Notes under the pieces: model-generated
The model's input: only the letters and a program-made list of their open reading frames with translations
Told to the model about the DNA's origin: nothing
The model's database searches: none
Assembly (NCBI GenBank): GCA_030605125.1
Contig: JAUWBD010000003.1
Coordinates: forward strand, 1-64,000
Length of the DNA: 64,000 bases
Reading direction: 5' to 3'
DNA from: Verrucomicrobiota bacterium
GTDB taxonomy: Bacteria; Verrucomicrobiota; Verrucomicrobiia; Opitutales; Opitutaceae
Made by a program: the position numbers and the translations under genes
Shown here: positions 1 through 64,000 of the stretch, one piece after another
How positions within the stretch are numbered: position 1 is the stretch's first letter
How the letters are laid out: the number at the start of each line of letters is the position of its first letter

Positions 1-1
1 C

Positions 2-556
2 GCCGCCTCGCTCGATGACACGCCAGACCTCATCGTCGTCTCCACCTTCCTGCGCGCGATCCAGACCGCCGAGCCGATCCGCGCCCGCTTCCCCACAGCG
101 CCGGTCGAGACCTGGCCCGTCGAGGAGTTCACCTTTCTCCCACCCTCGCTTTTCATCGGCACGACCTTCCGCGATCGCGAACCGCAGAACTCCGCCTACT
201 GGCGCGCCGCCGACCCCGACCTACACCCCGGACCGGGCGGCGAGTCCTTCCGTGAATTCATCGCCCGCGTCGATCGAGTCCTCGCCCGCCTGCTCGCCCA
301 CCCCGCCCGCTTCATCGTCGTCGTGACCCACGGCTACACCATCCAGGCCCTGCTCTGGCGACTCGCCCACCCGGGGCGCGCGACCGACGCTTCGGGGATG
401 GCGGCGTGGAACGTCTTCCGCGCCCCGCTCTCCCTCGCCCCCACCGCCTCGGTCGAACTGCGCGGCCCCGCGGGCGGCCCCTTTGTCTCCGGCCCCATCC
501 TGCCTCCCCGCTACGATTCGTCTTCCCCAGCCGCCTCCGGCGCCGTGCGAGCCTGA
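2..556 (+). CDS. Histidine phosphatase family protein, 5' end outside window
   Basis: The frame is open from the first bases, so the N-terminal part, including the RHG catalytic signature, lies outside the window; 184 residues are visible. Two conserved parts of the phosphoglycerate-mutase-like histidine phosphatase fold can be seen: the region STFLRAIQTAEPI (the usual SxxxRAxQTA helix) and, about 95 residues later, VVTHGYTIQALL, which carries the second catalytic histidine. Members remove phosphate from small phospho-metabolites or phosphoproteins through a phosphohistidine intermediate; the substrate cannot be told from this fragment. The last 40 residues are rich in Pro and Ser and look dispensable. 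A short palindromic repeat follows directly after the stop. The family call is firm and the specific role is unknown. Confidence 0.8.
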   Translation, partial: AASLDDTPDLIVVSTFLRAIQTAEPIRARFPTAPVETWPVEEFTFLPPSLFIGTTFRDREPQNSAYWRAADPDLHPGPGGESFREFIARVDRVLARLLAHPARFIVVVTHGYTIQALLWRLAHPGRATDASGMAAWNVFRAPLSLAPTASVELRGPAGGPFVSGPILPPRYDSSSPAASGAVRA

Positions 557-565
557 GTTGCCCCG

Positions 566-588
566 TGGAGGGACGCCGTCCCCGGCGT
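566..588. repeat. Short palindromic element, copy 1 (GGACGCCG type)
   Basis: The stretch GGAGGGACGCCGTCCCCGGC starts ten bases after a stop codon and is found again at 10381, also just after a stop. ACGCCG and CGGCGT form a stem around a TCCC loop. No T-run follows, so it is a post-gene repeat rather than a clear intrinsic terminator. Confidence 0.6.
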
Positions 589-681
589 GTATGATTGGCG
601 AGCGGAGCCGGAAACAAGCGAGCGGGCGCGGGCGGCCAGCCCGCCGCTCATCCACAGTCCAGAATCAAATGACTGCCGGCC

Positions 682-1758
682 TCACAAGCTCCGCCCATCC
701 CTCCACACGCCCGGCAACATCATGGTTTTGGGCGTGGGCGGCAGCCCGCGTTCGTTGCGCGTGAGCTGTGCGATCGCCATGTCCACCGCGCCCGCCGCCA
801 CACGCTCCAATCCTTGGTCCACCCCGGCGACAAATCCGTCGTTTGGGTCGCGACACAGGTGTGCGAACGCCAGATCCTCGGGGACACGCAGCCCCGCCTC
901 ACGCAGCGATTCCAAGGCCTCCAGATGCGTCGAGACGACGGCGTCGGGCCGCGTTTCATCCAGCCAGCGCTTGAGATCGTCGCTCCTCCGCGCGTCGCGC
1001 GCGAGCACATGCGCGATCTCGCGATCCACGCCGCCCTCCAATCCATATCCGTAGAGGATAGGTAGCGTCGCGATCCGAAGCTCTGCGCCCGTCACCGCGA
1101 AATACCCGGCCGCAAACTGAAAGCCTGTCAGTCGCTCCACAAAGTGCGGCAACAGGCAGCCGATCCGCCTGCGTCCGCGCGCGTGCAGTTCACGGCACGC
1201 CATCATCATCACGTCGGCGGCATGGCTTGCCACCGTGTGCATCCGTTGCGCGTCGCTCGCCCGTCCCAGGCTCACGCTCGCGAACAAACGCAGGTCGCAA
1301 GGGTCCTGCGGCGCCAGGTGGAGAGGGCGAGGCAGCAACACCACCGCTTCGATCCCGCGGGCTCGCAACACCTCGGTGAGCCTCCCCGGCGTCATTCCCC
1401 GCGCCTGCGATTGAACCCGCTCGAGGCGGCACCCCAGCTCCTCCGCCCGCCGCAGCCCGCCCTCCAGGAACCGCCGTTGCACTGCGTGCGACAGCGTCTC
1501 CTCCCCGTCCGCGAAAGGCTCGATCCAGGCGATCGCCGGCACCGCGGCGACGCTCCGCCCCCGCGCACGCCGCCGCATCATCAGTTCGCTGACGAACGGA
1601 TTTGGCCGGTAGCCGAGACGGCGGGCCGCGTTGGCCACCCGCCGCGCCAGCTCCGGGCGCACGTTGCGACCACCATGGAGCACGCGCGAAACCGTGCTCG
1701 GAGAGACTTTGGCCGCGCGCGCCACATCGCGCACGGTGGGCGGGGAGGGGTTTGACAT
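682..1758 (-). CDS. LacI family transcriptional regulator
   Basis: The 358-residue protein opens with a LacI helix-turn-helix (VRDVARAAKVSPSTVSRVLH, about residues 9-30) and the hinge segment with RPELARRV and LGYRPNPFVSEL. The rest matches the periplasmic-binding-protein-like effector domain in length and pattern. The ATG at 1758 is preferred; an upstream in-frame GTG at 1782 would add eight residues that precede the usual start of the fold. The gene is divergent from the secreted protein starting at 1914, with 155 bp between them, so that protein and the glycan genes behind it are the likely targets. The effector is probably a sugar, by family habit only. It shares the PxVSE hinge pattern with the two other LacI proteins in the window, which suggests one lineage-specific expansion. 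Confidence 0.93.
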   Translation of the reverse strand: MSNPSPPTVRDVARAAKVSPSTVSRVLHGGRNVRPELARRVANAARRLGYRPNPFVSELMMRRRARGRSVAAVPAIAWIEPFADGEETLSHAVQRRFLEGGLRRAEELGCRLERVQSQARGMTPGRLTEVLRARGIEAVVLLPRPLHLAPQDPCDLRLFASVSLGRASDAQRMHTVASHAADVMMMACRELHARGRRRIGCLLPHFVERLTGFQFAAGYFAVTGAELRIATLPILYGYGLEGGVDREIAHVLARDARRSDDLKRWLDETRPDAVVSTHLEALESLREAGLRVPEDLAFAHLCRDPNDGFVAGVDQGLERVAAGAVDMAIAQLTRNERGLPPTPKTMMLPGVWRDGRSL

Positions 1759-1913
1759 CACGCTGACGTTTGAGGGCTGCACACAACGACGTTTCCCTCT
1801 GACGCGCCGGCAAGCCGGCCTGCCCGCAAACCCTTGCGCCGAGCGCTTCGGGAAACACGTGCCAACGCGTCCCGCTTCCGCTGCCTCGACGCGCTTTTCA
1901 AGGTCGCCGCGTT

Positions 1914-3917
1914 ATGCCCCACCCCACACCACACCCCCGTTCCGGGGGCGTCCGCCTCGTGCGCGCCCTCGTCTCCTCCGCCGTCGTCGCGCTCGCCGCG
2001 ACCCTCGCCGCCGCGCGCGATCCCTGGCTCCAGCCCTTCGCCCCCGAAAGCATCTGGAACACCCCGATCGGCACCGGCGCCGTTTATGAACCCATCAACA
2101 TCGGCGGCTCCGCCGGCCTCCCCGCGCATTCGCACGTGACCGTGGACCCCGAATACATCCTGCGCCCCCGCAAGGACGCCCCCGTGCGCGTGCTCTACCA
2201 GGCCGCCGGCTGGTCCAACCGCAGCTACTCCACCGCCACCTTTCTCGGGCGCCTCCGCATCCCCGACAACTTCACCCTCCCCGACACCACCAGCTCCGAG
2301 CGCCCCAACAACTGCACCGTCATCCTCGGCAACGACCGCCGCACCGTCTGGGAATACAACGCCTTCACCCGCCCCACCGCCGGCGGCAACGTGTGGGCCT
2401 ACGAAGGCAGCCCGCAGGATTTGTATGGGCTCGGCACCTACGGCGGCCACGCCGGCTCCGGCCTCTCCACCATCGGCGGCTCGATCCGCAAGGGCGAACT
2501 CACCGGCTCCGAACCCATCCGCCACGCGCTCAAGATCCTCATCCGCGGCCACACCTACCTGAACTACAACTCCACCAACAAGGGCTACCGCTGGCCCGCC
2601 GTCACCGCCGACAACTACGCCGGCAACCCCAGCGATCCGTCCCGCTACCTCGGCACCAACCCGAAGCTCGTGATGGGCGCCCACCTCGCCATCCCGCCCT
2701 CCGTCAGCGAGTCCTCGCTCGGCCTCCAGACCGCCTGGGGCCGCAAGCTCTTCGCCGCCCTCCGCGACTACGGGGCCTACATCGTGGACGACGCCGCCTG
2801 GAACGCGTTCTACATCAACGCCGACCACGAGGCCATCAGCGAGTTCAACACCGTCTTCGGCTACTCGATGCTGAACTCCACCTCGTTTCGCAACGAGATG
2901 AACCGCCTCATCCCCCACCTGCGCATCCTCGACAACAACCGCGACGCCAACGGCAACGGCATCGCCGGCGGCCCCGGCAACCGCCGCGTCACTCGCGTCG
3001 GCGCGCTCACGCCCTACGACCCCGCCACCGGCAACGCCTTTGACCGAGCCTCCATCAGCTTCGGCGGCGACATGGCCGGCGCGCTTAGCAAGGACGGCGA
3101 CCTCGGCACCTACCGCACCTCCGCCTCCACCCAGGCCTCCGCGCAGACCTTCTTCACGATCGACTTTGGCAGCGACCGCACCTTCGACCGCATCACGCTC
3201 GAGACCGGTCCCTCCGACCGCGACGCCTTCCTCCGCAAGGCCAACATCTGGGCCTCCGCCCACAGCGGCGGCGGCTTCTGGAACGGCTTCGTGGACGGCG
3301 GCCAATACGTGATCCGGCAGGCCCGCGGCGAGGGCAAGACCCACATCCGCTTCAAAAACGCCCGCACCGCCCGCTACGTCACGATCCAGTCCATGACCGT
3401 CCCCACCAGCGAGGGCGGCGACAACCGCTGGCGCCTCGCCGAGGTCAACGTCCACTACGACAACGACCCCGCCGCCACCGAGCCCGCCGCCGTCAACCTC
3501 GTGCCTAACGGCGGCTTCGAGTCCGGCCTCACCGGCTGGGACCACTGGAACGGCGCCGCCACCATCGTCACCGACCGCAGCGAGGGCGCTCAGGCCGTGC
3601 GCATCGGCGCCAACGAAGGCGGCGTCGGCCGCTACCCCGATCTGCCCTCCGGCACCAACACCGTCCGGCTGAGCTTCTCCGCCAAGTCCGACACCTCCAA
3701 CTGGGCCGCCGTGCAGATCCAGTTCCTCGACAACAACTGGAACACGCTCGGCGCCGCCCACTCGGTCACCATCACCCAGGGCACCACGTGGCGGAATTTC
3801 CAGGGCAACGTGCTCACCGTCCCCAACGGCGCCCGCCGTTTCCAAGTCTGGGTTTGGAAAGCCGGCGGCACCGGCCTCGTGTGGGTGGACAACATCCGCG
3901 TGTTACAGAATCCCTGA
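1914..3917 (+). CDS. Secreted protein with discoidin-like and C-terminal carbohydrate-binding-like modules
   Basis: The 667-residue product has a signal peptide (about residues 1-33, hydrophobic core VSSAVVALAATLAAA). Residues about 36-365 form a core that I cannot assign, with an early Trp-rich start (WLQPFAPESIWNTPIG) and a Gly-rich stretch GGHAGSGLSTIGG. Residues about 375-520 look like an F5/8 type C (discoidin) domain: FTIDFGSDRTFDRITLE, then TARYVTIQS and WRLAEVNVH. Residues about 525-667 start NLVPNGGFESGLTGWDHW and end VWVDNIRVLQN, the usual edges of a CBM4/9-like beta sandwich. A secreted glycan-active enzyme or binder is likely from this architecture and from its place in front of glycoside hydrolase genes, but no catalytic family is claimed. 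A perfect hairpin follows the stop codon. Confidence 0.8.
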   Translation: MPHPTPHPRSGGVRLVRALVSSAVVALAATLAAARDPWLQPFAPESIWNTPIGTGAVYEPINIGGSAGLPAHSHVTVDPEYILRPRKDAPVRVLYQAAGWSNRSYSTATFLGRLRIPDNFTLPDTTSSERPNNCTVILGNDRRTVWEYNAFTRPTAGGNVWAYEGSPQDLYGLGTYGGHAGSGLSTIGGSIRKGELTGSEPIRHALKILIRGHTYLNYNSTNKGYRWPAVTADNYAGNPSDPSRYLGTNPKLVMGAHLAIPPSVSESSLGLQTAWGRKLFAALRDYGAYIVDDAAWNAFYINADHEAISEFNTVFGYSMLNSTSFRNEMNRLIPHLRILDNNRDANGNGIAGGPGNRRVTRVGALTPYDPATGNAFDRASISFGGDMAGALSKDGDLGTYRTSASTQASAQTFFTIDFGSDRTFDRITLETGPSDRDAFLRKANIWASAHSGGGFWNGFVDGGQYVIRQARGEGKTHIRFKNARTARYVTIQSMTVPTSEGGDNRWRLAEVNVHYDNDPAATEPAAVNLVPNGGFESGLTGWDHWNGAATIVTDRSEGAQAVRIGANEGGVGRYPDLPSGTNTVRLSFSAKSDTSNWAAVQIQFLDNNWNTLGAAHSVTITQGTTWRNFQGNVLTVPNGARRFQVWVWKAGGTGLVWVDNIRVLQNP

Positions 3918-3921
3918 CGAC

Positions 3922-3943
3922 GAGGGCGTGATCTCACGCCCTC
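3922..3943. repeat. Post-gene hairpin, GAGGGCGTG family, copy 1
   Basis: GAGGGCGTGA and TCACGCCCTC form a perfect 10-bp stem five bases after the stop of the preceding gene. The same arms follow the stops at 14287 and 21922, and a covarying version (GAGGGCACG with CGTGCCCTC) follows 34165. There is no T-run. Confidence 0.75.
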
Positions 3944-3969
3944 CACCTCGCCCTCCCCGCTCGCCCTCC

Positions 3970-6123
3970 ATGCCCGTCCCTCCCCCCCGCCTCCCGATCT
4001 CCACGACCGCCCTCGCCCTTCTCGTCGCCGTCTCCGCCGCCGCGCTCCCCTCGTCGGCGCGCCCGGCCGGCGCCGCCTACGGCCCATGGCGCTCCACCGA
4101 GCTCGGAGGCGGGGGATACATTCTCAACATCTACCAAGCGCCCTCCCGCCCCGAGGTCTTCTACACCCACATCGACGTCGGCGGCATCTACCGCAGCGAC
4201 GACGGCGCCCGCACCTGGCGCATGCTCCATGGCGGCCTGCCGCCCCTGCCCGGCATCACCGACACCGCCGGGCTCAACCTCGACCCGCGCGACGCCGACA
4301 CCCTGCTCGCCGCCGTCGGCAGCGTCTGGTTCCCGCCTCACGGCGTCTATCGCAGCACCGACGGCGGGCGCTCCTGGGAAAAAGTGCTCTCCGGAAATTT
4401 CTACGGCAACCACCCCTTCCGCGCCGACGGCCAGGTGCTCGCCCGCAGCCCCGCCCATCCCGACCTGCTCCTCGCCGCCGGTGTCGGCGGCACCCACCGC
4501 TCCACCGACGGCGGCCGCACCTGGAGCTTGGTCGGTCTCGAACACCTCAACCCCGTCCACGTCCAGTTCTCGCCCTACGACCCCAACCGCGCCTGGCTCT
4601 GCGCCCAACCGTGGAAACCCAACAACGCCGACCGCGCCTTCGCGGGCGGACTCTACCGCAGCGACGACGCCGGCCTCACCTGGCAACGCATCCTCGAGAC
4701 CAGCCCCACCGAGCTCGCCGCCCGCGCCGATGCCGACGAGGTGATCGGGCTCTTTCACGCCTACGACGTCCGCCTCAGCCGCGACGGCGGTCGCACCTGG
4801 CAGTCCTTCGGCGAGGGCCTCGACTACAGCGTGCCCGCCCGCCCCACCTGGCACGACACCGAGGACCGCAGCAACATCGTGGCGGTTAAGGACGGCGCCT
4901 GGGTCACCGGCTCGCGCCTCGGCACCTTCTACACCCGCCCCTTCGGCTCCGCCGCCTGGACCAAGATCCCCCGCACCAAGCCCGTCGAGAACGCCTTTGG
5001 CCGCCCTTGGTGGGGACGCATGGAGGTCAAGGGCCGCCACCATTTCGGCGGCGCCGCCGGTGCCGTCTGGCTCGACCCGCTCGATCCCGCACGCTGGCTC
5101 TTCAGCGACTGGTATGGCCTCTGGCGCAGCGACGACGCCGGCGCCTCCTGGTCGCTCTCCGTCGATGGCATCGAGAGCACCTGCGTGCACTGCATCGAGC
5201 CCGACCCCCACGTGCCTGGCCGCCTGCACCTCGGGTATTGGGACCTCGGATACGTCTCGAGCGACGACGCCGGCCGCAGCGCCCACCGCGAACGCGCCGG
5301 CCACGTCAACGCCAACATGAAGGCGGTCGCCGTCTCCCTCGGCGACGCCGCCACCCTCCTCGCCGCCGGCGATGGCGACAAGGGCCGCTGGGCCGCCAAC
5401 ACCCTCTGGCGCAGCCGCGACGCCGGCGCCACCTGGTCCATGCTCACCCCGCCCCGGACCGATGCCGCCGCGCGCTACAACTCCGTGGTCTCCCACCCAG
5501 ATCCGCGCCGCACCGCCTCCTTCTACGTCGTGGCCCACGGTCCCGTCGCCGATACCGCAGGGGCGGGCGGGGTTTACGCCACCGATGACGCCGGCGAGAC
5601 ATGGCGGCTCGTCAGCACCGGCCTCGCCCCGGAAGGCGCCCCGTTTTTCCGCGATCACATCGCACACTACGGCCCCGAACTCTCCGCGTCTCCCGGCGGC
5701 ACTCTCGTCGCCATCAGCGTGGACCACGGCGGCCTCGCCCGCCTGCCTGCCGGCGAAGATAAATGGCAAGCCATCGCGCCGCCCGCGCCCGGTCAGCCCC
5801 GCTCGATCGTCGCCGACCTGCGCCACCCCGGCCGCCACTTCCTCAGCCTCGGCGAAGGCGGCCTCTGGCGCAGCGACGACGATGGCCTCACCTGGACCCG
5901 TATCCTGGATCGCGACTGTTCACGCATCGCCCTCGACCCCCACGCCGCCGGGCGCGTCGCCGTCGGCACGGCCGACAACGTTTACCTGAGCCTTGATGGC
6001 GGTGACACCTGGCGGGCCTATGGCGACGGCCTGCCGCATCGTTGGTATCCCGTTCCCGCCTTCAGCCGCGATCGCCTCCTCGTCGGCACGATCGGCTCCG
6101 GCATCTTTTGGCGGGACTTGTAG
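3970..6123 (+). CDS. Secreted Asp-box beta-propeller protein, GH74/sialidase-like
   Basis: The 717-residue product has a signal peptide (about residues 1-35, TTALALLVAVSAAALPSSA) and then about ten Asp-box motifs of the form SxDxGxTW, for example YRSDDGARTW, YRSTDGGRSW, HRSTDGGRTW, WRSDDAGASW and YLSLDGGDTW. These repeats build the two seven-bladed propellers of GH74 xyloglucanases and related BNR/VPS10-like exo-proteins, and the length fits. The ATG at 3970 is chosen over an in-frame GTG at 3928, which lies inside a hairpin and before the signal peptide. The next genes downstream encode a beta-galactosidase and an alpha-galactosidase-like enzyme, so galactosylated xyloglucan or galactan is a reasonable substrate guess. 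Catalytic aspartates cannot be assigned by eye, and a non-catalytic glycan-binding role is possible. Confidence 0.85.
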   Translation: MPVPPPRLPISTTALALLVAVSAAALPSSARPAGAAYGPWRSTELGGGGYILNIYQAPSRPEVFYTHIDVGGIYRSDDGARTWRMLHGGLPPLPGITDTAGLNLDPRDADTLLAAVGSVWFPPHGVYRSTDGGRSWEKVLSGNFYGNHPFRADGQVLARSPAHPDLLLAAGVGGTHRSTDGGRTWSLVGLEHLNPVHVQFSPYDPNRAWLCAQPWKPNNADRAFAGGLYRSDDAGLTWQRILETSPTELAARADADEVIGLFHAYDVRLSRDGGRTWQSFGEGLDYSVPARPTWHDTEDRSNIVAVKDGAWVTGSRLGTFYTRPFGSAAWTKIPRTKPVENAFGRPWWGRMEVKGRHHFGGAAGAVWLDPLDPARWLFSDWYGLWRSDDAGASWSLSVDGIESTCVHCIEPDPHVPGRLHLGYWDLGYVSSDDAGRSAHRERAGHVNANMKAVAVSLGDAATLLAAGDGDKGRWAANTLWRSRDAGATWSMLTPPRTDAAARYNSVVSHPDPRRTASFYVVAHGPVADTAGAGGVYATDDAGETWRLVSTGLAPEGAPFFRDHIAHYGPELSASPGGTLVAISVDHGGLARLPAGEDKWQAIAPPAPGQPRSIVADLRHPGRHFLSLGEGGLWRSDDDGLTWTRILDRDCSRIALDPHAAGRVAVGTADNVYLSLDGGDTWRAYGDGLPHRWYPVPAFSRDRLLVGTIGSGIFWRDL

Positions 6124-6275
6124 GCCCGGCGATTACGAGCGCCCCCGGCGGGGGTGCACTCCGCCTATCTCGGCGCGCCGTTCCGCAACGGCTTTCCCCC
6201 CGCGCCCATTCCCGCCCTACTCGAGCCCCTGCCACGCTCTACCTCCGCGCTCCCCGATCTACGCTTCCCGTTCCC

Positions 6276-8297
6276 ATGCCCTCCCTGCCTCCCGGCCGCC
6301 TGTTCTACGGCGGCGACTACAATCCCGAACAGTGGCCCGAGTCCGTCTGGCTCGAGGACATGCGCTACATGAAGGAGGCCGGCGTGAACCTCGTCAGCAT
6401 CGGCATCTTCTCTTGGGCCAAACTGCAAAGCGCCCCCGGCGTCTTCCACTTCGGCTGGCTCGACCGGCTCATGGATCTGCTCGCGAAGAACGGCATCATG
6501 GCCGACCTCGCCACCGCCACCGTCTCGCCGCCCGCCTGGCTGATCAAGCTTCACCCCGAGATCCTCCCCACCCTCGCCGACGGCTCTCGCCAGTGGCACG
6601 GCTCGCGCCAGCACTACAACCCCTCCAGCTCCGCCTACCGCGCCGCCTGCGCCGAACTCGTCACCGCCCTCGCCACCCGCTACAAGGACCACCCGGCCCT
6701 CGCGATGTGGCACATCAACAACGAATACGCCTGCCACGTCCCCGCCGACTACGGCAACGAGACCGCCGCCGCCTTCCGCGAGTGGCTCAAACAACGCCAC
6801 GGCTCGCTCGAGGCCCTCAACGCCGCCTGGGGCACCGCCTTCTGGAGCCAGCACTACTACGACTGGAGCGAGATCATCCCGCCGCGCGCGATGCCCAGCT
6901 TCCAGAACCCCGGCCAGTGCCTCGACTTCGCCCGCTTCTCCAGCGACGCCCTCCTCGAGTGCTGCCTCGTCGAGCAGCGAATCCTCCGCGCCATTACACC
7001 GGACAAGCCGGTCACGACCAACTTCATGGAGTGGGTCAAGGCCCTCGACTACCGCAAGTGGGCCGAGCACCTCGACTTCACCTGCCTCGACATCTACCCC
7101 GAGCCCACCGGCAGCTCCCGCCCCCTTGCGCAAAACGCCGACATGACCCGCTCCTGGCGCCCCGACGTGCCGTGGTTCATCATGGAACAGGTCACCACCC
7201 ACGTGAACTGGCGCTCGCGCAACGCGACCAAGCGCCCCGGCCTCATGCGCCTCTGGAGCTACGCCGCCATCGCCCGCGGCGCCGACGGCATCTGCTTTTT
7301 CCAATGGCGCCAGGCCCGCGCCGGCGCCGAGAAATTCCACGGCTCCATGCTCGGCCACGGCGACCCCGCCACGCAGCGCTGCTTCCAGGAGACCAAGCAG
7401 CTCGGCAACGAGCTCGCCCACCTCGGCGAAATCGCCGGCTCGAAGATCCGCGCCGAGACCGCCATCTACTTCGACCAGCAAAACTGGTGGGCCCTCGAAC
7501 TCCCCAGCAAACCCAACGCCGACCTCAAGTATAACCGCGGCGTCGAGAACTTCTACACCCCGCTCCTCCGCGCCAACCTCGCGGTGGACTTCGCCTTCGC
7601 CGTCTCTGATCTCTCGCGCTACAAGGTCGTCTTCGCCCCCGCGCTCTACCTCGTCGCGCCCGGCGTGGCGGAGAAACTCGAAGCCTTCGTCGCCGCCGGC
7701 GGCCAACTGGTGCTCACCTACTTCAGCGGCATCGTGGACGAGCACGACCGCGTGCACCTAGGCGGCTACCCCGCGCCCTTCCGCCAGCTGCTCGGCCTCG
7801 AGGTCGAGGAGTGGGCCGTGCCGCCCGACGACCGCGCCTCGTCGCTCGCCATCACGCCCGCCGGCGCCGCGCTCGGCCTGCCGGGAAAACTCGCTTCGTC
7901 CTTCTGGGCCGAGGCGATCCGCGCCGAGGGCTGCGAAGTGCTCGCCACCTTCACCGAGGGCTACCTCGCCGGTCGCCCCGCCCTCACCCGCCGCGCCCAC
8001 GGCAAGGGCCACGCCTGGTATCTCGGCACCGAACTCGACGCCGCCGGCTACGCCGCGCTGGTGAAAACCGTGACCGACACCGCCGGCCTGCGCCCGCCCC
8101 TCGCCGCGCCCGCCGACGTCGAGGTCGTCGAGCGCCACGCCGCCGACGGCACGCGCTACGCCTTCGTCCTCAACCACCGCGACGAACCCGTCACCGTATC
8201 CGATCCTTCGCTACGCGGCCGCGAGCTGCTTTCTGCCCGCGATCTCGCCGGCGCGCTCGAGCTGCCCCCGCTCGGCGTCGCCATCGTCCGGCGCTAA
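6276..8297 (+). CDS. GH42 beta-galactosidase
   Basis: The 673-residue protein begins GRLFYGGDYNPEQW, the hallmark opening of GH42, and has full family length. The acid/base glutamate lies in HINNEYAC (E150) and the nucleophile in WFIMEQVT (E304). The TIM barrel is followed by the trimerisation domain (about residues 395-590, SRYKVVFAPALYLVAP) and a short C-terminal beta domain. No signal peptide is visible, so it should act in the cytoplasm or periplasm on beta-galactosides released from polysaccharide. The ATG at 6276 is used because upstream in-frame sequence is Pro/Arg-rich and not family-like. The next gene starts only ten bases after the stop, so the two are surely co-transcribed. GH42 enzymes may also accept alpha-L-arabinosides. 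Confidence 0.95.
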   Translation: MPSLPPGRLFYGGDYNPEQWPESVWLEDMRYMKEAGVNLVSIGIFSWAKLQSAPGVFHFGWLDRLMDLLAKNGIMADLATATVSPPAWLIKLHPEILPTLADGSRQWHGSRQHYNPSSSAYRAACAELVTALATRYKDHPALAMWHINNEYACHVPADYGNETAAAFREWLKQRHGSLEALNAAWGTAFWSQHYYDWSEIIPPRAMPSFQNPGQCLDFARFSSDALLECCLVEQRILRAITPDKPVTTNFMEWVKALDYRKWAEHLDFTCLDIYPEPTGSSRPLAQNADMTRSWRPDVPWFIMEQVTTHVNWRSRNATKRPGLMRLWSYAAIARGADGICFFQWRQARAGAEKFHGSMLGHGDPATQRCFQETKQLGNELAHLGEIAGSKIRAETAIYFDQQNWWALELPSKPNADLKYNRGVENFYTPLLRANLAVDFAFAVSDLSRYKVVFAPALYLVAPGVAEKLEAFVAAGGQLVLTYFSGIVDEHDRVHLGGYPAPFRQLLGLEVEEWAVPPDDRASSLAITPAGAALGLPGKLASSFWAEAIRAEGCEVLATFTEGYLAGRPALTRRAHGKGHAWYLGTELDAAGYAALVKTVTDTAGLRPPLAAPADVEVVERHAADGTRYAFVLNHRDEPVTVSDPSLRGRELLSARDLAGALELPPLGVAIVRR

Positions 8298-8307
8298 GCC
8301 CCTCCCC

Positions 8308-10374
8308 ATGCCCCTCCCCGCCCAACTCACCGTCCACGGCGAGTCATCTCGTTTTTGGAGCCTTCACGCTCCCGCTCTCGCCACGCCGCTCGCGGTCGCC
8401 GCCCCGATCATCCGCGTGGACGACCAGGACCTCACGCTCGCCTCCACCGCGCTGCGCGAACTGCCGGCGCACGAGCTCCCCCACGGCGTCACCGAGCGTC
8501 GCTGGATGGGCCCGGTCGCCGGTCGCCCCGAGCTTTCGGTCGAATTCGTCGTGCGCCTCGCGCCCGACAGCCCTATCGCACGCTTTCGTTACGTTCTCCA
8601 CTCGACCAAACCTGTCCGCCTGACCAACGACCCCGCAGGCCGCAACGCGCTCTCCTACCTGCGCGTCTCCGTCGCCGACCTGCCGCGCGCCACCGAGGTT
8701 CGTTTCTCCAGCTACCTCAAGACCGTCCACAGCTTCGCCCTCGAGGAGGTGCCGCTGCCCGCCGCCCATTTCGAGGCCGGCCTTTCGTTCATGGGCCCGC
8801 TCCTCGCCGCGAGCGACGGCGCCACCTCGCTTGCCCTCGCCTACGAGCACGGCTCGCAGTCCACCAATCGCTTCGTCGAGTTTCGCCTCGCCGCCGACCG
8901 CTCCGTCACGCTCGCCGCGGTCAAGGGCAACTACTTCCACGGCCGCGTCGTCGGCCCGGGCGCGCCCTACGAGACCATCTGGTTCCAGCTCGGCGCCGTC
9001 GCGGGCGACGAAGCCGCGCTCGCCGCCGCCTACCGCGACTTCGTGCTCCGCCGCCTCTCGCCCAACCCCGAGTCGCGCCGCCCGCACGTCTTCTACAACA
9101 CCTGGAACCACCAGGAGCGCCTCAAGAACTGGCACAAGCGCCCCTACCTCGCCGAGATGACGCAGGAGCGCATGCTCGCCGAGATCGACGTCGCCGGCCG
9201 CATGGGCGTGGACGTCTTCGTCATCGACACCGGTTGGTATTCAAAAACCGGTGACTGGCGCGTGGACCTCTCCCGTTTCCCCGACGGCCTCAAGGCCGTG
9301 CGCGAGGCCCTCGACGCCCGCGGCATGAAGCTCGGCCTCTGGTTCAACCCCACCATCGCCGCCCTCACCAGCGAGATGCACGCCAAGCACCGCGACTGCA
9401 TCCAGGAGTGGCGCGGCGTGCAGCACCCGCCCCACGCGCACTGGGAAGGAGAGCCCAGCCAGGGCCTCTGCCTCGTCAGCCGCTACGCCGAAGCCTACGC
9501 CCAGGAGCTCATCCGCCTCGTGCGCGAACTCGGCGTCACCTACTTCAAGTGGGACGCCATCGGCCAGGAGGGTCCGCACTCCTGCGACGCCCCCGGCCAC
9601 GACCACGGCGGCCCCGACAACTCCCCCGAGGAGCGCAACGCCTGCTACGGCTTCGAGCAGGTTCGTGCCATGGCCAAGGTCGTGGACCGCGTCTGCGCCG
9701 AGTGCCCCGAGGCGATCTTCGACTTCGACATCACCGAGCCCGGCCGCTCCGTCGGCCTCGCCTTCCTCGCCGCTGGAAAATACTTCCTCATCAACAACGG
9801 CCCCTACCACTGGGAATACGACCTGCCGGGGACGACCGACGGCAACGCCAACCTCTTCTTCTTCCCCGGCCCGGCCCGCGCCTGGATCTGCCGCGCGCCG
9901 CTCACCTACGACAAGTGGATCCCCTCGATCCTCTTCCTCACCCACTACCTGCCCGACGCGCCCGCCGACTCGCAGCTCATCAACGTCGTTTCGCTCATGC
10001 TCGGCCAGAATGGCATCTGGGGCGACCTGCTCTCGCTCGACGCCGAGAGCGTCGCGCGCTGGCGCCGCCTGCTCGATCTCTACAAGCAGGTCCGCAACTC
10101 CGTCACGCTCGCCTCACCCGTCCGCACCGGCCCGGTCGGCGGTGATCCCGAGGTGCACGAAAAAATCGCGCCCGACGGCCGCGGCCTCGTCGCGATCTTC
10201 GCCAGCACGCCCGGCACCTACGACTACCTCACCCACGCCACTCATCTCGCCCCCGCGCTCGCCGGCACGCCCGACGTGGAAGTGGTCCGCACCCTGCCCG
10301 ACGGCCGCGTCCACCTGCGCGCGACCTTCGCCGCCCCAAGCGCCCGCGTCGTCTTCTTCGGCGCCACTTCCTGA
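8308..10374 (+). CDS. Alpha-galactosidase-like glycoside hydrolase, clan GH-D (GH36-related)
   Basis: The 688-residue protein has an N-terminal beta sandwich (about residues 1-260), a TIM barrel with MGVDVFVIDTGWY and DGLKAVREALDARGMKLGLW, and the motif YFKWDAIG, in which D416 sits where GH36/GH27 enzymes carry the nucleophile. The usual GH36 acid/base segment (CSSGGGRxD) is not recognisable; the equivalent place reads FDFDITEPGRSVG, so the substrate may differ from plain alpha-galactosides. A small C-terminal beta domain ends the protein. No signal peptide is present. It lies ten bases after the GH42 gene in the same operon, in line with joint removal of galactosyl residues. The clan is well supported; exact family and specificity are not. 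Confidence 0.8.
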   Translation: MPLPAQLTVHGESSRFWSLHAPALATPLAVAAPIIRVDDQDLTLASTALRELPAHELPHGVTERRWMGPVAGRPELSVEFVVRLAPDSPIARFRYVLHSTKPVRLTNDPAGRNALSYLRVSVADLPRATEVRFSSYLKTVHSFALEEVPLPAAHFEAGLSFMGPLLAASDGATSLALAYEHGSQSTNRFVEFRLAADRSVTLAAVKGNYFHGRVVGPGAPYETIWFQLGAVAGDEAALAAAYRDFVLRRLSPNPESRRPHVFYNTWNHQERLKNWHKRPYLAEMTQERMLAEIDVAGRMGVDVFVIDTGWYSKTGDWRVDLSRFPDGLKAVREALDARGMKLGLWFNPTIAALTSEMHAKHRDCIQEWRGVQHPPHAHWEGEPSQGLCLVSRYAEAYAQELIRLVRELGVTYFKWDAIGQEGPHSCDAPGHDHGGPDNSPEERNACYGFEQVRAMAKVVDRVCAECPEAIFDFDITEPGRSVGLAFLAAGKYFLINNGPYHWEYDLPGTTDGNANLFFFPGPARAWICRAPLTYDKWIPSILFLTHYLPDAPADSQLINVVSLMLGQNGIWGDLLSLDAESVARWRRLLDLYKQVRNSVTLASPVRTGPVGGDPEVHEKIAPDGRGLVAIFASTPGTYDYLTHATHLAPALAGTPDVEVVRTLPDGRVHLRATFAAPSARVVFFGATS

Positions 10375-10380
10375 GCGCCT

Positions 10381-10404
10381 GGAGGGACGCCGTCCCCGGC
10401 GTCC
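10381..10404. repeat. Short palindromic element, copy 2 (GGACGCCG type)
   Basis: GGACGCCG, a TCCC loop and CGGCGTCC form a perfect 8-bp stem starting 11 bases after the stop at 10374. The same unit lies at 566-588. The outer two base pairs of the stem are only present here. Confidence 0.65.
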
Positions 10405-10440
10405 GCGTCGTTACGTGCAGCCGGAGCCCGGAGCATCTAA

Positions 10441-10592
10441 CCGCGGATAGCGCGGATGGGCGCGGATGCAGACGGAGCGACCACAGATCACACAGATTTC
10501 CACAGATAAATCCTATCCGTGTTCATCCGTGCCCTCCGTGGTTTAAAAAGCTTCCCCTGCCGCTCATCCGCGCCCATCCGAGCTATCCGCGG
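10441..10592. repeat. Nested 152-bp imperfect inverted repeat
   Basis: The outer arms (10441-10468 and 10565-10592) are 28 bp each and differ at one position: the left begins CCGCGGATAGCGCGGATG and the right is its complement. Inside, a second pair of arms (about 10481-10508 and 10514-10542) pairs more loosely; each is built from a repeated unit, CACAGAT on the left and ATCCGTG on the right. Transcribed, the whole would fold into one long stem. The right arm ends exactly at the stop codon of the reverse creatininase-like gene. It fills most of the 218-bp gap between two convergent genes. Confidence 0.85.
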
Positions 10593-11339
10593 TCAAGAAA
10601 CCGCACCGCGCGCCGCGCACGCCGCGCGCACCTCGCGCGCCATCCGCTCCACGATCGCCTCCACGCAGCGTCGCCCGAGCTCGGCCGACGAATCGCGCGG
10701 CACGTCCTGCCCCCACCAGGTCCACTCGCCCGTCTCGCGATACCAGTCGTGAGGCGGGTTCTCATACATCCGCGGGATCGTCGTCGGCTCGCGAAAGCGC
10801 TCCATCCGCACCAGCTCGGGCCGCAGAAACAGCATCATCGAGGTCTCCCACTTGCCCGCGTGGTCCCACGGGGTCTGCCCGTCGATCTCCACGCCTTCGT
10901 ATTCCGCCTGCGCGATCAGCCGCACGCCGCTGCTCGCGTGCTCCTTTTCGTAGCCGCTAGCGAAGCGTTTTAACCAGTCCATCTGGCAAGGCCCGTAGTG
11001 CCCGGTCAGCAGCACGATCACCTTCGCGCCGACCTTCCTCAACTGGTCGCAGAGCTCGGTGAAAAGCAGCGTCATCAAAGCGTCCGAAAAAGTCAGCGTG
11101 CCGGCGTAGCGCGAGTAGCCGGGCCGGCCGTAGTAGTTGGGCGGCAGCACCACCCCGCCGCCGAGCCGCTCCGCCACGCGCAGGCAGATCGCGTGCGCCT
11201 TCAGCGCGTCGAGCCCGAGCGGCAGGTGGTCGGCGTGCCACTCGAGCAAGCCCGTCGGCACGAGAAACACCGGCAGCCGGTCCACCGCCGCCAAAAATTC
11301 ATCCGGGCTCATCTCCTCGTATCGATGCGAACCTGCCAT
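10593..11339 (-). CDS. Creatininase family amidohydrolase
   Basis: The 248-residue protein has the family metal-site pattern in changed form: LLEWHADHLPLGLDALKA (usual ExHGxHLPxxxD), with Glu, both His and Asp kept, followed by LLTGHYGPCQMDWL in place of the usual NGHGGN segment, and a late Glu in WETSMM. Creatininase-fold enzymes are metal-dependent amide or lactone-type hydrolases; members include creatininase, MftE and enzymes of riboflavin-type pathways, so the substrate cannot be inferred from the family. It is the only reverse gene between 2 and 22 kb and has no partner here, but a second family member at 57352 sits inside a sugar operon. Its stop codon touches a long inverted repeat. 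Confidence 0.85.
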   Translation of the reverse strand: MAGSHRYEEMSPDEFLAAVDRLPVFLVPTGLLEWHADHLPLGLDALKAHAICLRVAERLGGGVVLPPNYYGRPGYSRYAGTLTFSDALMTLLFTELCDQLRKVGAKVIVLLTGHYGPCQMDWLKRFASGYEKEHASSGVRLIAQAEYEGVEIDGQTPWDHAGKWETSMMLFLRPELVRMERFREPTTIPRMYENPPHDWYRETGEWTWWGQDVPRDSSAELGRRCVEAIVERMAREVRAACAARGAVS

Positions 11340-11428
11340 GGGCCGCAGCCTCGCCTCGCCGCCCGCGCCGTCAACCGCCCCTCGCCCGCCGCTTCCGCAA
11401 GTCGTGGCGACGGAGGAATCGCGCCTTT

Positions 11429-11444
11429 CCGCAAGGGCTTGCGG
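11429..11444. promoter_or_regulatory. Palindrome in the leader of an Asp-box gene
   Basis: CCGCAAGGGCTTGCGG is a perfect palindrome with 7-bp arms, 56 bp before the ATG at 11501. The same 16 bases, with similar flanks (TTT before and CTCCGGTGGC shortly after), lie before the related gene at 42449. It may be an operator or a leader hairpin shared by the two genes; it may also be a dispersed repeat. Confidence 0.45.
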
Positions 11445-11500
11445 TCGTCTCCGGTGGCACCTGCCGCAACGGACGGTTTCCCTGCGTGTCTCAACCTGCG

Positions 11501-14287
11501 ATGCCTGCCCTAACCCCGTCCGTGTTCCGCCCCCTTCTTGTCTTCGTCTGCACCGCGCTCGCGCTGCTGACGGCGTCCGCCGCCGCCGCCGCGCCCACCG
11601 CGCCGGGCCCCCTCCTTTGGGTGCCCCTCGGCGAGCCCGGCGTCGGAGGCTTCCTCACCGCCGTTCAGGTCAGCCCGCACGATTCGCGCCGCGTGATGCT
11701 CGGCGGCGACATGCTCGGCATCGGCGTCAGCAACGACGGCGGCTCCACCTGGCAGCCCTCCGTGTCCCCCGCCTCCGAGATCGGCGACTTCTCCTTCCAC
11801 CCCACCAACCCGGAGGTCATCTGGGCCGGCTCGATGAGCGGCCCGCTCCTTTCGACCGACGGCGGCCGCACCTTCACCCTTCGCCGCGAGGGCTTCCCGC
11901 CCGTATCCGGCGGGCACTACAGCGCTCCGGTCGAGGTCGTGCGTTTCGACCCCACCGATTCCGGCCGGCTGCTCGCCTTCGGCGGCTCCTCCCGCCGCTG
12001 GTCCTCGCCCGGCAAGCCCGCCTGGGGCGCCGTCTGGGAGTCGCGCAACGGCGGTCGCAACTGGACCCGCCTCACCACCCTCACCGCCGCCGGCTCCTCC
12101 GACTCCGCCGCCGACGGCCTCAACATCGTCTCCGCCGCCTTCTCCCCCGCCAATCCCCGCCGCCTCTTCGCCAGCCTCCACCAGGGCGGCGTGCTCGTCT
12201 CCAACGACTCCGGCCGCACCTGGGAACCGCGCAACCACGGCCTGCCCGGCAACGGCGCCGACCGCATCGCCCTCCACCCCGCCGACGCCGACATCGCCTA
12301 CGTCGCCATCGGCAACCACAAGCCCGCCGGCGAATCCGAATTCCGCGGCAGCGGCATCTTCAAGACCACCGACGGCGGCCGCAACTGGACCCGCGTCTCC
12401 AACGGCCTCGCCCAGGTGCCCAACCGCGACTGGAACATGGCGTCGCGCTACGGCCTCGTCCTCCTCGCCCCCGGCGAGCCCGACACGCTCTTCACCGCCG
12501 ACACCGCCTGGAACGGCGGCGTGATCTACCGCTCCCGCGACGGCGGCGCCTCCTGGACGCCCGTCGCCACCCGCGGCAACGTCGGCCACGCCGACACCTC
12601 CGGAATCACCAAGCCGGTCTTCAAACCCGACGTCGGCATGTTCGCCGGCCTCGGCATGAGCATGGGCGGCTTCGATCCCGCCAACCCCTCCATCGCCTTC
12701 CTCGCCAACATGGAGACCGTGCTGCGCACCACCGACGGCGGCGACACCTGGCAGGACGTCACCGCCGAGCGCGTGACCGACGCCCCCCGCCCCGACTCCT
12801 GGCGCGGCACCGGCTACACCGGCTGGTGCTCCACCGACATCGCCTTCGCCCCCGACACCGCCGGCGAGTCCACGCTCATGGCGATGGATGCCGCCAAGAT
12901 CTGGCGCTCCTCGGACGACTTCCGCTCCTGGACCTACCACGGCCACAAGCCCTGGCCCTGGGGCGGCGGCATCCAAGCCGTTTACGCCGGCCCCTGGATC
13001 TACGCCACCGCCGGCCAGCACGGCAGCTACCACGGCATCTACCGCGTCCACCGCGAGACCAACGAGGTCGTCGTCTTCCAGGGCGAGGAGCACGGCCTGC
13101 CCAAGTGGCCCGGCAACGTCGGCCTCGGCGGCATCCACGCCCACCCCTCCCGCCCCGACACCGTTTACGCCGTCGTCCGCGGCGGCCTCATGCGCAGCGA
13201 CGACGCCGGCAAATCCTGGCGCGTCATCCTCGAGCGCGCCGGCGCCTCGCAGGTCGCCGGTGATCCGCGCCACCCCGACGTGCTCTACGTGAGCGGTCGC
13301 GACGGCGTCCTCCGCAGCACCGACGGCGGCGCCGAGTTCAAGCTCATCGGCGGCCCCCGCCCCGCCGGCCGCGGCCGCCTCCGCGTCGCCGCCGACGGCC
13401 GCGTCTATGTCACGCTCTGGCGCGAGGCCCGCTCCGGCCTCTGGCGCTGGAGCCCCGAGACCGGCTGGCGTCGCCTCTTCGACGAGACCTACGCCAAGGA
13501 CGTTGCCATCGATCCCGCCGATCCCACCCGCCTCGCCGTCGTCACCAACGACGACCCCTACCACGATCTCAACCGCGCCACCGGCGTCTGGCTCTCCGCC
13601 GACGACGGCGCCACCTGGCGTCGTGCCAACGAGGGCCTGCCCATGCTCCGCGGCCAGACCATCGCCTTCGATCCGCACCACCGCGGCCGCCTCGTCATGG
13701 GCACCTTCGGCCGCGGCTTCTTCCTCACCGACTGGCCCGCCGGCCACCAGCCCGCCGGCACCCCGCGCCGGCACGTGCACGACGGCGACGACGCCGCCTT
13801 CGCCACTCCCGACGACGACTCCGAGCTCGTCCCCGGCCTGCCCCCGCTCCGCAACACCTCCATGACCAAGGGCGGCCGCGAGGCCGTGCACTGGACGCGC
13901 ACCTGGATCGGCTCCGGCCGCATCGAGGTCCGCCGCGACACCGAGGTGTTTTTCTCCCCGCCCGCCTCGCTCCGCATCGCCTCCATCGGCGGCCCCGCCA
14001 ACGGCCAGGTGATGCAGCAAGTCGCCGCCTCGCCCGGGCAGACCTTCACCGTCTCCGGCCAGCTCCGCACCGCCGGCAGCGCCAAGGTCAACGCCGCCCT
14101 CCAGTTCTACGACGCCTCCGGCCAGCCCTTCGAGTTCCTGCAGCTTCGCTACGCGCAAAACACCTCCGACTGGGGCTCCTTCAGCCGCGCCGTCACCGTG
14201 CCGCCCCGCACCGCCACGGTCGCCTTCGTCGTGCTCCTCGAGGGCGACGGCCGCGCCTGGGTGGACGACTTCGCCGTCTCGCCCTGA
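11501..14287 (+). CDS. Secreted Asp-box beta-propeller protein with C-terminal beta-sandwich module
   Basis: The 928-residue product has a signal peptide (about residues 1-32, LLVFVCTALALLTASAAAAA) and a long run of Asp-box blades, among them VSNDGGSTWQ, LSTDGGRTFT, VSNDSGRTWE, KTTDGGRNWT, RSRDGGASWT, RTTDGGDTWQ and RSDDAGKSWR. This is the GH74-like fold, here about 760 residues long. Residues about 790-928 form a CBM-like beta sandwich (VHWTRTWIGSGRIEV to VDDFAVSP) that probably binds carbohydrate. The ATG at 11501 is preferred to a GTG at 11486. The protein is more divergent from the 14373, 34413 and 42449 proteins than those are from each other. A post-gene hairpin follows the stop. Confidence 0.85.
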   Translation: MPALTPSVFRPLLVFVCTALALLTASAAAAAPTAPGPLLWVPLGEPGVGGFLTAVQVSPHDSRRVMLGGDMLGIGVSNDGGSTWQPSVSPASEIGDFSFHPTNPEVIWAGSMSGPLLSTDGGRTFTLRREGFPPVSGGHYSAPVEVVRFDPTDSGRLLAFGGSSRRWSSPGKPAWGAVWESRNGGRNWTRLTTLTAAGSSDSAADGLNIVSAAFSPANPRRLFASLHQGGVLVSNDSGRTWEPRNHGLPGNGADRIALHPADADIAYVAIGNHKPAGESEFRGSGIFKTTDGGRNWTRVSNGLAQVPNRDWNMASRYGLVLLAPGEPDTLFTADTAWNGGVIYRSRDGGASWTPVATRGNVGHADTSGITKPVFKPDVGMFAGLGMSMGGFDPANPSIAFLANMETVLRTTDGGDTWQDVTAERVTDAPRPDSWRGTGYTGWCSTDIAFAPDTAGESTLMAMDAAKIWRSSDDFRSWTYHGHKPWPWGGGIQAVYAGPWIYATAGQHGSYHGIYRVHRETNEVVVFQGEEHGLPKWPGNVGLGGIHAHPSRPDTVYAVVRGGLMRSDDAGKSWRVILERAGASQVAGDPRHPDVLYVSGRDGVLRSTDGGAEFKLIGGPRPAGRGRLRVAADGRVYVTLWREARSGLWRWSPETGWRRLFDETYAKDVAIDPADPTRLAVVTNDDPYHDLNRATGVWLSADDGATWRRANEGLPMLRGQTIAFDPHHRGRLVMGTFGRGFFLTDWPAGHQPAGTPRRHVHDGDDAAFATPDDDSELVPGLPPLRNTSMTKGGREAVHWTRTWIGSGRIEVRRDTEVFFSPPASLRIASIGGPANGQVMQQVAASPGQTFTVSGQLRTAGSAKVNAALQFYDASGQPFEFLQLRYAQNTSDWGSFSRAVTVPPRTATVAFVVLLEGDGRAWVDDFAVSP

Positions 14288-14299
14288 TCCGGAGCCGGA

Positions 14300-14321
14300 G
14301 AGGGCGTGCCCCCACGCCCTC
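14300..14321. repeat. Post-gene hairpin, GAGGGCGTG family, copy 2
   Basis: GAGGGCGTG and CACGCCCTC pair around a CCCC loop, 12 bases after the stop at 14287. No T-run follows. Confidence 0.7.
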
Positions 14322-14372
14322 CGCCCGGTTCACGCCCGCCCGCGACGCCCAAAACTTCGCGCCTCCCGCCCC

Positions 14373-17300
14373 ATGCGCCTCGCCTCCGCCGCCGCCCTCG
14401 CCCTCGCCGCCCTCATCGCGCCGCTCGCCTCCGCGCAGTGGCGCCCCGTCAACTTCACCCACGCCGAGCTGCGCGCCAAAGGCACGCTCACCGGCGACGG
14501 TTGCCAGTGGTTCCGCGCCCTCGCCATCGCGCCCACCAACGGCGACTTCATGCTCTGGTGCACCGACGTCGGCGGCCTCTTCCGCTCCCTCGACGGCGGC
14601 CGCAACTGGGAGCCTGCCAACGTCGGCTTCCACTCCCGCGGCTCCGCCGCCGTCGCCATCGATCCGCACAACGCCGACCGCGTCCTCGTCGTCGCCGCCA
14701 ACTCCGTCCCCACCGAGCGCAACGGCCTCTACCTCTCCACCGACCGCGCCGCCTCCTGGCAACAGGTCCTCCCGGTGAAAATGTCCGCCACGCGCGACAT
14801 GCGCCGCCAGATCGCCTTCGATCCCTCCACCTACGACTCCGCGCAACACCTCACCCGCGTCGTCTATTGGTCGCGCCTCGACAACGACACGCCCCACAAC
14901 CCCGCCTGGGGCGAGACCGTGCGCGACCCCGGCTTCTACAAGTCCACCGACGGCGGCGAGACCTGGGCCCGCGTCCGCGGCGGCGAGCTCGTCGCCGACG
15001 CCGAGATCGCCGTGCATCCAAAGCGTGGATACGTCTATGCCGCCACGCCCAAGGGCCTGCACGTCTCCCGCGACGGCGGCTCCACCTGGACCCTCGTCCT
15101 CCCCGGCCGCCCCACCGGCCTCGACGTCTCCCCCGCCGCGCCCGACTCCGTCTGGGTGAGCTTCGCCGACCGCGTGCTCCGCTCCGACGATTCCGGCGCC
15201 ACCTTCTCGCCCATCGCCGGCGCGCAGAGCCTACGCGCCGATCGCGCCACGCTGCGCAATCTCGCCGTCTCGCCCTCCGACCCCGCGCGCCTCGTCCTCT
15301 ACCGCGAGGGCGCCCACTGGGACTGGCCCCGCTTCACCTCGCACGACGGTGGCGCCACCTGGACGCGCGCCACGATCCACCGCGACCGCGTCATCGTGCC
15401 CACCAACTCCCGCCAGGGCCGCTTCGCCTTCCACCCCACCAACCCCGACATCATCCTCGCCCCCGGCGGCGACTACCCGATGCTCTCGCGCGACGGTGGC
15501 CGCAGCTACACCCTCGCCGGCAACGGCGTGAACAACATCTACGTCGGCGGCGCCTTCAACTTCAGCGCCGTCGATCCCGACGTCCTCTACCTCGGCTCGC
15601 AGGACTACGCCACGCTCCTCACCACCGACGGCGGCCAAAACTGGACCTACCTCGAGCCCGGCCAGAAAGGCTGGGGCGGCTACAACTACGCCACCTACGC
15701 CTCCACCGCCGACGCCCTCCTCGCCGGCGAAGCCGAGCACTGGGGCGGCCCCAGTCGCCGCGCCGTCTCGCACGACCGCGGCCGCACCTGGCGCATCGCC
15801 CGCGAAACCATCGAGCCGAAGTTCACCTACGGCGACCCGCGCGACCCGAAGATCCTCTTCGCCGGCAACCAGCGCTCGACCGACGGCGGCCGGAGCTGGT
15901 CCACGATGAACAACGCCACCAGCGTGCGCACCCACGACCACGCCTCCGGCACGCTCTACGGCGTGCGCGAGGGCAAGGACCGCCCCTCCGTCGTCGTGTT
16001 CTCCTCGGACCGCGGCGCCTCCTGGCGCGACCTCTTCACCGTCCCCGGCCAGGTGGACGACCTCGCCGTGGACCCGCAGCGCCAGCGCGTCTATGTCGCC
16101 CGCGGCGGTCGCCTCTACCAGTGGGAACGCGGCACGAAGGATCTCATCGAGCTCTTCGGCTTCGTGCACGATCAGGACGGCCCGCCGCACGTGCGATCGG
16201 TCGCCGTCGATCCGGTTGACACCTCCGTCGTCTATCTCGCGGGCAACCGAAACGTCTTCGCGAGCGACGCCAGCGCGCAACGCTCGCGCGACGGCGGCGT
16301 CACCTGGGAGAACCTCACCCGCACCACCGCGCTCGACGGCGTCGGCCTCGACGGCGGCCGCGAGGCGCACTTCGTCCGCGTGCACCCCAAGACTCGCGAG
16401 GCCTGGTTCGCCACCAACTGCTACGGCGTCTGGATCCACTCCGCCCCGTTGGGTCGCCGCTCGTCGGCGACCGCGCCCGCGTTTCGCCCCCTTCGCCACC
16501 GAACTTTCTGTCTCCGCCTCCCTCCCCACCGCTCCATGGATCACGTCCCGCCGCCGCTCCCCTTCACCGACTCCTCCGGCACCGGCGCCTGGATCAACCT
16601 CGCGCAGCCTCGCGAGCAAACCATCAGCCCCGGCTCCTTCACCGTCACCGACTGGCTGAGCGCCGACTTCTACAACCCCCATCCAGTCATCCTCCAGCTA
16701 CGCCTCTCCTTCCTCGCCGAGGACTCCGGACGCGCCGCCGAGGTGATCTTCGGCCTCTATCCTCAGGTGCACGCGCGCCTGCGCATCCCGGCCGACGCCC
16801 TCGCGCAAAACGCCTGGCTGCTCCCCCGCGAGGCCGCCCTTCTCAAGCCCATGTGCGGCGGGGACATCGTCCGCCCCGAGGAGGTCACGCGTCTCCGCCT
16901 CGAACTCCTCGCCGGCCCCGAAGCCGCCGCCGACGGCACGCCACCCGGCTTCTGGGCCACGCCCTTCACCCTCTCCGCCACCGCGCCCGCCAAGCTCCAC
17001 CACCCCGCCTCCGCGCACGCCGCCCTGCTCGACGATCTCGGCCAAAGCGCCCACGCCTCCTGGCCGGGCAAGACGCCCGATGCCGACACGCTCGTGCGCC
17101 GGCTCCGCGAGGATCTCGCCCGCGCCGACACCGAGACCTTCCCCTCGCACTGGACCCGCTGGGGCGGCTCCGCCACGCACCGTTTCGCGGCCACCGGCTG
17201 GTTCCGCACCCACCACGACGGCCGCCGCTGGTGGCTCGTCGATCCCGATGGCGGCGCCTTCTGGTCCACCGGCCCCTGCTGCGCCTCGCCGCTCGTCGAG

Positions 17301-18533
17301 GCCGCCATCGAGGACCTCGACCACCTCCTCGCCTGGACCCCGCCCGCCGACGATCCGCACTGGGCCGACGCCCGCCTCCTTCGCACGTCCGGCACCTTCC
17401 GCGGCCGCGGCGTGAACTACCTCGCCGCCAACCTCCTTCGCGCCTTCGGGCCCGCCGACTGGCGCGCCGCCTGGCGCCGCATCGCCGCCGCGGCTCTCCG
17501 CCGCCAGCGCTTCAACACCATCGCCAACTGGTCCGACCTCGCGCTCGGCCGCGAATCGCGCATCCCCTACACCCGCCCCCTGCGCGACCTCTCCTCGCTC
17601 TCCGTCCCGAAGCTCTTCCGCGACTTCCCCGACGTCCACCACCCCGGCTTCCCCGCCGCCTGCGCCGTATGGGCGGAGCAACTACGCGACACCCGCGACA
17701 ACCCCGCCTTCCTCGGCTACTTCATCTGCAACGAGCCCACCTGGGCCATCGCCAAGCTCTCCCCCGCCGCCGGCATGCTCGCCAACACCGACGAGGCCGC
17801 CGCCCGCACCGAGTTCGCCGCCTGGCTGCGCGCCCGCCACCGCGACGACGCCGCGCTCGCCGCCGCCTGGGACGCGCCCGCCGCCAGTTTCTCCCTCGTG
17901 GCCGCCGGTCGTTGGCCGCGCCTGCCCGCCTCGGCCGGCTTCGTCGCCGACACCGAGGCCTTCTCCGGCCTCATGGCCGCCCGACTCTTCGACGCCCTGG
18001 GCGCCGCCTGCCGCACCGTCGATCCCCACCACCTCAACCTCGGCGCGCGCTTCGCCCACCTCCCCGCATCCTGGATGCGGGAGGCCTTCGGCACCTTCGA
18101 CGTCTTCAGCTTCAACTCCTACAGCAAGCGCCCCCGCGCCGCCGCCGCCGAGGTCTCCGCGCTCTTGCACAAGCCCGTGCTCATCGGCGAGTGGCACTTC
18201 GGCGCCACCGACACCGGCTTCCCCGCCGCCGCGCTCGAGACCGTCGCCACCCAGCGCGACCGCGCCCTCGCCTACCGCCGCTACCTCGAGGCCCACGCCG
18301 CCGCGCCTTGGTGCGTCGGCGCGCATTGGTTTACCCTCTACGACCAGAGCGCCCTCGGCCGCTTCGACGGCGAGCCCTACAACTGCGGCTTCTACGACGT
18401 CTGCCACCGCGAGCAGGCCGAGATCGCCGCCGCCGCCCGCGCCTCGCACGAAAGCCTTTACGACATCGCCGCCGGCACCCGCCCGCCCGACGAGCTCCCC
18501 ACCCCGCGCCACCTTCCGCGCCTGAGCCTGTAG
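14373..18533 (+). CDS. Fused Asp-box propeller protein and GH50-like glycoside hydrolase, joined through a repeat
   Basis: One uninterrupted frame of 1386 residues holds two proteins that are normally separate. Residues 1-692 are a signal peptide (LALAALIAPLASAQ) and a GH74-like Asp-box propeller (FRSLDGGRNW, YKSTDGGETW, VSRDGGSTW, FTSHDGGATW, QRSRDGGVTW) collinear over its whole length with the 701-residue protein at 42449. That paralogue ends WIHAAP-stop; here WIHSAP is followed by TTG at 16449-16451 and then 28 residues encoded by a degenerate copy of the 80-bp repeat found at 25471, 32481 and 51225. Residues 722-1386 start with a new Met and form the second enzyme. In the other repeat copies the equivalent codon is TAG or TAA. 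The fusion could be real in the cell, could be cut, or could be a sequencing error at one base. Confidence 0.8.
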   Translation: MRLASAAALALAALIAPLASAQWRPVNFTHAELRAKGTLTGDGCQWFRALAIAPTNGDFMLWCTDVGGLFRSLDGGRNWEPANVGFHSRGSAAVAIDPHNADRVLVVAANSVPTERNGLYLSTDRAASWQQVLPVKMSATRDMRRQIAFDPSTYDSAQHLTRVVYWSRLDNDTPHNPAWGETVRDPGFYKSTDGGETWARVRGGELVADAEIAVHPKRGYVYAATPKGLHVSRDGGSTWTLVLPGRPTGLDVSPAAPDSVWVSFADRVLRSDDSGATFSPIAGAQSLRADRATLRNLAVSPSDPARLVLYREGAHWDWPRFTSHDGGATWTRATIHRDRVIVPTNSRQGRFAFHPTNPDIILAPGGDYPMLSRDGGRSYTLAGNGVNNIYVGGAFNFSAVDPDVLYLGSQDYATLLTTDGGQNWTYLEPGQKGWGGYNYATYASTADALLAGEAEHWGGPSRRAVSHDRGRTWRIARETIEPKFTYGDPRDPKILFAGNQRSTDGGRSWSTMNNATSVRTHDHASGTLYGVREGKDRPSVVVFSSDRGASWRDLFTVPGQVDDLAVDPQRQRVYVARGGRLYQWERGTKDLIELFGFVHDQDGPPHVRSVAVDPVDTSVVYLAGNRNVFASDASAQRSRDGGVTWENLTRTTALDGVGLDGGREAHFVRVHPKTREAWFATNCYGVWIHSAPLGRRSSATAPAFRPLRHRTFCLRLPPHRSMDHVPPPLPFTDSSGTGAWINLAQPREQTISPGSFTVTDWLSADFYNPHPVILQLRLSFLAEDSGRAAEVIFGLYPQVHARLRIPADALAQNAWLLPREAALLKPMCGGDIVRPEEVTRLRLELLAGPEAAADGTPPGFWATPFTLSATAPAKLHHPASAHAALLDDLGQSAHASWPGKTPDADTLVRRLREDLARADTETFPSHWTRWGGSATHRFAATGWFRTHHDGRRWWLVDPDGGAFWSTGPCCASPLVEAAIEDLDHLLAWTPPADDPHWADARLLRTSGTFRGRGVNYLAANLLRAFGPADWRAAWRRIAAAALRRQRFNTIANWSDLALGRESRIPYTRPLRDLSSLSVPKLFRDFPDVHHPGFPAACAVWAEQLRDTRDNPAFLGYFICNEPTWAIAKLSPAAGMLANTDEAAARTEFAAWLRARHRDDAALAAAWDAPAASFSLVAAGRWPRLPASAGFVADTEAFSGLMAARLFDALGAACRTVDPHHLNLGARFAHLPASWMREAFGTFDVFSFNSYSKRPRAAAAEVSALLHKPVLIGEWHFGATDTGFPAAALETVATQRDRALAYRRYLEAHAAAPWCVGAHWFTLYDQSALGRFDGEPYNCGFYDVCHREQAEIAAAARASHESLYDIAAGTRPPDELPTPRHLPRLSL
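16448..16490. repeat. Stem-loop repeat, copy D (partial), inside the fused frame
   Basis: GGTCGCCG and CGGCGACC form an 8-bp stem around CTCGT, followed by GCGCCCGCGTTTCGCCCC, which is also in copy B. Relative to copies A and B (GGTCGTCGC with GCGACGACC) both arms have changed together, so pairing is kept. Only the first half of the element is recognisable. Confidence 0.75.
16536..18533 (+). CDS. GH50-like (agarase-type) glycoside hydrolase, alternative independent reading of the fusion's second half
   Basis: An in-frame ATG at 16536 would start a 665-residue protein of its own. It has an N-terminal beta-sandwich (residues about 1-150) and then a TIM barrel that opens with GWFRTHHDGRRWWLVDPDGG, as in GH50 beta-agarases. 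A clan GH-A acid/base glutamate fits CNEPTW (E400) and a nucleophile fits LIGEWHFG (E552). No signal peptide is seen, so as a separate gene it would be intracellular, whereas as part of the fusion it would be exported with the propeller. Similarity to GH50 is judged from motifs only; another GH-A family acting on beta-galactosides is possible. It overlaps the fused entry by design. Confidence 0.55.
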   Translation: MDHVPPPLPFTDSSGTGAWINLAQPREQTISPGSFTVTDWLSADFYNPHPVILQLRLSFLAEDSGRAAEVIFGLYPQVHARLRIPADALAQNAWLLPREAALLKPMCGGDIVRPEEVTRLRLELLAGPEAAADGTPPGFWATPFTLSATAPAKLHHPASAHAALLDDLGQSAHASWPGKTPDADTLVRRLREDLARADTETFPSHWTRWGGSATHRFAATGWFRTHHDGRRWWLVDPDGGAFWSTGPCCASPLVEAAIEDLDHLLAWTPPADDPHWADARLLRTSGTFRGRGVNYLAANLLRAFGPADWRAAWRRIAAAALRRQRFNTIANWSDLALGRESRIPYTRPLRDLSSLSVPKLFRDFPDVHHPGFPAACAVWAEQLRDTRDNPAFLGYFICNEPTWAIAKLSPAAGMLANTDEAAARTEFAAWLRARHRDDAALAAAWDAPAASFSLVAAGRWPRLPASAGFVADTEAFSGLMAARLFDALGAACRTVDPHHLNLGARFAHLPASWMREAFGTFDVFSFNSYSKRPRAAAAEVSALLHKPVLIGEWHFGATDTGFPAAALETVATQRDRALAYRRYLEAHAAAPWCVGAHWFTLYDQSALGRFDGEPYNCGFYDVCHREQAEIAAAARASHESLYDIAAGTRPPDELPTPRHLPRLSL

Positions 18534-18573
18534 CGGACCCGTAAAAACACCCACTCGCCCCTAGCGTCGCGGG

Positions 18574-18589
18574 AATCGTCGCAACGATT
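18574..18589. promoter_or_regulatory. LacI-type palindrome before the beta-strand-repeat gene
   Basis: AATCGTCGCAACGATT is a 16-base palindrome with one mismatch and a central GC, the general shape of LacI-family operators. It lies 99 bp before the ATG at 18689. Its core GTCGCAAC recurs in reverse complement at 26635-26642 before the other PEP-CTERM gene. No binding is shown. Confidence 0.35.
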
Positions 18590-18688
18590 TGCGCCCCGCA
18601 CTCGTTGTTCGAAACCGGCTTTCCTCGTGCCTTACCCCCGGAAAATCCCCCACCCCGCCTCCACACAACCCTCCCTCGCAGCTTCGCC

Positions 18689-21600
18689 ATGTCTTCCATC
18701 GGATACTGCCCCGCTTCCGCCTCTCGCGTTTCTCGCGCCGCCACGTCTGCACTGCTCGCCGCCTTTTCTGCCGCCGGCCTCCAGTTTGCCGTCCCGTCCC
18801 TCTCCGCCCAGATCCAGTGGGCCAACACCGGCACCGACTGGGGCACCGGCTCCAACTGGATCGGCAACAGCGTCCCCACCGACACGAGCGTGGCTCGTCT
18901 CTACAACACCGGCGCCTCGGGCGCCAACCTCTACGTCACCCCCGTGGTCACCGGCTCCTACGGCGTGCTCGGCCTCGACTTCAGGATGTCCAACGCGACG
19001 TTCAACAGCACCCAGTCCGTGAGCATCAACCGCGGCGCGGGCGCTTCGCAGCTCACCATCGGAAGCAGCGGCATCATCACGGACAACGCGTCCGCCACCG
19101 CGACGATCCACACCGACCTCGTCATCGCCGCCAACCAAACCTGGAACACCGGCTCCGGCTCCACGCTCACGATCGGCTCCGCCGGCACGCTCACCAACAG
19201 CGGCAACTTCACCATCACCAAGCAGGGGAGCGGCAACCTCAACCTCAACGCCAACCTCAACAACTTCACCGGCGGCATCAACATATCCGGCGGCGTGCTT
19301 CAGTTCGGCACGAGTTCCACCTACGGCGGCGTCATCCAAGGCTCCGGCGGCATCTGGGTCGGCAGCGGCGTCCTCACCCTCCGCGGGGCCAACACCTACA
19401 GCGGCCAGACCAACATCACCGTCGGCACCGTGCGCGTCGCCTCCATCGGCAACACCGGCGCCACCAGCAGCACCCTGGGCACCAACTCCACGATCCGCCT
19501 CGGCACCACGACCTTCACCGGCGTCCTCGAATACACCGGGCTCGGCGAATCCACCAACCGCACCTTCGACCTCGCCGGCGGCACCGGCGCCAGCACCACC
19601 GGCGGCGCCACCATCAGCAACCTCGGCTTCGGCACGCTCACCCTCGCCGGCCCGATCACGAGCGCCGCGGCCAGCAACAGCACCAACGTCCTCAACCTCC
19701 TCGGCAACGTCACCCTCGCCACCGGCCTCAACAACGCGGGCAACGGCGGCGCGACCCGGCTGAACGTCGTCGGCGGCTCCGGCGCCACCACGATCCAGGC
19801 GGCCAGCAACTTCAGCGGCGGCATCCTCGGCAACCGCGGCGGCACGCTCGTCGTGGACTACGCGGCCGGCGGCACGCTCAACAGCGCCAACAACGTCACC
19901 TTCACCAACGGCGGCAACCTCCGGCTCAACGGTATCAGCTCCGGCACTACGCAGACGCTCGGCAACCTCGGCTTTCAGGACGGCGCCAACCACGTGGCGC
20001 TCAACAACACCGCCCTCACCCTCGGCACCCTCACCCGCACCACCGGCATCGACTCCTACGTCCTCTTCGACCTCTCCAACAGCGGCTCGCTCCGCGCGGT
20101 CACCAACGGCGCCGCCGGCTCCCTCGTGGACCACGTGATCGTCGGCGGCACCGCCAGCACCAACCTCGCCGGCTTCCTCGTCCGCACCGCTTCCGGCGGG
20201 ATCGACTTCGCCAGCGCCGCGTCCGCCTCCGCCACCGCGCAGGACATCATCCCGCTCGGCTCCAGCATCGCGTCGGGCGCTTTCAGCACCTTCACCGGCA
20301 CCAGCACCGGCAACACCGTCAACGGCCGCATCAGCTCCAACGGCACCACCAGCGTCGGCAGCGCCCAGACCCTCGGCACCCTGCGCGTGGACACCACCAG
20401 CGCCGCCGGCGGCACGCTTCAGATCAACAGCGGCACGCTCACCGTCGCCAAGAACGCCATCATCTTCGACGGCACCGGCAACTACACCATCGGCGGCAAC
20501 GGCACCCTCTCCGCCATCAATCTCTACCAATACAGCAGCGGCACGGTCACCCTCTCCACGGCCGGCATCGGCAACCGCATCGCCAAGTTCGGCCCCGGCC
20601 TGCTCATTAACAACAGCAACAGCACCTTCGGCTCCAGCGGCGCCAACTCGGTCGCCGTCTTCGAGGGCGTTTATCGCGCCGGCACCGCCAACTCGCTTTC
20701 CCTCGGCCGCATCAACCTCGGCACCGGCGGCGTCCTCGAGCTCACCAGCGGCTCCGGCGACCTCACCCGCTCGCTCGGCACCACCGGCACCAACGTCAAC
20801 TTCATCGGCGACGGCGGATTCAGCGCCTTCGGCGGAAATCGCTTTGTCGCCCTCGGCGGCGCCGCCACCCCGACCAACCTCGTCTGGAGCAGCACGGGAA
20901 GCTTCCTGCAGAACGGCAACCGCCTCATCCTGAGCAGCACGACCTCGGACAGCACGATCGATTTCCGAAACTCGATCGACTTCAACGGCGTTCAGCGCGA
21001 GGTCAGCGTGGGCAACGGCTCCGCCACCGTGGACGCCATCCTGAGCGGCACGCTCGGCAGCGCCACCTACGCGGGCGGCGGGCTCTTCAAGAGCGGCGCC
21101 GGCACCCTGGCCCTCACCGGCACCAACACCTACACCGGCCTCACCACGATCTCCGCCGGCCAGCTCAACCTCGGCAACGGCGGCACCACCGGCTCCATCG
21201 TCGGCAACGTCACCAACGACGGCATCCTTGGCTTCAACCGCTCCGACGCCCTCTCCTACGCCGGAGTGATCAGCGGCAGCGGCTCGGTGGTCCAGCTCGG
21301 CACCGGCTCCACCATTCTCACCGGCGCGCACACCTACTCCGGCGGCACCACCGTCACGGCCGGCGCGTTGTTCGTGAACGGCTCGCTTGGCACCGGCCCG
21401 GTCACGGTCTCCGGCGGCACTCTCGCCGGCTCCGGCACCATCAATGGCGCCACCACGATCCAGGCGGGCGGCCTGCTCGCTCCCGGCAACTCGCCCGGCA
21501 CGCTCACCTTCACCAACGGCCTCACCATCTCGGGCACCTACGCCTGGGAACTCGGCGCGCTCAGCGTGGACGACCCCGGCGTGAACTTCGACCGGATCGT

Positions 21601-21922
21601 CGTCACCGGCGGGGCCGTCAATGTCGCGGGCGCCTCGCTCAGCCTCGGCCTCGGCGCCTTCGCCCCCTCGGCCGACGCGTTCTGGGCCGGCAACCGTTCG
21701 TGGACCATCCTCGACGCCAGCGGCGCCACCTCCGTCGCCGGCACCTTCTCCATCACCAACGACCAGTCGGGCTGGAGCGAGTGGGGTTCCTTCAGCGCGA
21801 TCACGACCAGCACCGGCGTGGACCTCCAGTGGACCGCCGTGATCCCCGAGCCCTCCGCCTTCGCCGGCCTCGCCGGCCTCGGCGCCCTCGGCTTCGCCGC
21901 CCTCCGCCGCCGCCGTCGCTAA
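18689..21922 (+). CDS. PEP-CTERM surface protein with autotransporter-type beta-strand repeats
   Basis: The 1077-residue product has a signal peptide (about residues 1-37) and then starts the mature part with QWANTGTDWGTGSNWIGN, a common opening of these Verrucomicrobial proteins. It contains repeated beta-helix units of the autotransporter-associated strand type, such as LRGANTYSGQTNITVGTV, LTGTNTYTGLTTISAGQL and LTGAHTYSGGTTVTAGAL, rich in Gly, Thr, Ser and Asn. The C-terminus is a textbook PEP-CTERM signal: IPEPSAF, a hydrophobic stretch, and five arginines. Exosortase systems cut such tails and deliver the protein to the surface or extracellular matrix; no exosortase is in the window. The ATG at 18689 gives a good signal peptide, whereas upstream in-frame codons do not. 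It is probably a structural or adhesive surface protein. Confidence 0.88.
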   Translation: MSSIGYCPASASRVSRAATSALLAAFSAAGLQFAVPSLSAQIQWANTGTDWGTGSNWIGNSVPTDTSVARLYNTGASGANLYVTPVVTGSYGVLGLDFRMSNATFNSTQSVSINRGAGASQLTIGSSGIITDNASATATIHTDLVIAANQTWNTGSGSTLTIGSAGTLTNSGNFTITKQGSGNLNLNANLNNFTGGINISGGVLQFGTSSTYGGVIQGSGGIWVGSGVLTLRGANTYSGQTNITVGTVRVASIGNTGATSSTLGTNSTIRLGTTTFTGVLEYTGLGESTNRTFDLAGGTGASTTGGATISNLGFGTLTLAGPITSAAASNSTNVLNLLGNVTLATGLNNAGNGGATRLNVVGGSGATTIQAASNFSGGILGNRGGTLVVDYAAGGTLNSANNVTFTNGGNLRLNGISSGTTQTLGNLGFQDGANHVALNNTALTLGTLTRTTGIDSYVLFDLSNSGSLRAVTNGAAGSLVDHVIVGGTASTNLAGFLVRTASGGIDFASAASASATAQDIIPLGSSIASGAFSTFTGTSTGNTVNGRISSNGTTSVGSAQTLGTLRVDTTSAAGGTLQINSGTLTVAKNAIIFDGTGNYTIGGNGTLSAINLYQYSSGTVTLSTAGIGNRIAKFGPGLLINNSNSTFGSSGANSVAVFEGVYRAGTANSLSLGRINLGTGGVLELTSGSGDLTRSLGTTGTNVNFIGDGGFSAFGGNRFVALGGAATPTNLVWSSTGSFLQNGNRLILSSTTSDSTIDFRNSIDFNGVQREVSVGNGSATVDAILSGTLGSATYAGGGLFKSGAGTLALTGTNTYTGLTTISAGQLNLGNGGTTGSIVGNVTNDGILGFNRSDALSYAGVISGSGSVVQLGTGSTILTGAHTYSGGTTVTAGALFVNGSLGTGPVTVSGGTLAGSGTINGATTIQAGGLLAPGNSPGTLTFTNGLTISGTYAWELGALSVDDPGVNFDRIVVTGGAVNVAGASLSLGLGAFAPSADAFWAGNRSWTILDASGATSVAGTFSITNDQSGWSEWGSFSAITTSTGVDLQWTAVIPEPSAFAGLAGLGALGFAALRRRRR

Positions 21923-21929
21923 ACCGGCA

Positions 21930-21953
21930 GAGGGCGTGCCCCCTCACGCCCTC
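21930..21953. repeat. Post-gene hairpin, GAGGGCGTG family, copy 3
   Basis: GAGGGCGTG and CACGCCCTC pair around CCCCCT, seven bases after the stop at 21922, between two convergent genes. Confidence 0.7.
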
Positions 21954-22031
21954 ACCCTTGCCCCTCGGCTCTCCGCCATTGGGCATTGGACATTGGTCAT
22001 TGGTCATTCCGCGCCAGCGGCGTCAGCGGCG

Positions 22032-23006
22032 TCATTCCGACCAGCGGCCCGGCACCAGCACGGTCACGGGCTGCGCGAGCAGCCCGAGCCTCCCTGCTCG
22101 CAGCAGCCCGTCCAGCGCCGCCATCGCCTCCGCGCCCACCCGCGGAAAATCCGGCCGCACCCCCGGCCCCGCCTCCTTCGCCCGCAAGTGCAACCGCGCC
22201 TGCGCCAGCCCGCGCCGCGGCCACTCCACCACCCGCCCGCTCTCCGTGAGCAAGGCATCCGGCTTCACCTTCAGGAACCAGCGCTCAAAGCGCCGCCGCT
22301 CCTCCGCCTCGGCCGCGCACGGGTCCACCAGATGCACCCGCGCGGCCGTGGCGCCTTCGTGCACCAGAAACGCCGCCGCATAGCGCCGGTCCGTGCGCTC
22401 GTGGATGCTCGCGTCCAGCACCAGCCCCACGCGCTTCGCCCCCGCCTCGCGCAACCGCTCCAGCGCCAGCTTCGCGTCATGGTAATAATCCCGCGCCACC
22501 CGCGTCAGCCCGGTGTTCACAAGCGAGCTGCCCACCAGCACCGCCGCAAAGTTTGCCCACTCCAGATCGTAGCGCGGCGCCGGCCCGCTCGAGTTGGGCG
22601 ATAACAACATGCCGCGGATCCCCCGCGCCGCCAAGACCCGGCTCACGTCGCGCTCCTTCAGCCCATCCCGCCACGGCTTCACCACCTCCAGCCGATAGCC
22701 CAGCGCCTCCGCCGCCGCCCGCGCCCCGGCCTCCTCCTCGGCCGCGCCGCCCTCCGCATGGGTCCACACGAAGGCCACCGTCTCGCGGTAGCGCACGCCC
22801 TTGCCCCGCCCCAGACCGCCCATCACCTCCGCCACCACCGGATCGCGCCGATAGCCGCGCGTCTCCGCCCGCCGCCGGATCCGCTCCGCCAGCTCCGGCC
22901 GCACCGTGTCCTGCCCGCGCAGGGCCCGCGACACCGTGATCGGCGACACTTTCAGCTCCGCCGCCAACGAACGCACCGTCGGCGCCCCTTTTTTCGCGCT
23001 CATCAT
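22032..23006 (-). CDS. LacI family transcriptional regulator
   Basis: The 324-residue protein starts with a LacI helix-turn-helix (VRSLAAELKVSPITVSRALR, about residues 11-30), followed by RPELAERIRRRAETRGYRRDPVVAEVM and a ligand-binding domain with the typical pattern ARGIRGMLLSPN and NTGLTRVARDYYHDA. Two adjacent ATG codons (23006, 23003) are possible starts. The gene is divergent from a FAD oxidoreductase whose ATG is at 23072, 65 bp away, so it very likely controls that gene. An imperfect palindrome with the core ACTGT lies across its start codon (about 23005-23019), which would suit autorepression. The effector is unknown. Confidence 0.93.
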   Translation of the reverse strand: MMSAKKGAPTVRSLAAELKVSPITVSRALRGQDTVRPELAERIRRRAETRGYRRDPVVAEVMGGLGRGKGVRYRETVAFVWTHAEGGAAEEEAGARAAAEALGYRLEVVKPWRDGLKERDVSRVLAARGIRGMLLSPNSSGPAPRYDLEWANFAAVLVGSSLVNTGLTRVARDYYHDAKLALERLREAGAKRVGLVLDASIHERTDRRYAAAFLVHEGATAARVHLVDPCAAEAEERRRFERWFLKVKPDALLTESGRVVEWPRRGLAQARLHLRAKEAGPGVRPDFPRVGAEAMAALDGLLRAGRLGLLAQPVTVLVPGRWSE

Positions 23007-23071
23007 GTTACTGTGTCATCCCGGCGACATCGCGTGCAAGTCCGTCCGCGGCTGATCTGGTGTCGTCGCCC

Positions 23072-25474
23072 ATGCAAACCCGCTCCGAAACCCACGATGT
23101 CATCGTCTGCGGCGGAGGCCTCGCCGGCTTCTGCGCCGCCGTCGCCGCCGCCCGCCACGGCGCCAAGGTCGCCCTCGTCCAGGACCGCCCCGTCCTCGGC
23201 GGCAACGCCTCCTCCGAAATCTGCGTCACCGTGCACGGCGCCGCCGGCTTCCACGCCTACTCCCGCGAGACCGGCATCCTCTCCGAGATCCTCATCGAGG
23301 AGCGCGCCCGCAACCACGCCGAGATCAATGAAAACGGCTGGACCAACTCCGTCTTCGACCAGGTCCTCTACGACCTCGCCCGGCGCACGCCCAATCTCAC
23401 CGTCCACCTCAACACCGCGGTGCACGACGTGCTCCTCGGCAACGACGAGATCAGCGGTCTCGCCGACGAGGCCCGCCGCCCCCAACCCGACACCACCCAC
23501 GGCTACTACCGCCGCCCGCCCTGCGCCCCGCGCCGCCGCATCGCCGCCGTCGTCGCCCGCGTCGCCAACGCCGAGCTCGAGCTCACCCTCCGCGGCAAGA
23601 CCTTCATCGACTGCACCGGCGACGGCCTCGTCGCCCACCTCGCCGGTTGCGGCTGGAAAATGGGCAGCGAGAGCAAGGAGCAGACCGGCGAGGTCCACGC
23701 GCCGGCCAAGGCCTCGACCAACACGATGGGCAACTCCATCCACATCCGCGCCCGCGACATCGGCCGCCCCGCGCCCTACACCCCGCCGAGCTGGATCAAG
23801 AAGATCCCCGACGCAGATTTCTTCCACAAGCGCGGCCGCGGCCTCTACGACCTGCGCGGCGGCTTCTGGTGGATCGAGATCGGCATGCCCTGGCACACCA
23901 TCCACGACAACGAGACCATCCGCGGCGAACTCACCGCCTGGGCGCTCGCCGTCTGGGACTGGATCAAGAACCACGACGAAACCACCAAGCACCGCGCGAC
24001 GAACTACGCCCTCGACTGGATCGGCCAGGTGCCGGGCAAGCGCGAGAGCCGCCGCATCGACGGCCTCTATGAGTTCAACGAACACGACATCCAGGCCAAC
24101 ATCGCGCTCCCCGACGAGATCGCCTACGGCGGCTGGTTCGTGGACCTGCACACGCCCGGCGGCCTGCTCGCCGAGCACAGCGAGCCCATGGCCGGCGAAG
24201 GTTACCAGGCCGACAGCGAATACGGAGCCAAGTCCTACGTCGGCCCCTACGGCGTGCCGCTCCGTTCGCACATCGCCGCCGACCTCGACAACCTACTCCT
24301 CGCGGGGCGCTGTCTCTCCGCGACCCACGCCGCGCTCGGCACCGTGCGCGTCATGGCCACCGTCGCGCTCGTCGGCCAGGCCGTCGGCACCGGCGCCGCC
24401 CTCGCCCTCGAGAAACAGCTCCCGCTCTCCGCCCTCCCCGAGGCGCCCCACATCGCCGAGCTCCAGCAACGCCTCCTGCGCGACGGCTGCTTCCTGCCCA
24501 ACCTCCGCCACCAAGACGCCGCCGACCTCGCCCGCACCGCCCGCGTCTCCGCCTCGTCCCACGCCCTCAGCCACGGCGTCGGCCCCGACGATCCCACGCA
24601 GCTCGGCGACATCGGCTGGGGCTCCGGCGCCGCCGGTCTGCCCAAGGGCTCCGCCTCCTGGCCTCTGAACCGCCTCGCCGCCCAATGGATCGCCGTCTCC
24701 GGCGGCCGCCTCGACCGCGTCTCCGCCTGCCTCGACAACCTCACCGGCGCGCCGCGCACGATCCGCGCCCGCCTCACCCGCCCCGAGCACATCTGGGACT
24801 ACCGCCGCGAGCTGCCCCTCCTCGCCGAGACCACGCTCACCGTGCCCGTCGGCGAGAAACGCTGGATCGAGTGGCCCGTCGCCCTCGCCGCCCTGCCCGA
24901 CGGCTTCGTTCGCCTCGAGCTCGTGGCCGAGAGTCCGGAGGCCGCGCCCGGCTGGCGCTCCTCGCGCCGCATCCTGCAAGGCCAGCTCGCCGCCTGGGCG
25001 ATGAGCCCGAAAAAACTCCGCCGCCTCGATCCCGGACTCAGCTTGGCCTTCCGCGTCGAGCCGCCCCAGCCGGTTTATGGCCCCGAGCAGGTGCTCAGCG
25101 GTGTCACCCGCCCGCACCGCGCCACCAACCTCTGGCGTTCCGATCCGGGCCAGCCGCTCCCGCAGTGGCTCGAGTTGTCCTGGCCCGAGCGCCGCACGAT
25201 CCGCGAGGTGCAGCTCACCTTCCCTGGACACCTGCTGCGCGAGATCCACGCCTACCCGCCCTTCTTCCGCGACCCGCAGACGCCGCGCGACTACGTGATC
25301 GAGGCCTGGGTGGACGACGCCTGGCGCGAGGTGCACGTGGAAAAAGGCAATTACCAACGCCTCCGCCGGCACACCTTTCCCGCGCCCGTCACCACAAAAC
25401 GGATACGCGTGGTCGTGCAAGCCACCAACGGCGACGCCAGCGCGATGATCTACGAGGTCCGCTGCCACGTGTAG
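23072..25474 (+). CDS. FAD-dependent oxidoreductase with C-terminal beta-sandwich extension
   Basis: The 800-residue protein opens with a Rossmann FAD-binding motif, VIVCGGGLAGFCAAVAA (Gly at about residues 14, 16 and 19), then RPVLGGNASSEI and a late FAD contact LLLAGRCLSATHAALGTVR. This is the FAD_oxidored type seen in many glycan-degrading Planctomycetes and Verrucomicrobia. The catalytic part ends near residue 510; the remaining 290 residues form beta-rich modules, the last resembling a discoidin domain (WLELSWPERRTIREVQLTF). No signal peptide is present. The substrate is unknown; oxidation of a sugar or sugar-derived alcohol is an inference from the company it keeps. The ATG at 23072 is favoured over a GTG at 23060. 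A divergent LacI gene is the likely regulator, and the stop codon is the TAG at the edge of repeat copy A. Confidence 0.85.
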   Translation: MQTRSETHDVIVCGGGLAGFCAAVAAARHGAKVALVQDRPVLGGNASSEICVTVHGAAGFHAYSRETGILSEILIEERARNHAEINENGWTNSVFDQVLYDLARRTPNLTVHLNTAVHDVLLGNDEISGLADEARRPQPDTTHGYYRRPPCAPRRRIAAVVARVANAELELTLRGKTFIDCTGDGLVAHLAGCGWKMGSESKEQTGEVHAPAKASTNTMGNSIHIRARDIGRPAPYTPPSWIKKIPDADFFHKRGRGLYDLRGGFWWIEIGMPWHTIHDNETIRGELTAWALAVWDWIKNHDETTKHRATNYALDWIGQVPGKRESRRIDGLYEFNEHDIQANIALPDEIAYGGWFVDLHTPGGLLAEHSEPMAGEGYQADSEYGAKSYVGPYGVPLRSHIAADLDNLLLAGRCLSATHAALGTVRVMATVALVGQAVGTGAALALEKQLPLSALPEAPHIAELQQRLLRDGCFLPNLRHQDAADLARTARVSASSHALSHGVGPDDPTQLGDIGWGSGAAGLPKGSASWPLNRLAAQWIAVSGGRLDRVSACLDNLTGAPRTIRARLTRPEHIWDYRRELPLLAETTLTVPVGEKRWIEWPVALAALPDGFVRLELVAESPEAAPGWRSSRRILQGQLAAWAMSPKKLRRLDPGLSLAFRVEPPQPVYGPEQVLSGVTRPHRATNLWRSDPGQPLPQWLELSWPERRTIREVQLTFPGHLLREIHAYPPFFRDPQTPRDYVIEAWVDDAWREVHVEKGNYQRLRRHTFPAPVTTKRIRVVVQATNGDASAMIYEVRCHV

Positions 25475-25551
25475 GGTCGTCGCTTGCGACGACCGCGTCC
25501 GCGTTGCGGCCCCACGCGCCAATCCGGCATTCGCAAGCGAACGCCCTACAC
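25471..25551. repeat. Stem-loop repeat, copy A, between convergent genes
   Basis: The element starts GTAGGGTCGTCGCTTGCGAC and ends TTCGCAAGCGAACGCCCTAC. It has two internal perfect palindromes and outer arms GTAGGG and CCCTAC. The outer arms carry TAG on both strands: 25472-25474 stops the FAD oxidoreductase and 25546-25548, read on the other strand, stops the LacI gene. Confidence 0.85.
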
Positions 25552-26565
25552 GGCCGCTCCGTGCAGCGTGCCGCCCGCCACCCACACCCCTTCGTTCATC
25601 ACCGTGAGCGGCTCGGCCGGCACGCCCGTCTCGTGCCGGAAACGCGACTGCAAGAGCAGATCGATCGCGCACTCCCCGGTGCGCCGCGTGTCCTTATACA
25701 CGCCGCTCACGCGCCCGGCCGGATCGTCCACATCGAGCGACACGCCGCCAAAACGCGTCTCCAGTTGCCCGCCGCCGTCCGAGGCCATCGCCAGCAACTC
25801 GTCGTTCTCCGTCACCACCACGTCCGCCCGCCGACGCCGCACCCAGGCCGCGAGGTCGTCTTCGAAATACGGTTCCGAATTCACGTCCTTCGCGCACTCC
25901 GCCCCGCGCCACGCCAAAAAAGCCGCGAGGTAGGCGCGGTGCGCCTGCCCGCGCTGCGTGAGCAAGACCGGCCGCCGGCACCCCATCGCATCCAGCCGGT
26001 CCAGCACGCGCCCGAGCGCGTTGTAGTGGTGATGCTGCGCCCGGTTGAGCTCGGGCGAGCGCAGCGCCGTGCCCACCGTCACCGCCGCCAATTCTTCCCA
26101 AGGCAAATCCGGCGCGGGCGTCTGCTCGTTGGCGGGCGGCGTGATCACCACCGCGCGGATGCCGCGCGCGCGCAACTGCCGCCGCAGCGTCGCGTCCGCC
26201 CTGCGCCCGGCCGGAATGGTGAACTCGTCGATCCCGCACCCATGCCGCGCCGCGCCCTCCTGCAAGCCCCGCCGCAGCTCGCGGTGAAAGGCGGTCGGCA
26301 GCGCCTCCAGCTCCGCCCACGGCCGCCACCACAGCACCGCGATGGTCTCGCGAAACACCGGCCGCCGACGCCGCACGAAGCTGCGCATCACCTCCGAGAC
26401 CAGCGGGTCGCTCGTCCAGCCCAGCGACGCCGCCGTCTCCTTCACCCGCGCCCGCAGCTCCGGCCGGATGCGCTCATCGTCGCGCAGCGCGAGCGAGACC
26501 GTCATGCGCGACACCCCGAGCCGCTCCGCCACCATCCGCAGGGATACGGGGCCAGTCTTTGCCAT
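25546..26565 (-). CDS. LacI family transcriptional regulator
   Basis: The 339-residue protein begins MAKTGPVSLRMVAERLGV and continues SRMTVSLALRDDERIRPELR, a LacI helix-turn-helix at about residues 8-28, then the hinge LGWTSDPLVSEVM. The ligand-binding half is intact, with RARGIRAVVITPP and VLLTQRGQAHRAYLAAFLAW. The ATG at 26565 is preferred over a TTG at 26577. It is divergent from the PEP-CTERM gene at 26671 across 105 bp that hold a good operator candidate (26606-26618). Its stop codon lies within repeat copy A. The gene is a shade less GC-rich in its spacer but normal in its coding part. Confidence 0.92.
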   Translation of the reverse strand: MAKTGPVSLRMVAERLGVSRMTVSLALRDDERIRPELRARVKETAASLGWTSDPLVSEVMRSFVRRRRPVFRETIAVLWWRPWAELEALPTAFHRELRRGLQEGAARHGCGIDEFTIPAGRRADATLRRQLRARGIRAVVITPPANEQTPAPDLPWEELAAVTVGTALRSPELNRAQHHHYNALGRVLDRLDAMGCRRPVLLTQRGQAHRAYLAAFLAWRGAECAKDVNSEPYFEDDLAAWVRRRRADVVVTENDELLAMASDGGGQLETRFGGVSLDVDDPAGRVSGVYKDTRRTGECAIDLLLQSRFRHETGVPAEPLTVMNEGVWVAGGTLHGAAV

Positions 26566-26605
26566 GCCCTTTTCCAATCCGGCCCACGCGCTGCGGCAAC
26601 CTGCA

Positions 26606-26618
26606 TTTTACTGTAGAA
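26606..26618. promoter_or_regulatory. Candidate LacI operator in a divergent promoter region
   Basis: TTTTACTGTAGAA is a 13-base imperfect palindrome (TTxTAC-T-GTAxAA) placed between the start of a LacI gene and the start of the divergent PEP-CTERM gene. Position and symmetry suit an operator that serves both. The spacer is visibly more AT-rich than its surroundings. Confidence 0.4.
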
Positions 26619-26670
26619 CGGGCGCTGTGCTTAAGTTGCGACAAGCGCCCCTGCACAAGGTGTCTCCACC

Positions 26671-27426
26671 ATGAGCACACCCCGTCTCCCCCTACCCGCC
26701 ACGCTCGCCCTCGCCGCCGCGTGCGCCGCGCTTCCCGCCGGTCTCTCCGCCCAGACCGTTCTCACCCTTCATCCCTCGGCCGATACCTGGGTTCGCTCCG
26801 GCTTCCCCACCACCAACTTCGGCACCGCCACCGAGCTGCTCGTGGGCACCATCAATCCGACCAGCGGCGGCAACCCGGGCGCGGACGTGAGCGGCGCCGA
26901 CGTTGGCCGCCTGCTCGTGAGCTTCAATCTCGCCGACCCTGCCGTCGTCGCCGCCCTCTCCGGCCAGACCATCACGAGCGTCACGCTCACCTTCACCGTA
27001 AACTCCACCGACACCAGCTCGGTCTCGACCGTCGTCAGCTACAGCCTGTTTCAGTCCGGCACCTACAACGCCGGCTCCGTCACCTGGGATAGCGGCCGCC
27101 CCGCGCCCATCGGCTCCGCCGTCTCCACCCTGAGCGTCAACCCGCGCGACCTCGCCGCCAACGACACGGTGCTCTTCGGCAGCAGCGCCAGCTTCACAAG
27201 CCTCGTCTCCAGCAGCCTCGGCGACACGCTCAACCTCCTCCTCAAGCAGACCACGGAGGGCACCCCCGCCTCGCGCGAACTCCTGCGCCTGCGCTCGGTG
27301 GACTATACCGGCACGGCCAGCGACCCGGTGCTCACCATCACGGCGATCCCCGAGCCCTCCGCCTTCGCCGCCCTCGCCGGTCTCGGCATGCTCGGCTTCG
27401 CCGCCACCCGCCGCCGGCGCCGCTAA
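26671..27426 (+). CDS. PEP-CTERM protein with a DNRLRE-type domain
   Basis: The 251-residue product has a signal peptide ending ALPAGLSAQ. The mature part starts with TVLTLHPSADTWVRSGFPTT followed by NFGT and a later FNLAD, typical of DNRLRE domains, which are beta-sandwich modules of secreted proteins (usual cue: ADTYVRxxxPxxNxG). The C-terminus is a PEP-CTERM sorting signal nearly the same as that of the 18689 protein: IPEPSAFAALAGLGMLGFAA and then five arginine-type residues. It should be anchored or secreted through an exosortase. The adjacent divergent LacI gene suggests sugar-controlled expression. A strong intrinsic terminator follows. The biological role of the domain is not known. 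Confidence 0.88.
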   Translation: MSTPRLPLPATLALAAACAALPAGLSAQTVLTLHPSADTWVRSGFPTTNFGTATELLVGTINPTSGGNPGADVSGADVGRLLVSFNLADPAVVAALSGQTITSVTLTFTVNSTDTSSVSTVVSYSLFQSGTYNAGSVTWDSGRPAPIGSAVSTLSVNPRDLAANDTVLFGSSASFTSLVSSSLGDTLNLLLKQTTEGTPASRELLRLRSVDYTGTASDPVLTITAIPEPSAFAALAGLGMLGFAATRRRRR

Positions 27427-27480
27427 ACCGCCCGCGATGTAGCGTTGCCCGTCCCCGGCCAAGCCGTTCCTCTCCTCCAC

Positions 27481-27516
27481 CGCCGCCCGGCCCCACGCCG
27501 GGCGGCGTTTTCGTTT
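27481..27516 (+). terminator. Intrinsic terminator
   Basis: CGCCGCCCGG and CCGGGCGGCG form a perfect 10-bp stem around CCCCACG, followed by TTTTCGTTTC. It lies 54 bp after the stop of the PEP-CTERM gene and reads in its direction. It is one of only a few classical terminators in the window. Confidence 0.88.
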
Positions 27517-27690
27517 CTCGCGCCCCACCAACGCAGCGGCCTTCGCCTTGCCCGCCGTGTCTCGCTCCGCTCCCGCCGCCGCCCAAGTCGCCTAGCCGGC
27601 CGGCGCCTCGCTCCGCCGACTGCGCATTTGGCCGGCTCTCGCGACGGCTTGCCGAAGCCCCGACGCGCGCTCAGCCTCCGCCGCCAACGC
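27508..27690. other. Spacer before the restriction-modification genes
   Basis: Apart from the T-run of the terminator, this stretch shows no gene that I can support. Base composition falls from the host level towards the lower GC of the following island. It probably contains the promoter of the restriction-modification operon, but no clear -35/-10 pair stands out. Confidence 0.4.
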
Positions 27691-27843
27691 ATGCCCGCTT
27701 CGCCCGCCCAGCCGCCGCCCGACGCCTCCCTCGCCAACGAGCCAGCTACCGTTTTCTCCTTCGCGCTCCCTATAGGCGATCACACCAACGAGCTGTTCGA
27801 AACTCGCGCTCACTTGGTAAACCCGCAGGGTTTCCGGCCATGA
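27691..27843 (+). CDS. Small ORF coupled to the methyltransferase gene
   Basis: A 50-residue frame from an ATG at 27691 ends in a TGA that overlaps the ATG of the methyltransferase gene (ATGA at 27840-27843), the same overlap that joins the methyltransferase and endonuclease genes. The predicted peptide starts MPASPAQPPPDASLANEP and ends NPQGFRP. It has no helix-turn-helix, so it is not an ordinary C (controller) protein. It could be a leader peptide for translational coupling, a small accessory protein, or chance. The palindrome 27819-27833 lies in its last codons. Confidence 0.35.
   Translation: MPASPAQPPPDASLANEPATVFSFALPIGDHTNELFETRAHLVNPQGFRP
27819..27833. promoter_or_regulatory. Palindrome just before the methyltransferase start
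   Basis: AAACCCGCAGGGTTT is a perfect inverted repeat with 6-bp arms and a GCA centre, ending six bases before the ATG at 27840. It could be an operator for self-control of the restriction-modification genes or a small hairpin that limits translation. Confidence 0.4.
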
Positions 27844-29474
27844 TTCAGGTGCTTCCTCCTCGCTCCGCCGGCGTCGTCTACACCAAGCCTTGGATGGTCG
27901 CACTCGTCCTTGATCTAGCCGGCTACACCCCGGATCGCCCCTTGGCTAGTATGGTTGCGGTTGAACCTTCCGCAGGAGACGGGGCCTTTTTGCAGGAGAT
28001 GACCCGCCGGCTAGTTTGGTCGGCCAAGCGGCACGGGACGCCATTGAGTCAAGCCCGGGACGCCATACGAGCGTTCGAAATAGCCCCCCCCGCCGCCGCC
28101 GCCGCCGTCGCAGCCACCGAGGCCACGCTTCTAGATCTGGGCGTTGATGCTCATCTGGCCGCCTCACTAGCAGCCTCTTGGATTAAAACAGGCGACTTCC
28201 TCGAGGCTTCGCTTGGGTTTCCGTTCGCCGATTTCGTGGTCGGAAACCCTCCCTACATTCGTCTTGAGGAGATACCACCGGAGAAAGCGGCTTTCTACCG
28301 CTCATTTAGCGCCATGCGTGGCCGCGCTGATCTCTACGTCGCATTTTATCAGGCGGCACTCCTTCAGCTAAAGCCGGGTGGAGTCTGCGGATTCATCTGC
28401 GCGGACCGGTGGATGCTTAATGATTACGGTAGTGCCCTCCGGAAATTCATAACCACTCAAGGCTACGCGGTCCGCATCTTGATCGAGGCTCACACCGTGG
28501 ACGCCTTCGCGACCGAAGTCTCCGCCTACCCGGCGGTGACCATCCTAGCCCATGCGCCGCAGGAAAGTGTAGTGGTTGCCAAAGCACTGCCCGGCATCGA
28601 GACCGTTCCGACCACTGAAGTTCTCAAGCATCTTTCCGGAGCCGAATCTGCTCCTTGGCTCCGGGCCGCTCGTTTCCCCGATTGGTTCAAAGGCGAGGAG
28701 CCATGGCCTTGTTCCTCCCCGGAGACGCTGAAGCTACTCAAGCATTTGGAGGCGACTTGCCTTCCCCTGGAGACGGAGGCGACCGGAACCAAGATAGGCA
28801 TAGGCGTCGCCAGTGGCGCCGACCGCATCTTCATCACCGCGCCGCACACGACTCCTGACATCGAACCCGAGCGTCTGCTACCGCTGGCCATGGCCTCCGA
28901 TCTCCGTGATGGTCGAGTTGCCTGGTCTGGCCGCCACCTCGTGAATCCGTGGAACGAGCAAGGGCTGGTAAACCCCGATGACTTTCCGCGTTTCTCGGCT
29001 CACCTGCGGCCGCATCACCTGCTGCTTCGATCCCGTCACACGGCGAAAGAACGACCGCAGCACTGGCATAAAACCATTGATCGTGTGAACCTGTCCCTCC
29101 TGCGTCGGGAAAAGCTCTACATCGCGGATATTAAGGAGCGCTTGCTGCCCGCTTTCGACGAAGGTCGCACGTATCCTCACCATAACCTCTATTGGATTAC
29201 TTCCACAACGTGGGATCTTCGCGTGCTGGGCGCCTTGCTCATGTCAGCTGTAGGCGAGTTTTTCATTCGCTGCTATGCCGTGCGCATGCGCGGTGGCAGC
29301 CTCCGCTTCCAAGCCCAATACCTTCGCCGCATTCGCGTGCCACCGCCTAGCTGGATAACACCTGAACTCGCCGTCACGCTTCGCCGCGCATTCGAGACCC
29401 AAGACCGCGCTTTGGCGAACGAGGCCGCCTTGCAGGCCTATCGACTGGATAGTCTTCCTCCGCTTCCACAATGA
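27840..29474 (+). CDS. N6-adenine DNA methyltransferase of a type II (PaeR7I/XhoI-like) system
   Basis: The 544-residue protein has the order of a gamma-class adenine methyltransferase. GVVYTKPWMVALVLD (residues about 10-25) is the entry motif, VEPSAGDGAFL is the AdoMet-binding motif I, and NPPY (136-139) is the catalytic motif IV. A target-recognition domain fills the C-terminal half (IGIGVASGADRIFI onward, with WTSSTTW-like features typical of Eco57I/PaeR7I enzymes). It would methylate the adenine of the site cut by the partner nuclease. Its last four bases overlap the nuclease start. Codon use is less GC-rich than in neighbouring genes, which suggests acquisition by transfer. The specificity CTCGAG is inferred from the partner. 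Confidence 0.9.
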   Translation: MIQVLPPRSAGVVYTKPWMVALVLDLAGYTPDRPLASMVAVEPSAGDGAFLQEMTRRLVWSAKRHGTPLSQARDAIRAFEIAPPAAAAAVAATEATLLDLGVDAHLAASLAASWIKTGDFLEASLGFPFADFVVGNPPYIRLEEIPPEKAAFYRSFSAMRGRADLYVAFYQAALLQLKPGGVCGFICADRWMLNDYGSALRKFITTQGYAVRILIEAHTVDAFATEVSAYPAVTILAHAPQESVVVAKALPGIETVPTTEVLKHLSGAESAPWLRAARFPDWFKGEEPWPCSSPETLKLLKHLEATCLPLETEATGTKIGIGVASGADRIFITAPHTTPDIEPERLLPLAMASDLRDGRVAWSGRHLVNPWNEQGLVNPDDFPRFSAHLRPHHLLLRSRHTAKERPQHWHKTIDRVNLSLLRREKLYIADIKERLLPAFDEGRTYPHHNLYWITSTTWDLRVLGALLMSAVGEFFIRCYAVRMRGGSLRFQAQYLRRIRVPPPSWITPELAVTLRRAFETQDRALANEAALQAYRLDSLPPLPQ

Positions 29475-30286
29475 ATTCGCCCTCTCCCGAGACGCAGCTC
29501 TTTCACAAAGCCGTGAAGCATTGGTGGGCTTCGAAAAAATCTGCCAAACCTCGAAAGCGCGCCCAGGGGGGCACCCGGGACGCCAACCTCCACGGGAAGA
29601 CCATGGACGGCTTTGCGCTCGTGCTTCGCGACTACCTTGTCGAACTCGGTGTGAGGCCGGAACACATCTTCGCGGGCGGGCACCTGACAAAAACGCCGTC
29701 TATTCTCCCGTCTTACTTCCGCCCCTCGAAGAACTGGGACTTGGTGGTGATCGCGAACAGTCGCTTCCACTCCGCTCCAGGCGATTCCGGTGTTCCAGTT
29801 CTCTACGCCGCCATCGAGTTCAAGTCGCAGGACAAAAGCATCGGGAACAACCAAAACAACCGCTTGGAAGAAAGCATCGGCAACGCACATGATTTCTGGA
29901 CCACCTACGCTTGCTCCGGCTTTGAGCGTCTGCAGCCCCGCCCCTGGCTCGGGTATCTTTTCGTTGGCAACTACGAGCCCTCTACCGACAGCAAGCCGGT
30001 CCAGATTTCGCAGCCGCACTTTCGTGCGCACGAGGCCTTTCGCCGCGAAGGCAGCGAACTGCAGGAGAGGTTTTCCGGTCCTTCTTACGCCGAGCGCTAT
30101 CAGCTTTTTCTCAAGCAAAGTGTCGGCGCGCGGCTTTACGACGCGGGAGCTTTTATCGTGACGGACGAATCGCTTGCGAAGAAAACGCCGAATCACCGGA
30201 TTCCGCTTCCCGAGTTCGGGCCTGAGAATTTTCTGCGCAGCCTAAAAGCCCAAATTCTGGCTCACTACCCGCTAAAACTAAGGTAA
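29471..30286 (+). CDS. Type II restriction endonuclease, PaeR7I/XhoI family
   Basis: The 271-residue product matches the small PaeR7I/XhoI family in length and landmarks: AQGGTRDANLHGKTMDGF (about residues 31-48), LPSYFRPSKNWDLVV with D90, and AAIEFKSQ with E116 and K118, which together form the PD-(D/E)xK cleavage centre. It is followed by the family-typical NNQNNRLEESIGNAHDFW and LGYLFVG. Known members cut C^TCGAG. The ATG overlaps the methyltransferase stop (ATGA), so expression is coupled and the nuclease is made only after the methyltransferase. CTCGAG is common in the surrounding host DNA (for example 3198, 4693 and 6351), so an active nuclease would demand full methylation. GC content is lower than in flanking genes. 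Confidence 0.92.
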   Translation: MNSPSPETQLFHKAVKHWWASKKSAKPRKRAQGGTRDANLHGKTMDGFALVLRDYLVELGVRPEHIFAGGHLTKTPSILPSYFRPSKNWDLVVIANSRFHSAPGDSGVPVLYAAIEFKSQDKSIGNNQNNRLEESIGNAHDFWTTYACSGFERLQPRPWLGYLFVGNYEPSTDSKPVQISQPHFRAHEAFRREGSELQERFSGPSYAERYQLFLKQSVGARLYDAGAFIVTDESLAKKTPNHRIPLPEFGPENFLRSLKAQILAHYPLKLR

Positions 30287-30454
30287 GCCCCGGCATGACA
30301 GGGAGCTTTAACGCTCTCGGAAAGATGCTCGCTTGGGGAGCGCCGAGCTAGATCGGCCTACGTCGCCCCGCTCACGCCGCAGGAAAAACTCGTTTACGAC
30401 CGTGCTCTCGTATCCACACTGCGACTACTGCACGATCACCTCGGCGCCGCCCGC

Positions 30455-31078
30455 ATGAACGGTCTCTCGCCCTTCCGCCTTCGCTTCGGCCCGCTCGAAT
30501 GGGGTTGGCTCGAGACCGAGATCGTCGTGGGCGACTTCCGCTGGTCAGGCAGCCTCTCCACGAGTTTCGGCAGCCCGGTCAACCAATGGGTCCACGCCTG
30601 CCATGTGCTCATCGACGACGCCCTCCACCTTGAGCGAAGCGGCGTGGACGCGCTCGATATGCCCTCCCGCGCCGAAGTCCGCCACCACCACGAGCCCGCC
30701 GGCCACGTCTTCACGCTCACCGAACTCCGCCCCTTCCGGCCGCTGCCCGAGGCCCGCGTGCGCATCGAGGCCGCCCTCCTAGAAGACATCCTCACGCGCG
30801 ACGGCGCCACCGCCGCGCCCATAAAAACCTGGCCGGCCGCCGACTTTGCTCTCCTCGACGTCGCCCGCGAGGTCTGTCGCGCCGCGCGCTCGGTGCTTCG
30901 CCGTCACGGCTTCGCCTGCTACCACCGCCACGCGATGGGGGGGCAGGAGTTTCCCGCCGGCGAGCTGCTGCGACTCCAAACCTGCCTCTACCCGCCCGAG
31001 GCGCTGGCTACTCTGCCCGATGAGTTTTCGCTACTCCGCGCTGACGGCTTTCCGCCGCAAGATCTGCCCGAGCCTTGA
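30455..31078 (+). CDS. Protein of unknown function
   Basis: The 207-residue product has no signal peptide or membrane segment. It starts MNGLSPFRLRFGPLEWGWLE and has several Trp and His residues (AEVRHHHEPAGHVFTL, FACYHRHAMGGQEFP). I do not recognise a family. Composition is like the host and unlike the preceding restriction-modification genes. The same frame stays open for about 150 bp upstream (to 30299, reading TPQEKLVYDRALV) without an ATG, so a longer ancestral protein may have lost its start, or a non-ATG start may be used. The 168-bp gap behind the endonuclease gene therefore may be former coding sequence. Confidence 0.55.
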   Translation: MNGLSPFRLRFGPLEWGWLETEIVVGDFRWSGSLSTSFGSPVNQWVHACHVLIDDALHLERSGVDALDMPSRAEVRHHHEPAGHVFTLTELRPFRPLPEARVRIEAALLEDILTRDGATAAPIKTWPAADFALLDVAREVCRAARSVLRRHGFACYHRHAMGGQEFPAGELLRLQTCLYPPEALATLPDEFSLLRADGFPPQDLPEP

Positions 31079-31200
31079 TCGCGGCTGGATGCAGCTCCCG
31101 CCCCTCCCCTCGCTCGTTTCGCAACGGCTTCCGCCGTCGCTGCCGTGTCACGCCGCCGTCCGCCCTTCCTCATCCCCTTCTCTTCCCCCTCCCGCTCTCC

Positions 31201-32481
31201 ATGTCCGCCCTCGCCTCCCAAATCGCCCTGCTCCGCAAAACCATCACGCGCGACTACACCGCCATGCTCCGCGAGCCCGGCGGCGTCCTAAAGCATCCCT
31301 TCATCGTGCCCGGCAGCGCGCAGTATCTCGACCAGCTCTGGGACTGGGACTCCTGGCTCACCAACGTCGCCCTGCGCCAGATCGTGCTCGAGCACCCCGA
31401 CTCCGCCGCCGCCGGCCAGCACCTCGCCGCCTACGAGCGCGGCTGCATCCTCAACTTTCTCTCCACCACCGGCTGGCACGGCTGGATGCCCATCATGCTC
31501 CCGCGCGAAGGCGCCCCGCGCCCCGCCGATCCCTACTCGACCAACATGCACAAGCCCGTGATCGCCCAGCACGCGGCCTTCCTCGTGCAGCAGTCGGGCG
31601 GCGACGCCGAGTGGCTCCGCGAACACTTCTTCGGCATCCAGGCCTTTCTTAACAACTACCGCACCCACCACCGCCACCAGGCCACCGGCCTCTACTTCTG
31701 GCAGGACGACGCCTGCATCGGCGGCGACAACGACCCCTGCACCTACGGCCGCCCGCCGCGCAGCTCCGGCGCGATTTTCCTGAACTCGCTCACGTATCGC
31801 GAGCTCCTCGGCGCCGAATACATCGCCAAGCAGCTCGGCCAGGTGGAGGTCGCCGCCGCCCTCGGCAAGGACGCCGCCCAGCTCCTTGCCGCCATCCGCG
31901 AGCACTGCTGGGACGAGTGGACGGGCAACTATTACTCCGTGGACCTCAACGTCCGCCATCACTCCAAGGCCCCTCGCGACGACGGTCTCCCACTCCACGC
32001 CGGCCTCGCGCAAGACTGGCACTGCCTCATCCAGCGCGTCGGCGTTTGGTCCTGCTTCCTCCCGCTCTGGGCCGGCATCGCCACGCCCGAGCAGGCGCAG
32101 CGCATGGTCCGCGAGCACTTGCTCGACCCGCGCACCTTCAACGCCCCCGCCGGCATCCGCTCCCTCTCCAAGATGGAGAAGCAGTATTCCATCCGCGCCT
32201 CGGGCAACCCGTCCTCCTGGCTCGGCCCGATCTGGGGCGTGGTCAACTACATGATCTTCCGCGGCCTCGTCCGCTACGGCCTCGAGGCCGAGGCGCGCGA
32301 GCTTTGCGACAAGACCATCGCCCTCTACGCCCGCGACGTGGAGCGCTTCGGCGATTTCCACGAATACTACGAGCCCGAGACCGGCGAGCCGCTCCTCAAC
32401 CGCGGCTTCCAGAACTGGAACTACCTCGTCCTCAACATGGCCGCCTGGCGCGAAGGCCGTCCCTTCGTGACGGAGTTCTAG
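31201..32481 (+). CDS. Trehalase/GH63-like (alpha/alpha)6-barrel glycoside hydrolase
   Basis: The 426-residue protein has the early signature LDQLWDWDSWLTNVAL, in which WDWDS is shared by GH37 trehalases and GH63 alpha-glucosidases, then WMPIMLPRE, FWQDDACIGGDNDP and a C-terminal LGPIWGVVNYMIFRGL with HEYYEPETGEPLLNRGFQNW. These are the segments that line the active site of this (alpha/alpha)6-barrel clan. The ATG at 31201 is chosen because the in-frame sequence before it is low in complexity. There is no signal peptide. The substrate may be a mannosyl- or glucosyl-glycerate-type solute or an oligosaccharide. It precedes a GH43 gene, from which it is separated by repeat copy B. Confidence 0.8.
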   Translation: MSALASQIALLRKTITRDYTAMLREPGGVLKHPFIVPGSAQYLDQLWDWDSWLTNVALRQIVLEHPDSAAAGQHLAAYERGCILNFLSTTGWHGWMPIMLPREGAPRPADPYSTNMHKPVIAQHAAFLVQQSGGDAEWLREHFFGIQAFLNNYRTHHRHQATGLYFWQDDACIGGDNDPCTYGRPPRSSGAIFLNSLTYRELLGAEYIAKQLGQVEVAAALGKDAAQLLAAIREHCWDEWTGNYYSVDLNVRHHSKAPRDDGLPLHAGLAQDWHCLIQRVGVWSCFLPLWAGIATPEQAQRMVREHLLDPRTFNAPAGIRSLSKMEKQYSIRASGNPSSWLGPIWGVVNYMIFRGLVRYGLEAEARELCDKTIALYARDVERFGDFHEYYEPETGEPLLNRGFQNWNYLVLNMAAWREGRPFVTEF

Positions 32482-32560
32482 TAGGGTCGTCGCTTGCGAC
32501 GACCGCGCCCGCGTTTCGCCCCACTCGCCGAGCTGGCATTCGCAAGCGAACGCCCTACAC
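32481..32560. repeat. Stem-loop repeat, copy B
   Basis: The unit starts GTAGGGTCGTCGCTTGCGAC and ends GCAAGCGAACGCCCTACAC, as copy A does, with GCGCCCGCGTTTCGCCCC between. It begins at the last base of the preceding stop codon, so the gene ends in TAGTAG. Its right part forms the spacer before the GH43 gene. Confidence 0.85.
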
Positions 32561-32593
32561 CCCATTCGTCATTACGCGCGCCCCGTGCCGTCC

Positions 32594-34165
32594 ATGCCCA
32601 CCATCCGCAACCCCATCCTCCCCGGCTTCAACCCCGACCCGTCCATCCTGCGCGTCGGCGACGACTACTACATCGCCACCTCGACCTTCGAGTGGTTCCC
32701 GGGCGTGCAGATCCACCACTCGCGCGACCTCGTGCACTGGCGCGTCGCCTCGCGACCGCTCGACCGCGTGAGCCTGCTCGATCTCCGCGGCTGCGCCGAC
32801 TCCGGCGGCGTGTGGGCGCCCTGCCTCACCTACGCCGACGGGCTCTTCTGGCTGGTTTATACCGACGTGGAGAGCTGGAAATGGCCCGTCTTCGAGACCA
32901 ACAACTACGTGACCACCGCGCCCTCGATCGACGGCCCCTGGTCCGAGCCCGTGTTTCTCAACCGCAGCGGCTTCGACCCCTCCCTCTTCCACGACGACGT
33001 CGGCCGCAAGTGGGTGGTCAACATGCTCCAGGGCTTCGGTCACGGCCGCGGTCCGTTCCACGGCATCGTGCTGCAGGAATACGATCCCGTCTCGCGCAAA
33101 CTCGTCGGCGAGCGCAAACACATCTTCCGCGGCAGCTCGCTCGGCGTCACCGAGGGTCCGCATCTGTATAAGCGCAATGGATACTACTACCTGATGGTCG
33201 CCGAGGGCGGCACCGGCCACGCCCACGCCGTCACCCTCGCCCGCTCCCGCAACATCGACGGCCCCTACGAGATCGATCCGCAGTATCCGATCATGACGTC
33301 CCACCACGACGTCGATCACCCGCTGCAAAAGGCCGGCCACGGCTCGCTCATCGAGGCGGCCGACGGTTCCTGGTGGCTCGCCCACCTCTGCTCCCGCTTT
33401 ATCCGCCCTTCCTACCAATGCCCGCTCGGCCGCGAGACCGCGCTCCAGCGCGTGGTCTGGACGGACGACGGCTGGCTGCGCCTCGCCCACGGCGGCCGGC
33501 TGCCCGCGGTCGAGGTGCCCGCGCCCGCGCTCCCGCCGCTTCCCTGGCCCGCGGAGTCCACCGACGACGACTTCAAGGGCCCGGCCCTGCACCCCGCTTG
33601 GCAATCGCTGCGCATCCCCGCCACGCCCGACTGGTGTTCGCTCACCGAGCGCCCCGGCCACCTGCGCCTGCGCGGCCAGGAGTCGTGGGCCTCGCTGCAC
33701 CGCCAGAGCGTGCTCGGGCGCCGCCTCCAAGCCTTTGACGCCACGGCCGAGGTGACGCTCGATTTCGCGCCGAAGAACTTCCAGCACTTCGCGGGCATCT
33801 CCGCGTGGTATAACACCGAGAACCTGATCTACCTCGCGGTAACCTTCGAGCCCGAGCACGGCCGCTGCCTGAAAATCATCCGGATGCGGTCGAAGACCTT
33901 CTACGACATCCTGCTCAAGCCCGTGCCGATCTCCGCGAGCGGTCCGGTGAGCCTGCGCGTGGTCTTCGAGAAAGGCAGCATCCTCTTCTCCGCCGCGTGG
34001 GACGGCCAGGACTGGCGCCGCATCGGCCAGGATTTCCCGCAGTGGGAATTGGCCGACGACTTCGGCGGCTTGTTCTTCACCGGCACCTTCATCGCCCTCT
34101 GCGCCCACGACCTCGACGGCCAGTCGCCCCCGGCGGATTTCTCGGCCTTCCGCTACCGGGCGTAA
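32594..34165 (+). CDS. GH43 beta-xylosidase / alpha-L-arabinofuranosidase
   Basis: The 523-residue enzyme has the five-bladed GH43 propeller with its three acids: base D15 in GFNPDPSIL, pKa-modulating D128 in GFDPSLFHD and acid E187 in GVTEGPHLYK. Residues about 325-523 form the concanavalin-like C-terminal domain typical of GH43 beta-xylosidases (YFxIxxxF-type strands, FAPKNFQHFAGISAWYNTEN). No signal peptide is seen, so it should act on imported xylo- or arabino-oligosaccharides. The ATG at 32594 is preferred over a GTG at 32585. The stop is followed at once by a hairpin and a 109-bp direct repeat. Confidence 0.94.
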   Translation: MPTIRNPILPGFNPDPSILRVGDDYYIATSTFEWFPGVQIHHSRDLVHWRVASRPLDRVSLLDLRGCADSGGVWAPCLTYADGLFWLVYTDVESWKWPVFETNNYVTTAPSIDGPWSEPVFLNRSGFDPSLFHDDVGRKWVVNMLQGFGHGRGPFHGIVLQEYDPVSRKLVGERKHIFRGSSLGVTEGPHLYKRNGYYYLMVAEGGTGHAHAVTLARSRNIDGPYEIDPQYPIMTSHHDVDHPLQKAGHGSLIEAADGSWWLAHLCSRFIRPSYQCPLGRETALQRVVWTDDGWLRLAHGGRLPAVEVPAPALPPLPWPAESTDDDFKGPALHPAWQSLRIPATPDWCSLTERPGHLRLRGQESWASLHRQSVLGRRLQAFDATAEVTLDFAPKNFQHFAGISAWYNTENLIYLAVTFEPEHGRCLKIIRMRSKTFYDILLKPVPISASGPVSLRVVFEKGSILFSAAWDGQDWRRIGQDFPQWELADDFGGLFFTGTFIALCAHDLDGQSPPADFSAFRYRA

Positions 34166-34430
34166 GGAGAGGGCACGCCCCCGTGCCCTCAGCGTCGCCT
34201 CTCCGCACCGCACCACTCCACCGCAACGGGCGCGAGGGCGCGCCCGCTCCGTTCGATCACGCCACGCTTACCCGCGGCCGCGGGAAGCCTCGCTCATCTT
34301 GTGACCCTCGCACCGCCGCCCTGGAGAGGGCACGCCCCGTGCCCTCAGCGTCGCCTCTCCGCACCGCGCCACTCCGCCGCAACGGGCGTGAGGGCACGCC
34401 CGCTCCGTTCGATCACGGCGCGCTCACCCG
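34166..34430. repeat. Two direct copies of a ~109-bp unit, containing GAGGGCACG hairpins
   Basis: Copy 1 (34166-34274) and copy 2 (34323-34431) are 157 bp apart and nearly the same. Each starts with a GGAGAGGGCACG hairpin (arms 34169-34177/34182-34190 and 34326-34334/34338-34346), continues AGCGTCGCCTCTCCGCACCG, and ends GCTCCGTTCGATCACG. Copy 2 runs into the last codons of the reverse gene that ends at 34413. Copy 1 read in reverse encodes a similar tail (RVSVA-stop against RVSAP-stop), which shows that a gene end was duplicated. Confidence 0.8.
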
Positions 34431-37400
34431 CAGACGCAGGAAACGCCGCGGCTCGGCGCCCGCCGCCATCATATCGGACACCGTGACCTGTTGCCCGACC
34501 GCGCCCGGATTGGTCGCGATCGCGGTCCAGTTCACCAAGTCCGAGCTCGCCTCGACAAAATAAGTCACGTCGGCCGCGTCGCGCTCGCGACGGAAACTCA
34601 GCGCCACCCGGCCGTCCTGCCCCGTCGCCACCACCGGCAGGCGCGCGGTCGCGTCGGCCACGTGCGGATTCCCGCCCAGCGCAAACTCGAGCAGGTTCGA
34701 CATGCCGTCCTCATCCGGGTCGGCGAGGTCGAGCGACTCCTCCGTGGGCAGCGGATGGCCAAACTCGGCGCGACGCCACGCCTCCATCGCGGTGTCCGCC
34801 CGCACCGTGAGCGTGACCGGGATGTTCACCGCGGGCAGAGCGCCCGAGAGCGGCTGCACCGTGAGCGTGCTCGTATAGGTGCCCGGCGCGCGATCGATGG
34901 AGGAAAAGGTGAGCACGTGGTCCTGCGTCGCCCCGGCCGCGAGATCGATGTTGGCCGAGAGCGGAAGCGCCCACTGGGACAGCGGACGCAGCCGCAGCGC
35001 CCGCCCCGCCGCGATCGCGGACGTGTTGTGGGAAAACTGGTGGAAGCGGGAGCGATCGGAGTTTTGCGCGCCGATCGTGTAGGTGAGGTTGGTGAACACG
35101 GCGCTGCTGGCGTAGGTGACGAGGATGTCGCCCGACGAGGAGAGCTTCACCTGCAGGTCCACCTGCGCCGGGGTGTTGTTGCCGTTCTGCCGCACCGCCG
35201 TGTATTGCATCACGAAAGTGTCGGGCGTCGGTCGCCGGAAGTAGGCGCGCGAGGCGGGCGTGCGGTTGTTGTAGAGGCGAAGGTCATCCCAGAGGAAAAA
35301 GATGCTCGCGCCAAAGGTGGGCGCGGGCAGCGCCACGTTGGCGGAGGTGGCGGTGCCGGGGCGCGAGCCGAAGTGGAGCGTGCCGTTGCTCGACACCCAC
35401 ACGCCGGTGTAGGTCTCGCCAAAGAGCGGAAAGGTGAAGCCGAGGGGGATCGCGCCCTGCGCGCCGCTCTGGCCGTTCACGTATTGGGTGGTGGTGTCGT
35501 TCTGGTTGTTGAGCTCGGTGATGCCCACGGTGCCGGTCTGGCCGACGAGGTCGCTCCAGACGTAGGCGGGCTTGTCGGCGTCGGTGGAGTTGGAGGTCGA
35601 GGCGGTGTAGCCGATCGTGCCCGGCAGGGTGGCGCGAAAGGTCTGGGACAGCGCGGTCGTGTTGGTGATGGTGAGCGGGTAGCCGAGGCTCACGCCCACG
35701 GGCAGGCTCACGTGGATCGGCGTGGAGTCCACGGCGGCGACGAAATCAGGCGGAGCGAGTTTCCACAGGCCGTAGCAGTTGGTCGCGAACCAGGCGTGGC
35801 GCGTGGTGGGGTGAACGCGCACCCAGGTCGCCTCGCTCGGGCCCTGGCGGCGGCCGTCGGTGGGCGCGGCGCGCAGAGTGAGGTTTTCCCAACTCGCGCC
35901 GCCATCGAGCGAACGGATCACCGAGTTGTCCGCGCGGTAGGTGTCGCGCGAAGAGCCGAGGTAGAGGATGTTCGGGTCGGTCGGGTCCACCGCGACGGTG
36001 TTGATGCGGGCGCGGCCGCTGAAGAGCCCCGTATCATTCGGCGGATACGGCGAGGCGAGCACGGGCGTGGTGCCGAGGCCGTTCACGTCGAGCGTGGTGA
36101 ACATCAGGTCGCGCGTCTGGTTGGTGTTGAGGTTCTCGACCGTGATCCAGGCGCGGCGGCGCACGTGGTCGTAGGCGCAGTCGAGGATGCGGCCGGAAGC
36201 CGTCGCGACCACGGCCCAGGTGGCGCCCTTGTCGGCGGAGCGCACGAGCTGCGAGCCGCCGGTGATGCGCGCGGTGCCAAAGAGCGCGCCGGTGAGGGGA
36301 TCGTGCGTGAGCACGCCGTGGCACTTCACGAGGTGCTCGGCGGCGGTCATGTCGGCCCAGGTGGCGCCGCCGTCGGTCGAGCGCCAGTTGGAGGCGAAGA
36401 GGGTTTTCGAGTCGCCGGGCGCGCTCGTGCAGATGTCGAGGCCCGTGAAGGTGAGGCCGGTGCTGACCCAGGAGCCGTTGCGAAAAACGCGGAGCGTGCG
36501 CGTGCCGCCCCAGCTGGTGGCATTGCCGCCGAAGCGGATGCCGGCCGTGGACGCGTGCGCGCCGTAGATGTAGCCGCCCCAGCCGTTGCCCGACATGTTG
36601 AGGTAGGTCCAGGTGAGGCCGCCGTTGGTGCTGAGCGAGGCGTCGTAGTCCTGGGTGCCGATCATCACCACGTCGGGATTGGTCGGCGAAAAGGTGAAGG
36701 CGCTGCCGAGCATGATGCCGTTGTAGCCGTTGGCGCTCCACGCGAAGGTGGCGCCGCCATCGACACTGCGCGTCACCCAGTCGCCGCCCTCGGCCCAGGC
36801 CTGGCTGGCCACCCAGACGAAGGGAGTGGGGCGGCCGTTGTAGGGCAGGAAGGCGTTTTGGTGGTTGAAGACGATCTGCGTCCAGGTGGCGCCGCCGTTG
36901 CGGGTCGAGAAGGCGCGGTTGTCGTAGTATTGGCCGCGCCAGCGGTTCACGAGGATCTGCTGCGGGTTCTCGGGGTTGACCGCGATGTGGGTGAGGTTGT
37001 CACCGGTCTGGAAGGAAAAGCCCGAGGAGGTCGGGATGGGCGCGAAGGTCACGCCATCATCGGTCGAAACCTGGATCGTCTGGCCCTCGGTGATATAGAC
37101 GGTGCCGGGCGCGACGAACTCGCCGGACGGCGGGGCGGAGAGGCCGCGCACGTGGTTGGCGCGGCGTTGCACGAAGGTGACACCGAAGTCGTCGCTGGTG
37201 TAGAAGCCGGTCGAGTTGGCGAAGTAGAGGCGGCCGTTGGCGCGGTTCACGCCGAGGTGGCCGCGGGTGAAGGCGGCGTTGACCACGGCCCACGTTTGCC
37301 CGCCGTCGTCGCTGCGATGGAGGCCGGTGCTGCCGCCGGAGAAGTAGGCGCGGCGGCTGCGGCCGTCGGTCAGCTTCGTCGTCGGGTCGAAGACGAGGTT

Positions 37401-37847
37401 GCCGATCTCCTCGGTCTCGCGCGATTGGGCGAGCACGCGCGTCCAGGTGAGGCCGCGGTCGCGACTCAGATACACGCCCGTGGTGTTGTTGTGGAAATCG
37501 TTCTTCGAGCCGCCGAGGACGAGGATGTTCTCCGGCGCGGCGGGATCGAAGGCGATCGCGTAGCCGCCGCGCGCGCGAAAGCCGATGTTGGCCGGCTCCC
37601 AGTTGATGCCGTCGAAGCTGCGGAAGAGCCCGCCGACATCGGTGCCGAAGAGGTAGAGGCTGCCGTCCTCGGCCGCGCCGATGGACATGACTTGTTGCCC
37701 GCCCTCGCCGCCGGAGAAACCGCGGTCGCGGATGCCCTGGCTGACGAGCGGCAGGGGCTCCCAGCGCACGGATGCGTGGGCGCCGGCGGCAAGCGTGAGG
37801 CAAAAGCAGAGCAGAACGGCGATGGGGCGAAGGCCGAGCGGGGGCAT
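34413..37847 (-). CDS. Large secreted Asp-box propeller protein with C-terminal beta-sandwich modules
   Basis: The 1144-residue product has a signal peptide (IAVLLCFCLTLAAGAHA). Residues about 26-690 are a GH74-like propeller with Asp-boxes such as FRSFDGINWE, LSRDRGLTWT, HRSDDGGQTW, RSVDGGATF and RSLDGGASWE, and with the segment LGSAFTFSPTNPDVVMIGTQ, which is also seen in the 14373 and 42449 proteins. Residues about 700-1010 hold beta-sandwich modules, and residues 1016-1144 a Verrucomicrobial C-terminal module (DPDEDGMSNLLEFALGGNP, then VEASSDLVNW and FLRLRV). That module may help with surface anchoring or secretion. It is on the reverse strand behind the esterase gene. The enzyme activity, xyloglucanase-type or other, is not proved by sequence. 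Confidence 0.85.
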   Translation of the reverse strand: MPPLGLRPIAVLLCFCLTLAAGAHASVRWEPLPLVSQGIRDRGFSGGEGGQQVMSIGAAEDGSLYLFGTDVGGLFRSFDGINWEPANIGFRARGGYAIAFDPAAPENILVLGGSKNDFHNNTTGVYLSRDRGLTWTRVLAQSRETEEIGNLVFDPTTKLTDGRSRRAYFSGGSTGLHRSDDGGQTWAVVNAAFTRGHLGVNRANGRLYFANSTGFYTSDDFGVTFVQRRANHVRGLSAPPSGEFVAPGTVYITEGQTIQVSTDDGVTFAPIPTSSGFSFQTGDNLTHIAVNPENPQQILVNRWRGQYYDNRAFSTRNGGATWTQIVFNHQNAFLPYNGRPTPFVWVASQAWAEGGDWVTRSVDGGATFAWSANGYNGIMLGSAFTFSPTNPDVVMIGTQDYDASLSTNGGLTWTYLNMSGNGWGGYIYGAHASTAGIRFGGNATSWGGTRTLRVFRNGSWVSTGLTFTGLDICTSAPGDSKTLFASNWRSTDGGATWADMTAAEHLVKCHGVLTHDPLTGALFGTARITGGSQLVRSADKGATWAVVATASGRILDCAYDHVRRRAWITVENLNTNQTRDLMFTTLDVNGLGTTPVLASPYPPNDTGLFSGRARINTVAVDPTDPNILYLGSSRDTYRADNSVIRSLDGGASWENLTLRAAPTDGRRQGPSEATWVRVHPTTRHAWFATNCYGLWKLAPPDFVAAVDSTPIHVSLPVGVSLGYPLTITNTTALSQTFRATLPGTIGYTASTSNSTDADKPAYVWSDLVGQTGTVGITELNNQNDTTTQYVNGQSGAQGAIPLGFTFPLFGETYTGVWVSSNGTLHFGSRPGTATSANVALPAPTFGASIFFLWDDLRLYNNRTPASRAYFRRPTPDTFVMQYTAVRQNGNNTPAQVDLQVKLSSSGDILVTYASSAVFTNLTYTIGAQNSDRSRFHQFSHNTSAIAAGRALRLRPLSQWALPLSANIDLAAGATQDHVLTFSSIDRAPGTYTSTLTVQPLSGALPAVNIPVTLTVRADTAMEAWRRAEFGHPLPTEESLDLADPDEDGMSNLLEFALGGNPHVADATARLPVVATGQDGRVALSFRRERDAADVTYFVEASSDLVNWTAIATNPGAVGQQVTVSDMMAAGAEPRRFLRLRVSAP

Positions 37848-37933
37848 GACAGCGAGGGAGCCTGCCCGCCCGCGGGCCGCGAGCCCCAGCTTACGCGAGT
37901 CGTTGCGCCTCCAACCGGCGACACCCCTTCGCG

Positions 37934-38713
37934 CTACGGCGAGCCTTGCGCGCGGAAGAAGGTCGCGATGCGCGCCCCGCCATCTGCCGGAAACCGGTGA
38001 CCGCCGTCGTAGAGCAGGAGCACCGTCTCCGCGCCTCCGGCCGAAAGCGGCGGATACGCCGTCTCACCCGGCGCGGACGGGACTCGCGGCCCGCCCCCGT
38101 TCACCTGAAGCACGCGGTCCATCATCCGCTCCTGCCACGAAAACTTCACCAGCGCGTCGGCCATGCCCGCGATGTGCAGCACCGGGAGCGGGCTCAAGCG
38201 GGCCTCCCGCGCGGCGAGCACCGCACCGGACGGGGCGATCGCCCGCAACGCGGCTTGGCGCTCGGCCCAGAGCAGATAGACGAAAGCGCCGCCATTCGAG
38301 TGGCCGGTGGCGAACACCTGCCCTGCCGCGCCTCCCGGCTCGCGGGCGAAGTGCTCGCGCAACACGTCGAAAAACCGCAGGTCGCGATCCTCCTGCGCGC
38401 CCGGGCGCACCTGCCAGCCGGCGCGCTTGCCTTCGGCATCCGACAAGGTGCCCGGCGTCGGCAAGCCCTGCGGATACACTACCCGGGCCTGTGGCCAATG
38501 CTCGTGCAGCCGAAAGCTTCGCGCAGCTTGGCGCGAACTGCCCCCGTGGCCGTGAAAAACCAACACCAACGGCGCGTCCGCCCCGTCCGTCCCCCGCGGC
38601 TCGGCCACGAGCGCCGTCCGCTCCACCCCGTCCACCTGCCACGACATCTCCCGCAGGTCCGCCGCGCGCAGGCCGATCACCGCGAACACGAGCCAGACGC
38701 ACACGCAGCCCAT
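37934..38713 (-). CDS. Secreted alpha/beta-hydrolase esterase (PHB depolymerase / feruloyl esterase type)
   Basis: The 259-residue product has a signal peptide (VCVWLVFAVIGLRA). It carries the oxyanion segment LVLVFHGHGGSSRQ, the nucleophile elbow ATGHSNGGAF, an Asp in HIAGMADALVKF and a catalytic His in YDGGHRFP, the pattern of LpqC-like esterases that open feruloyl, acetyl or polyhydroxyalkanoate esters. In this setting removal of ester decorations from plant polysaccharide is the likely task. Reverse strand, 116 bp after the lactate permease gene and 86 bp before the next Asp-box gene. It is short but complete for the family. Confidence 0.85.
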   Translation of the reverse strand: MGCVCVWLVFAVIGLRAADLREMSWQVDGVERTALVAEPRGTDGADAPLVLVFHGHGGSSRQAARSFRLHEHWPQARVVYPQGLPTPGTLSDAEGKRAGWQVRPGAQEDRDLRFFDVLREHFAREPGGAAGQVFATGHSNGGAFVYLLWAERQAALRAIAPSGAVLAAREARLSPLPVLHIAGMADALVKFSWQERMMDRVLQVNGGGPRVPSAPGETAYPPLSAGGAETVLLLYDGGHRFPADGGARIATFFRAQGSP

Positions 38714-38829
38714 GCGGGCCTTTCCCGCCGCGCCACGTATTGGCCGGAGCAACACGCAAAAACCGGAGCCGGAGCCGAGCATACCTCGCTCAAGACGCCG
38801 CGCTCTCGCGCCGGGTTTCCCGACCGCCC

Positions 38830-40425
38830 TCACAACGCCAGGGAGACCAGCCCCGCCGCGACGCCATAGAGCAACACGGGGAGCCAGGCGTGGCGCAGGA
38901 TCTCGCTCTCCTTGCCCTGCAGGCCCACGACCGAGCAGACCGCGACGATGTTGTGGATGCAGATCATGTTGCCCATCGCGCCGCCCACCGACTGCAGGGC
39001 GAGGATCGTCGTGCGCGAGAGCCCCAGCTCCTCGGCGGTGGCGAACTGGATCCCGCCGAAGGTGAGGTTGGAGACCGTGTTGGAGCCGGAGAAAAAGGAA
39101 CCCAGCGCGCCCAGATACACCGCCGCGCCCTGCCACACACCGCCGACCGCGCCCGCCAGGCCATGGCCCAGGGTGTTCGCGGCCGACCCGGCGCCGCCCG
39201 CGGTGAGCAGCTTCACCAGGACCAGCGCGCCGACGAAGGCTCCGATCGGCCGCACCACGCGGCCCAGCGACTCGCGCCAGGCTTCCCGGACCGCGCGGCC
39301 GGGGCTGCGGTAAAGCACAAAAGCCAGGCTGGAAATCAGCACGAACGGCAGCACCGAGGGCACGTAGAGGATCGCGTGCGCCCAGTCCTGCCCGGTGCCA
39401 AAAATGCTCCGCCAGCCGACCACCAGGGAGGCGCTCAGATAGAGCTCGCCCCAGCCGCCCAGCGACAGGTCGAGCGCCGGCGTTTTCGCGGTCAACAGGG
39501 TTCGCAGCCCGAGGGGTTCGAGCCGCGTGAGCAACAAGACGAGGACCGTGCCCCAGATCGGGAACGTGGCTTTGACCAGGCGGCCCGGACCGCCGCCCAT
39601 CCCGGGCTCCGCCGACGTCCGCCGCGCCGCTCCCCCCTTCAATCCAATGCCGCGCCGCGCCGCGAAGACCGAGACGACGAGCGCGCACAGGCCGCCGACG
39701 ATGGAGGGAAACTCCACGCTGAAGCGCACCGTCAGCAGATAGGGCGCCATCGTCGCGCCCACGACCAAGGCGATGAACCCGAGATTCTCCCGGATCTCGC
39801 GCCACGGCACCACCACGCGAAGCGCCAGCAACGGGATGAACAAGGCCGCGCCCGCGTGCATCCACGCGCTCTTCAAACCGATCTCGCGCAACTCCGCCTC
39901 CGTGAGCCCCAGGCCGCCCAGGCCGAACCAGGTCGGCATGCCCACCGCGCCGAAGGAGACCGGCACGGTGTTCATCATGAGGCAAAGCACCACCACCGGC
40001 AGCGGCGCGAAGCCCAGCCCCACGAGCAGGGGCGCGGCGAGCGCGGCGGGCGTGCCGAAACCGCTCACCCCCTCGACCAGAAACGAGAAGGCCCACCCCA
40101 CGATCATCAGTTGCGCGACGCGGTTGGAGGTGACGCCGTTGAGCCGCTCCCGCACCGTGGCCATCGCGCCGGTGTGCTCCATGGTCTTGAAGAGCAGCAC
40201 CGCCCCCAGCACGATCGCGACCGGCGTCAGCGCGGTGAGCAGCCCATCGACGACCGCGGCGTGCACCAGCAGCGGCGGCAGCCGGAAATACACGAGCAGG
40301 ATCGCGTAGAGCAGCAGGGCCGCCAGCGGCAGCGCGCGGCTCGACGGCAGGCCGTCGCGCCTGGTCATCCAATGCACGAGCAGCCCGATCGGCAGACCCG
40401 CGAGGATAAAACCCACGAAGTCCAT
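38830..40425 (-). CDS. lctP: L-lactate permease family transporter
   Basis: The 531-residue protein is hydrophobic along its whole length, with about 13 membrane segments, and shows the LctP landmarks EGVSGFGTPAALAAPLLVGL, SFFSGSNTVSNLTFGG and LQSVGGAMGNMICIHNIVAV. Members import lactate or glycolate with protons, and some may export. The gene starts 34 bp behind the D-lactate dehydrogenase gene and is surely in one transcript with it, which fits lactate uptake and oxidation or lactate export in fermentation. It is the only transporter in the window. Confidence 0.93.
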   Translation of the reverse strand: MDFVGFILAGLPIGLLVHWMTRRDGLPSSRALPLAALLLYAILLVYFRLPPLLVHAAVVDGLLTALTPVAIVLGAVLLFKTMEHTGAMATVRERLNGVTSNRVAQLMIVGWAFSFLVEGVSGFGTPAALAAPLLVGLGFAPLPVVVLCLMMNTVPVSFGAVGMPTWFGLGGLGLTEAELREIGLKSAWMHAGAALFIPLLALRVVVPWREIRENLGFIALVVGATMAPYLLTVRFSVEFPSIVGGLCALVVSVFAARRGIGLKGGAARRTSAEPGMGGGPGRLVKATFPIWGTVLVLLLTRLEPLGLRTLLTAKTPALDLSLGGWGELYLSASLVVGWRSIFGTGQDWAHAILYVPSVLPFVLISSLAFVLYRSPGRAVREAWRESLGRVVRPIGAFVGALVLVKLLTAGGAGSAANTLGHGLAGAVGGVWQGAAVYLGALGSFFSGSNTVSNLTFGGIQFATAEELGLSRTTILALQSVGGAMGNMICIHNIVAVCSVVGLQGKESEILRHAWLPVLLYGVAAGLVSLAL

Positions 40426-40459
40426 GCGCGTTTCCCCCGTCCGGCGCGGCCGCCCGGCC

Positions 40460-41470
40460 TCAGACCACCACGCGCTCCTCGACCAAGGCGCCCTCGGCGA
40501 CGAAGCGCCGGATGCTGTCGAGCGTCACCGAGGCGATGGCGTGCAGGGCCTCGTCGGTGAGAAAGGCCTGGTGCGAGGTGATCAACACGTTCGGGAACGT
40601 GAGCAGGCGCGAGAGCACGTCGTCCTTGAGGCCGGCGCCCGAGTGGTCCTCGAAAAACACGCCCTCCTCCTCCTCGTAAACATCCAGCGCCACGCCGCCC
40701 AGCCGGCCGGCCTTGAGCGCCTTGATGATCGCGCCGCTGTCCACCAGCTTGCCGCGGCTCGTGTTGACGAGGTAGGCGCCGGGCTTCATCCGCGCGAGCG
40801 AGCCGGCGTTGAGCAGATGGTGCGTCTTCGGGGTCAGCGGCAGGTGCAGGCTCACCACGTCGCTGCGTTCCAGCAGCGTATCCATCTCGCAATACTCGAT
40901 CGCATGGCGCGCCGCCCAATCCTCGTCGCGGAAGGGATCGTAGGCGATCACCCGGCAGCCGAAGCCGCGGAAAATCTCCGCCGTGATGCGGCCGATCTTG
41001 CCGGTGCCGACGATGCCGACCGTCTTGCCGTGCAGATCGAAGCCGACGAGCCCGCCGAGCGAGAAGTTCATTTCGCGGACGCGGTTGTAGGCGCGATGGA
41101 TCTTCCGGTTCAGCGCCAGCAGGAGCGCGACCGTGTGCTCGGCCACCGCGTGGGGCGAATAGGCCGGCACGCGGACCACGCGAATGCCCAGCTCCCGGGC
41201 CACCGCGGCGTCCACGTTGTTGAAGCCGGCGCAGCGCAGCGCCACCAGGCGCACCCCGGCCTGCGCGAGCCCCCGCAGACAGGCGGCGTCCACCTTGTCG
41301 TTCACGAACACGCACACCGCGTCGCAGCCCTCGGCGGACCGGGCGTTGGAGGTGTTGAGCCGAAACTCGTGGAACCGGATCTCGAGACCCGCGGCCTTGT
41401 TCTCCCGAAGGAAGTATTCCCGATCATAAGGCTTCGTGTCGTAAAAAGCGATCTTGGCGACGGAACTCAT
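40460..41470 (-). CDS. ldhA: D-lactate dehydrogenase (D-2-hydroxyacid dehydrogenase family)
   Basis: The 336-residue protein is full length for fermentative D-lactate dehydrogenase. It begins KIAFYDTKPYDREYF, has the substrate segment RCAGFNNVDAA, the NAD-binding motif VGIVGTGKIGRITAEIF (about residues 150-166), NTSRGKLVDSGAIIKALK, and the catalytic His in ITSHQAFLTDEAL. It reduces pyruvate to D-lactate with NADH. The ATG at 41470 matches the family start; an extension to 41551 would not. It precedes lctP with a 34-bp gap, so lactate formation and transport are linked. Confidence 0.92.
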   Translation of the reverse strand: MSSVAKIAFYDTKPYDREYFLRENKAAGLEIRFHEFRLNTSNARSAEGCDAVCVFVNDKVDAACLRGLAQAGVRLVALRCAGFNNVDAAVARELGIRVVRVPAYSPHAVAEHTVALLLALNRKIHRAYNRVREMNFSLGGLVGFDLHGKTVGIVGTGKIGRITAEIFRGFGCRVIAYDPFRDEDWAARHAIEYCEMDTLLERSDVVSLHLPLTPKTHHLLNAGSLARMKPGAYLVNTSRGKLVDSGAIIKALKAGRLGGVALDVYEEEEGVFFEDHSGAGLKDDVLSRLLTFPNVLITSHQAFLTDEALHAIASVTLDSIRRFVAEGALVEERVVV

Positions 41471-41773
41471 GGTAAGGGAGGGGCTAAGGTTTTCCTGACG
41501 AAAGACCAACTCGAACCCCCTTCGCCAACCCGAGGCGGCGTCCACCGTCAACCCGATCAGGAAGCGTTTCCCGCCGGGGCTTGGAACTATAAGGCGCCAT
41601 CATGCGGCCTCCCCCTCGCCGCAGCGCGGCGCGCCGCCGGAGTCGCCCCGTGATGCCGCCCGGCCTCCGCGCGGTCGCACGCCAAAAACAAACAGACCGC
41701 GGCCCTTTCGGGACCGCGGTCGCGGGCGGCGGGCGGGCGCCGGCCCCGCCGGAGAAGAAAGCGCGCCCTGGCC
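41471..41773. other. Spacer between ldhA and a small secreted-protein gene
   Basis: The 303 bp hold a terminator for the reverse gene upstream (41682-41721) and, nearer to 41470, the presumed ldhA promoter. A TATAGT-like hexamer at about 41587 (read in reverse) has no good partner at -35. I see no further gene. Confidence 0.4.
41682..41721 (-). terminator. Intrinsic terminator after the small secreted-protein gene
   Basis: GACCGCGGCCC and GGGACCGCGGTC pair with one bulge around a TTTC loop (41695-41721). Read on the reverse strand the stem is followed by TGTTTGTTTTTGG, a proper T-rich tail. It lies about 50 bp after the stop at 41774. Confidence 0.85.
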
Positions 41774-42259
41774 CTACTTGGCCGGCACGACGGAGATCGC
41801 CTGCACCGTCACGCCCACGGTCTGCCCGGGGGTAAAGGTGCCCTGGAGCTGCACGTTTTTCACCTCGCCGCCTTTCGCCCGCGCCGCCTCGCCGATGGGA
41901 AAGCGCAGCGTCGTGAACTTGTCGTAAGAGAGCTTGCTCAGGTCGATCGACCACTCCTGCACGTTCGGGATCTTCAGCAACACCGATCCGGCGCTATTTC
42001 CCGGAGCCAGACGGATTGTGATCTCGATCGCCGCGATCGAGCTCACGTCGTATCCGTTGTTCAGATACAGTCCGGCGCCGCCGTCGGCCGGCCCCAGGAT
42101 GGTGGTGCCGTCCTTGTCGATGCGCTGGGTCGCGCCGATGTTTTGCCACTTTTCGTAGCCGTAGGTGAAGCCGGAGCCCTTGAAGTTGCCAAGGGACTCG
42201 GCGCTGAGCGACGCCACGCCGGCGGCGAGGGCGAGAAGGAGAACGGGGAGGAGGCGCAT
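41774..42259 (-). CDS. Small secreted protein, probable carbohydrate-binding-type beta sandwich
   Basis: The 161-residue product has a clear signal peptide (MRLLPVLLLALAAGVASLSA). The mature 140 residues are rich in beta-type sequence: TYGYEKWQNIGATQRIDKDG, LYLNNGYDVSSIAAIEITIR, then VQEWSIDLSKLSYDKFTTLR and a late VGVTVQAISVVP. The pattern resembles galactose-binding-like or CIA30-type sandwiches but no family can be named. It is divergent from the Asp-box gene at 42449 (189 bp apart), which suggests shared control and perhaps a shared glycan target. A proper terminator follows. Confidence 0.7.
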   Translation of the reverse strand: MRLLPVLLLALAAGVASLSAESLGNFKGSGFTYGYEKWQNIGATQRIDKDGTTILGPADGGAGLYLNNGYDVSSIAAIEITIRLAPGNSAGSVLLKIPNVQEWSIDLSKLSYDKFTTLRFPIGEAARAKGGEVKNVQLQGTFTPGQTVGVTVQAISVVPAK

Positions 42260-42383
42260 TGGTCGGAGTAGGTTTCGGAAGCAGCCAACACCTCGCCGTC
42301 CTGGGCGGCAAGGCGCCCCGCGGCGCAGCTCGTTGCGCTGGCGCCCCGCCCGCCGCGCCTTCGTCGCGATCGCGCCCGCGTTT

Positions 42384-42399
42384 CCGCAAGGGCTTGCGG
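42384..42399. promoter_or_regulatory. Palindrome in the divergent region before an Asp-box gene
   Basis: CCGCAAGGGCTTGCGG, extendable to TTCCGCAAGGGCTTGCGGAA at 42382-42401, lies 49 bp before the ATG at 42449. It is the same as the element before 11501, with similar flanks. Confidence 0.45.
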
Positions 42400-42448
42400 A
42401 ATACTCCGGTGGCGCTTCCCACCCCGCGATCGCTTCGCTTCCTTCTCC

Positions 42449-44554
42449 ATGATGCCCCCATCCCCCCGCCGCCTTGGCCGCCGCCTCGCAACCTCGCTCG
42501 CCCTCGCGCTCGCCGCCGCCTCCGCGGCCTCCGCGCAGTGGCGCCCCGTCACCTTCACCAACGCCGAGCTGCGCGCCAAGGGCACGCTCACCGGCGACGG
42601 TTGCCAATGGTTCCGCGCCGTGGCCATCGCGCCCACCGACGGCGACTTCATGCTCTGGTGCACCGACGTCGGCGGCCTTTTCCGCTCGCTCGACGGCGGT
42701 CGCAACTGGGAACCCACCAACGTCGGTTTCCACTCCCGCGGCTCGGCCGGCGTCGCCATCGATCCGCACAACGCCAACCGCGTGCTGATCGTCGCCGCCA
42801 ACTCCGTCCCCACCACCAAGAACGGCCTCTACCTCTCGACCGACAAGGCCGCCTCCTGGCAACAGGTCCTGCCCGTCGAGATGTCCGGCACGCGCGACAT
42901 GCGCCGCCAGATCGCCTTCGACCCCTCCACCTTCGACGCCGAGGCCGGCTTCACCCGCGTCGTCTATTGGTCGCGCCTCAACGTGGACACCGCGCACAAC
43001 CCCGCCTGGGGCAAGACCGTCACCGACCCCGGCTTCTACAAGTCCACCGACGGCGGCCAGACCTGGGAACGCGTCCCCGGCGGCGAGCAGATGGCCGACG
43101 CGCAGATCGCGGTGCATCCGACGCGTGGATACGTTTACGCCATCAACGCCAAGGGTGTCTTCATCTCGCGCGACGGCGCGCTCACCTGGGAGTCGATTCT
43201 CGAAGGCGAACGCGCCCGCGGCATCGCCGTCTCCCCCGCCGCGCCCGACTCGCTATGGGTCAACTTTGCCGACCGCATCGTCCGCTCCGACGACAGTGGC
43301 GCCAGCTTCCAGACGATCGAAGGCGCCTCCGCCATCGTCGTGGAGAAGTCCTCGCTCCACGACATCAGCGTCTCCGCCTCCGATCCGAGGCGCATCAACA
43401 TCTGGCGCAACTCGCCCAACTGGCACTGGCCGCGCTTCACGTCCGAGGACGGCGGCGCCACCTGGACCGAGGCCAAGATCGACAAGAGCCGCGTGATCGT
43501 GCCCACCAACTCGCGCCAGGGCCACACCGCCATCCACCCGACCAATCCCGACATCGTCCTCTCCGCCGGCGGCGACTACCCGATGATCTCGCGCGACGCC
43601 GGCCGCACCTACACCCTCGCCGGCAACGGCGTGAACAACATCTACATCGGCGGCGCCTTCAACTTCAGCACCGTCGATCCCGACGTCGTTTACCTCGGCT
43701 CGCAGGACTACGCCACGCTGCTCAGCACCGACGGCGGCCAAAACTGGATCTACACCGAGCCCGGCGCCAAAGGCTGGGGCGGCTACAACTACGCCACCTA
43801 CGCCTCCACCGCCGACGTCCTCATCGCCGGCGAGGCCGTTCACTGGGGCGGCCCGCTCGACCGCGCGTTGTCCTTCGACCAGGGCAAGACCTGGGAAATC
43901 TCGAAGGAAAAGATCGAGCCGAAGTTCAGCTACGGCGATCCCCGCGACGCGAAGGTGCTCTTCGCCGGCAAACATCGCACCGCCGACGGCGGCCGCACCT
44001 GGGCTCCGATGGAGGGCGTCACTTCCGTGCGCACGCACGATTTCGCCGACGGCACGCTCTACGGCGTGCGCGAGGCGAAGGACCAGCCCTCGGTGATCGT
44101 GCGCTCCACTGACCACGGCGTCACCTGGACCGACCTTTTCGAGGTGAAAGGCGAGGTGGATGACCTCGCAGTGGACCACAGCCGCCAGCGCATCTACGTC
44201 GTCCGCTGGGGCAAGCTGTTCCAATGGGAGCAATCCTCCGCGCAGCTCCAGGAGATCACGAGCCTCGTGCCCGACCAAGACGGCGCGCCGCACGTGCGCT
44301 CCGTGGCGATCGACCCCGTGGACCCGACCATCGTCTATATGGCGGGCAATCGAAACACCTTCGCCTCCAACGCCAGCGCCCAGCGCTCGCGCGACGCCGG
44401 CGCGACTTGGGAAAACCTCAACCGCCAGACCCCGCTCGACGGCACCGGTCTCGACGGCGCCCGCGAGTCGCACTTCGTCCGCGTGCACGCCAAGACCCGC
44501 GAGCCCTGGTTCGCCACCAACTGCTACGGCGTCTGGATCCACGCCGCGCCGTAG
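42449..44554 (+). CDS. Secreted Asp-box beta-propeller protein, GH74-like
   Basis: The 701-residue product has a signal peptide (about residues 1-30, LATSLALALAAASAASAQ) and the same order of Asp-boxes and connecting segments as the first half of the 14373 fusion: CQWFRAVAIAPTDGDFMLWC, FRSLDGGRNW, YKSTDGGQTW, MISRDAGRTY, LGSQDYATLL and a C-terminus WFATNCYGVWIHAAP. The two are recent paralogues. This copy ends in TAG just where the fused copy reads on, and so serves as the reference for the lost stop. Two Met codons (42449, 42452) are possible starts. A xyloglucanase or related endo-glucanase role is likely from the fold. Confidence 0.87.
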   Translation: MMPPSPRRLGRRLATSLALALAAASAASAQWRPVTFTNAELRAKGTLTGDGCQWFRAVAIAPTDGDFMLWCTDVGGLFRSLDGGRNWEPTNVGFHSRGSAGVAIDPHNANRVLIVAANSVPTTKNGLYLSTDKAASWQQVLPVEMSGTRDMRRQIAFDPSTFDAEAGFTRVVYWSRLNVDTAHNPAWGKTVTDPGFYKSTDGGQTWERVPGGEQMADAQIAVHPTRGYVYAINAKGVFISRDGALTWESILEGERARGIAVSPAAPDSLWVNFADRIVRSDDSGASFQTIEGASAIVVEKSSLHDISVSASDPRRINIWRNSPNWHWPRFTSEDGGATWTEAKIDKSRVIVPTNSRQGHTAIHPTNPDIVLSAGGDYPMISRDAGRTYTLAGNGVNNIYIGGAFNFSTVDPDVVYLGSQDYATLLSTDGGQNWIYTEPGAKGWGGYNYATYASTADVLIAGEAVHWGGPLDRALSFDQGKTWEISKEKIEPKFSYGDPRDAKVLFAGKHRTADGGRTWAPMEGVTSVRTHDFADGTLYGVREAKDQPSVIVRSTDHGVTWTDLFEVKGEVDDLAVDHSRQRIYVVRWGKLFQWEQSSAQLQEITSLVPDQDGAPHVRSVAIDPVDPTIVYMAGNRNTFASNASAQRSRDAGATWENLNRQTPLDGTGLDGARESHFVRVHAKTREPWFATNCYGVWIHAAP

Positions 44555-44726
44555 CGCGCCCACGGGCGCCACCCGCCCCGCCTCCGCGTCGTTCTCGAGC
44601 CGCGGAGGAGACTGGCCGAAAAAAGCCGCGAGAAATCATCGAGCGCACGAAGCGTTGCAGGCGCCTGCAGGCGCGCCGGAGAGCCGCGCCGGCAGCAAGG
44701 ACTTTTGCCGAGTTTGAAAACACGCC

Positions 44727-45626
44727 CTACCCGACCAGCTCCGCCATCAGGGCGTTGAGGCGCCGTCCGTAGGCGCTGAAGTTGTGGAACTTCAACTCCT
44801 CGCCCACGAGCCCCGTCGCGTCCGGATCGCCGTCGATGTGCGGCTCGATCGAGATCGTGTGCGCCTGCCCGCGCGCGAGCGCGTCCGCCAGGATGCGCCG
44901 GATCTCGCCCTGGCCCTCGCCGGGCCAGGTGTGCACGCGGTGCGGCTTGCCCTCGATCTCGCGCAGCACGCCGTCCTTCACGTGGATGTAGTCCACCGCC
45001 TCGCGCACCGCCGCGTAGAAATCCCACGCGTTTTGCTTTGGATACGGAGCAGGCCGGCTCCGGTCCTCGGCGCCCACGGTGTTGCCCGCGTCGAAAATCA
45101 GCCGCAAGCCCGGCACCTCCTCGAGCAACCGTAGCGTGTGCGCCGCGCTCAGGCCGCCGTAGTTGTTGCAGTTCTCATGGAGCGGCACGAGGCCCGCGTC
45201 GCGGAAGCGCGCCACGATCTCGCGCAGGCGCCGAAACCGCTCCGCCTCGAGCTGCTCCTCGCCCGGCCGGATCGCGAAGCTCATGATGCGCACATACCGC
45301 GCGCCGAGCGCCTGCATCCGCGGAATCGCCCGCTCCACCGCGGCCAGCGTCGGCTCGATGGGATCGTCGATCTTCGTCGCCCAGTTCGCGATCGTGGAGG
45401 CGAAAGCGTGGACGCTCACGCCGCTCCCGCGCACCCGTGCGACGAGTTGCTCGAACTCCGCCTCCGGGAGGTCGTGCACGTTGCGCGGTCTCTCGCCGGG
45501 AGCGACGGGACCGAGCGAGACCGCGCGAAACTCGAGGTGCGACCAGCCGAGCAAGCGCATCGCCCGCAACTGCGTTTCCAGCGGAGCGCCCGCTTCGTCG
45601 GCGATGCCGGTGAGGATGGGTTTCAT
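44727..45626 (-). CDS. Sugar phosphate isomerase/epimerase-type TIM-barrel protein
   Basis: The 299-residue protein is of the xylose-isomerase-like / AP-endonuclease-2 barrel type: TGIADEAGAPLETQLRAMRL, GWSHLEFR, VPLHENCNNYGG with a metal-binding Glu and His, LIFDAGNTVG, DYIHVKDG and TISIEPHIDG. Such proteins isomerise or epimerise sugars, and some act as lyases on 3-keto-glycosides. No signal peptide is present. It is divergent from the 1810-residue esterase gene (169 bp) and convergent with the Asp-box gene, from which 172 bp with a 14-bp palindrome (TGCAGGCGCCTGCA, 44656) separate it. The substrate is unknown. Confidence 0.85.
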   Translation of the reverse strand: MKPILTGIADEAGAPLETQLRAMRLLGWSHLEFRAVSLGPVAPGERPRNVHDLPEAEFEQLVARVRGSGVSVHAFASTIANWATKIDDPIEPTLAAVERAIPRMQALGARYVRIMSFAIRPGEEQLEAERFRRLREIVARFRDAGLVPLHENCNNYGGLSAAHTLRLLEEVPGLRLIFDAGNTVGAEDRSRPAPYPKQNAWDFYAAVREAVDYIHVKDGVLREIEGKPHRVHTWPGEGQGEIRRILADALARGQAHTISIEPHIDGDPDATGLVGEELKFHNFSAYGRRLNALMAELVG

Positions 45627-45700
45627 GCGGATCAGGAATTGGCGCGACCCGGAAAGATCAAGCGAGCGAAGCCGTAAACGCGGTCACCATCGCCGCGCCT

Positions 45701-45765
45701 CCGCGCAAGGCTCTGCGCGTAAATGCCCCGCGCCCCGCAACGGATTGCGGGGCGCACTTTTTGTT
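45701..45765 (+). terminator. Terminator-like hairpin in the leader of the 1810-residue protein gene
   Basis: GCGCCCCGCAA and TTGCGGGGCGC form a perfect 11-bp stem with a CGGA loop (45730-45755), followed by ACTTTTTGTT. A smaller stem, CGCGCA with TGCGCG, lies just before it (45702-45719). The pair points in the direction of the gene starting at 45796 and has no forward gene directly upstream to end, so it may act as a leader attenuator. Ordinary insulation from upstream read-through is the alternative. Confidence 0.6.
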
Positions 45766-45795
45766 CCAGTCCCCTTCGCCACCGATGCTGCTCCC

Positions 45796-48700
45796 ATGCC
45801 CCTCCTGTCTCGTTACGTCCGCCGCCTGACCTTGCGCGTCCTCACGCCGGCCCTGCTCCTCGCCGGCCTCGCTTCCGCCCCCGCCCTGCGCGCCCAGCAA
45901 AACCACGTCATCACCCTCGACTTCGAGACCGCCGGGCAGTTCACGAACAATTTCCGCGTGCTCTCCGCCATCGGCGGCGGCACCGCCGCGCAGACGACCT
46001 CCGGCGGCAACGGCTTTTTCCGCCAGGACGTCACCAGCGGCGCGCAGGCCGCCACCTACCTCTTCGACACCACCCCGGGCGACACCACCCGCGAAACCGA
46101 GTCCGCCTTCGACGTGAGCGCCGGCCTCACCATCACCTTCGACGCGCGCACCAACAACAGCAACGGCTCCTTCGCCATCGTCTTCGCCGATCCCGCCAAC
46201 CTGAACAAAAACGTCACGGCGATCTTCAACATCCTCTCCACCGCCAACGGCACCGACCAGCTCCGCTTCTTCAAGAACGGCACGCCCTCCACCTCCGCCA
46301 TCGGCACCCAGGTCGGCTCCACCGTCGCGCCCAGCACCAACCCCGAGCCCAACAACACCTGGTATCCGGTCACCATCACCCTCTCCGTCACCGGCACCAC
46401 CCCCACCCTCACGCTCACCGCCGCCGGCTCCACCACCACCGCCACCTCCGGCTTTGCCGCCGGCGACTTCGACTGGACCAAGACCCTCGTCATCCTCCGC
46501 CTCTTCGATCCCGTCCAGGGCTCCGGCAGCACCGTGGACGTGGACAACCTCGTCATCCGCTCCTGCTGGGCCCCGCGCCCCGCCGCCGAGGTCAACGTCG
46601 CCCCCGTCCTCCCCACGATCCCCACCCAGACCGCCGAGGCCGCGAAACCCTTCTCGATCAACTCCGCCGCCACCGACGCCAACACCCCGCCGCAGGCCCT
46701 CTCCTACGAGCTGCTCAACCCGCCCGCCGGCGCCACCATCTCCTCCGCCGGCCTCATCACCTGGACGCCCACCATCGCCCAGGGCGGCGCCACCTACACC
46801 CTCACCGTCCGCGTCACCGACGCCGGCGCGCCCCCGCTCTCCGCCACCGCCTCCTTCGACGTAGTGGTTTCCGAATACGTCCCCGAGCCCAACGTCGCCC
46901 CCGTCCTCCCCTCTCAGCCGGACCGCACCGTCACCGTCAACGACTGGACCACCGGCGGCGTCCTCACCGTCAACAACGCCGCCACCGACGCCAACCTTCC
47001 GCCCCAGAATCTCTTCTACGAGCTCCTCAACCCGCCCGCCGGCGCCACCATCAGCCAGAGCGGCGTCATCACCTGGACGTCCACCGCCGAGCAGGCCAAC
47101 GCCACCTACACGATCACCACGCGCGTCACCGACGACGGCTCGCCCGCCCTCTCCGCCACCAACTCCTTCCAGGTCACCGTCCTCCCCAACACCGGTTTCA
47201 ACTCCACCTACGACTTCGCCGCCGCCTCCCAGTTCACCGGCAACTTCCGCTCCCTCGCCGCCCTCGGCGGCGGCAGCGCCGGCCACTCCTCCAACGAAGG
47301 CGGCATGCTCCGCGTCGATGCCAACACCTCCAGCGGCAACACCTACGTCGCCTGGCTCTTCGACACCACCCCGACCAACACCACCCTCGAGACGCAGTCC
47401 ACCTTCGACACCGCCTCGCCCGTCCGCGTCGCCTTCGACCTCCGCGCCGTCACCTCCGACTCCAACGTCGCCGTCATTTTCGCCGACGCCGAGAACCTCA
47501 ACAACAACGTCGTCGCCGCCTTCAATCTCCGCACCGGCGCCGACACCGTCCGCTTCTTCCGCAACGCCGCCCGCAACACCGCCGGCACCACCCTCTCCCT
47601 CGGCACCCAGGTCGGCACCACCGTCAACGTCAGCTCCGCCGCCGAGCCCGGCGCGGGCACCGCCTTCACCAATCTCCAGTTCACCCTCTCCCGCGACGGC
47701 TCCACGCCCACCCTCGCCGTCCACGCCGCCGGCGCCGACCCCGTCGCCTACACCTTCCACAAAGGCACCCTCAACTGGGCCCGCACCGTCATCATTCTCC
47801 GCGTAGTGGACGCCGGCGGCAACGTCGCCAACACCCACGTCGATCTCGACAACCTCGCCTTCTCCGCCAGCGGCGGCCCGCTCTCTCCGATCACCGCCAA
47901 CACCGCCCCGCGCTTCGAGGCCGTCCCCTCCCGCACGATCCCCGCCGGCCGCCTCCTCGTCGTCGCCAACCCCGCGGTCGATTTCGACGTCCCGCGCCAG
48001 ACCGTCACCTACGCGCTCACCCAGGCCCCCGCCGGCGCCACCATCGACAGCGAGGGCACCATCCTCTGGCGCCCCACCGCCGCCGACGTATCCGCCACGC
48101 CCTACACCTTCACCACCACCGCGACCGACAACGGCTCGCCCGCCCAGACCGCGACCAACAGCTTCCAAGTCGTAGTCACCGCCGCCCAAAACCTCGGCGC
48201 CTTCACCACCGACCTCGACTTCCTCACGCCCGGTCAGTTCGACGCCGCCTTCCGCTCCGTCACCGATCTCGGCGGCGGCCCCCGCGGCCAGGTCGGCAAC
48301 CGCCTCGTCGTGGACGCCACCTCCAACGGCGGCAACCAGAACCAGGCCTGGCTCCTCGACACCACGCCCGCCGACACCACCGCGGCCACCCAGACCGCCT
48401 TCCCCACCACCTCTCCCCTCACCGTCAGCTTCACCACCCGCGTCGCCTTCGCCGGCGCCGACGCCTCCGTCGGCATCGTCTTCGCCGACTCGCGCAACGC
48501 CGCCAACAACGTCTCCGCCCTCCTCAACCTCCGCCACGACTCCGAGCAGCTCCGCTTCTTCCGCGACGGCTCCTTCACCCAGCGCTCGCTCTCCAGCGGC
48601 ACCCAGGTCGGCTCCAGCGTGAATCTCCTCACCGCCGCCGAGCCCGGCTACGTCGAGTATCTGCCCGTCACCGTCACGCTCAGCGTCTCCGGCACCACGC

Positions 48701-51228
48701 CCACCCTCACCGTGCGCCTCGGCGACGCCGATCCCATCACCTCGTCCTTCGTCGCCGGCGACATCGACTGGAGCACCACCCTCGTCCTCCTCCGTGTCAA
48801 CGACCCCAACGTCGGCCGCAACACGACGATCGAGTTCAACAACCTCCTCGTCGCCGGCCCCTCGCCCGTCGCCGCCGCCGCGCCTCCGCTCGCGCCCGCG
48901 CCCGCCTCGCCCGGCGACAACCTCCTCACCGTCAACCCCGGCTTCGAGGCCGTCTCCTTCAGCACCGGCGAAAACGTGACCGCCTCCTTCAGCGGCTGGG
49001 AGGCTTTCAAATACCAGACCTTCGACGGCTCCGGCGCGCAGGTGATCAACGGCAGCATCGGCGCCGGCACCACCACCGAGGGCACCCGCGCCTTCTACAT
49101 CAACTGGGGCGGCTGGCTCCAGACCGCCCGCGCCTCCCGCGCCGCCGTCACCCCCGGCCAGACGCTCGAGTTTTCCTACGACCAGCGCAGCCTGCTCCGC
49201 AACTTCCCCAACGAGAAGCTCGGCACCCTCCGCTTCCTCGAGTTCTTCGACTCCGCCGGCCTGCGCATCAAGCAGGTCTGGGGCACCGACAGCGACTACA
49301 AGGTCCAATACGACGGCCCCAACGCCACCGGCGTCTGGGAAACCTTCACCCTCCGCGCCACCGTGCCGCCCGGCGCCGCCTCCGTCGGCGTGCGCCTCGA
49401 CGCCCCCCTCGGCAACTACAACAGCGAGCAAGCCAACTACGTCCGCGACCGCCACGTCGTCTTTGACAACGTCCGCCTCACCGTAGTCCCCGAGACGCTC
49501 GACCGCCTCGCCGTGCGCCGTGCCCCGCGCCTCGTCGAGCCGGGTAAGACCGCCGCGCTCCGCATCAACCACGCCACGCTCGCCGCACGCACGCTCCGCG
49601 TCGCCCTCCTCGATGCCGCCGGCACCGAGCGCGCCTCCGCCGCCACCCTCGTGCCCGCCGGCCGCTTCCGCGCCACGCCGGTCAATGTCGCCATCCCCGC
49701 CGGCCTGCCCGACGGCACCTACTCCTGGCGCATCGAGCTGCGCCCCTCCGCCGGCGGCGCCGCCCTCGCCACGATCAACCAGCCCGGCGTGCTCATCGAC
49801 CAGTCGGTCGCCGCGCCCACGCTCAACGCCACCGACTTCCCCGCCGGCCACGCGCGCATCCAGTGGCAAGGCCGCATCCAGGAAAGCGGCAACGCCCGCA
49901 TCTGGCACTGGTATGGCTCCGAGATCCGCCTGCGCTTCAGCGGCACCTCGCTCGCCATGACCGGCTCCACCGTCGCCGACATCTGGGGCGGCCATCACAG
50001 CCAGAACATCTCCGTCGTGGTGAACGACGACTTCGACAACCCGCTCGTCGTCGCCACCCGCTCCGACGGCTCCACCACCACGATCCCGCTCGTCAGCGGC
50101 CTGCCCGATGGCATCCACACCGTCCGCCTCTACAAGAGCTCCGAGACCGACCGCCGCCACCGCTTCGACTCCTTCCGGGTCGATGCCGGCCGCGGCCTCC
50201 TCGCCTTCGAGCCGCTCCCCTCGCGCCGCATGGAATCCTACGGCGACTCCGTCACCAGCGGCTCCAGCGCCTCCCATCCCTTCTGGGGCTACTCCATGCT
50301 CATCGGCCGCGAGCTCGACACCGACTTCCGCAACATCTCCAAGGGCGGCACCGGCGTCGCCGCCTCCTTCAGCGGCCAGGCCATCCTCGTCAATTACTTC
50401 AACAACCTCAGCTTCCCCGACGTCTTCAGCGCCTCCAACGGCCTGAAATACGACCTCACCCAGTGGACGCCCGACGTCGTCACCTGCGGCATCGGCCACA
50501 ACGACCAATTCAACAACGGCCACCTCACCTTCAACAGCCGCTACGCCGAGTTCAAGGGGCTCATCCGCGACGCCTATCCGAACGTGCCCTTCCTCTCGCT
50601 CAACACCGTCATCGCCGGCAGCGCCAACCTCGGCCACTTCCAAAACGCCACCGATCCGCTCACCCGCGACGACCCGCGCCACCGCTTCGTCTATCAGCCC
50701 GCCACCTGGAGCGACTCCAACACCATCCACCCGCCCACCGACGCACACATCGCGATGGTCTATGGCGACGAGCGCCGGATAAGTTTCGCCGACGTCGTCG
50801 AGGACCTCGCCGGCTGGGGCCTGCCCGCGCCCGAGGCGCCCGCCGACACCGACTACGAGGCTTGGGCCCTGGCCAACTTCACCCTCGCCCAGCGCATCCA
50901 CGGCGTGCACGCGCCCGCCGCCGCGCCCTTCGGCGACGGCGTGCCGAACCTCCTGCGCTTTGCCCTCGGCGGCACGCTCACGCCCGGCGGCTCCTCCGCG
51001 CCCGCGATCACCCTGCCCACCCCCGCGACGGACAACGGCGGCCGCCTGCAGCTCAGCTTCCCCCGCGCCAGCGCCGACGTGATCTACGTCGTCGAGACCT
51101 CCAGCGATCTCGTCACCTGGCAGCAGGCCGCGCTCTACTCCGGCGCCGCGGGCGGCACGACCACCTGGACCGACACCGTGCCCGCCGCCCCCCGCCGCTT
51201 CGCCCGCCTGCGCATCGTCTCCCCGTAA
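45796..51228 (+). CDS. Very large secreted modular protein with a CE2-type SGNH esterase domain
   Basis: The 1810-residue product has a signal peptide ending ALRAQ. Three related jelly-roll modules (about residues 35-255, 468-690 and 801-1020), each opening like LDFETAGQFTNNFR, alternate with putative Ig-type modules (265-360, 365-465, 701-795; PAGATISSAGLITWTPT). A CBM-like module follows (about 1040-1232, VNPGFEAVSF). The enzyme domain (about 1350-1670) has a CE2-like beta sandwich and an SGNH hydrolase with SYGDSVTSG (S1485), GGTGVA, CGIGHND and a late His in TIHPPTDAH; CE2 enzymes remove acetyl groups from polysaccharides. Residues about 1685-1810 form the Verrucomicrobial end module (FALGG, VVETSSDLVTW). 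The ATG at 45796 is the first before a good signal peptide. Confidence 0.87.
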   Translation: MPLLSRYVRRLTLRVLTPALLLAGLASAPALRAQQNHVITLDFETAGQFTNNFRVLSAIGGGTAAQTTSGGNGFFRQDVTSGAQAATYLFDTTPGDTTRETESAFDVSAGLTITFDARTNNSNGSFAIVFADPANLNKNVTAIFNILSTANGTDQLRFFKNGTPSTSAIGTQVGSTVAPSTNPEPNNTWYPVTITLSVTGTTPTLTLTAAGSTTTATSGFAAGDFDWTKTLVILRLFDPVQGSGSTVDVDNLVIRSCWAPRPAAEVNVAPVLPTIPTQTAEAAKPFSINSAATDANTPPQALSYELLNPPAGATISSAGLITWTPTIAQGGATYTLTVRVTDAGAPPLSATASFDVVVSEYVPEPNVAPVLPSQPDRTVTVNDWTTGGVLTVNNAATDANLPPQNLFYELLNPPAGATISQSGVITWTSTAEQANATYTITTRVTDDGSPALSATNSFQVTVLPNTGFNSTYDFAAASQFTGNFRSLAALGGGSAGHSSNEGGMLRVDANTSSGNTYVAWLFDTTPTNTTLETQSTFDTASPVRVAFDLRAVTSDSNVAVIFADAENLNNNVVAAFNLRTGADTVRFFRNAARNTAGTTLSLGTQVGTTVNVSSAAEPGAGTAFTNLQFTLSRDGSTPTLAVHAAGADPVAYTFHKGTLNWARTVIILRVVDAGGNVANTHVDLDNLAFSASGGPLSPITANTAPRFEAVPSRTIPAGRLLVVANPAVDFDVPRQTVTYALTQAPAGATIDSEGTILWRPTAADVSATPYTFTTTATDNGSPAQTATNSFQVVVTAAQNLGAFTTDLDFLTPGQFDAAFRSVTDLGGGPRGQVGNRLVVDATSNGGNQNQAWLLDTTPADTTAATQTAFPTTSPLTVSFTTRVAFAGADASVGIVFADSRNAANNVSALLNLRHDSEQLRFFRDGSFTQRSLSSGTQVGSSVNLLTAAEPGYVEYLPVTVTLSVSGTTPTLTVRLGDADPITSSFVAGDIDWSTTLVLLRVNDPNVGRNTTIEFNNLLVAGPSPVAAAAPPLAPAPASPGDNLLTVNPGFEAVSFSTGENVTASFSGWEAFKYQTFDGSGAQVINGSIGAGTTTEGTRAFYINWGGWLQTARASRAAVTPGQTLEFSYDQRSLLRNFPNEKLGTLRFLEFFDSAGLRIKQVWGTDSDYKVQYDGPNATGVWETFTLRATVPPGAASVGVRLDAPLGNYNSEQANYVRDRHVVFDNVRLTVVPETLDRLAVRRAPRLVEPGKTAALRINHATLAARTLRVALLDAAGTERASAATLVPAGRFRATPVNVAIPAGLPDGTYSWRIELRPSAGGAALATINQPGVLIDQSVAAPTLNATDFPAGHARIQWQGRIQESGNARIWHWYGSEIRLRFSGTSLAMTGSTVADIWGGHHSQNISVVVNDDFDNPLVVATRSDGSTTTIPLVSGLPDGIHTVRLYKSSETDRRHRFDSFRVDAGRGLLAFEPLPSRRMESYGDSVTSGSSASHPFWGYSMLIGRELDTDFRNISKGGTGVAASFSGQAILVNYFNNLSFPDVFSASNGLKYDLTQWTPDVVTCGIGHNDQFNNGHLTFNSRYAEFKGLIRDAYPNVPFLSLNTVIAGSANLGHFQNATDPLTRDDPRHRFVYQPATWSDSNTIHPPTDAHIAMVYGDERRISFADVVEDLAGWGLPAPEAPADTDYEAWALANFTLAQRIHGVHAPAAAPFGDGVPNLLRFALGGTLTPGGSSAPAITLPTPATDNGGRLQLSFPRASADVIYVVETSSDLVTWQQAALYSGAAGGTTTWTDTVPAAPRRFARLRIVSP

Positions 51229-51300
51229 GGTCGTCGCTCGCGACGACCGAGCCCGCGTTTCGCCCCCGCCCGCCCAACCCGGCATTCGCGAGCGAACGCC
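51225..51300. repeat. Stem-loop repeat, copy C
   Basis: GGTCGTCGC and GCGACGACC pair around TC, then GCCCGCGTTTCGCCCC, then the palindrome TTCGCGAGCGAA. In the last one the change from AAG to GAG relative to copies A and B is matched by its partner base in the first palindrome's loop only, so the second stem is slightly altered. The stop of the preceding gene is TAA here, not TAG. Confidence 0.8.
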
Positions 51301-51421
51301 AGCGTCCGCCGCGGCGCCCCTTCGCCCTCCACCGGACCGGAGCTTTCCCACGGCCGCGCGTCGCCCCGCCCCCGGCTCGCCATGTCCGGCGCCGCCCCTC
51401 TTCCTTCCCAGCCATCGCCGC

Positions 51422-52762
51422 ATGCTCCCCTGCCGTCGCCCCCCGCTCGCCGAACGCCGCTTCACCAGCCCCGCCGTCGAGGCCCGCCTCGCCCGGGCCT
51501 CCGCCCGCCTTCGTGACCCCGAACTCGCCTGGCTCCTGTGTAATTGTTACCCGAATACGCTCGATACCACCGTCTTCGTCGGCGAGCACGCCGGCAAGCC
51601 CGACACCTACGTCATCACCGGCGACATCGACGCGCTCTGGCTGCGCGATTCCTCCGCCCAGGTCTGGCCCTACCTCGCCCTCCTCAAGGAGGACCCCGCC
51701 CTCGAGCGCCTCGTCGCCGGCCTCATCCACCGCCACGCCCGCTGCGTCGCCCTCGATCCCTACGCCAACGCCTTCTACCGCGACCCCGCCCGCGTCTCCA
51801 AGTGGGCCGCCGACCGCACCGACATCCGCCCCGGCATGCACGAGCGCAAATGGGAGCTCGACTCCCTCTGCTACGTCGTCCGCCTCGCCCACGGCTACTG
51901 GCGCGCCGGCGGCGACCCCGCCATCTTCGACGCCGACTGGCTCGCCGCCATGCGCCTCCTCGTCGCCACGATGCGCGAACAGCAACGCCGCGCCGGCGCC
52001 GGCCCCTACACCTTCCAACGCCACACCTGGCGCTCCACCGAGACCTGCCCCGACGAGGGCCGCGGCAACGCCGTTCGTCCCGTCGGCCTCGTCGCCACCC
52101 ACTTCCGCCCCTCCGACGACGCCACGATCTTCCCCTACCTCGTTCCCGCCAACTTCTTCGCCGTCGTCTCCCTCCGCCAACTCGCCGCCCTCGTCTCCTC
52201 CCGCTTCCCCGCCGAAACCGCCTTCGTCGCCGAATGCCTCGCGCTCGCTGACGAAATCCGCGCCGCCCTCCTCGCCCATGCGGTCGTGAAGCACCCCGAG
52301 CATGGGGAGATCCTCGCATTCGAAATCGACGGCTTCGGCTCCACCTACCTCGCCGACGACGCCAACGTTCCCAGCCTCCTCTCCCTGCCCTACCTCGAGG
52401 CGCTCGATCCCGCCGACCGCGACCTCTACCGCCGCACCCGCCGCTTCCTCCTCACCGAGGACGCCCACCCCTTCTTCGCCCGCGGCTCCGCCGCCGAGGG
52501 CATCAGCAGCCCGCACGTCGCCCGCGACATGATCTGGCCCATGGGCATCATCGTTCGCGCCCTCACCTCCGAGGACGACGCCGAGATCGCCGCCTGTATT
52601 CACTGGCTCAAGACCACTCACGCCGGCACCGGCTTCATGCACGAGTCCTTCCACCAGGATGACCCCGCGCGCTTCACCCGCGCCTGGTTCGCCTGGGCCA
52701 ACACCCTCTTCGGCGAACTCATCCTCAAGGTCCTCGACGAGCGCCCGCACCTCGTCACCTGA
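51422..52762 (+). CDS. GH125 exo-alpha-1,6-mannosidase
   Basis: The 446-residue protein is a full-length GH125 (metal-independent alpha-mannosidase) enzyme. Typical parts are FVITGDIDALWLRDSSAQV-like (here TYVITGDIDALWLRDSSA), ANAFYRDP, ERKWELDSLCYVVRLA, PDEGRGN, TDDATIFPYLVPANFFAVV-like, EGISSPHV and MHESFHQDDPARFTRAWFAW with the catalytic acid region. Family members remove terminal alpha-1,6-mannose from N-glycan or yeast-type mannan. No signal peptide is seen. The neighbouring GH38 gene starts 71 bp on, so the two form an alpha-mannan unit. Confidence 0.95.
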   Translation: MLPCRRPPLAERRFTSPAVEARLARASARLRDPELAWLLCNCYPNTLDTTVFVGEHAGKPDTYVITGDIDALWLRDSSAQVWPYLALLKEDPALERLVAGLIHRHARCVALDPYANAFYRDPARVSKWAADRTDIRPGMHERKWELDSLCYVVRLAHGYWRAGGDPAIFDADWLAAMRLLVATMREQQRRAGAGPYTFQRHTWRSTETCPDEGRGNAVRPVGLVATHFRPSDDATIFPYLVPANFFAVVSLRQLAALVSSRFPAETAFVAECLALADEIRAALLAHAVVKHPEHGEILAFEIDGFGSTYLADDANVPSLLSLPYLEALDPADRDLYRRTRRFLLTEDAHPFFARGSAAEGISSPHVARDMIWPMGIIVRALTSEDDAEIAACIHWLKTTHAGTGFMHESFHQDDPARFTRAWFAWANTLFGELILKVLDERPHLVT

Positions 52763-52789
52763 GCCCGCCCGCGCACCCACCGCGACCTT

Positions 52790-52818
52790 CGGCTCGTCCT
52801 TCGCGTCTTCGCGTTAAA
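52790..52818. repeat. Half copy of a CGCAAAGACGC-type repeat
   Basis: CCTTCGCGTCTTCGCGTTAA between the two mannosidase genes resembles one arm (CTCTGCGTCTTTGCGTT) of the inverted repeat at 58074-58166. The other arm is absent here. Confidence 0.5.
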
Positions 52819-52833
52819 GAATCTGTGTCCCCG

Positions 52834-55800
52834 ATGCGCTCCGCCTCGCACTTCCCCCAGCTCATCCCGGCCCGCGTCCGCGCCGCGCTCCCTCGTCTCC
52901 GCGCCCTCGTCTGGGGTCCGCCCCGCGCCGTCCCCGTGCACGTCACCGAGCCCACGATCGAGCACCTCGAACTTGCCGCCGCGCGCGCCCGCCCCCTCCG
53001 CCCCGCCACCCCCGGAGAATCCTGGGGCAAACTCTGGGACCAGCGCTGGGCCCGCCTCGACCTCTCCGCCGCGCAGCCCGGTGATCATCTTCTCTGGAAC
53101 GATCAGGGCGAAGCCACGCTCCACCTTGCCGACGCCCCTTGGTTCGGACTCGACCCCGAGCACCGACACGCCCCGCTCCCGCTCCCCGATGATCCCGCCC
53201 ACGCATCCCTCCCCGACGCGTGGATCGAATGCTACTGCTGCCAGACCTACTGGAGCGGCGGCGGTCTCGGCCCCGCCGGCAGCCGCTTCGATGGCGCCGC
53301 GCTGGTCGCCCGCAACGACGACGCTTGGCACGCTTGGATCGACCTCCAGTGCCTCGCCGACCTCGCCTTCCATCTCCACGAGGACCGCGCCTCCGCCAGC
53401 GGGGCCAACGGCGACAACGCCTACCACTACCCCGCCCTCGAAAACACCTCCCCGCTCCACCGCCAGCTCCTCGCCCACCTCGCCGCCGCGCTCGACGCCT
53501 TCGAGCTTGGCGGCCTCGCCGACCTCCGCCCCGCCCTCGAATCCGCCTACGCCGATCTCCGCGCCACGCCGGCCGAGGCCCGCGTCCGCGCCCGCCTTGT
53601 CGGCGGCTCGCACCTCGACCTCGTTTACCTCTGGCCCGAGCGCATCGGCGAGGTCAAGGCCGTGCACACCTTTTCCACGGTAAACCGCCTCCTCGCGCTG
53701 TATCCAGAATTTCGATTCACCTACAGCCAGCCCGCCAGCTACGACGCCGTGGCGCGCCGCGCCCCCGCCCTCGCCAAGGCCGTGCGAGGACATCTCGCCT
53801 CCGGACGTTGGGAGGCCACCGGAGCCCTCTGGGTCGAGAGCGACCAACTCATCGCCTGCGGCGAAGGCCTCGCCCGCAGCTTCATCCTCGGCCAGCAAGC
53901 CTTCGCCGCCCTCCGCCCCGACCGCTCGCCCTCGCGACTCCTCTGGCTGCCCGACTGCTTCGGTTTCCCCGCCTGCCTGCCGCAGCTCATGCGCCTCTCC
54001 GGCGTGGAACACTTCTTCACCACCAAACTCACCTGGAACGCGATCAACCGCTTCCCTCACTCCAGCTATGTCTGGCGCGGGATCGACGGCAGCGAAGTGC
54101 TCGCGCACTGCGCCCGCTCCGGCGGCTACGCCCACACCGTCCAGCCCCGAGCCCTGCACCAGGCCGCCAACAGCCACACCCAGGCCGCCGTGCACCGCGA
54201 GTTTCTCCACCCCGTCGGCTTCGGCGACGGCGGCGGCGGTCCCACCGCCGAGCACCTCGAGCGCGCCCGACGCTACACCGCCCTCGCCGGCCTGCCGCCC
54301 GTCTCCTGGGACCAGCCCGAGGATTTCTTCGCGCGCCTCGCCCCGCTTCGCGACCGCCTGCCCGTCTGGTCCGGCGAACTCTACCTCGAGTATCACCGCG
54401 GCACCTACACCACCCACGGCGCGGTCAAGGCCGCCTTCCGCGCCCTCGAGCGCGCCCTCCAGATCCGCGAAGCCGTCGCGCTCGCCACCGGCGGGGCCGT
54501 CCCCGCCTCGCTCGACGCCGCCTGGCGACGCATGGTTTTTCACCAATTCCACGACGACATCCCCGGCACCGCCGTCCCCGAGGTCTATGCCGAGACGCTC
54601 GCCGAACTCCGCGCCCTCGCCACCTCGCTCGACGAGGAGTCGCGCGCCGCCCTCTCCGTCGCCGCCGGCCCCCTCCACGCCTTCAACCCCCACCCGCTCC
54701 CTTGGTGTGGCTGGCTGGACGACCCCGAAGGCACGCCGCGCTGGTTCGAGCTTCCGCCCCTCGCCTCCGCCCCGCCCGCCCCCGCCGCCTCCGCGCCCGC
54801 CCCCGCCCGAGCCACGCCTACCACGCTCGAAAACGGTCGCGTCTCCGCCCGCCTGGCCGCCGACGGCACCCTCGCGGCGATCCTGATCGACGGGCGCGCC
54901 ATCGCCTTCGCCGGCCCGGCCGCCCAGCCCGTCCTCTACCCTGACAACCCCGCCGCCTACGACGCCTGGGACATCGACCAACATACCCTCGCCCTTGGCC
55001 GCCCGCTCGACACGCCGGTCGAGGTCACCGTCGAGCATCCTTCCGGCCCGCGTGCCGTCGTCGCCATCCGCCGCGCCGTGGGTCAGGCCAGCACGCTCGT
55101 CACGCGCTACATCCTCGAGGCCGGCGCCGACCACCTTCGCCTCGAACTCACGCTCGACTGGGCCGAGCCGCGCACCCTGCTCAAGCTCGCCTTCCCCACG
55201 CGCTACCGCGGCCGCCTCGCCCGCTTCGGCGCGCCCTTCGGCAGCACCCTGCGCGAGCAGCTCACCGGCTCCCTGGCCGCCGAGGCGCAGTGGGAAGTCC
55301 CCGCCAGCCGCTGGGCCGCCGTGTCCCACGACGGCGAGCGCGAGGGCCTCTGGATCGCCACCGAGGCCAAATACGGCTCCTCCTGCCGCGACGGCGCCCT
55401 CGCGGTTTCGCTCGTGCGAAGCCCCCTGCACACGGGTTTCCAGAGCCACGGCCCGCTCACCCCGCGCCACCTCGCCCGGCACGTATCCGAAACTCCCTAC
55501 ACCGACCTCGGCCGCCACGTGATTCGCCTCGCCATCGGCCGCCACACGCTGGAGGCCCCACGATCCGAGCAAGCGGCCGCCCGCGCCGAGACGCTGTTCA
55601 CGCTTCCGCTGTTCCACTCCGGGCCAGCCCTTGCCGCGCCCGCCCCGCTCCTCGAGGGTGGCGAAACCCTTGTCCCCGTCTGGTCCCGCCCCCTCGGCAA
55701 CGACCGCTGGGTCCTGCGCCTCCACGAGGTCGCCGGCCAGGCCGGCCAAACCCGCCTCTCCCTCCCCGGCGGCTGGACCGCGAGGAAAGTCGATCTCCTC

Positions 55801-55902
55801 GATCGCCCCCTAGAGCCCGAAGCCGCCGAGCCCGTCACGGCCGAAGGCACCGTCCCCTTCCGGCCCTACGAGATCGTGAGCCTGCTGCTCGCGCGCGGCT
55901 AG
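52834..55902 (+). CDS. GH38 alpha-mannosidase
   Basis: The 1022-residue enzyme has an N-terminal beta domain (about residues 1-250), then the catalytic GH38 domain with GGSHLDLVYLWP, whose H260 and D262 bind zinc (usual HxDxxWxW), TYSQPASYDAV, and the nucleophile D374 in WLPDCFGFP. The mid domain follows (FHQFHDDIPGTAVPEVYAE at about 568) and a long C-terminal beta-sandwich with LTLDWAEPRTLLKLAFPTRY. It cleaves terminal alpha-mannose. The ATG at 52834 is chosen over a GTG at 52825. The last four bases CTAG give the stop to this gene and, on the other strand, to the isomerase gene, so the convergent genes overlap by four bases. Confidence 0.95.
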   Translation: MRSASHFPQLIPARVRAALPRLRALVWGPPRAVPVHVTEPTIEHLELAAARARPLRPATPGESWGKLWDQRWARLDLSAAQPGDHLLWNDQGEATLHLADAPWFGLDPEHRHAPLPLPDDPAHASLPDAWIECYCCQTYWSGGGLGPAGSRFDGAALVARNDDAWHAWIDLQCLADLAFHLHEDRASASGANGDNAYHYPALENTSPLHRQLLAHLAAALDAFELGGLADLRPALESAYADLRATPAEARVRARLVGGSHLDLVYLWPERIGEVKAVHTFSTVNRLLALYPEFRFTYSQPASYDAVARRAPALAKAVRGHLASGRWEATGALWVESDQLIACGEGLARSFILGQQAFAALRPDRSPSRLLWLPDCFGFPACLPQLMRLSGVEHFFTTKLTWNAINRFPHSSYVWRGIDGSEVLAHCARSGGYAHTVQPRALHQAANSHTQAAVHREFLHPVGFGDGGGGPTAEHLERARRYTALAGLPPVSWDQPEDFFARLAPLRDRLPVWSGELYLEYHRGTYTTHGAVKAAFRALERALQIREAVALATGGAVPASLDAAWRRMVFHQFHDDIPGTAVPEVYAETLAELRALATSLDEESRAALSVAAGPLHAFNPHPLPWCGWLDDPEGTPRWFELPPLASAPPAPAASAPAPARATPTTLENGRVSARLAADGTLAAILIDGRAIAFAGPAAQPVLYPDNPAAYDAWDIDQHTLALGRPLDTPVEVTVEHPSGPRAVVAIRRAVGQASTLVTRYILEAGADHLRLELTLDWAEPRTLLKLAFPTRYRGRLARFGAPFGSTLREQLTGSLAAEAQWEVPASRWAAVSHDGEREGLWIATEAKYGSSCRDGALAVSLVRSPLHTGFQSHGPLTPRHLARHVSETPYTDLGRHVIRLAIGRHTLEAPRSEQAAARAETLFTLPLFHSGPALAAPAPLLEGGETLVPVWSRPLGNDRWVLRLHEVAGQAGQTRLSLPGGWTARKVDLLDRPLEPEAAEPVTAEGTVPFRPYEIVSLLLARG

Positions 55903-56705
55903 CCCAGGCAGCCCGTGGCCACCCGCACGCTGCGTTCCAGCGCCGCCTTCAGGTCGCCGGTCCAGCCGTGTCCCTGCACGATCACGTCGCCCGCGTAGCC
56001 GCCGGCCTTTAGCGCCGCGAACAGCGGCCCCAGCGCCAGCTCGCCCTCGCCCAAGGCGAAATGCGCGCATTTCGCCCGCGGCCCCGGCGCTGAGCGGCGG
56101 CAACCGCAGACGTTGAAGCTCACGATCTCGCCCGCGCAGCCGGCGAGTTGACGCGCCACCTCCTCCGACGGATTGACCGCATAGACATGCGAGGTCGGGA
56201 ACAAATACCCGATTCTCCCGCCACCGACCGCGTGCGCCAAACGCGCCGCGTGCGCCACCGCCTCCACCGGATAAAACGAGTGCGGATAAATCGCGATCGA
56301 AAGCGCCCGCCGCTCCGCGATCGCCAGCAAGCGCTCCAGCCAGCGCAACACCGCGCCGTCTAGATCGACCGGCGTCGTCGCCGCGTCGGACGCCTTGAAA
56401 CTCACCTCGACCCGCGGCGCGCCCTCGCACTCCTCCACCAGTCGCAGCACGCGCTTGTTCCAGGCATGCTCCGCCGGCAGCGAAAGATCGAGGTTCGCAT
56501 ACACGGCCGCCACCCGCAGCCCGTGCCGCCGCGGCGCCTCGTCGAGCCGGCGCAGCCGCGCGAAATCGTCGTCCGCCAAGGGATACGGCACCGCATACAC
56601 GCCCGCAAAGCCCGCTTCGGCGATCGCGGCGCAGCGCCGCTCCCAATCCAGCGAGGAATCGGAGAACAACGCGTTCTCCATCGCGACGAGACGCGCGCGG
56701 CTCAT
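55899..56705 (-). CDS. Sugar phosphate isomerase/epimerase-type TIM-barrel protein
   Basis: The 268-residue protein is of the xylose-isomerase-like barrel type: ERRCAAIAEAGFAGVYAVPY, VYANLDLSLP, EVSFKASDAA, LSIAIYPHSFYPVEAVAHAA and a last metal or catalytic segment VIVQGHGWTGDLKAALERSV. It is less typical than the 44727 protein. It is the last gene of the reverse operon; its ATG overlaps the KDPG aldolase stop (ATGA). In a catabolic operon it should convert a sugar or keto-sugar made upstream; isomerase, epimerase and lyase are all possible. Confidence 0.8.
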   Translation of the reverse strand: MSRARLVAMENALFSDSSLDWERRCAAIAEAGFAGVYAVPYPLADDDFARLRRLDEAPRRHGLRVAAVYANLDLSLPAEHAWNKRVLRLVEECEGAPRVEVSFKASDAATTPVDLDGAVLRWLERLLAIAERRALSIAIYPHSFYPVEAVAHAARLAHAVGGGRIGYLFPTSHVYAVNPSEEVARQLAGCAGEIVSFNVCGCRRSAPGPRAKCAHFALGEGELALGPLFAALKAGGYAGDVIVQGHGWTGDLKAALERSVRVATGCLG

Positions 56706-57355
56706 GACGCGGATACCCCGCCGGCCGCGGCCACCGCCCGCCGCGTCAGCGCCGTGATCTCGTCCCAACGTCCCGCGGCCGCGAGCTTGCGGTCCGTGAG
56801 CCAGGATCCGCCCACCGCCACGACGATCGGCAGCGCCAGGTAGCTCGCGAGGTTCTGTTCGCCGATCCCGCCCAGCGGCACCACGCGCAGCGGCGTATGC
56901 GCGTAGGGCGCGGCCACCGCCTTCAAAAACTCCGGCCCGCCCGCGGCCGCGGCCGGAAAAAACTTCACCGTCGGGCAACCCAGCTCCAGCGATTGCTCCA
57001 TCTCGCCGGGCGTGAGCACTCCGGGCGCGAGCGTGAAGCCGCTCGCGACCGCGTGGCGCACCACCGTCGGGTTGAAGCCGGGCGTGACGCCAAAAGCCGC
57101 GCCGGCGGCGCGCGCCTCGTCCACCTGCGCCGGTGTGAGCAGGGTCCCCGCGCCGACGAGCATTTCGGGCACCTCCGCGCGGATCCGCCGCACGCACTCC
57201 GCGGCGTGGGCGTTGCGGAAGGTGACCTCCATCACGCCAAGCCCGCCGGCGAGCAGCGCGCGAGCGAGCGGCACCGCGTGCGCCGGATCATCGATCACGG
57301 CGGCGGAAAGGATACGCGCCTTCGAAAGCGCGGCGACGAGTGCGGTGTGGTTCAT
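56702..57355 (-). CDS. eda: 2-dehydro-3-deoxyphosphogluconate (KDPG/KDPGal) aldolase
   Basis: The 217-residue protein is a full-length class I aldolase of the Eda family. E43 in VMEVTFRN, the segment VGAGTLLTPAQVDEA, FGVTPGFNP and the Schiff-base lysine K130 in CPTVKFFPA are all present, as is the phosphate-binding GGIGEQNLASYL. It cleaves KDPG or its galactonate counterpart into pyruvate and glyceraldehyde 3-phosphate. It overlaps both neighbours by four bases. It shows that the operon ends in an Entner-Doudoroff-like or DeLey-Doudoroff-like route, although the dehydratase and the 2-keto-3-deoxy-sugar kinase are not evident nearby. Confidence 0.93.
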   Translation of the reverse strand: MNHTALVAALSKARILSAAVIDDPAHAVPLARALLAGGLGVMEVTFRNAHAAECVRRIRAEVPEMLVGAGTLLTPAQVDEARAAGAAFGVTPGFNPTVVRHAVASGFTLAPGVLTPGEMEQSLELGCPTVKFFPAAAAGGPEFLKAVAAPYAHTPLRVVPLGGIGEQNLASYLALPIVVAVGGSWLTDRKLAAAGRWDEITALTRRAVAAAGGVSAS

Positions 57356-58050
57356 GACTTGGTCTCCGCCGCGATCACGGCGTGAAGTTTCTCGGCAAGG
57401 ATGCGCACGATGTCGTCGCGCGCGGCGACGCCCGCCTCGAGCTTCGCCAAGGAGGGCGCGCCGTTGATCCCGCCCGTGCCCGGGCAGATCTCGGCTCGCG
57501 AGCGAATGCGATACCAGGGCTTGCTGACCTTAAAATCTTTCACGCGGTCCATGTGGGCGCGGGTGCCGACGGCGAGCGCGATCTCGGTTTCGCCCTGATC
57601 GGCGTGCGCGATCTTCGTGTAGCCGGCCTCGGACCAATAGTTCCAGTAGGCGACCTTGGCGTCTGGATACCTTTGCCAGATGCGCTGGATCGCCACCTGG
57701 AACGCGACCTGGTTGGCGCCGTGCCCGCTGAGCAGGATCACGTTTTTGAAGCCATGCGCGCAGAAGTGGCAGACGAGATCCGTGAAGACGGCGATCGCGG
57801 TGTCGGCGCTGAGGCCGATGGTGCCGGGATACTCCGCCATCTCGTCGGCGAAGCCGTAGGGCAGCGTGGGCGCGAGGATCGCACCGGTCTCCTCGGCGAG
57901 GCGGCGGGCGAAATACTCGGCGGTGTCGAAGTCCACGCTGAGCGCGAGGTGCGGCCCGTGCGCCTCGATCAGGCCGACCGGCAAGAGCACCGGCAGCCGC
58001 TTATCGAGCGCGGGCACTTCGTCGGAGGTGAGGTGTTTCCATTCAATCAT
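57352..58050 (-). CDS. Creatininase family hydrolase in a sugar operon
   Basis: The 232-residue protein has the family metal site VGLIEAHGPHLALSVDFDTA (Glu, two His and Asp in the usual order) and ILLSGHGANQVAFQ in place of NGHGGN, with a late Glu in QGETEIALA. It starts at the ATG at 58050; upstream in-frame sequence belongs to an inverted repeat. It overlaps the aldolase gene by four bases. In this context it may open a lactone or an amide bond of an oxidised sugar or amino-sugar. That is an inference; the family alone does not say. It is not a close relative of the 10593 protein. Confidence 0.85.
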   Translation of the reverse strand: MIEWKHLTSDEVPALDKRLPVLLPVGLIEAHGPHLALSVDFDTAEYFARRLAEETGAILAPTLPYGFADEMAEYPGTIGLSADTAIAVFTDLVCHFCAHGFKNVILLSGHGANQVAFQVAIQRIWQRYPDAKVAYWNYWSEAGYTKIAHADQGETEIALAVGTRAHMDRVKDFKVSKPWYRIRSRAEICPGTGGINGAPSLAKLEAGVAARDDIVRILAEKLHAVIAAETKS

Positions 58051-58073
58051 GGCGGGAAAGGGAGGGGGGGATA

Positions 58074-58166
58074 AACGCAGAGACGCGAAGGCGCAGAGGG
58101 AGGACTCGGAAAACTTTGTAGCGTTAGGGGGCTTTGCGTCTCTCTGCGCCTCTGCGTCTTTGCGTT
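58074..58166. repeat. Inverted repeat within the reverse operon
   Basis: Arms of 25 bp (58074-58098, starting AACGCAGAGACGCGAAGGCG, and 58142-58166) match at 22 positions. The 43-bp loop has nothing recognisable. It sits between the SDR stop (58176) and the creatininase-like start (58050), the only sizeable gap in the eight-gene set. It could form a processing or termination hairpin or be a dispersed element. Confidence 0.8.
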
Positions 58167-58175
58167 GAACTTTTT

Positions 58176-58958
58176 CTATCCGCACACGCACCACCCGGCG
58201 TCCACCGGCAGCACGATCCCCGTCACGCCGGCCGAGAGCGGGCTGCACAGATAAAGCGCGGCGCGGGCGCAGTCCTCATCCATGAGCGGAGCGCCGGTGA
58301 GCGGCTGTTTTCGTTTCATGAGGTCAAGGATCGCGGGGTTGGTCGTCGCGCGCGCCGCCATCGGCGTGTCCACCAGCGCCGGCGCGATCACGTTCACACG
58401 AATGCCGTCCTTCGCGTAGGTTCCCGCGGCGTGCTGCGACATGCCGATGATCGCCGCCTTCGCCGCCGCGTAGCCCACCGTCTGGAATTGGTCCGGCACA
58501 AAGGAGAAACCGAGCACGCTCGCCATGTTCAGGATCACGCCCGGGCGTTTCTCGCCGAGCCAATGGCGCAGGCAGGCGCGGTTGAGCCGCATCATCGCCC
58601 GCAGGTTGATCGCCATCACTGTGTCCCACCCCTCGTCGCTGCAATCCGCCAGCGGCCCGTCGCCAAACTTGCGGCCGCTGATCCCGGCCACGTGAAAGAG
58701 CACGTCCACGCGACCAAAGCGCGCGACCACGGCGGCGAGCACGCGCTCCTCCGCGCCGGGCGTCGCGAGATCCTCGGCCAGCATCAGGTTCTCCGCGCCG
58801 AGCGCGTCGAGCGCGCGGCCGAGCTCGGCGGCGTTCTCACGCAAGCGCCCCACCGCCACGATCTTTGCCCCCTCGCGGGCAAACAGCCGCGCACTGGCGC
58901 CGCCGATTCCGGTGGTGCCGGCGATAAGACAAACCTGGTCCTTGAGCAGAGCGTTCAT
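58176..58958 (-). CDS. Short-chain dehydrogenase/reductase (SDR)
   Basis: The 260-residue protein is a classical SDR. The cofactor motif reads LIAGTTGIGGASA (usual TGxxxGIG, first Thr changed to Ala), an Asp-less NAGxxG-like motif reads HVAGISG, and the catalytic set is S in MASVLGF with Y and K in VGYAAAKAA. The C-terminal PVDAGWCVCG ends in the usual PxDGG-like form. NAD(H) or NADP(H) use is not clear. Its place between the ROK and aldolase-related genes suggests oxidation of a sugar or sugar acid, or reduction of a keto-sugar. The start overlaps the ROK stop (ATGA). Confidence 0.9.
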   Translation of the reverse strand: MNALLKDQVCLIAGTTGIGGASARLFAREGAKIVAVGRLRENAAELGRALDALGAENLMLAEDLATPGAEERVLAAVVARFGRVDVLFHVAGISGRKFGDGPLADCSDEGWDTVMAINLRAMMRLNRACLRHWLGEKRPGVILNMASVLGFSFVPDQFQTVGYAAAKAAIIGMSQHAAGTYAKDGIRVNVIAPALVDTPMAARATTNPAILDLMKRKQPLTGAPLMDEDCARAALYLCSPLSAGVTGIVLPVDAGWCVCG

Positions 58959-59941
58959 GCGGCGATGGCCTCCTGTGTTCCGGAATGCAGCTCTTGCACG
59001 CGCAGCGCCGCGCCGATCCAGCCGGCGTCCTCGCCGAGCTTCGCCACCCGCACCGGAATCGTGTAGCCCACCGGCACCCGAAAAGCCGCCTGGTTGAGCC
59101 GGGCCTCGAGCTTTTTCAGGAAAAGCGGCGCCGCCTTGGTCGGCCCGCCCGCGAGCAGGATCAGGTCCGGGGTGTAGGCGTAAAAGGCGTTGAGCATCAC
59201 CGCGGCGAAACGATCCAGCCAGCGCTCAAAGATCTCCGTCACCAGCGGATCCTTGCGACGCAGCGCCGCCACGATGTCGGGAAACACGATCTCGTGCGCC
59301 GGCTTCTCCGCCGGAAAATCAAGCGGCAGCCCGCGAGCCAGCGCCCCGCGCACCTCCTGCACCAGCGCCGTGACCGAGGCCAGGCTCTCGCCCGTGCCCT
59401 GTGCACCGGTGAGGCAGCGCGGGCCGTCCACCTGAATGACGAGGTGGCCGCACTGCGTGCCGCGCTGAAAGTGGCGATCGGTGAGCAGGCGCCCATCGAG
59501 CACCACGCCCGAACCGATGCCGGTGCCGAGCGTGAAGACGACGAGGTTGTCCACGCCCTTGCCGGCCCCCGCGCGCCACTCGGCGTAGGCCGCGAGGCGG
59601 CCATCGTTGTCGGCCGTCACCGGCACGCGCCAGCGCTTGCGCAGGTAGGGCACCGTGCGGTGCTGATCGAGGCCGCGAATCTTTCCCGGCAGGTAAACGC
59701 AGCCGACGTCCGGGTCCACCGGACCTGTAATGGACGCGCCGATACCGCTCAACTCCCCGCCGCCCGCGGCGACCAGGCGCCCCACGAGCGCGTCGAGTTG
59801 CTTCTCCAGCTCGCGCAGCGACTGCCCGGGGCGGGTCGCCTCCACGTCGCGCGCCAAGACCCGCCCGCGCGCGTCGATCACGCCGCCCTTCAGGCGCGTG
59901 CCGCCGATGTCCAAGCCGACCGTGAGCGGCGCGTTGCTCAT
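58955..59941 (-). CDS. ROK family protein with an altered zinc and catalytic segment
   Basis: The 328-residue protein has the ATP motif VGLDIGGTRLKGGVID, a sugar-binding ADNDGRLAAYAEW (usual ENDANxAA) and GTGIGSGVVLDG, so the fold is a ROK sugar kinase. The zinc and acid segment is unusual: GTQCGHLVIQVDGPRCLTGA and then QGTGES. Against the usual GExGHxxxxxxGxxCxCGxxGCxE, two of three cysteines are replaced by threonine and the Glu before GH by Gln. The protein may be a kinase without zinc, or a sensor. There is no DNA-binding domain, so it is not a repressor. It overlaps both neighbours by four bases. Confidence 0.85.
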   Translation of the reverse strand: MSNAPLTVGLDIGGTRLKGGVIDARGRVLARDVEATRPGQSLRELEKQLDALVGRLVAAGGGELSGIGASITGPVDPDVGCVYLPGKIRGLDQHRTVPYLRKRWRVPVTADNDGRLAAYAEWRAGAGKGVDNLVVFTLGTGIGSGVVLDGRLLTDRHFQRGTQCGHLVIQVDGPRCLTGAQGTGESLASVTALVQEVRGALARGLPLDFPAEKPAHEIVFPDIVAALRRKDPLVTEIFERWLDRFAAVMLNAFYAYTPDLILLAGGPTKAAPLFLKKLEARLNQAAFRVPVGYTIPVRVAKLGEDAGWIGAALRVQELHSGTQEAIAA

Positions 59942-61263
59942 AGCTCCAGAATCGCTCCGTCCTTGCGGAGCTGGTCGCGGAGGGCGGACACCTTCACCGA
60001 GGCGACGAGGCCGTCGGCGCGCGCGGCCATCACGGCGGCCGTGCCTGCCGCCTGGCCCATCGCCATCGTCTGGCCCATCGAGCGCACCGCCGCGTGGGCG
60101 TCGTGCGAGGCGGAGAAGCAGCGGCCGGCCACGAGCACGTTTTGCCCGTCGCGCGGCACGAGCGTGCGGAAGGGCACGCCCACGCACTGCCCGTCGGGCA
60201 GGTAGCCCCACTTGGTGTCGGCGCCGCCGTGGTGGTCCTCGATCGGCGCGCCGCAGAGCGCGATCTGGTCGTCGAACTGTTTCGCGGAGAGCACGTCGTC
60301 GCGGGTTAGCCAATACTGGCCGTGCACGCGGCGCGTCTCGCGCACGCCGATTTGCACGCCGAAGGTGGAGAGCTGCGCCTTCTCGTAGCCGGGCACCTTG
60401 TCGCGCAGGAAACGGATATACTCGATCGCCTGCACGCGGCCCTCGATCTCGGCGGCGGAGAGCAGCTCGGGGTCGGTGGCGTTGACCACGCTTTGGCCCT
60501 TTTTGAAGAAGGACGGCAAGCGAGTCATGATCGTCGCGGTCATGTGGTTCACCGGCGTGATATGGTCGCTGCCCTCCTTGCGCGGGAGCTGGTAGCGTCC
60601 GCTCTCCGCCGCCTCGGCCATGAGCGCGTGGAACTGTTGCTTCGTGATGCTCTTCCGGCGCGGCACGTCCACGTTCACCATCTTGAAGGTGGTGGTGAGC
60701 GTCTGCGCCGGGTCGATGTCGCCCGCGAGCTCGTAGCTCAGTCCCGCGAAGTGGCAGATGTCGGCGTCGCCCGAGGCGTCGATCACGACCTTCGCGGTGT
60801 AGTGGCGGAGACCGGTCTTGGTCACGACGAAGAGCCCCGACACGCGGCCCTGCCGCGCCTCGACGTCGAGCACCTGGGCGTTGAGCAACACCTCCACGCC
60901 CGCCGCGCGGACAAGTTTCTCCCAGACGACCTTCAGGTATTCGGGATGGTAGGTCACGCCGGTGCCGGCGCCGTGGGTGTTGGGGCGTTCGAGCCAGGAA
61001 TCGTAGTCACGCAGACCCGACATCACGTCCTCGGAGATGCCCGATACGACTTTGATCGAGCGCGTGCCCGGCGTGTAGAAGCCATAAAAGGTGTCGAGGA
61101 CCGCCGTGGACGTGCCGCCGAGGAAGGGCAGACGCTCGAGCAGGAGCACGCGCGCCCCGCCGCGTCCGGCGGCGATGGCGGCGGTGGCGCCGGCCGAGCC
61201 GGAACCGACCACGATCACATCGTAAGCGGCGGTCGTGGGGATGGATTTGGAGAAAACGGGCAT
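59938..61263 (-). CDS. FAD-dependent oxidoreductase
   Basis: The 441-residue protein opens with DVIVVGSGSAGATAAIAAGR (Rossmann FAD site), continues RLPFLGGTSTAVLDTFYGFY and VVIDASGDADICHFAG, and ends with the FAD contact VLVAGRCFSASHDAHAAVRS. It belongs to the same broad FAD_oxidored group as the 23072 protein but without the long C-terminal extension. There is no signal peptide. It lies between a ROK gene and a propeller-hydrolase gene (5-bp gap), and probably oxidises a sugar or a sugar-derived alcohol or amine. The substrate is unknown. Confidence 0.87.
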   Translation of the reverse strand: MPVFSKSIPTTAAYDVIVVGSGSAGATAAIAAGRGGARVLLLERLPFLGGTSTAVLDTFYGFYTPGTRSIKVVSGISEDVMSGLRDYDSWLERPNTHGAGTGVTYHPEYLKVVWEKLVRAAGVEVLLNAQVLDVEARQGRVSGLFVVTKTGLRHYTAKVVIDASGDADICHFAGLSYELAGDIDPAQTLTTTFKMVNVDVPRRKSITKQQFHALMAEAAESGRYQLPRKEGSDHITPVNHMTATIMTRLPSFFKKGQSVVNATDPELLSAAEIEGRVQAIEYIRFLRDKVPGYEKAQLSTFGVQIGVRETRRVHGQYWLTRDDVLSAKQFDDQIALCGAPIEDHHGGADTKWGYLPDGQCVGVPFRTLVPRDGQNVLVAGRCFSASHDAHAAVRSMGQTMAMGQAAGTAAVMAARADGLVASVKVSALRDQLRKDGAILEL

Positions 61264-61268
61264 GGTGA

Positions 61269-62297
61269 TCAGAGACGTTCGAAGGCGATGCGGGCGCGGC
61301 CGACCGCGCCCCAGTCGGTGCCGGCCACCGGCAAGGGGCGGAGGGCGGTGAAATAGATGCTGAAGGTGCCGTCGCGCTCGGGCACGAGGCCGAGCGGTGT
61401 GCGCATGGTCTGCCACCAGGGCGCGGCGAGCGACGGCGCGAGATCGATCCACGAGGCCTGGCTCCAGGTGATGCCGTCGCGCGAGACCGCATAGCCGAAG
61501 CAGCCACGCGTCGGGCCGCCGTCCACCATCGCGATCCAGAGATCGCCGAGGCGGTCCACCACCGGGTTCTCCGCAAAGACGGCGTCCATCTTCACGGGAT
61601 TGCCGGCGGGCAGACGACGCCAGGGGCCGGCCAGCGCGGGCGCCTCGGCCAGGCCGACGCCCCAGAAGCGGCAAGGGATGAACTGCGTCTGCGCGCTGCC
61701 GTAGAACCCGAGCCAACGCCCGTCGGCCGCGCGGTGCGCGTGGAAGGAATCGACTCCCTGCAAGCCCTCCCACGGCTGCGACTCCGCGTCGGGCTGGAGA
61801 ATCACGCCGACGTCGCGGTAGGGGCCGCCGATGCCGCCGCGTCCTGGCACCGTGGATACGGCGCGCCAGATGCGGCCCTCGTAGTTCTCATACCAGGCGT
61901 CGGGGGTGCTGGGCTTGGCGCGATAGGCGACGTAGAAGAGCGTCCACGCGTTTTCGGCCTCGTCGAAGATCGGCATCGGGCCCCAGAGCGCGGCGCGCGG
62001 ATCGTCGCCGGTGTAGTCGCCGCTCGACTCGTAAACCGTGGACACGCGCTCCCAACGGGCGGCGCCGGGCGCGAGTCGCCAGTGGCCGAGACGCATTTTC
62101 ACCACGATCGGGTCGCCGTAGCGCTCGGCGGTGAAGAAGTGCAGCGTGCCGTCCTCGAGCAGGATCGTGCGGCCGCCCTCGAAGCCGTAGCGGTTGCCCT
62201 CGGCGCCGGGCGTGGTGGCGTCGATCACCGGGGCGGGATCGACCGCCAGGACGCGATGACGCAGCAGGGAGTCGGCGGAGAAAGAGGCGGCGCTCAT
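61269..62297 (-). CDS. Five-bladed beta-propeller glycoside hydrolase-like protein (GH43/GH130 type)
   Basis: The 342-residue protein has the blade pattern of clan GH-F and GH130-like enzymes: FEGGRTILLEDGTLHFFTAE, RAALWGPMPIFDEAENAW, VDSFHAHRAADGRWLGFY, VFAENPVVDRLGDLW and TRGCFGYAVSRDGITW. Single acids at the blade starts could serve as catalytic residues but cannot be assigned. There is no signal peptide, so it acts on a small imported substrate. Hydrolase or phosphorylase activity are both possible. The start overlaps the SIS gene stop. Confidence 0.72.
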   Translation of the reverse strand: MSAASFSADSLLRHRVLAVDPAPVIDATTPGAEGNRYGFEGGRTILLEDGTLHFFTAERYGDPIVVKMRLGHWRLAPGAARWERVSTVYESSGDYTGDDPRAALWGPMPIFDEAENAWTLFYVAYRAKPSTPDAWYENYEGRIWRAVSTVPGRGGIGGPYRDVGVILQPDAESQPWEGLQGVDSFHAHRAADGRWLGFYGSAQTQFIPCRFWGVGLAEAPALAGPWRRLPAGNPVKMDAVFAENPVVDRLGDLWIAMVDGGPTRGCFGYAVSRDGITWSQASWIDLAPSLAAPWWQTMRTPLGLVPERDGTFSIYFTALRPLPVAGTDWGAVGRARIAFERL

Positions 62298-63115
62298 TTG
62301 ACGGGGGTGACGGGGGCCGGGTGATGGAGGGCGCGAGCATAGCGCGCGCGCTGGTCGCGAATCCAGAGATCGTAGGTGTCGGTCGTGTTTTTCAGGTGCA
62401 TGTTGCGCAGCACGTGGTGCTTCACGCCGCGCCGATCCAGCTCGCGGAGCGTGAGCTCGTTGAGACACTGCACCACGCTAATGCCGGCCACCGAGGAAAG
62501 CGGGCAGATCGGGTAGCTGTCGGTCTGGCCCTCGACGACGATCGTGGTGTCGCCGACCGGCATGCCGTTGTCGATGAGCAGGCCCCGGCGCGCACGGGCG
62601 ACGACGTGGTGAAGGTTTTCGCCCGAGGAGTGCTTGGCGGCGGCCTGCGAGGACTGCGCGCGCGAGCAGAGGCCGATAAGCGGGTTGTCCGGGTAGCGGC
62701 GCACCCACTCGCGGGCGATGTCCACCGCGGCCTGCGTGGTGCCGGTGGCGGTGATGACGAGCAAGGGCTCGCCCGGGCCGACTTCGTATTCGTCGAGCAG
62801 GCGAGCGCCGAGGCCCTCGACCTTCTCGATCGCCTGGTTCACGCGGATGCCGTTGGCCCCGACGACGTCGGTGAAGGTGGTGAGGCCGACCTGCAGGATC
62901 GGATGAAAGCCCGTCAGCGCGCCCATGCGGATGCACATCTCCTCGACCGCGAGGCGCGAGTGGCCGTTGGCGTAAACGTGCACGAGGCCGCCGGCCGCGA
63001 TGGCGTCGGCGTAGATCGAGGCGACCTGGCGCAGCACATCGGCCTGCGTGCGCAACGCGTCGCGCACGCGGTCGAGCTGATCGGGGAAGGTGAGCGGGAG
63101 CGGGGTTTCCGACAT
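62294..63115 (-). CDS. SIS domain sugar isomerase-like protein
   Basis: The 273-residue protein has a single SIS domain, with YANGHSRLAVEEMCIRMGAL near residue 50 and the phospho-sugar loop LLVITATGTTQAAVDIA near residue 125. It resembles proteins annotated as sugar isomerase domain-containing, which bind or isomerise phosphorylated keto- or amino-sugars. It is the first gene of the reverse operon, 74 bp from the divergent AraC regulator. Members are common next to N-acetylhexosamine and sugar-acid genes; a role as isomerase or deaminase is an inference. Confidence 0.8.
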   Translation of the reverse strand: MSETPLPLTFPDQLDRVRDALRTQADVLRQVASIYADAIAAGGLVHVYANGHSRLAVEEMCIRMGALTGFHPILQVGLTTFTDVVGANGIRVNQAIEKVEGLGARLLDEYEVGPGEPLLVITATGTTQAAVDIAREWVRRYPDNPLIGLCSRAQSSQAAAKHSSGENLHHVVARARRGLLIDNGMPVGDTTIVVEGQTDSYPICPLSSVAGISVVQCLNELTLRELDRRGVKHHVLRNMHLKNTTDTYDLWIRDQRARYARALHHPAPVTPVK

Positions 63116-63189
63116 GAAGCCTAGTCTAGCCGATACCTGCGGCGGCTTCCTCCTTGCGCGGTCGGCAGAACTTCCGGAAAACTAAGCTC
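63116..63189. promoter_or_regulatory. Divergent promoter region of the operon and its AraC regulator
   Basis: The 74 bp between the SIS gene and the AraC gene must hold the promoter of the reverse operon. It shows no strong palindrome; CTAGTCTAG at 63121 is a small direct repeat that could be a half-site pair. Confidence 0.4.
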
Positions 63190-64000
63190 GTGCCTCGGCT
63201 CAGCATTGAACAATTCGGCCTCGCCGCCCGTCGCCTCACGCCGCCCAAACCGATGGGCCGCATCCACCACCACCACGAGGTCGAGCTCAACTACGTGTTC
63301 GCCGGCGAGGTCACCTATCTGCACCGCGGCTCCACGCGCCGCCTCGGGCCGGGCCGGCTCGCCGTCTTCTGGGGCGCGGTGCCGCACAGCCTCGTCGCGG
63401 TGGCGCCCGGCAGCGACATGGCTTGGATCACGCTCCCGCTCGCGGCGGTGCGCGGCTGGGGTCTCGACCCGCGTTTTCTCCGCCGCCTGCTCGAGGGCGA
63501 GTGGTGCGTCGCGCCCGCCGGCAGCGAGAACCGTTTCCCCGTCGCCTCGTGGGTGGCGGAACTCGCCACCGCGCGCGACGCCTCCGGGCCCGGCCTGCGG
63601 CACGAGTTGCAAGGTTGCCTTTGGTGGCTGGCGAGCCGGGCGGTGCCCACGCCCGAGCGCCGGCGCGCGGCCGATGAGACCGAGGCCGGCTTGCGCCCGG
63701 TCGAGGCCATGGCGCGAGTGATGGCCGAGCGCTACCAGGAACCGCTCGACGTCGCCACCATCGCCGCCGCCGCGGGGCTGCACCCCAACTACGCGATGAC
63801 GCTCTTCAAACGGCGCTGCGGCCTCACCCTGCGCGACTACCTCGCGCACCTCCGCGTCACCCACGCCCAGCGCCGCCTCCTCGAGGGCTCGGCCAAGGTC
63901 GCCGACATCGCGCTCGAGTGCGGCTTCGCCACGCTAAGCGCCTTCTACGACACCTTCACGCGCCGCGTCGGCATGCCTCCGCGCGCATTTCGGGAAAAAT
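63190..64000 (+). CDS. AraC family transcriptional regulator, 3' end cut by the window
   Basis: About 270 residues are visible from a probable GTG start at 63190 (MPRLSIEQFGLAARRL); an ATG at 63252 is the alternative but would cut into the cupin domain. An N-terminal cupin-type sensor (HHHHEVELNYVFAGEVTYL, then LAVFWGAVPHSL) is followed by two AraC helix-turn-helices: LDVATIAAAAGLHPNYAMTL and KVADIALECGFATLSAFYDT with FTRRVGMPPRAFRE. It is divergent from the eight-gene operon and is the likely regulator, in response to a sugar. Only the last residues are missing. Confidence 0.9.
   Translation, partial: MPRLSIEQFGLAARRLTPPKPMGRIHHHHEVELNYVFAGEVTYLHRGSTRRLGPGRLAVFWGAVPHSLVAVAPGSDMAWITLPLAAVRGWGLDPRFLRRLLEGEWCVAPAGSENRFPVASWVAELATARDASGPGLRHELQGCLWWLASRAVPTPERRRAADETEAGLRPVEAMARVMAERYQEPLDVATIAAAAGLHPNYAMTLFKRRCGLTLRDYLAHLRVTHAQRRLLEGSAKVADIALECGFATLSAFYDTFTRRVGMPPRAFREK

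What the first reader, a model, noticed from the sequence alone, without database searches (positions are those of the whole stretch)
27691..30286. Lower-GC XhoI/PaeR7I-type restriction-modification island, with CTCGAG not depleted nearby
Seen: a methyltransferase and an endonuclease with the family motifs, less GC-rich than the flanks, placed among glycan genes. CTCGAG sites are common in the flanking DNA (3198, 4693, 6351 and many more, as Leu-Glu codons). Known: family members cut CTCGAG. Inferred: recent arrival, since hosts with old systems often avoid the site.
Basis: partly seen in the sequence, partly recalled or inferred. Interest (0 to 1): 0.5.

Follow-up and report, generated by a model that had tools for sequence, protein, structure and literature searches.

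The report
XhoI-type restriction-modification pair with swapped endonuclease
A bacterium, probably of the Opitutaceae, carries a seemingly recently inserted pair of genes of a well-known defence kind that marks and cuts DNA, probably at CTCGAG; the only unusual point is that its DNA-cutting gene belongs to a divergent branch that has repeatedly traded places with the ordinary one next to the same marking gene.

Summary
Window 27840-29474 encodes a gamma-class adenine methyltransferase (Eco57I/TaqI_C-like, 544 aa). It overlaps by 4 nt a 271-aa endonuclease of Pfam XhoI (29471-30286). M+R GC is 59.3% against 70.3 +/- 1.4% for the rest of the window. CTCGAG is not depleted: 4,427 sites genome-wide, Karlin ratio 0.91.

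'Recent arrival' is supported, but by better evidence than site counts. A sister genome of the same genus (G191) has an empty site, 121 bp in place of about 3.7 kb, within one contig. Site counts alone say little: carriers and non-carriers in the family do not differ significantly.

The same methyltransferase lineage, more than 60% identical across Verrucomicrobiota, pairs with either branch. The M and R trees conflict (at least 5 partner changes; p-AU 9e-67). One pair has 87% identical M and 38% identical R, with DNA homology ending at the M stop. No M residue column separates the two partner types, so both endonucleases probably share one site, most likely CTCGAG (inferred, not shown).

A new variant of a known kind.

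The parts
27840..29474 (+). M gene: N6-adenine DNA methyltransferase, gamma class (544 aa); motif X GVVYTKPW, motif I EPSAGDGAF, motif IV GNPPYI, C-terminal TaqI_C-like recognition domain
29471..30286 (+). R gene: endonuclease of the XhoI family (PF04555), divergent subfamily (271 aa); invariant D90, E116, K118 fit PD-(D/E)XK; overlaps M by 4 nt (ATGA)
27497..31198 (.). Inserted segment (about 3.6-3.7 kb) absent from sister genome G191, where 121 bp lie between the same flanks; the right edge could be near 31117, because a 28-bp palindrome at 31120-31147 is also present (3 mismatches) in the empty site
30299..31078 (+). Open frame downstream of R (first ATG 30455). About 29 residues near its beginning resemble a ~1,300-aa class I DNA methyltransferase of relatives (remnant); the rest has no relative in 200 family genomes and no Pfam match
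28200..28205 (.). CTCGAG site inside the M gene itself

Best explanation
This is a type IIP restriction-modification pair of the PaeR7I/XhoI kind, inserted between two sugar-utilisation genes after this lineage split from its sister G191. M is expected to methylate adenine N6 within the site, and R, with a PD-(D/E)XK-type active site, to cut unmodified DNA; the most likely site for both is CTCGAG. Shown: family membership, gene order, composition, empty site, conserved catalytic residues, and conflicting M and R trees. Inferred: activity, the CTCGAG specificity and the direction of insertion. The endonuclease belongs to a divergent branch that has been re-paired with the same methyltransferase lineage several times. 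That is possible because M must protect every site R cuts, so it fixes the specificity, and an isospecific R can then be exchanged by recombination at the M stop/R start (the mechanism of exchange is inferred).
For: Families. Motifs and alignment with plasmid paeR7I genes; PaeR7I methylates CTCGAG at A5 and cuts after the first base (PMC3031569). Empty site with 83-96% identical flanks inside one contig. R subfamilies: 115-135 bits against 200-297 bits to PF04555 for complete copies. M 70% but R 34% identical to the same-genus G098. G098-type R is 66% identical to plasmid PaeR7I R while its M is 44%. Trees; at least 5 partner changes and p-AU 9e-67 against one clade of M with PaeR7I-like partners. 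L041/L048: M 87%, R 38%, DNA homology from 20 bp before M to 2 bp after its stop. Of 539 M columns, 0 separate the partner types, and recognition-domain identity between types (0.74) is as high as within the divergent type (0.72).
Against: No activity or methylation data. The M lineage is only about 41% identical to M.PaeR7I. The R model (pLDDT 86) has no significant PDB match (best E 0.03, BbvCI). The empty site rests on one sister genome (80% complete, but the contig spans the site). Loss in G191 is not excluded.
Confidence: 0.77

Rival explanations
1. The divergent endonuclease has a different site, for example GTCGAC (which this genome avoids extremely) or a longer site nested in CTCGAG.
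For: GTCGAC has 80 sites genome-wide and a Karlin ratio of 0.06. R is only 30-36% identical to PaeR7I-like enzymes and carries extra segments, one between D90 and E116.
Against: Carriers of the divergent R do not avoid GTCGAC as a group: GTCGAC/CAGCTG ratios run from 0.13 to 5.0, like carriers of the PaeR7I-like R. M is indistinguishable between the two partner types, so both R are presumably covered by one methylation specificity. A nested longer site is not excluded.
Confidence: 0.12
2. The system is old in the genus and G191 lost it; the low GC reflects the family, not recent transfer.
For: M relatives of 60-73% identity occur across Verrucomicrobiota. G098 of the same genus carries a related M with the other R.
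Against: 8 of 10 sampled genomes of the genus, own included, lack PF04555. G098's R is of another branch and its M is only 70% identical. CTCGAG is not avoided.
Confidence: 0.15
3. The genes are intact but inactive or silent, a passenger.
For: No expression data; a decaying neighbour ORF; broken copies exist elsewhere (L054, G103).
Against: Both frames are intact with all family motifs; dN is low (0.17-0.25) while synonymous sites are saturated or near it between relatives.
Confidence: 0.12

Closest known systems
PaeR7I (plasmid paeR7IM/paeR7IR, DQ839391, L025); XhoI family PF04555
   Same: M-then-R order, gamma-class N6A M, same R family with the same conserved RPxKxWD...ExKS...NNRxEE core
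   Different: R 34% and M 41% identical; R about 25 aa longer with inserts; no upstream invertase-like gene as in DQ839391
G098/L038-type Verrucomicrobiota systems (PaeR7I-like R, 66% identical to plasmid PaeR7I R)
   Same: Same M lineage (70% identical), same order
   Different: R of the other branch (34-39% identical)
L034/L036/L037-type systems
   Same: M 70-73% and R 74-76% identical; same kind
   Different: Different hosts and genomic sites

Membership tests
Type IIP R-M of the PaeR7I/XhoI family | Endonuclease matches Pfam XhoI (PF04555) over its cut-off | tested here: met
   130.7 bits, cut-off 25
Type IIP R-M of the PaeR7I/XhoI family | Adjacent gamma-class N6A methyltransferase with motifs X, I, NPPY and a TaqI_C-like domain | tested here: met
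   Eco57I above cut-off, TaqI_C just below its cut-off (23 against 26.5 bits), motifs aligned
Type IIP R-M of the PaeR7I/XhoI family | Conserved D...ExK catalytic residues | tested here: met
   D90, E116, K118 invariant in 28-30 R sequences
Type IIP R-M of the PaeR7I/XhoI family | PD-(D/E)XK fold | tested here: inconclusive
   Model pLDDT 86; only insignificant PDB matches, several of them PD-(D/E)XK nucleases
Type IIP R-M of the PaeR7I/XhoI family | Cleaves C^TCGAG and methylates A5 | not testable with these tools
   Inferred from shared M with PaeR7I-like R
PaeR7I orthologue in the narrow sense | R and M both closest to PaeR7I-like partners with a shared history | tested here: not met
   R lies in a separate branch (100/100) and the M and R trees conflict

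The most novel reading that the evidence does not exclude
A divergent XhoI-family endonuclease lineage, not found outside Verrucomicrobiota in the loci sampled here, that repeatedly replaces or is replaced by PaeR7I-like endonucleases behind one methyltransferase lineage, possibly with an altered (for example nested, longer) recognition site and with recombination focused on the M stop/R start.
Probability: 0.2. Interest if true: 0.5.

Novelty: new variant of a known kind. Interest (0 to 1): 0.36.

Why it matters
M and R genes of type II systems are usually treated as one inherited unit. Here is a clear natural series in which near-identical methyltransferases (87% for L041/L048) carry endonucleases of two anciently split branches. 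That makes it possible to test directly whether the methyltransferase sets the specificity and endonucleases are exchangeable parts. It also gives a second XhoI branch for enzyme work, and it warns against dating a system by site counts alone.

Tried and rejected
GTCGAC as the real target: rejected as a group property. The M.Eco57I-type methyltransferase on contig C213 as the cause of GTCGAC avoidance: a 92% identical copy in G178 goes with an unremarkable GTCGAC count (416 against 457 for the reversed word; that copy has one stop inside). The weak Eco57I hit on C71 looks like a type I system, judged by gene order and ORF starts only. Phage carriage: no R relative in phage records or IMG/VR; M relatives in viral contigs are 39-45% identical. 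Direct repeats flanking the island in the window: none convincing. In one search the non-carriers were a hand-picked subset (one genome per genus plus genera with carriers), and G103 (a carrier with 3 control sites) and G011 were left out.

Full report
What is there. Two overlapping genes, M (27840-29474) and R (29471-30286), form a type II restriction-modification pair. M has the gamma-class motifs and matches Eco57I and, weakly, TaqI_C; R matches Pfam XhoI at 130.7 bits. The start in the finding, 27691, is an ATG in another frame. M+R are 59.3% GC against 70.3 +/- 1.4% elsewhere in the window.

Recent insertion. The sister genome G191, of the same genus, has no PF04555 gene. Its contig C87 carries the LacI gene (90% identical), the end of the PEP-CTERM gene (83%) and the start of the GH63-like gene (96%) in the same order, with 121 bp where the window has about 3.7 kb. 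The segment also holds an orphan frame. About 29 residues near its beginning resemble a ~1,300-aa DNA methyltransferase of relatives, so other debris came with or before the pair. One sister genome cannot exclude loss, but the composition and the absence from most of the genus favour gain.

CTCGAG. It is not avoided: 4,427 copies genome-wide, Markov ratio 0.78, Karlin ratio 0.91. The published threshold for avoidance is a Karlin-type ratio under 0.78, and only about half of resident orthodox type II systems show it (PMC4687349). In this family carriers are not significantly lower than non-carriers. Site counts therefore fit a recent arrival but do not show it.

Two endonuclease branches, one methyltransferase lineage. 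In the family, 24 of 200 genomes have PF04555. The window's R and a few others form a low-scoring branch, 55-78% identical to the window's R, while the rest are 30-36%. The window M, however, is 70% identical to that of G098, whose R is PaeR7I-like. Eighty M loci from genome contigs show the pattern is general in Verrucomicrobiota. On the M tree the partner type changes at least 5 times, and holding the M genes with PaeR7I-like partners together is rejected (p-AU 9e-67). L041 and L048 have 87% identical M and 38% identical R; their DNA homology (82.7%) runs from 20 bp before M to 2 bp after its stop. No alignment column of M separates the two partner types. The simplest reading is that the endonucleases are exchanged while the specificity, set by M, stays the same. 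Since the PaeR7I-like partners are 66% identical to plasmid PaeR7I, which recognises CTCGAG (PMC3031569), the window system probably does too. This is an inference.

Active site and fold. D90, E116 and K118 are invariant in the R sequences aligned, as a PD-(D/E)XK nuclease needs. The model of R is confident (pLDDT 86), but its PDB matches are not significant.

GTCGAC. The genome has only 80 GTCGAC sites (Karlin ratio 0.06), while G191 has 2,036. This is not a property of the divergent R branch, and I found no system in the genome that explains it.

Verdict. A real, probably recently inserted R-M pair of a known kind, with a divergent endonuclease and a history of partner exchange that deserves a bench test.

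Noticed in passing
whole genome G000; no GTCGAC in window 1-64000: GTCGAC (the SalI site) is almost absent: 80 copies in 4.88 Mb, Karlin ratio 0.06, against 2,036 in sister genome G191. In aligned stretches the G191 sites are changed in the window (for example GTCCAC, GTGGAC, ATCGAC). Suggests another strong or lost GTCGAC system.
   Followed up: partly
L041:4806-4918 and 7439-7549; L031:7362-7478 and 10300-10410; L047:272-332 and 2904-2966: The R-M pair lies between direct repeats of about 60-117 bp (81-92% identical), different at each locus. In L041 the downstream copy resembles the region upstream of M and its start, as if a second M once stood there.
   Followed up: partly
window 30299-31078: Orphan frame downstream of R; about 29 residues near its beginning are 61-79% identical to a ~1,300-aa class I DNA methyltransferase of relatives.
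   Followed up: partly
L178:5858-7513 (+) and 7528-8976 (-): Second type II-like pair in the genome: an M.Eco57I-type methyltransferase and a PLD-like nuclease on the opposite strand.
   Followed up: partly
L054:4971-6609 and L029:5731-7816: Broken copies of the same system: M split into two frames in L054, R split in L029 (G103).
   Followed up: no
L044:4971-7406: M of the window's lineage (70%) paired with a third, only distantly related XhoI-family R.
   Followed up: no
G118 (same genus), G045, G164: Genomes without PF04555 with low CTCGAG counts against the reversed word (319/1140, 213/2237, 727/1890).
   Followed up: no
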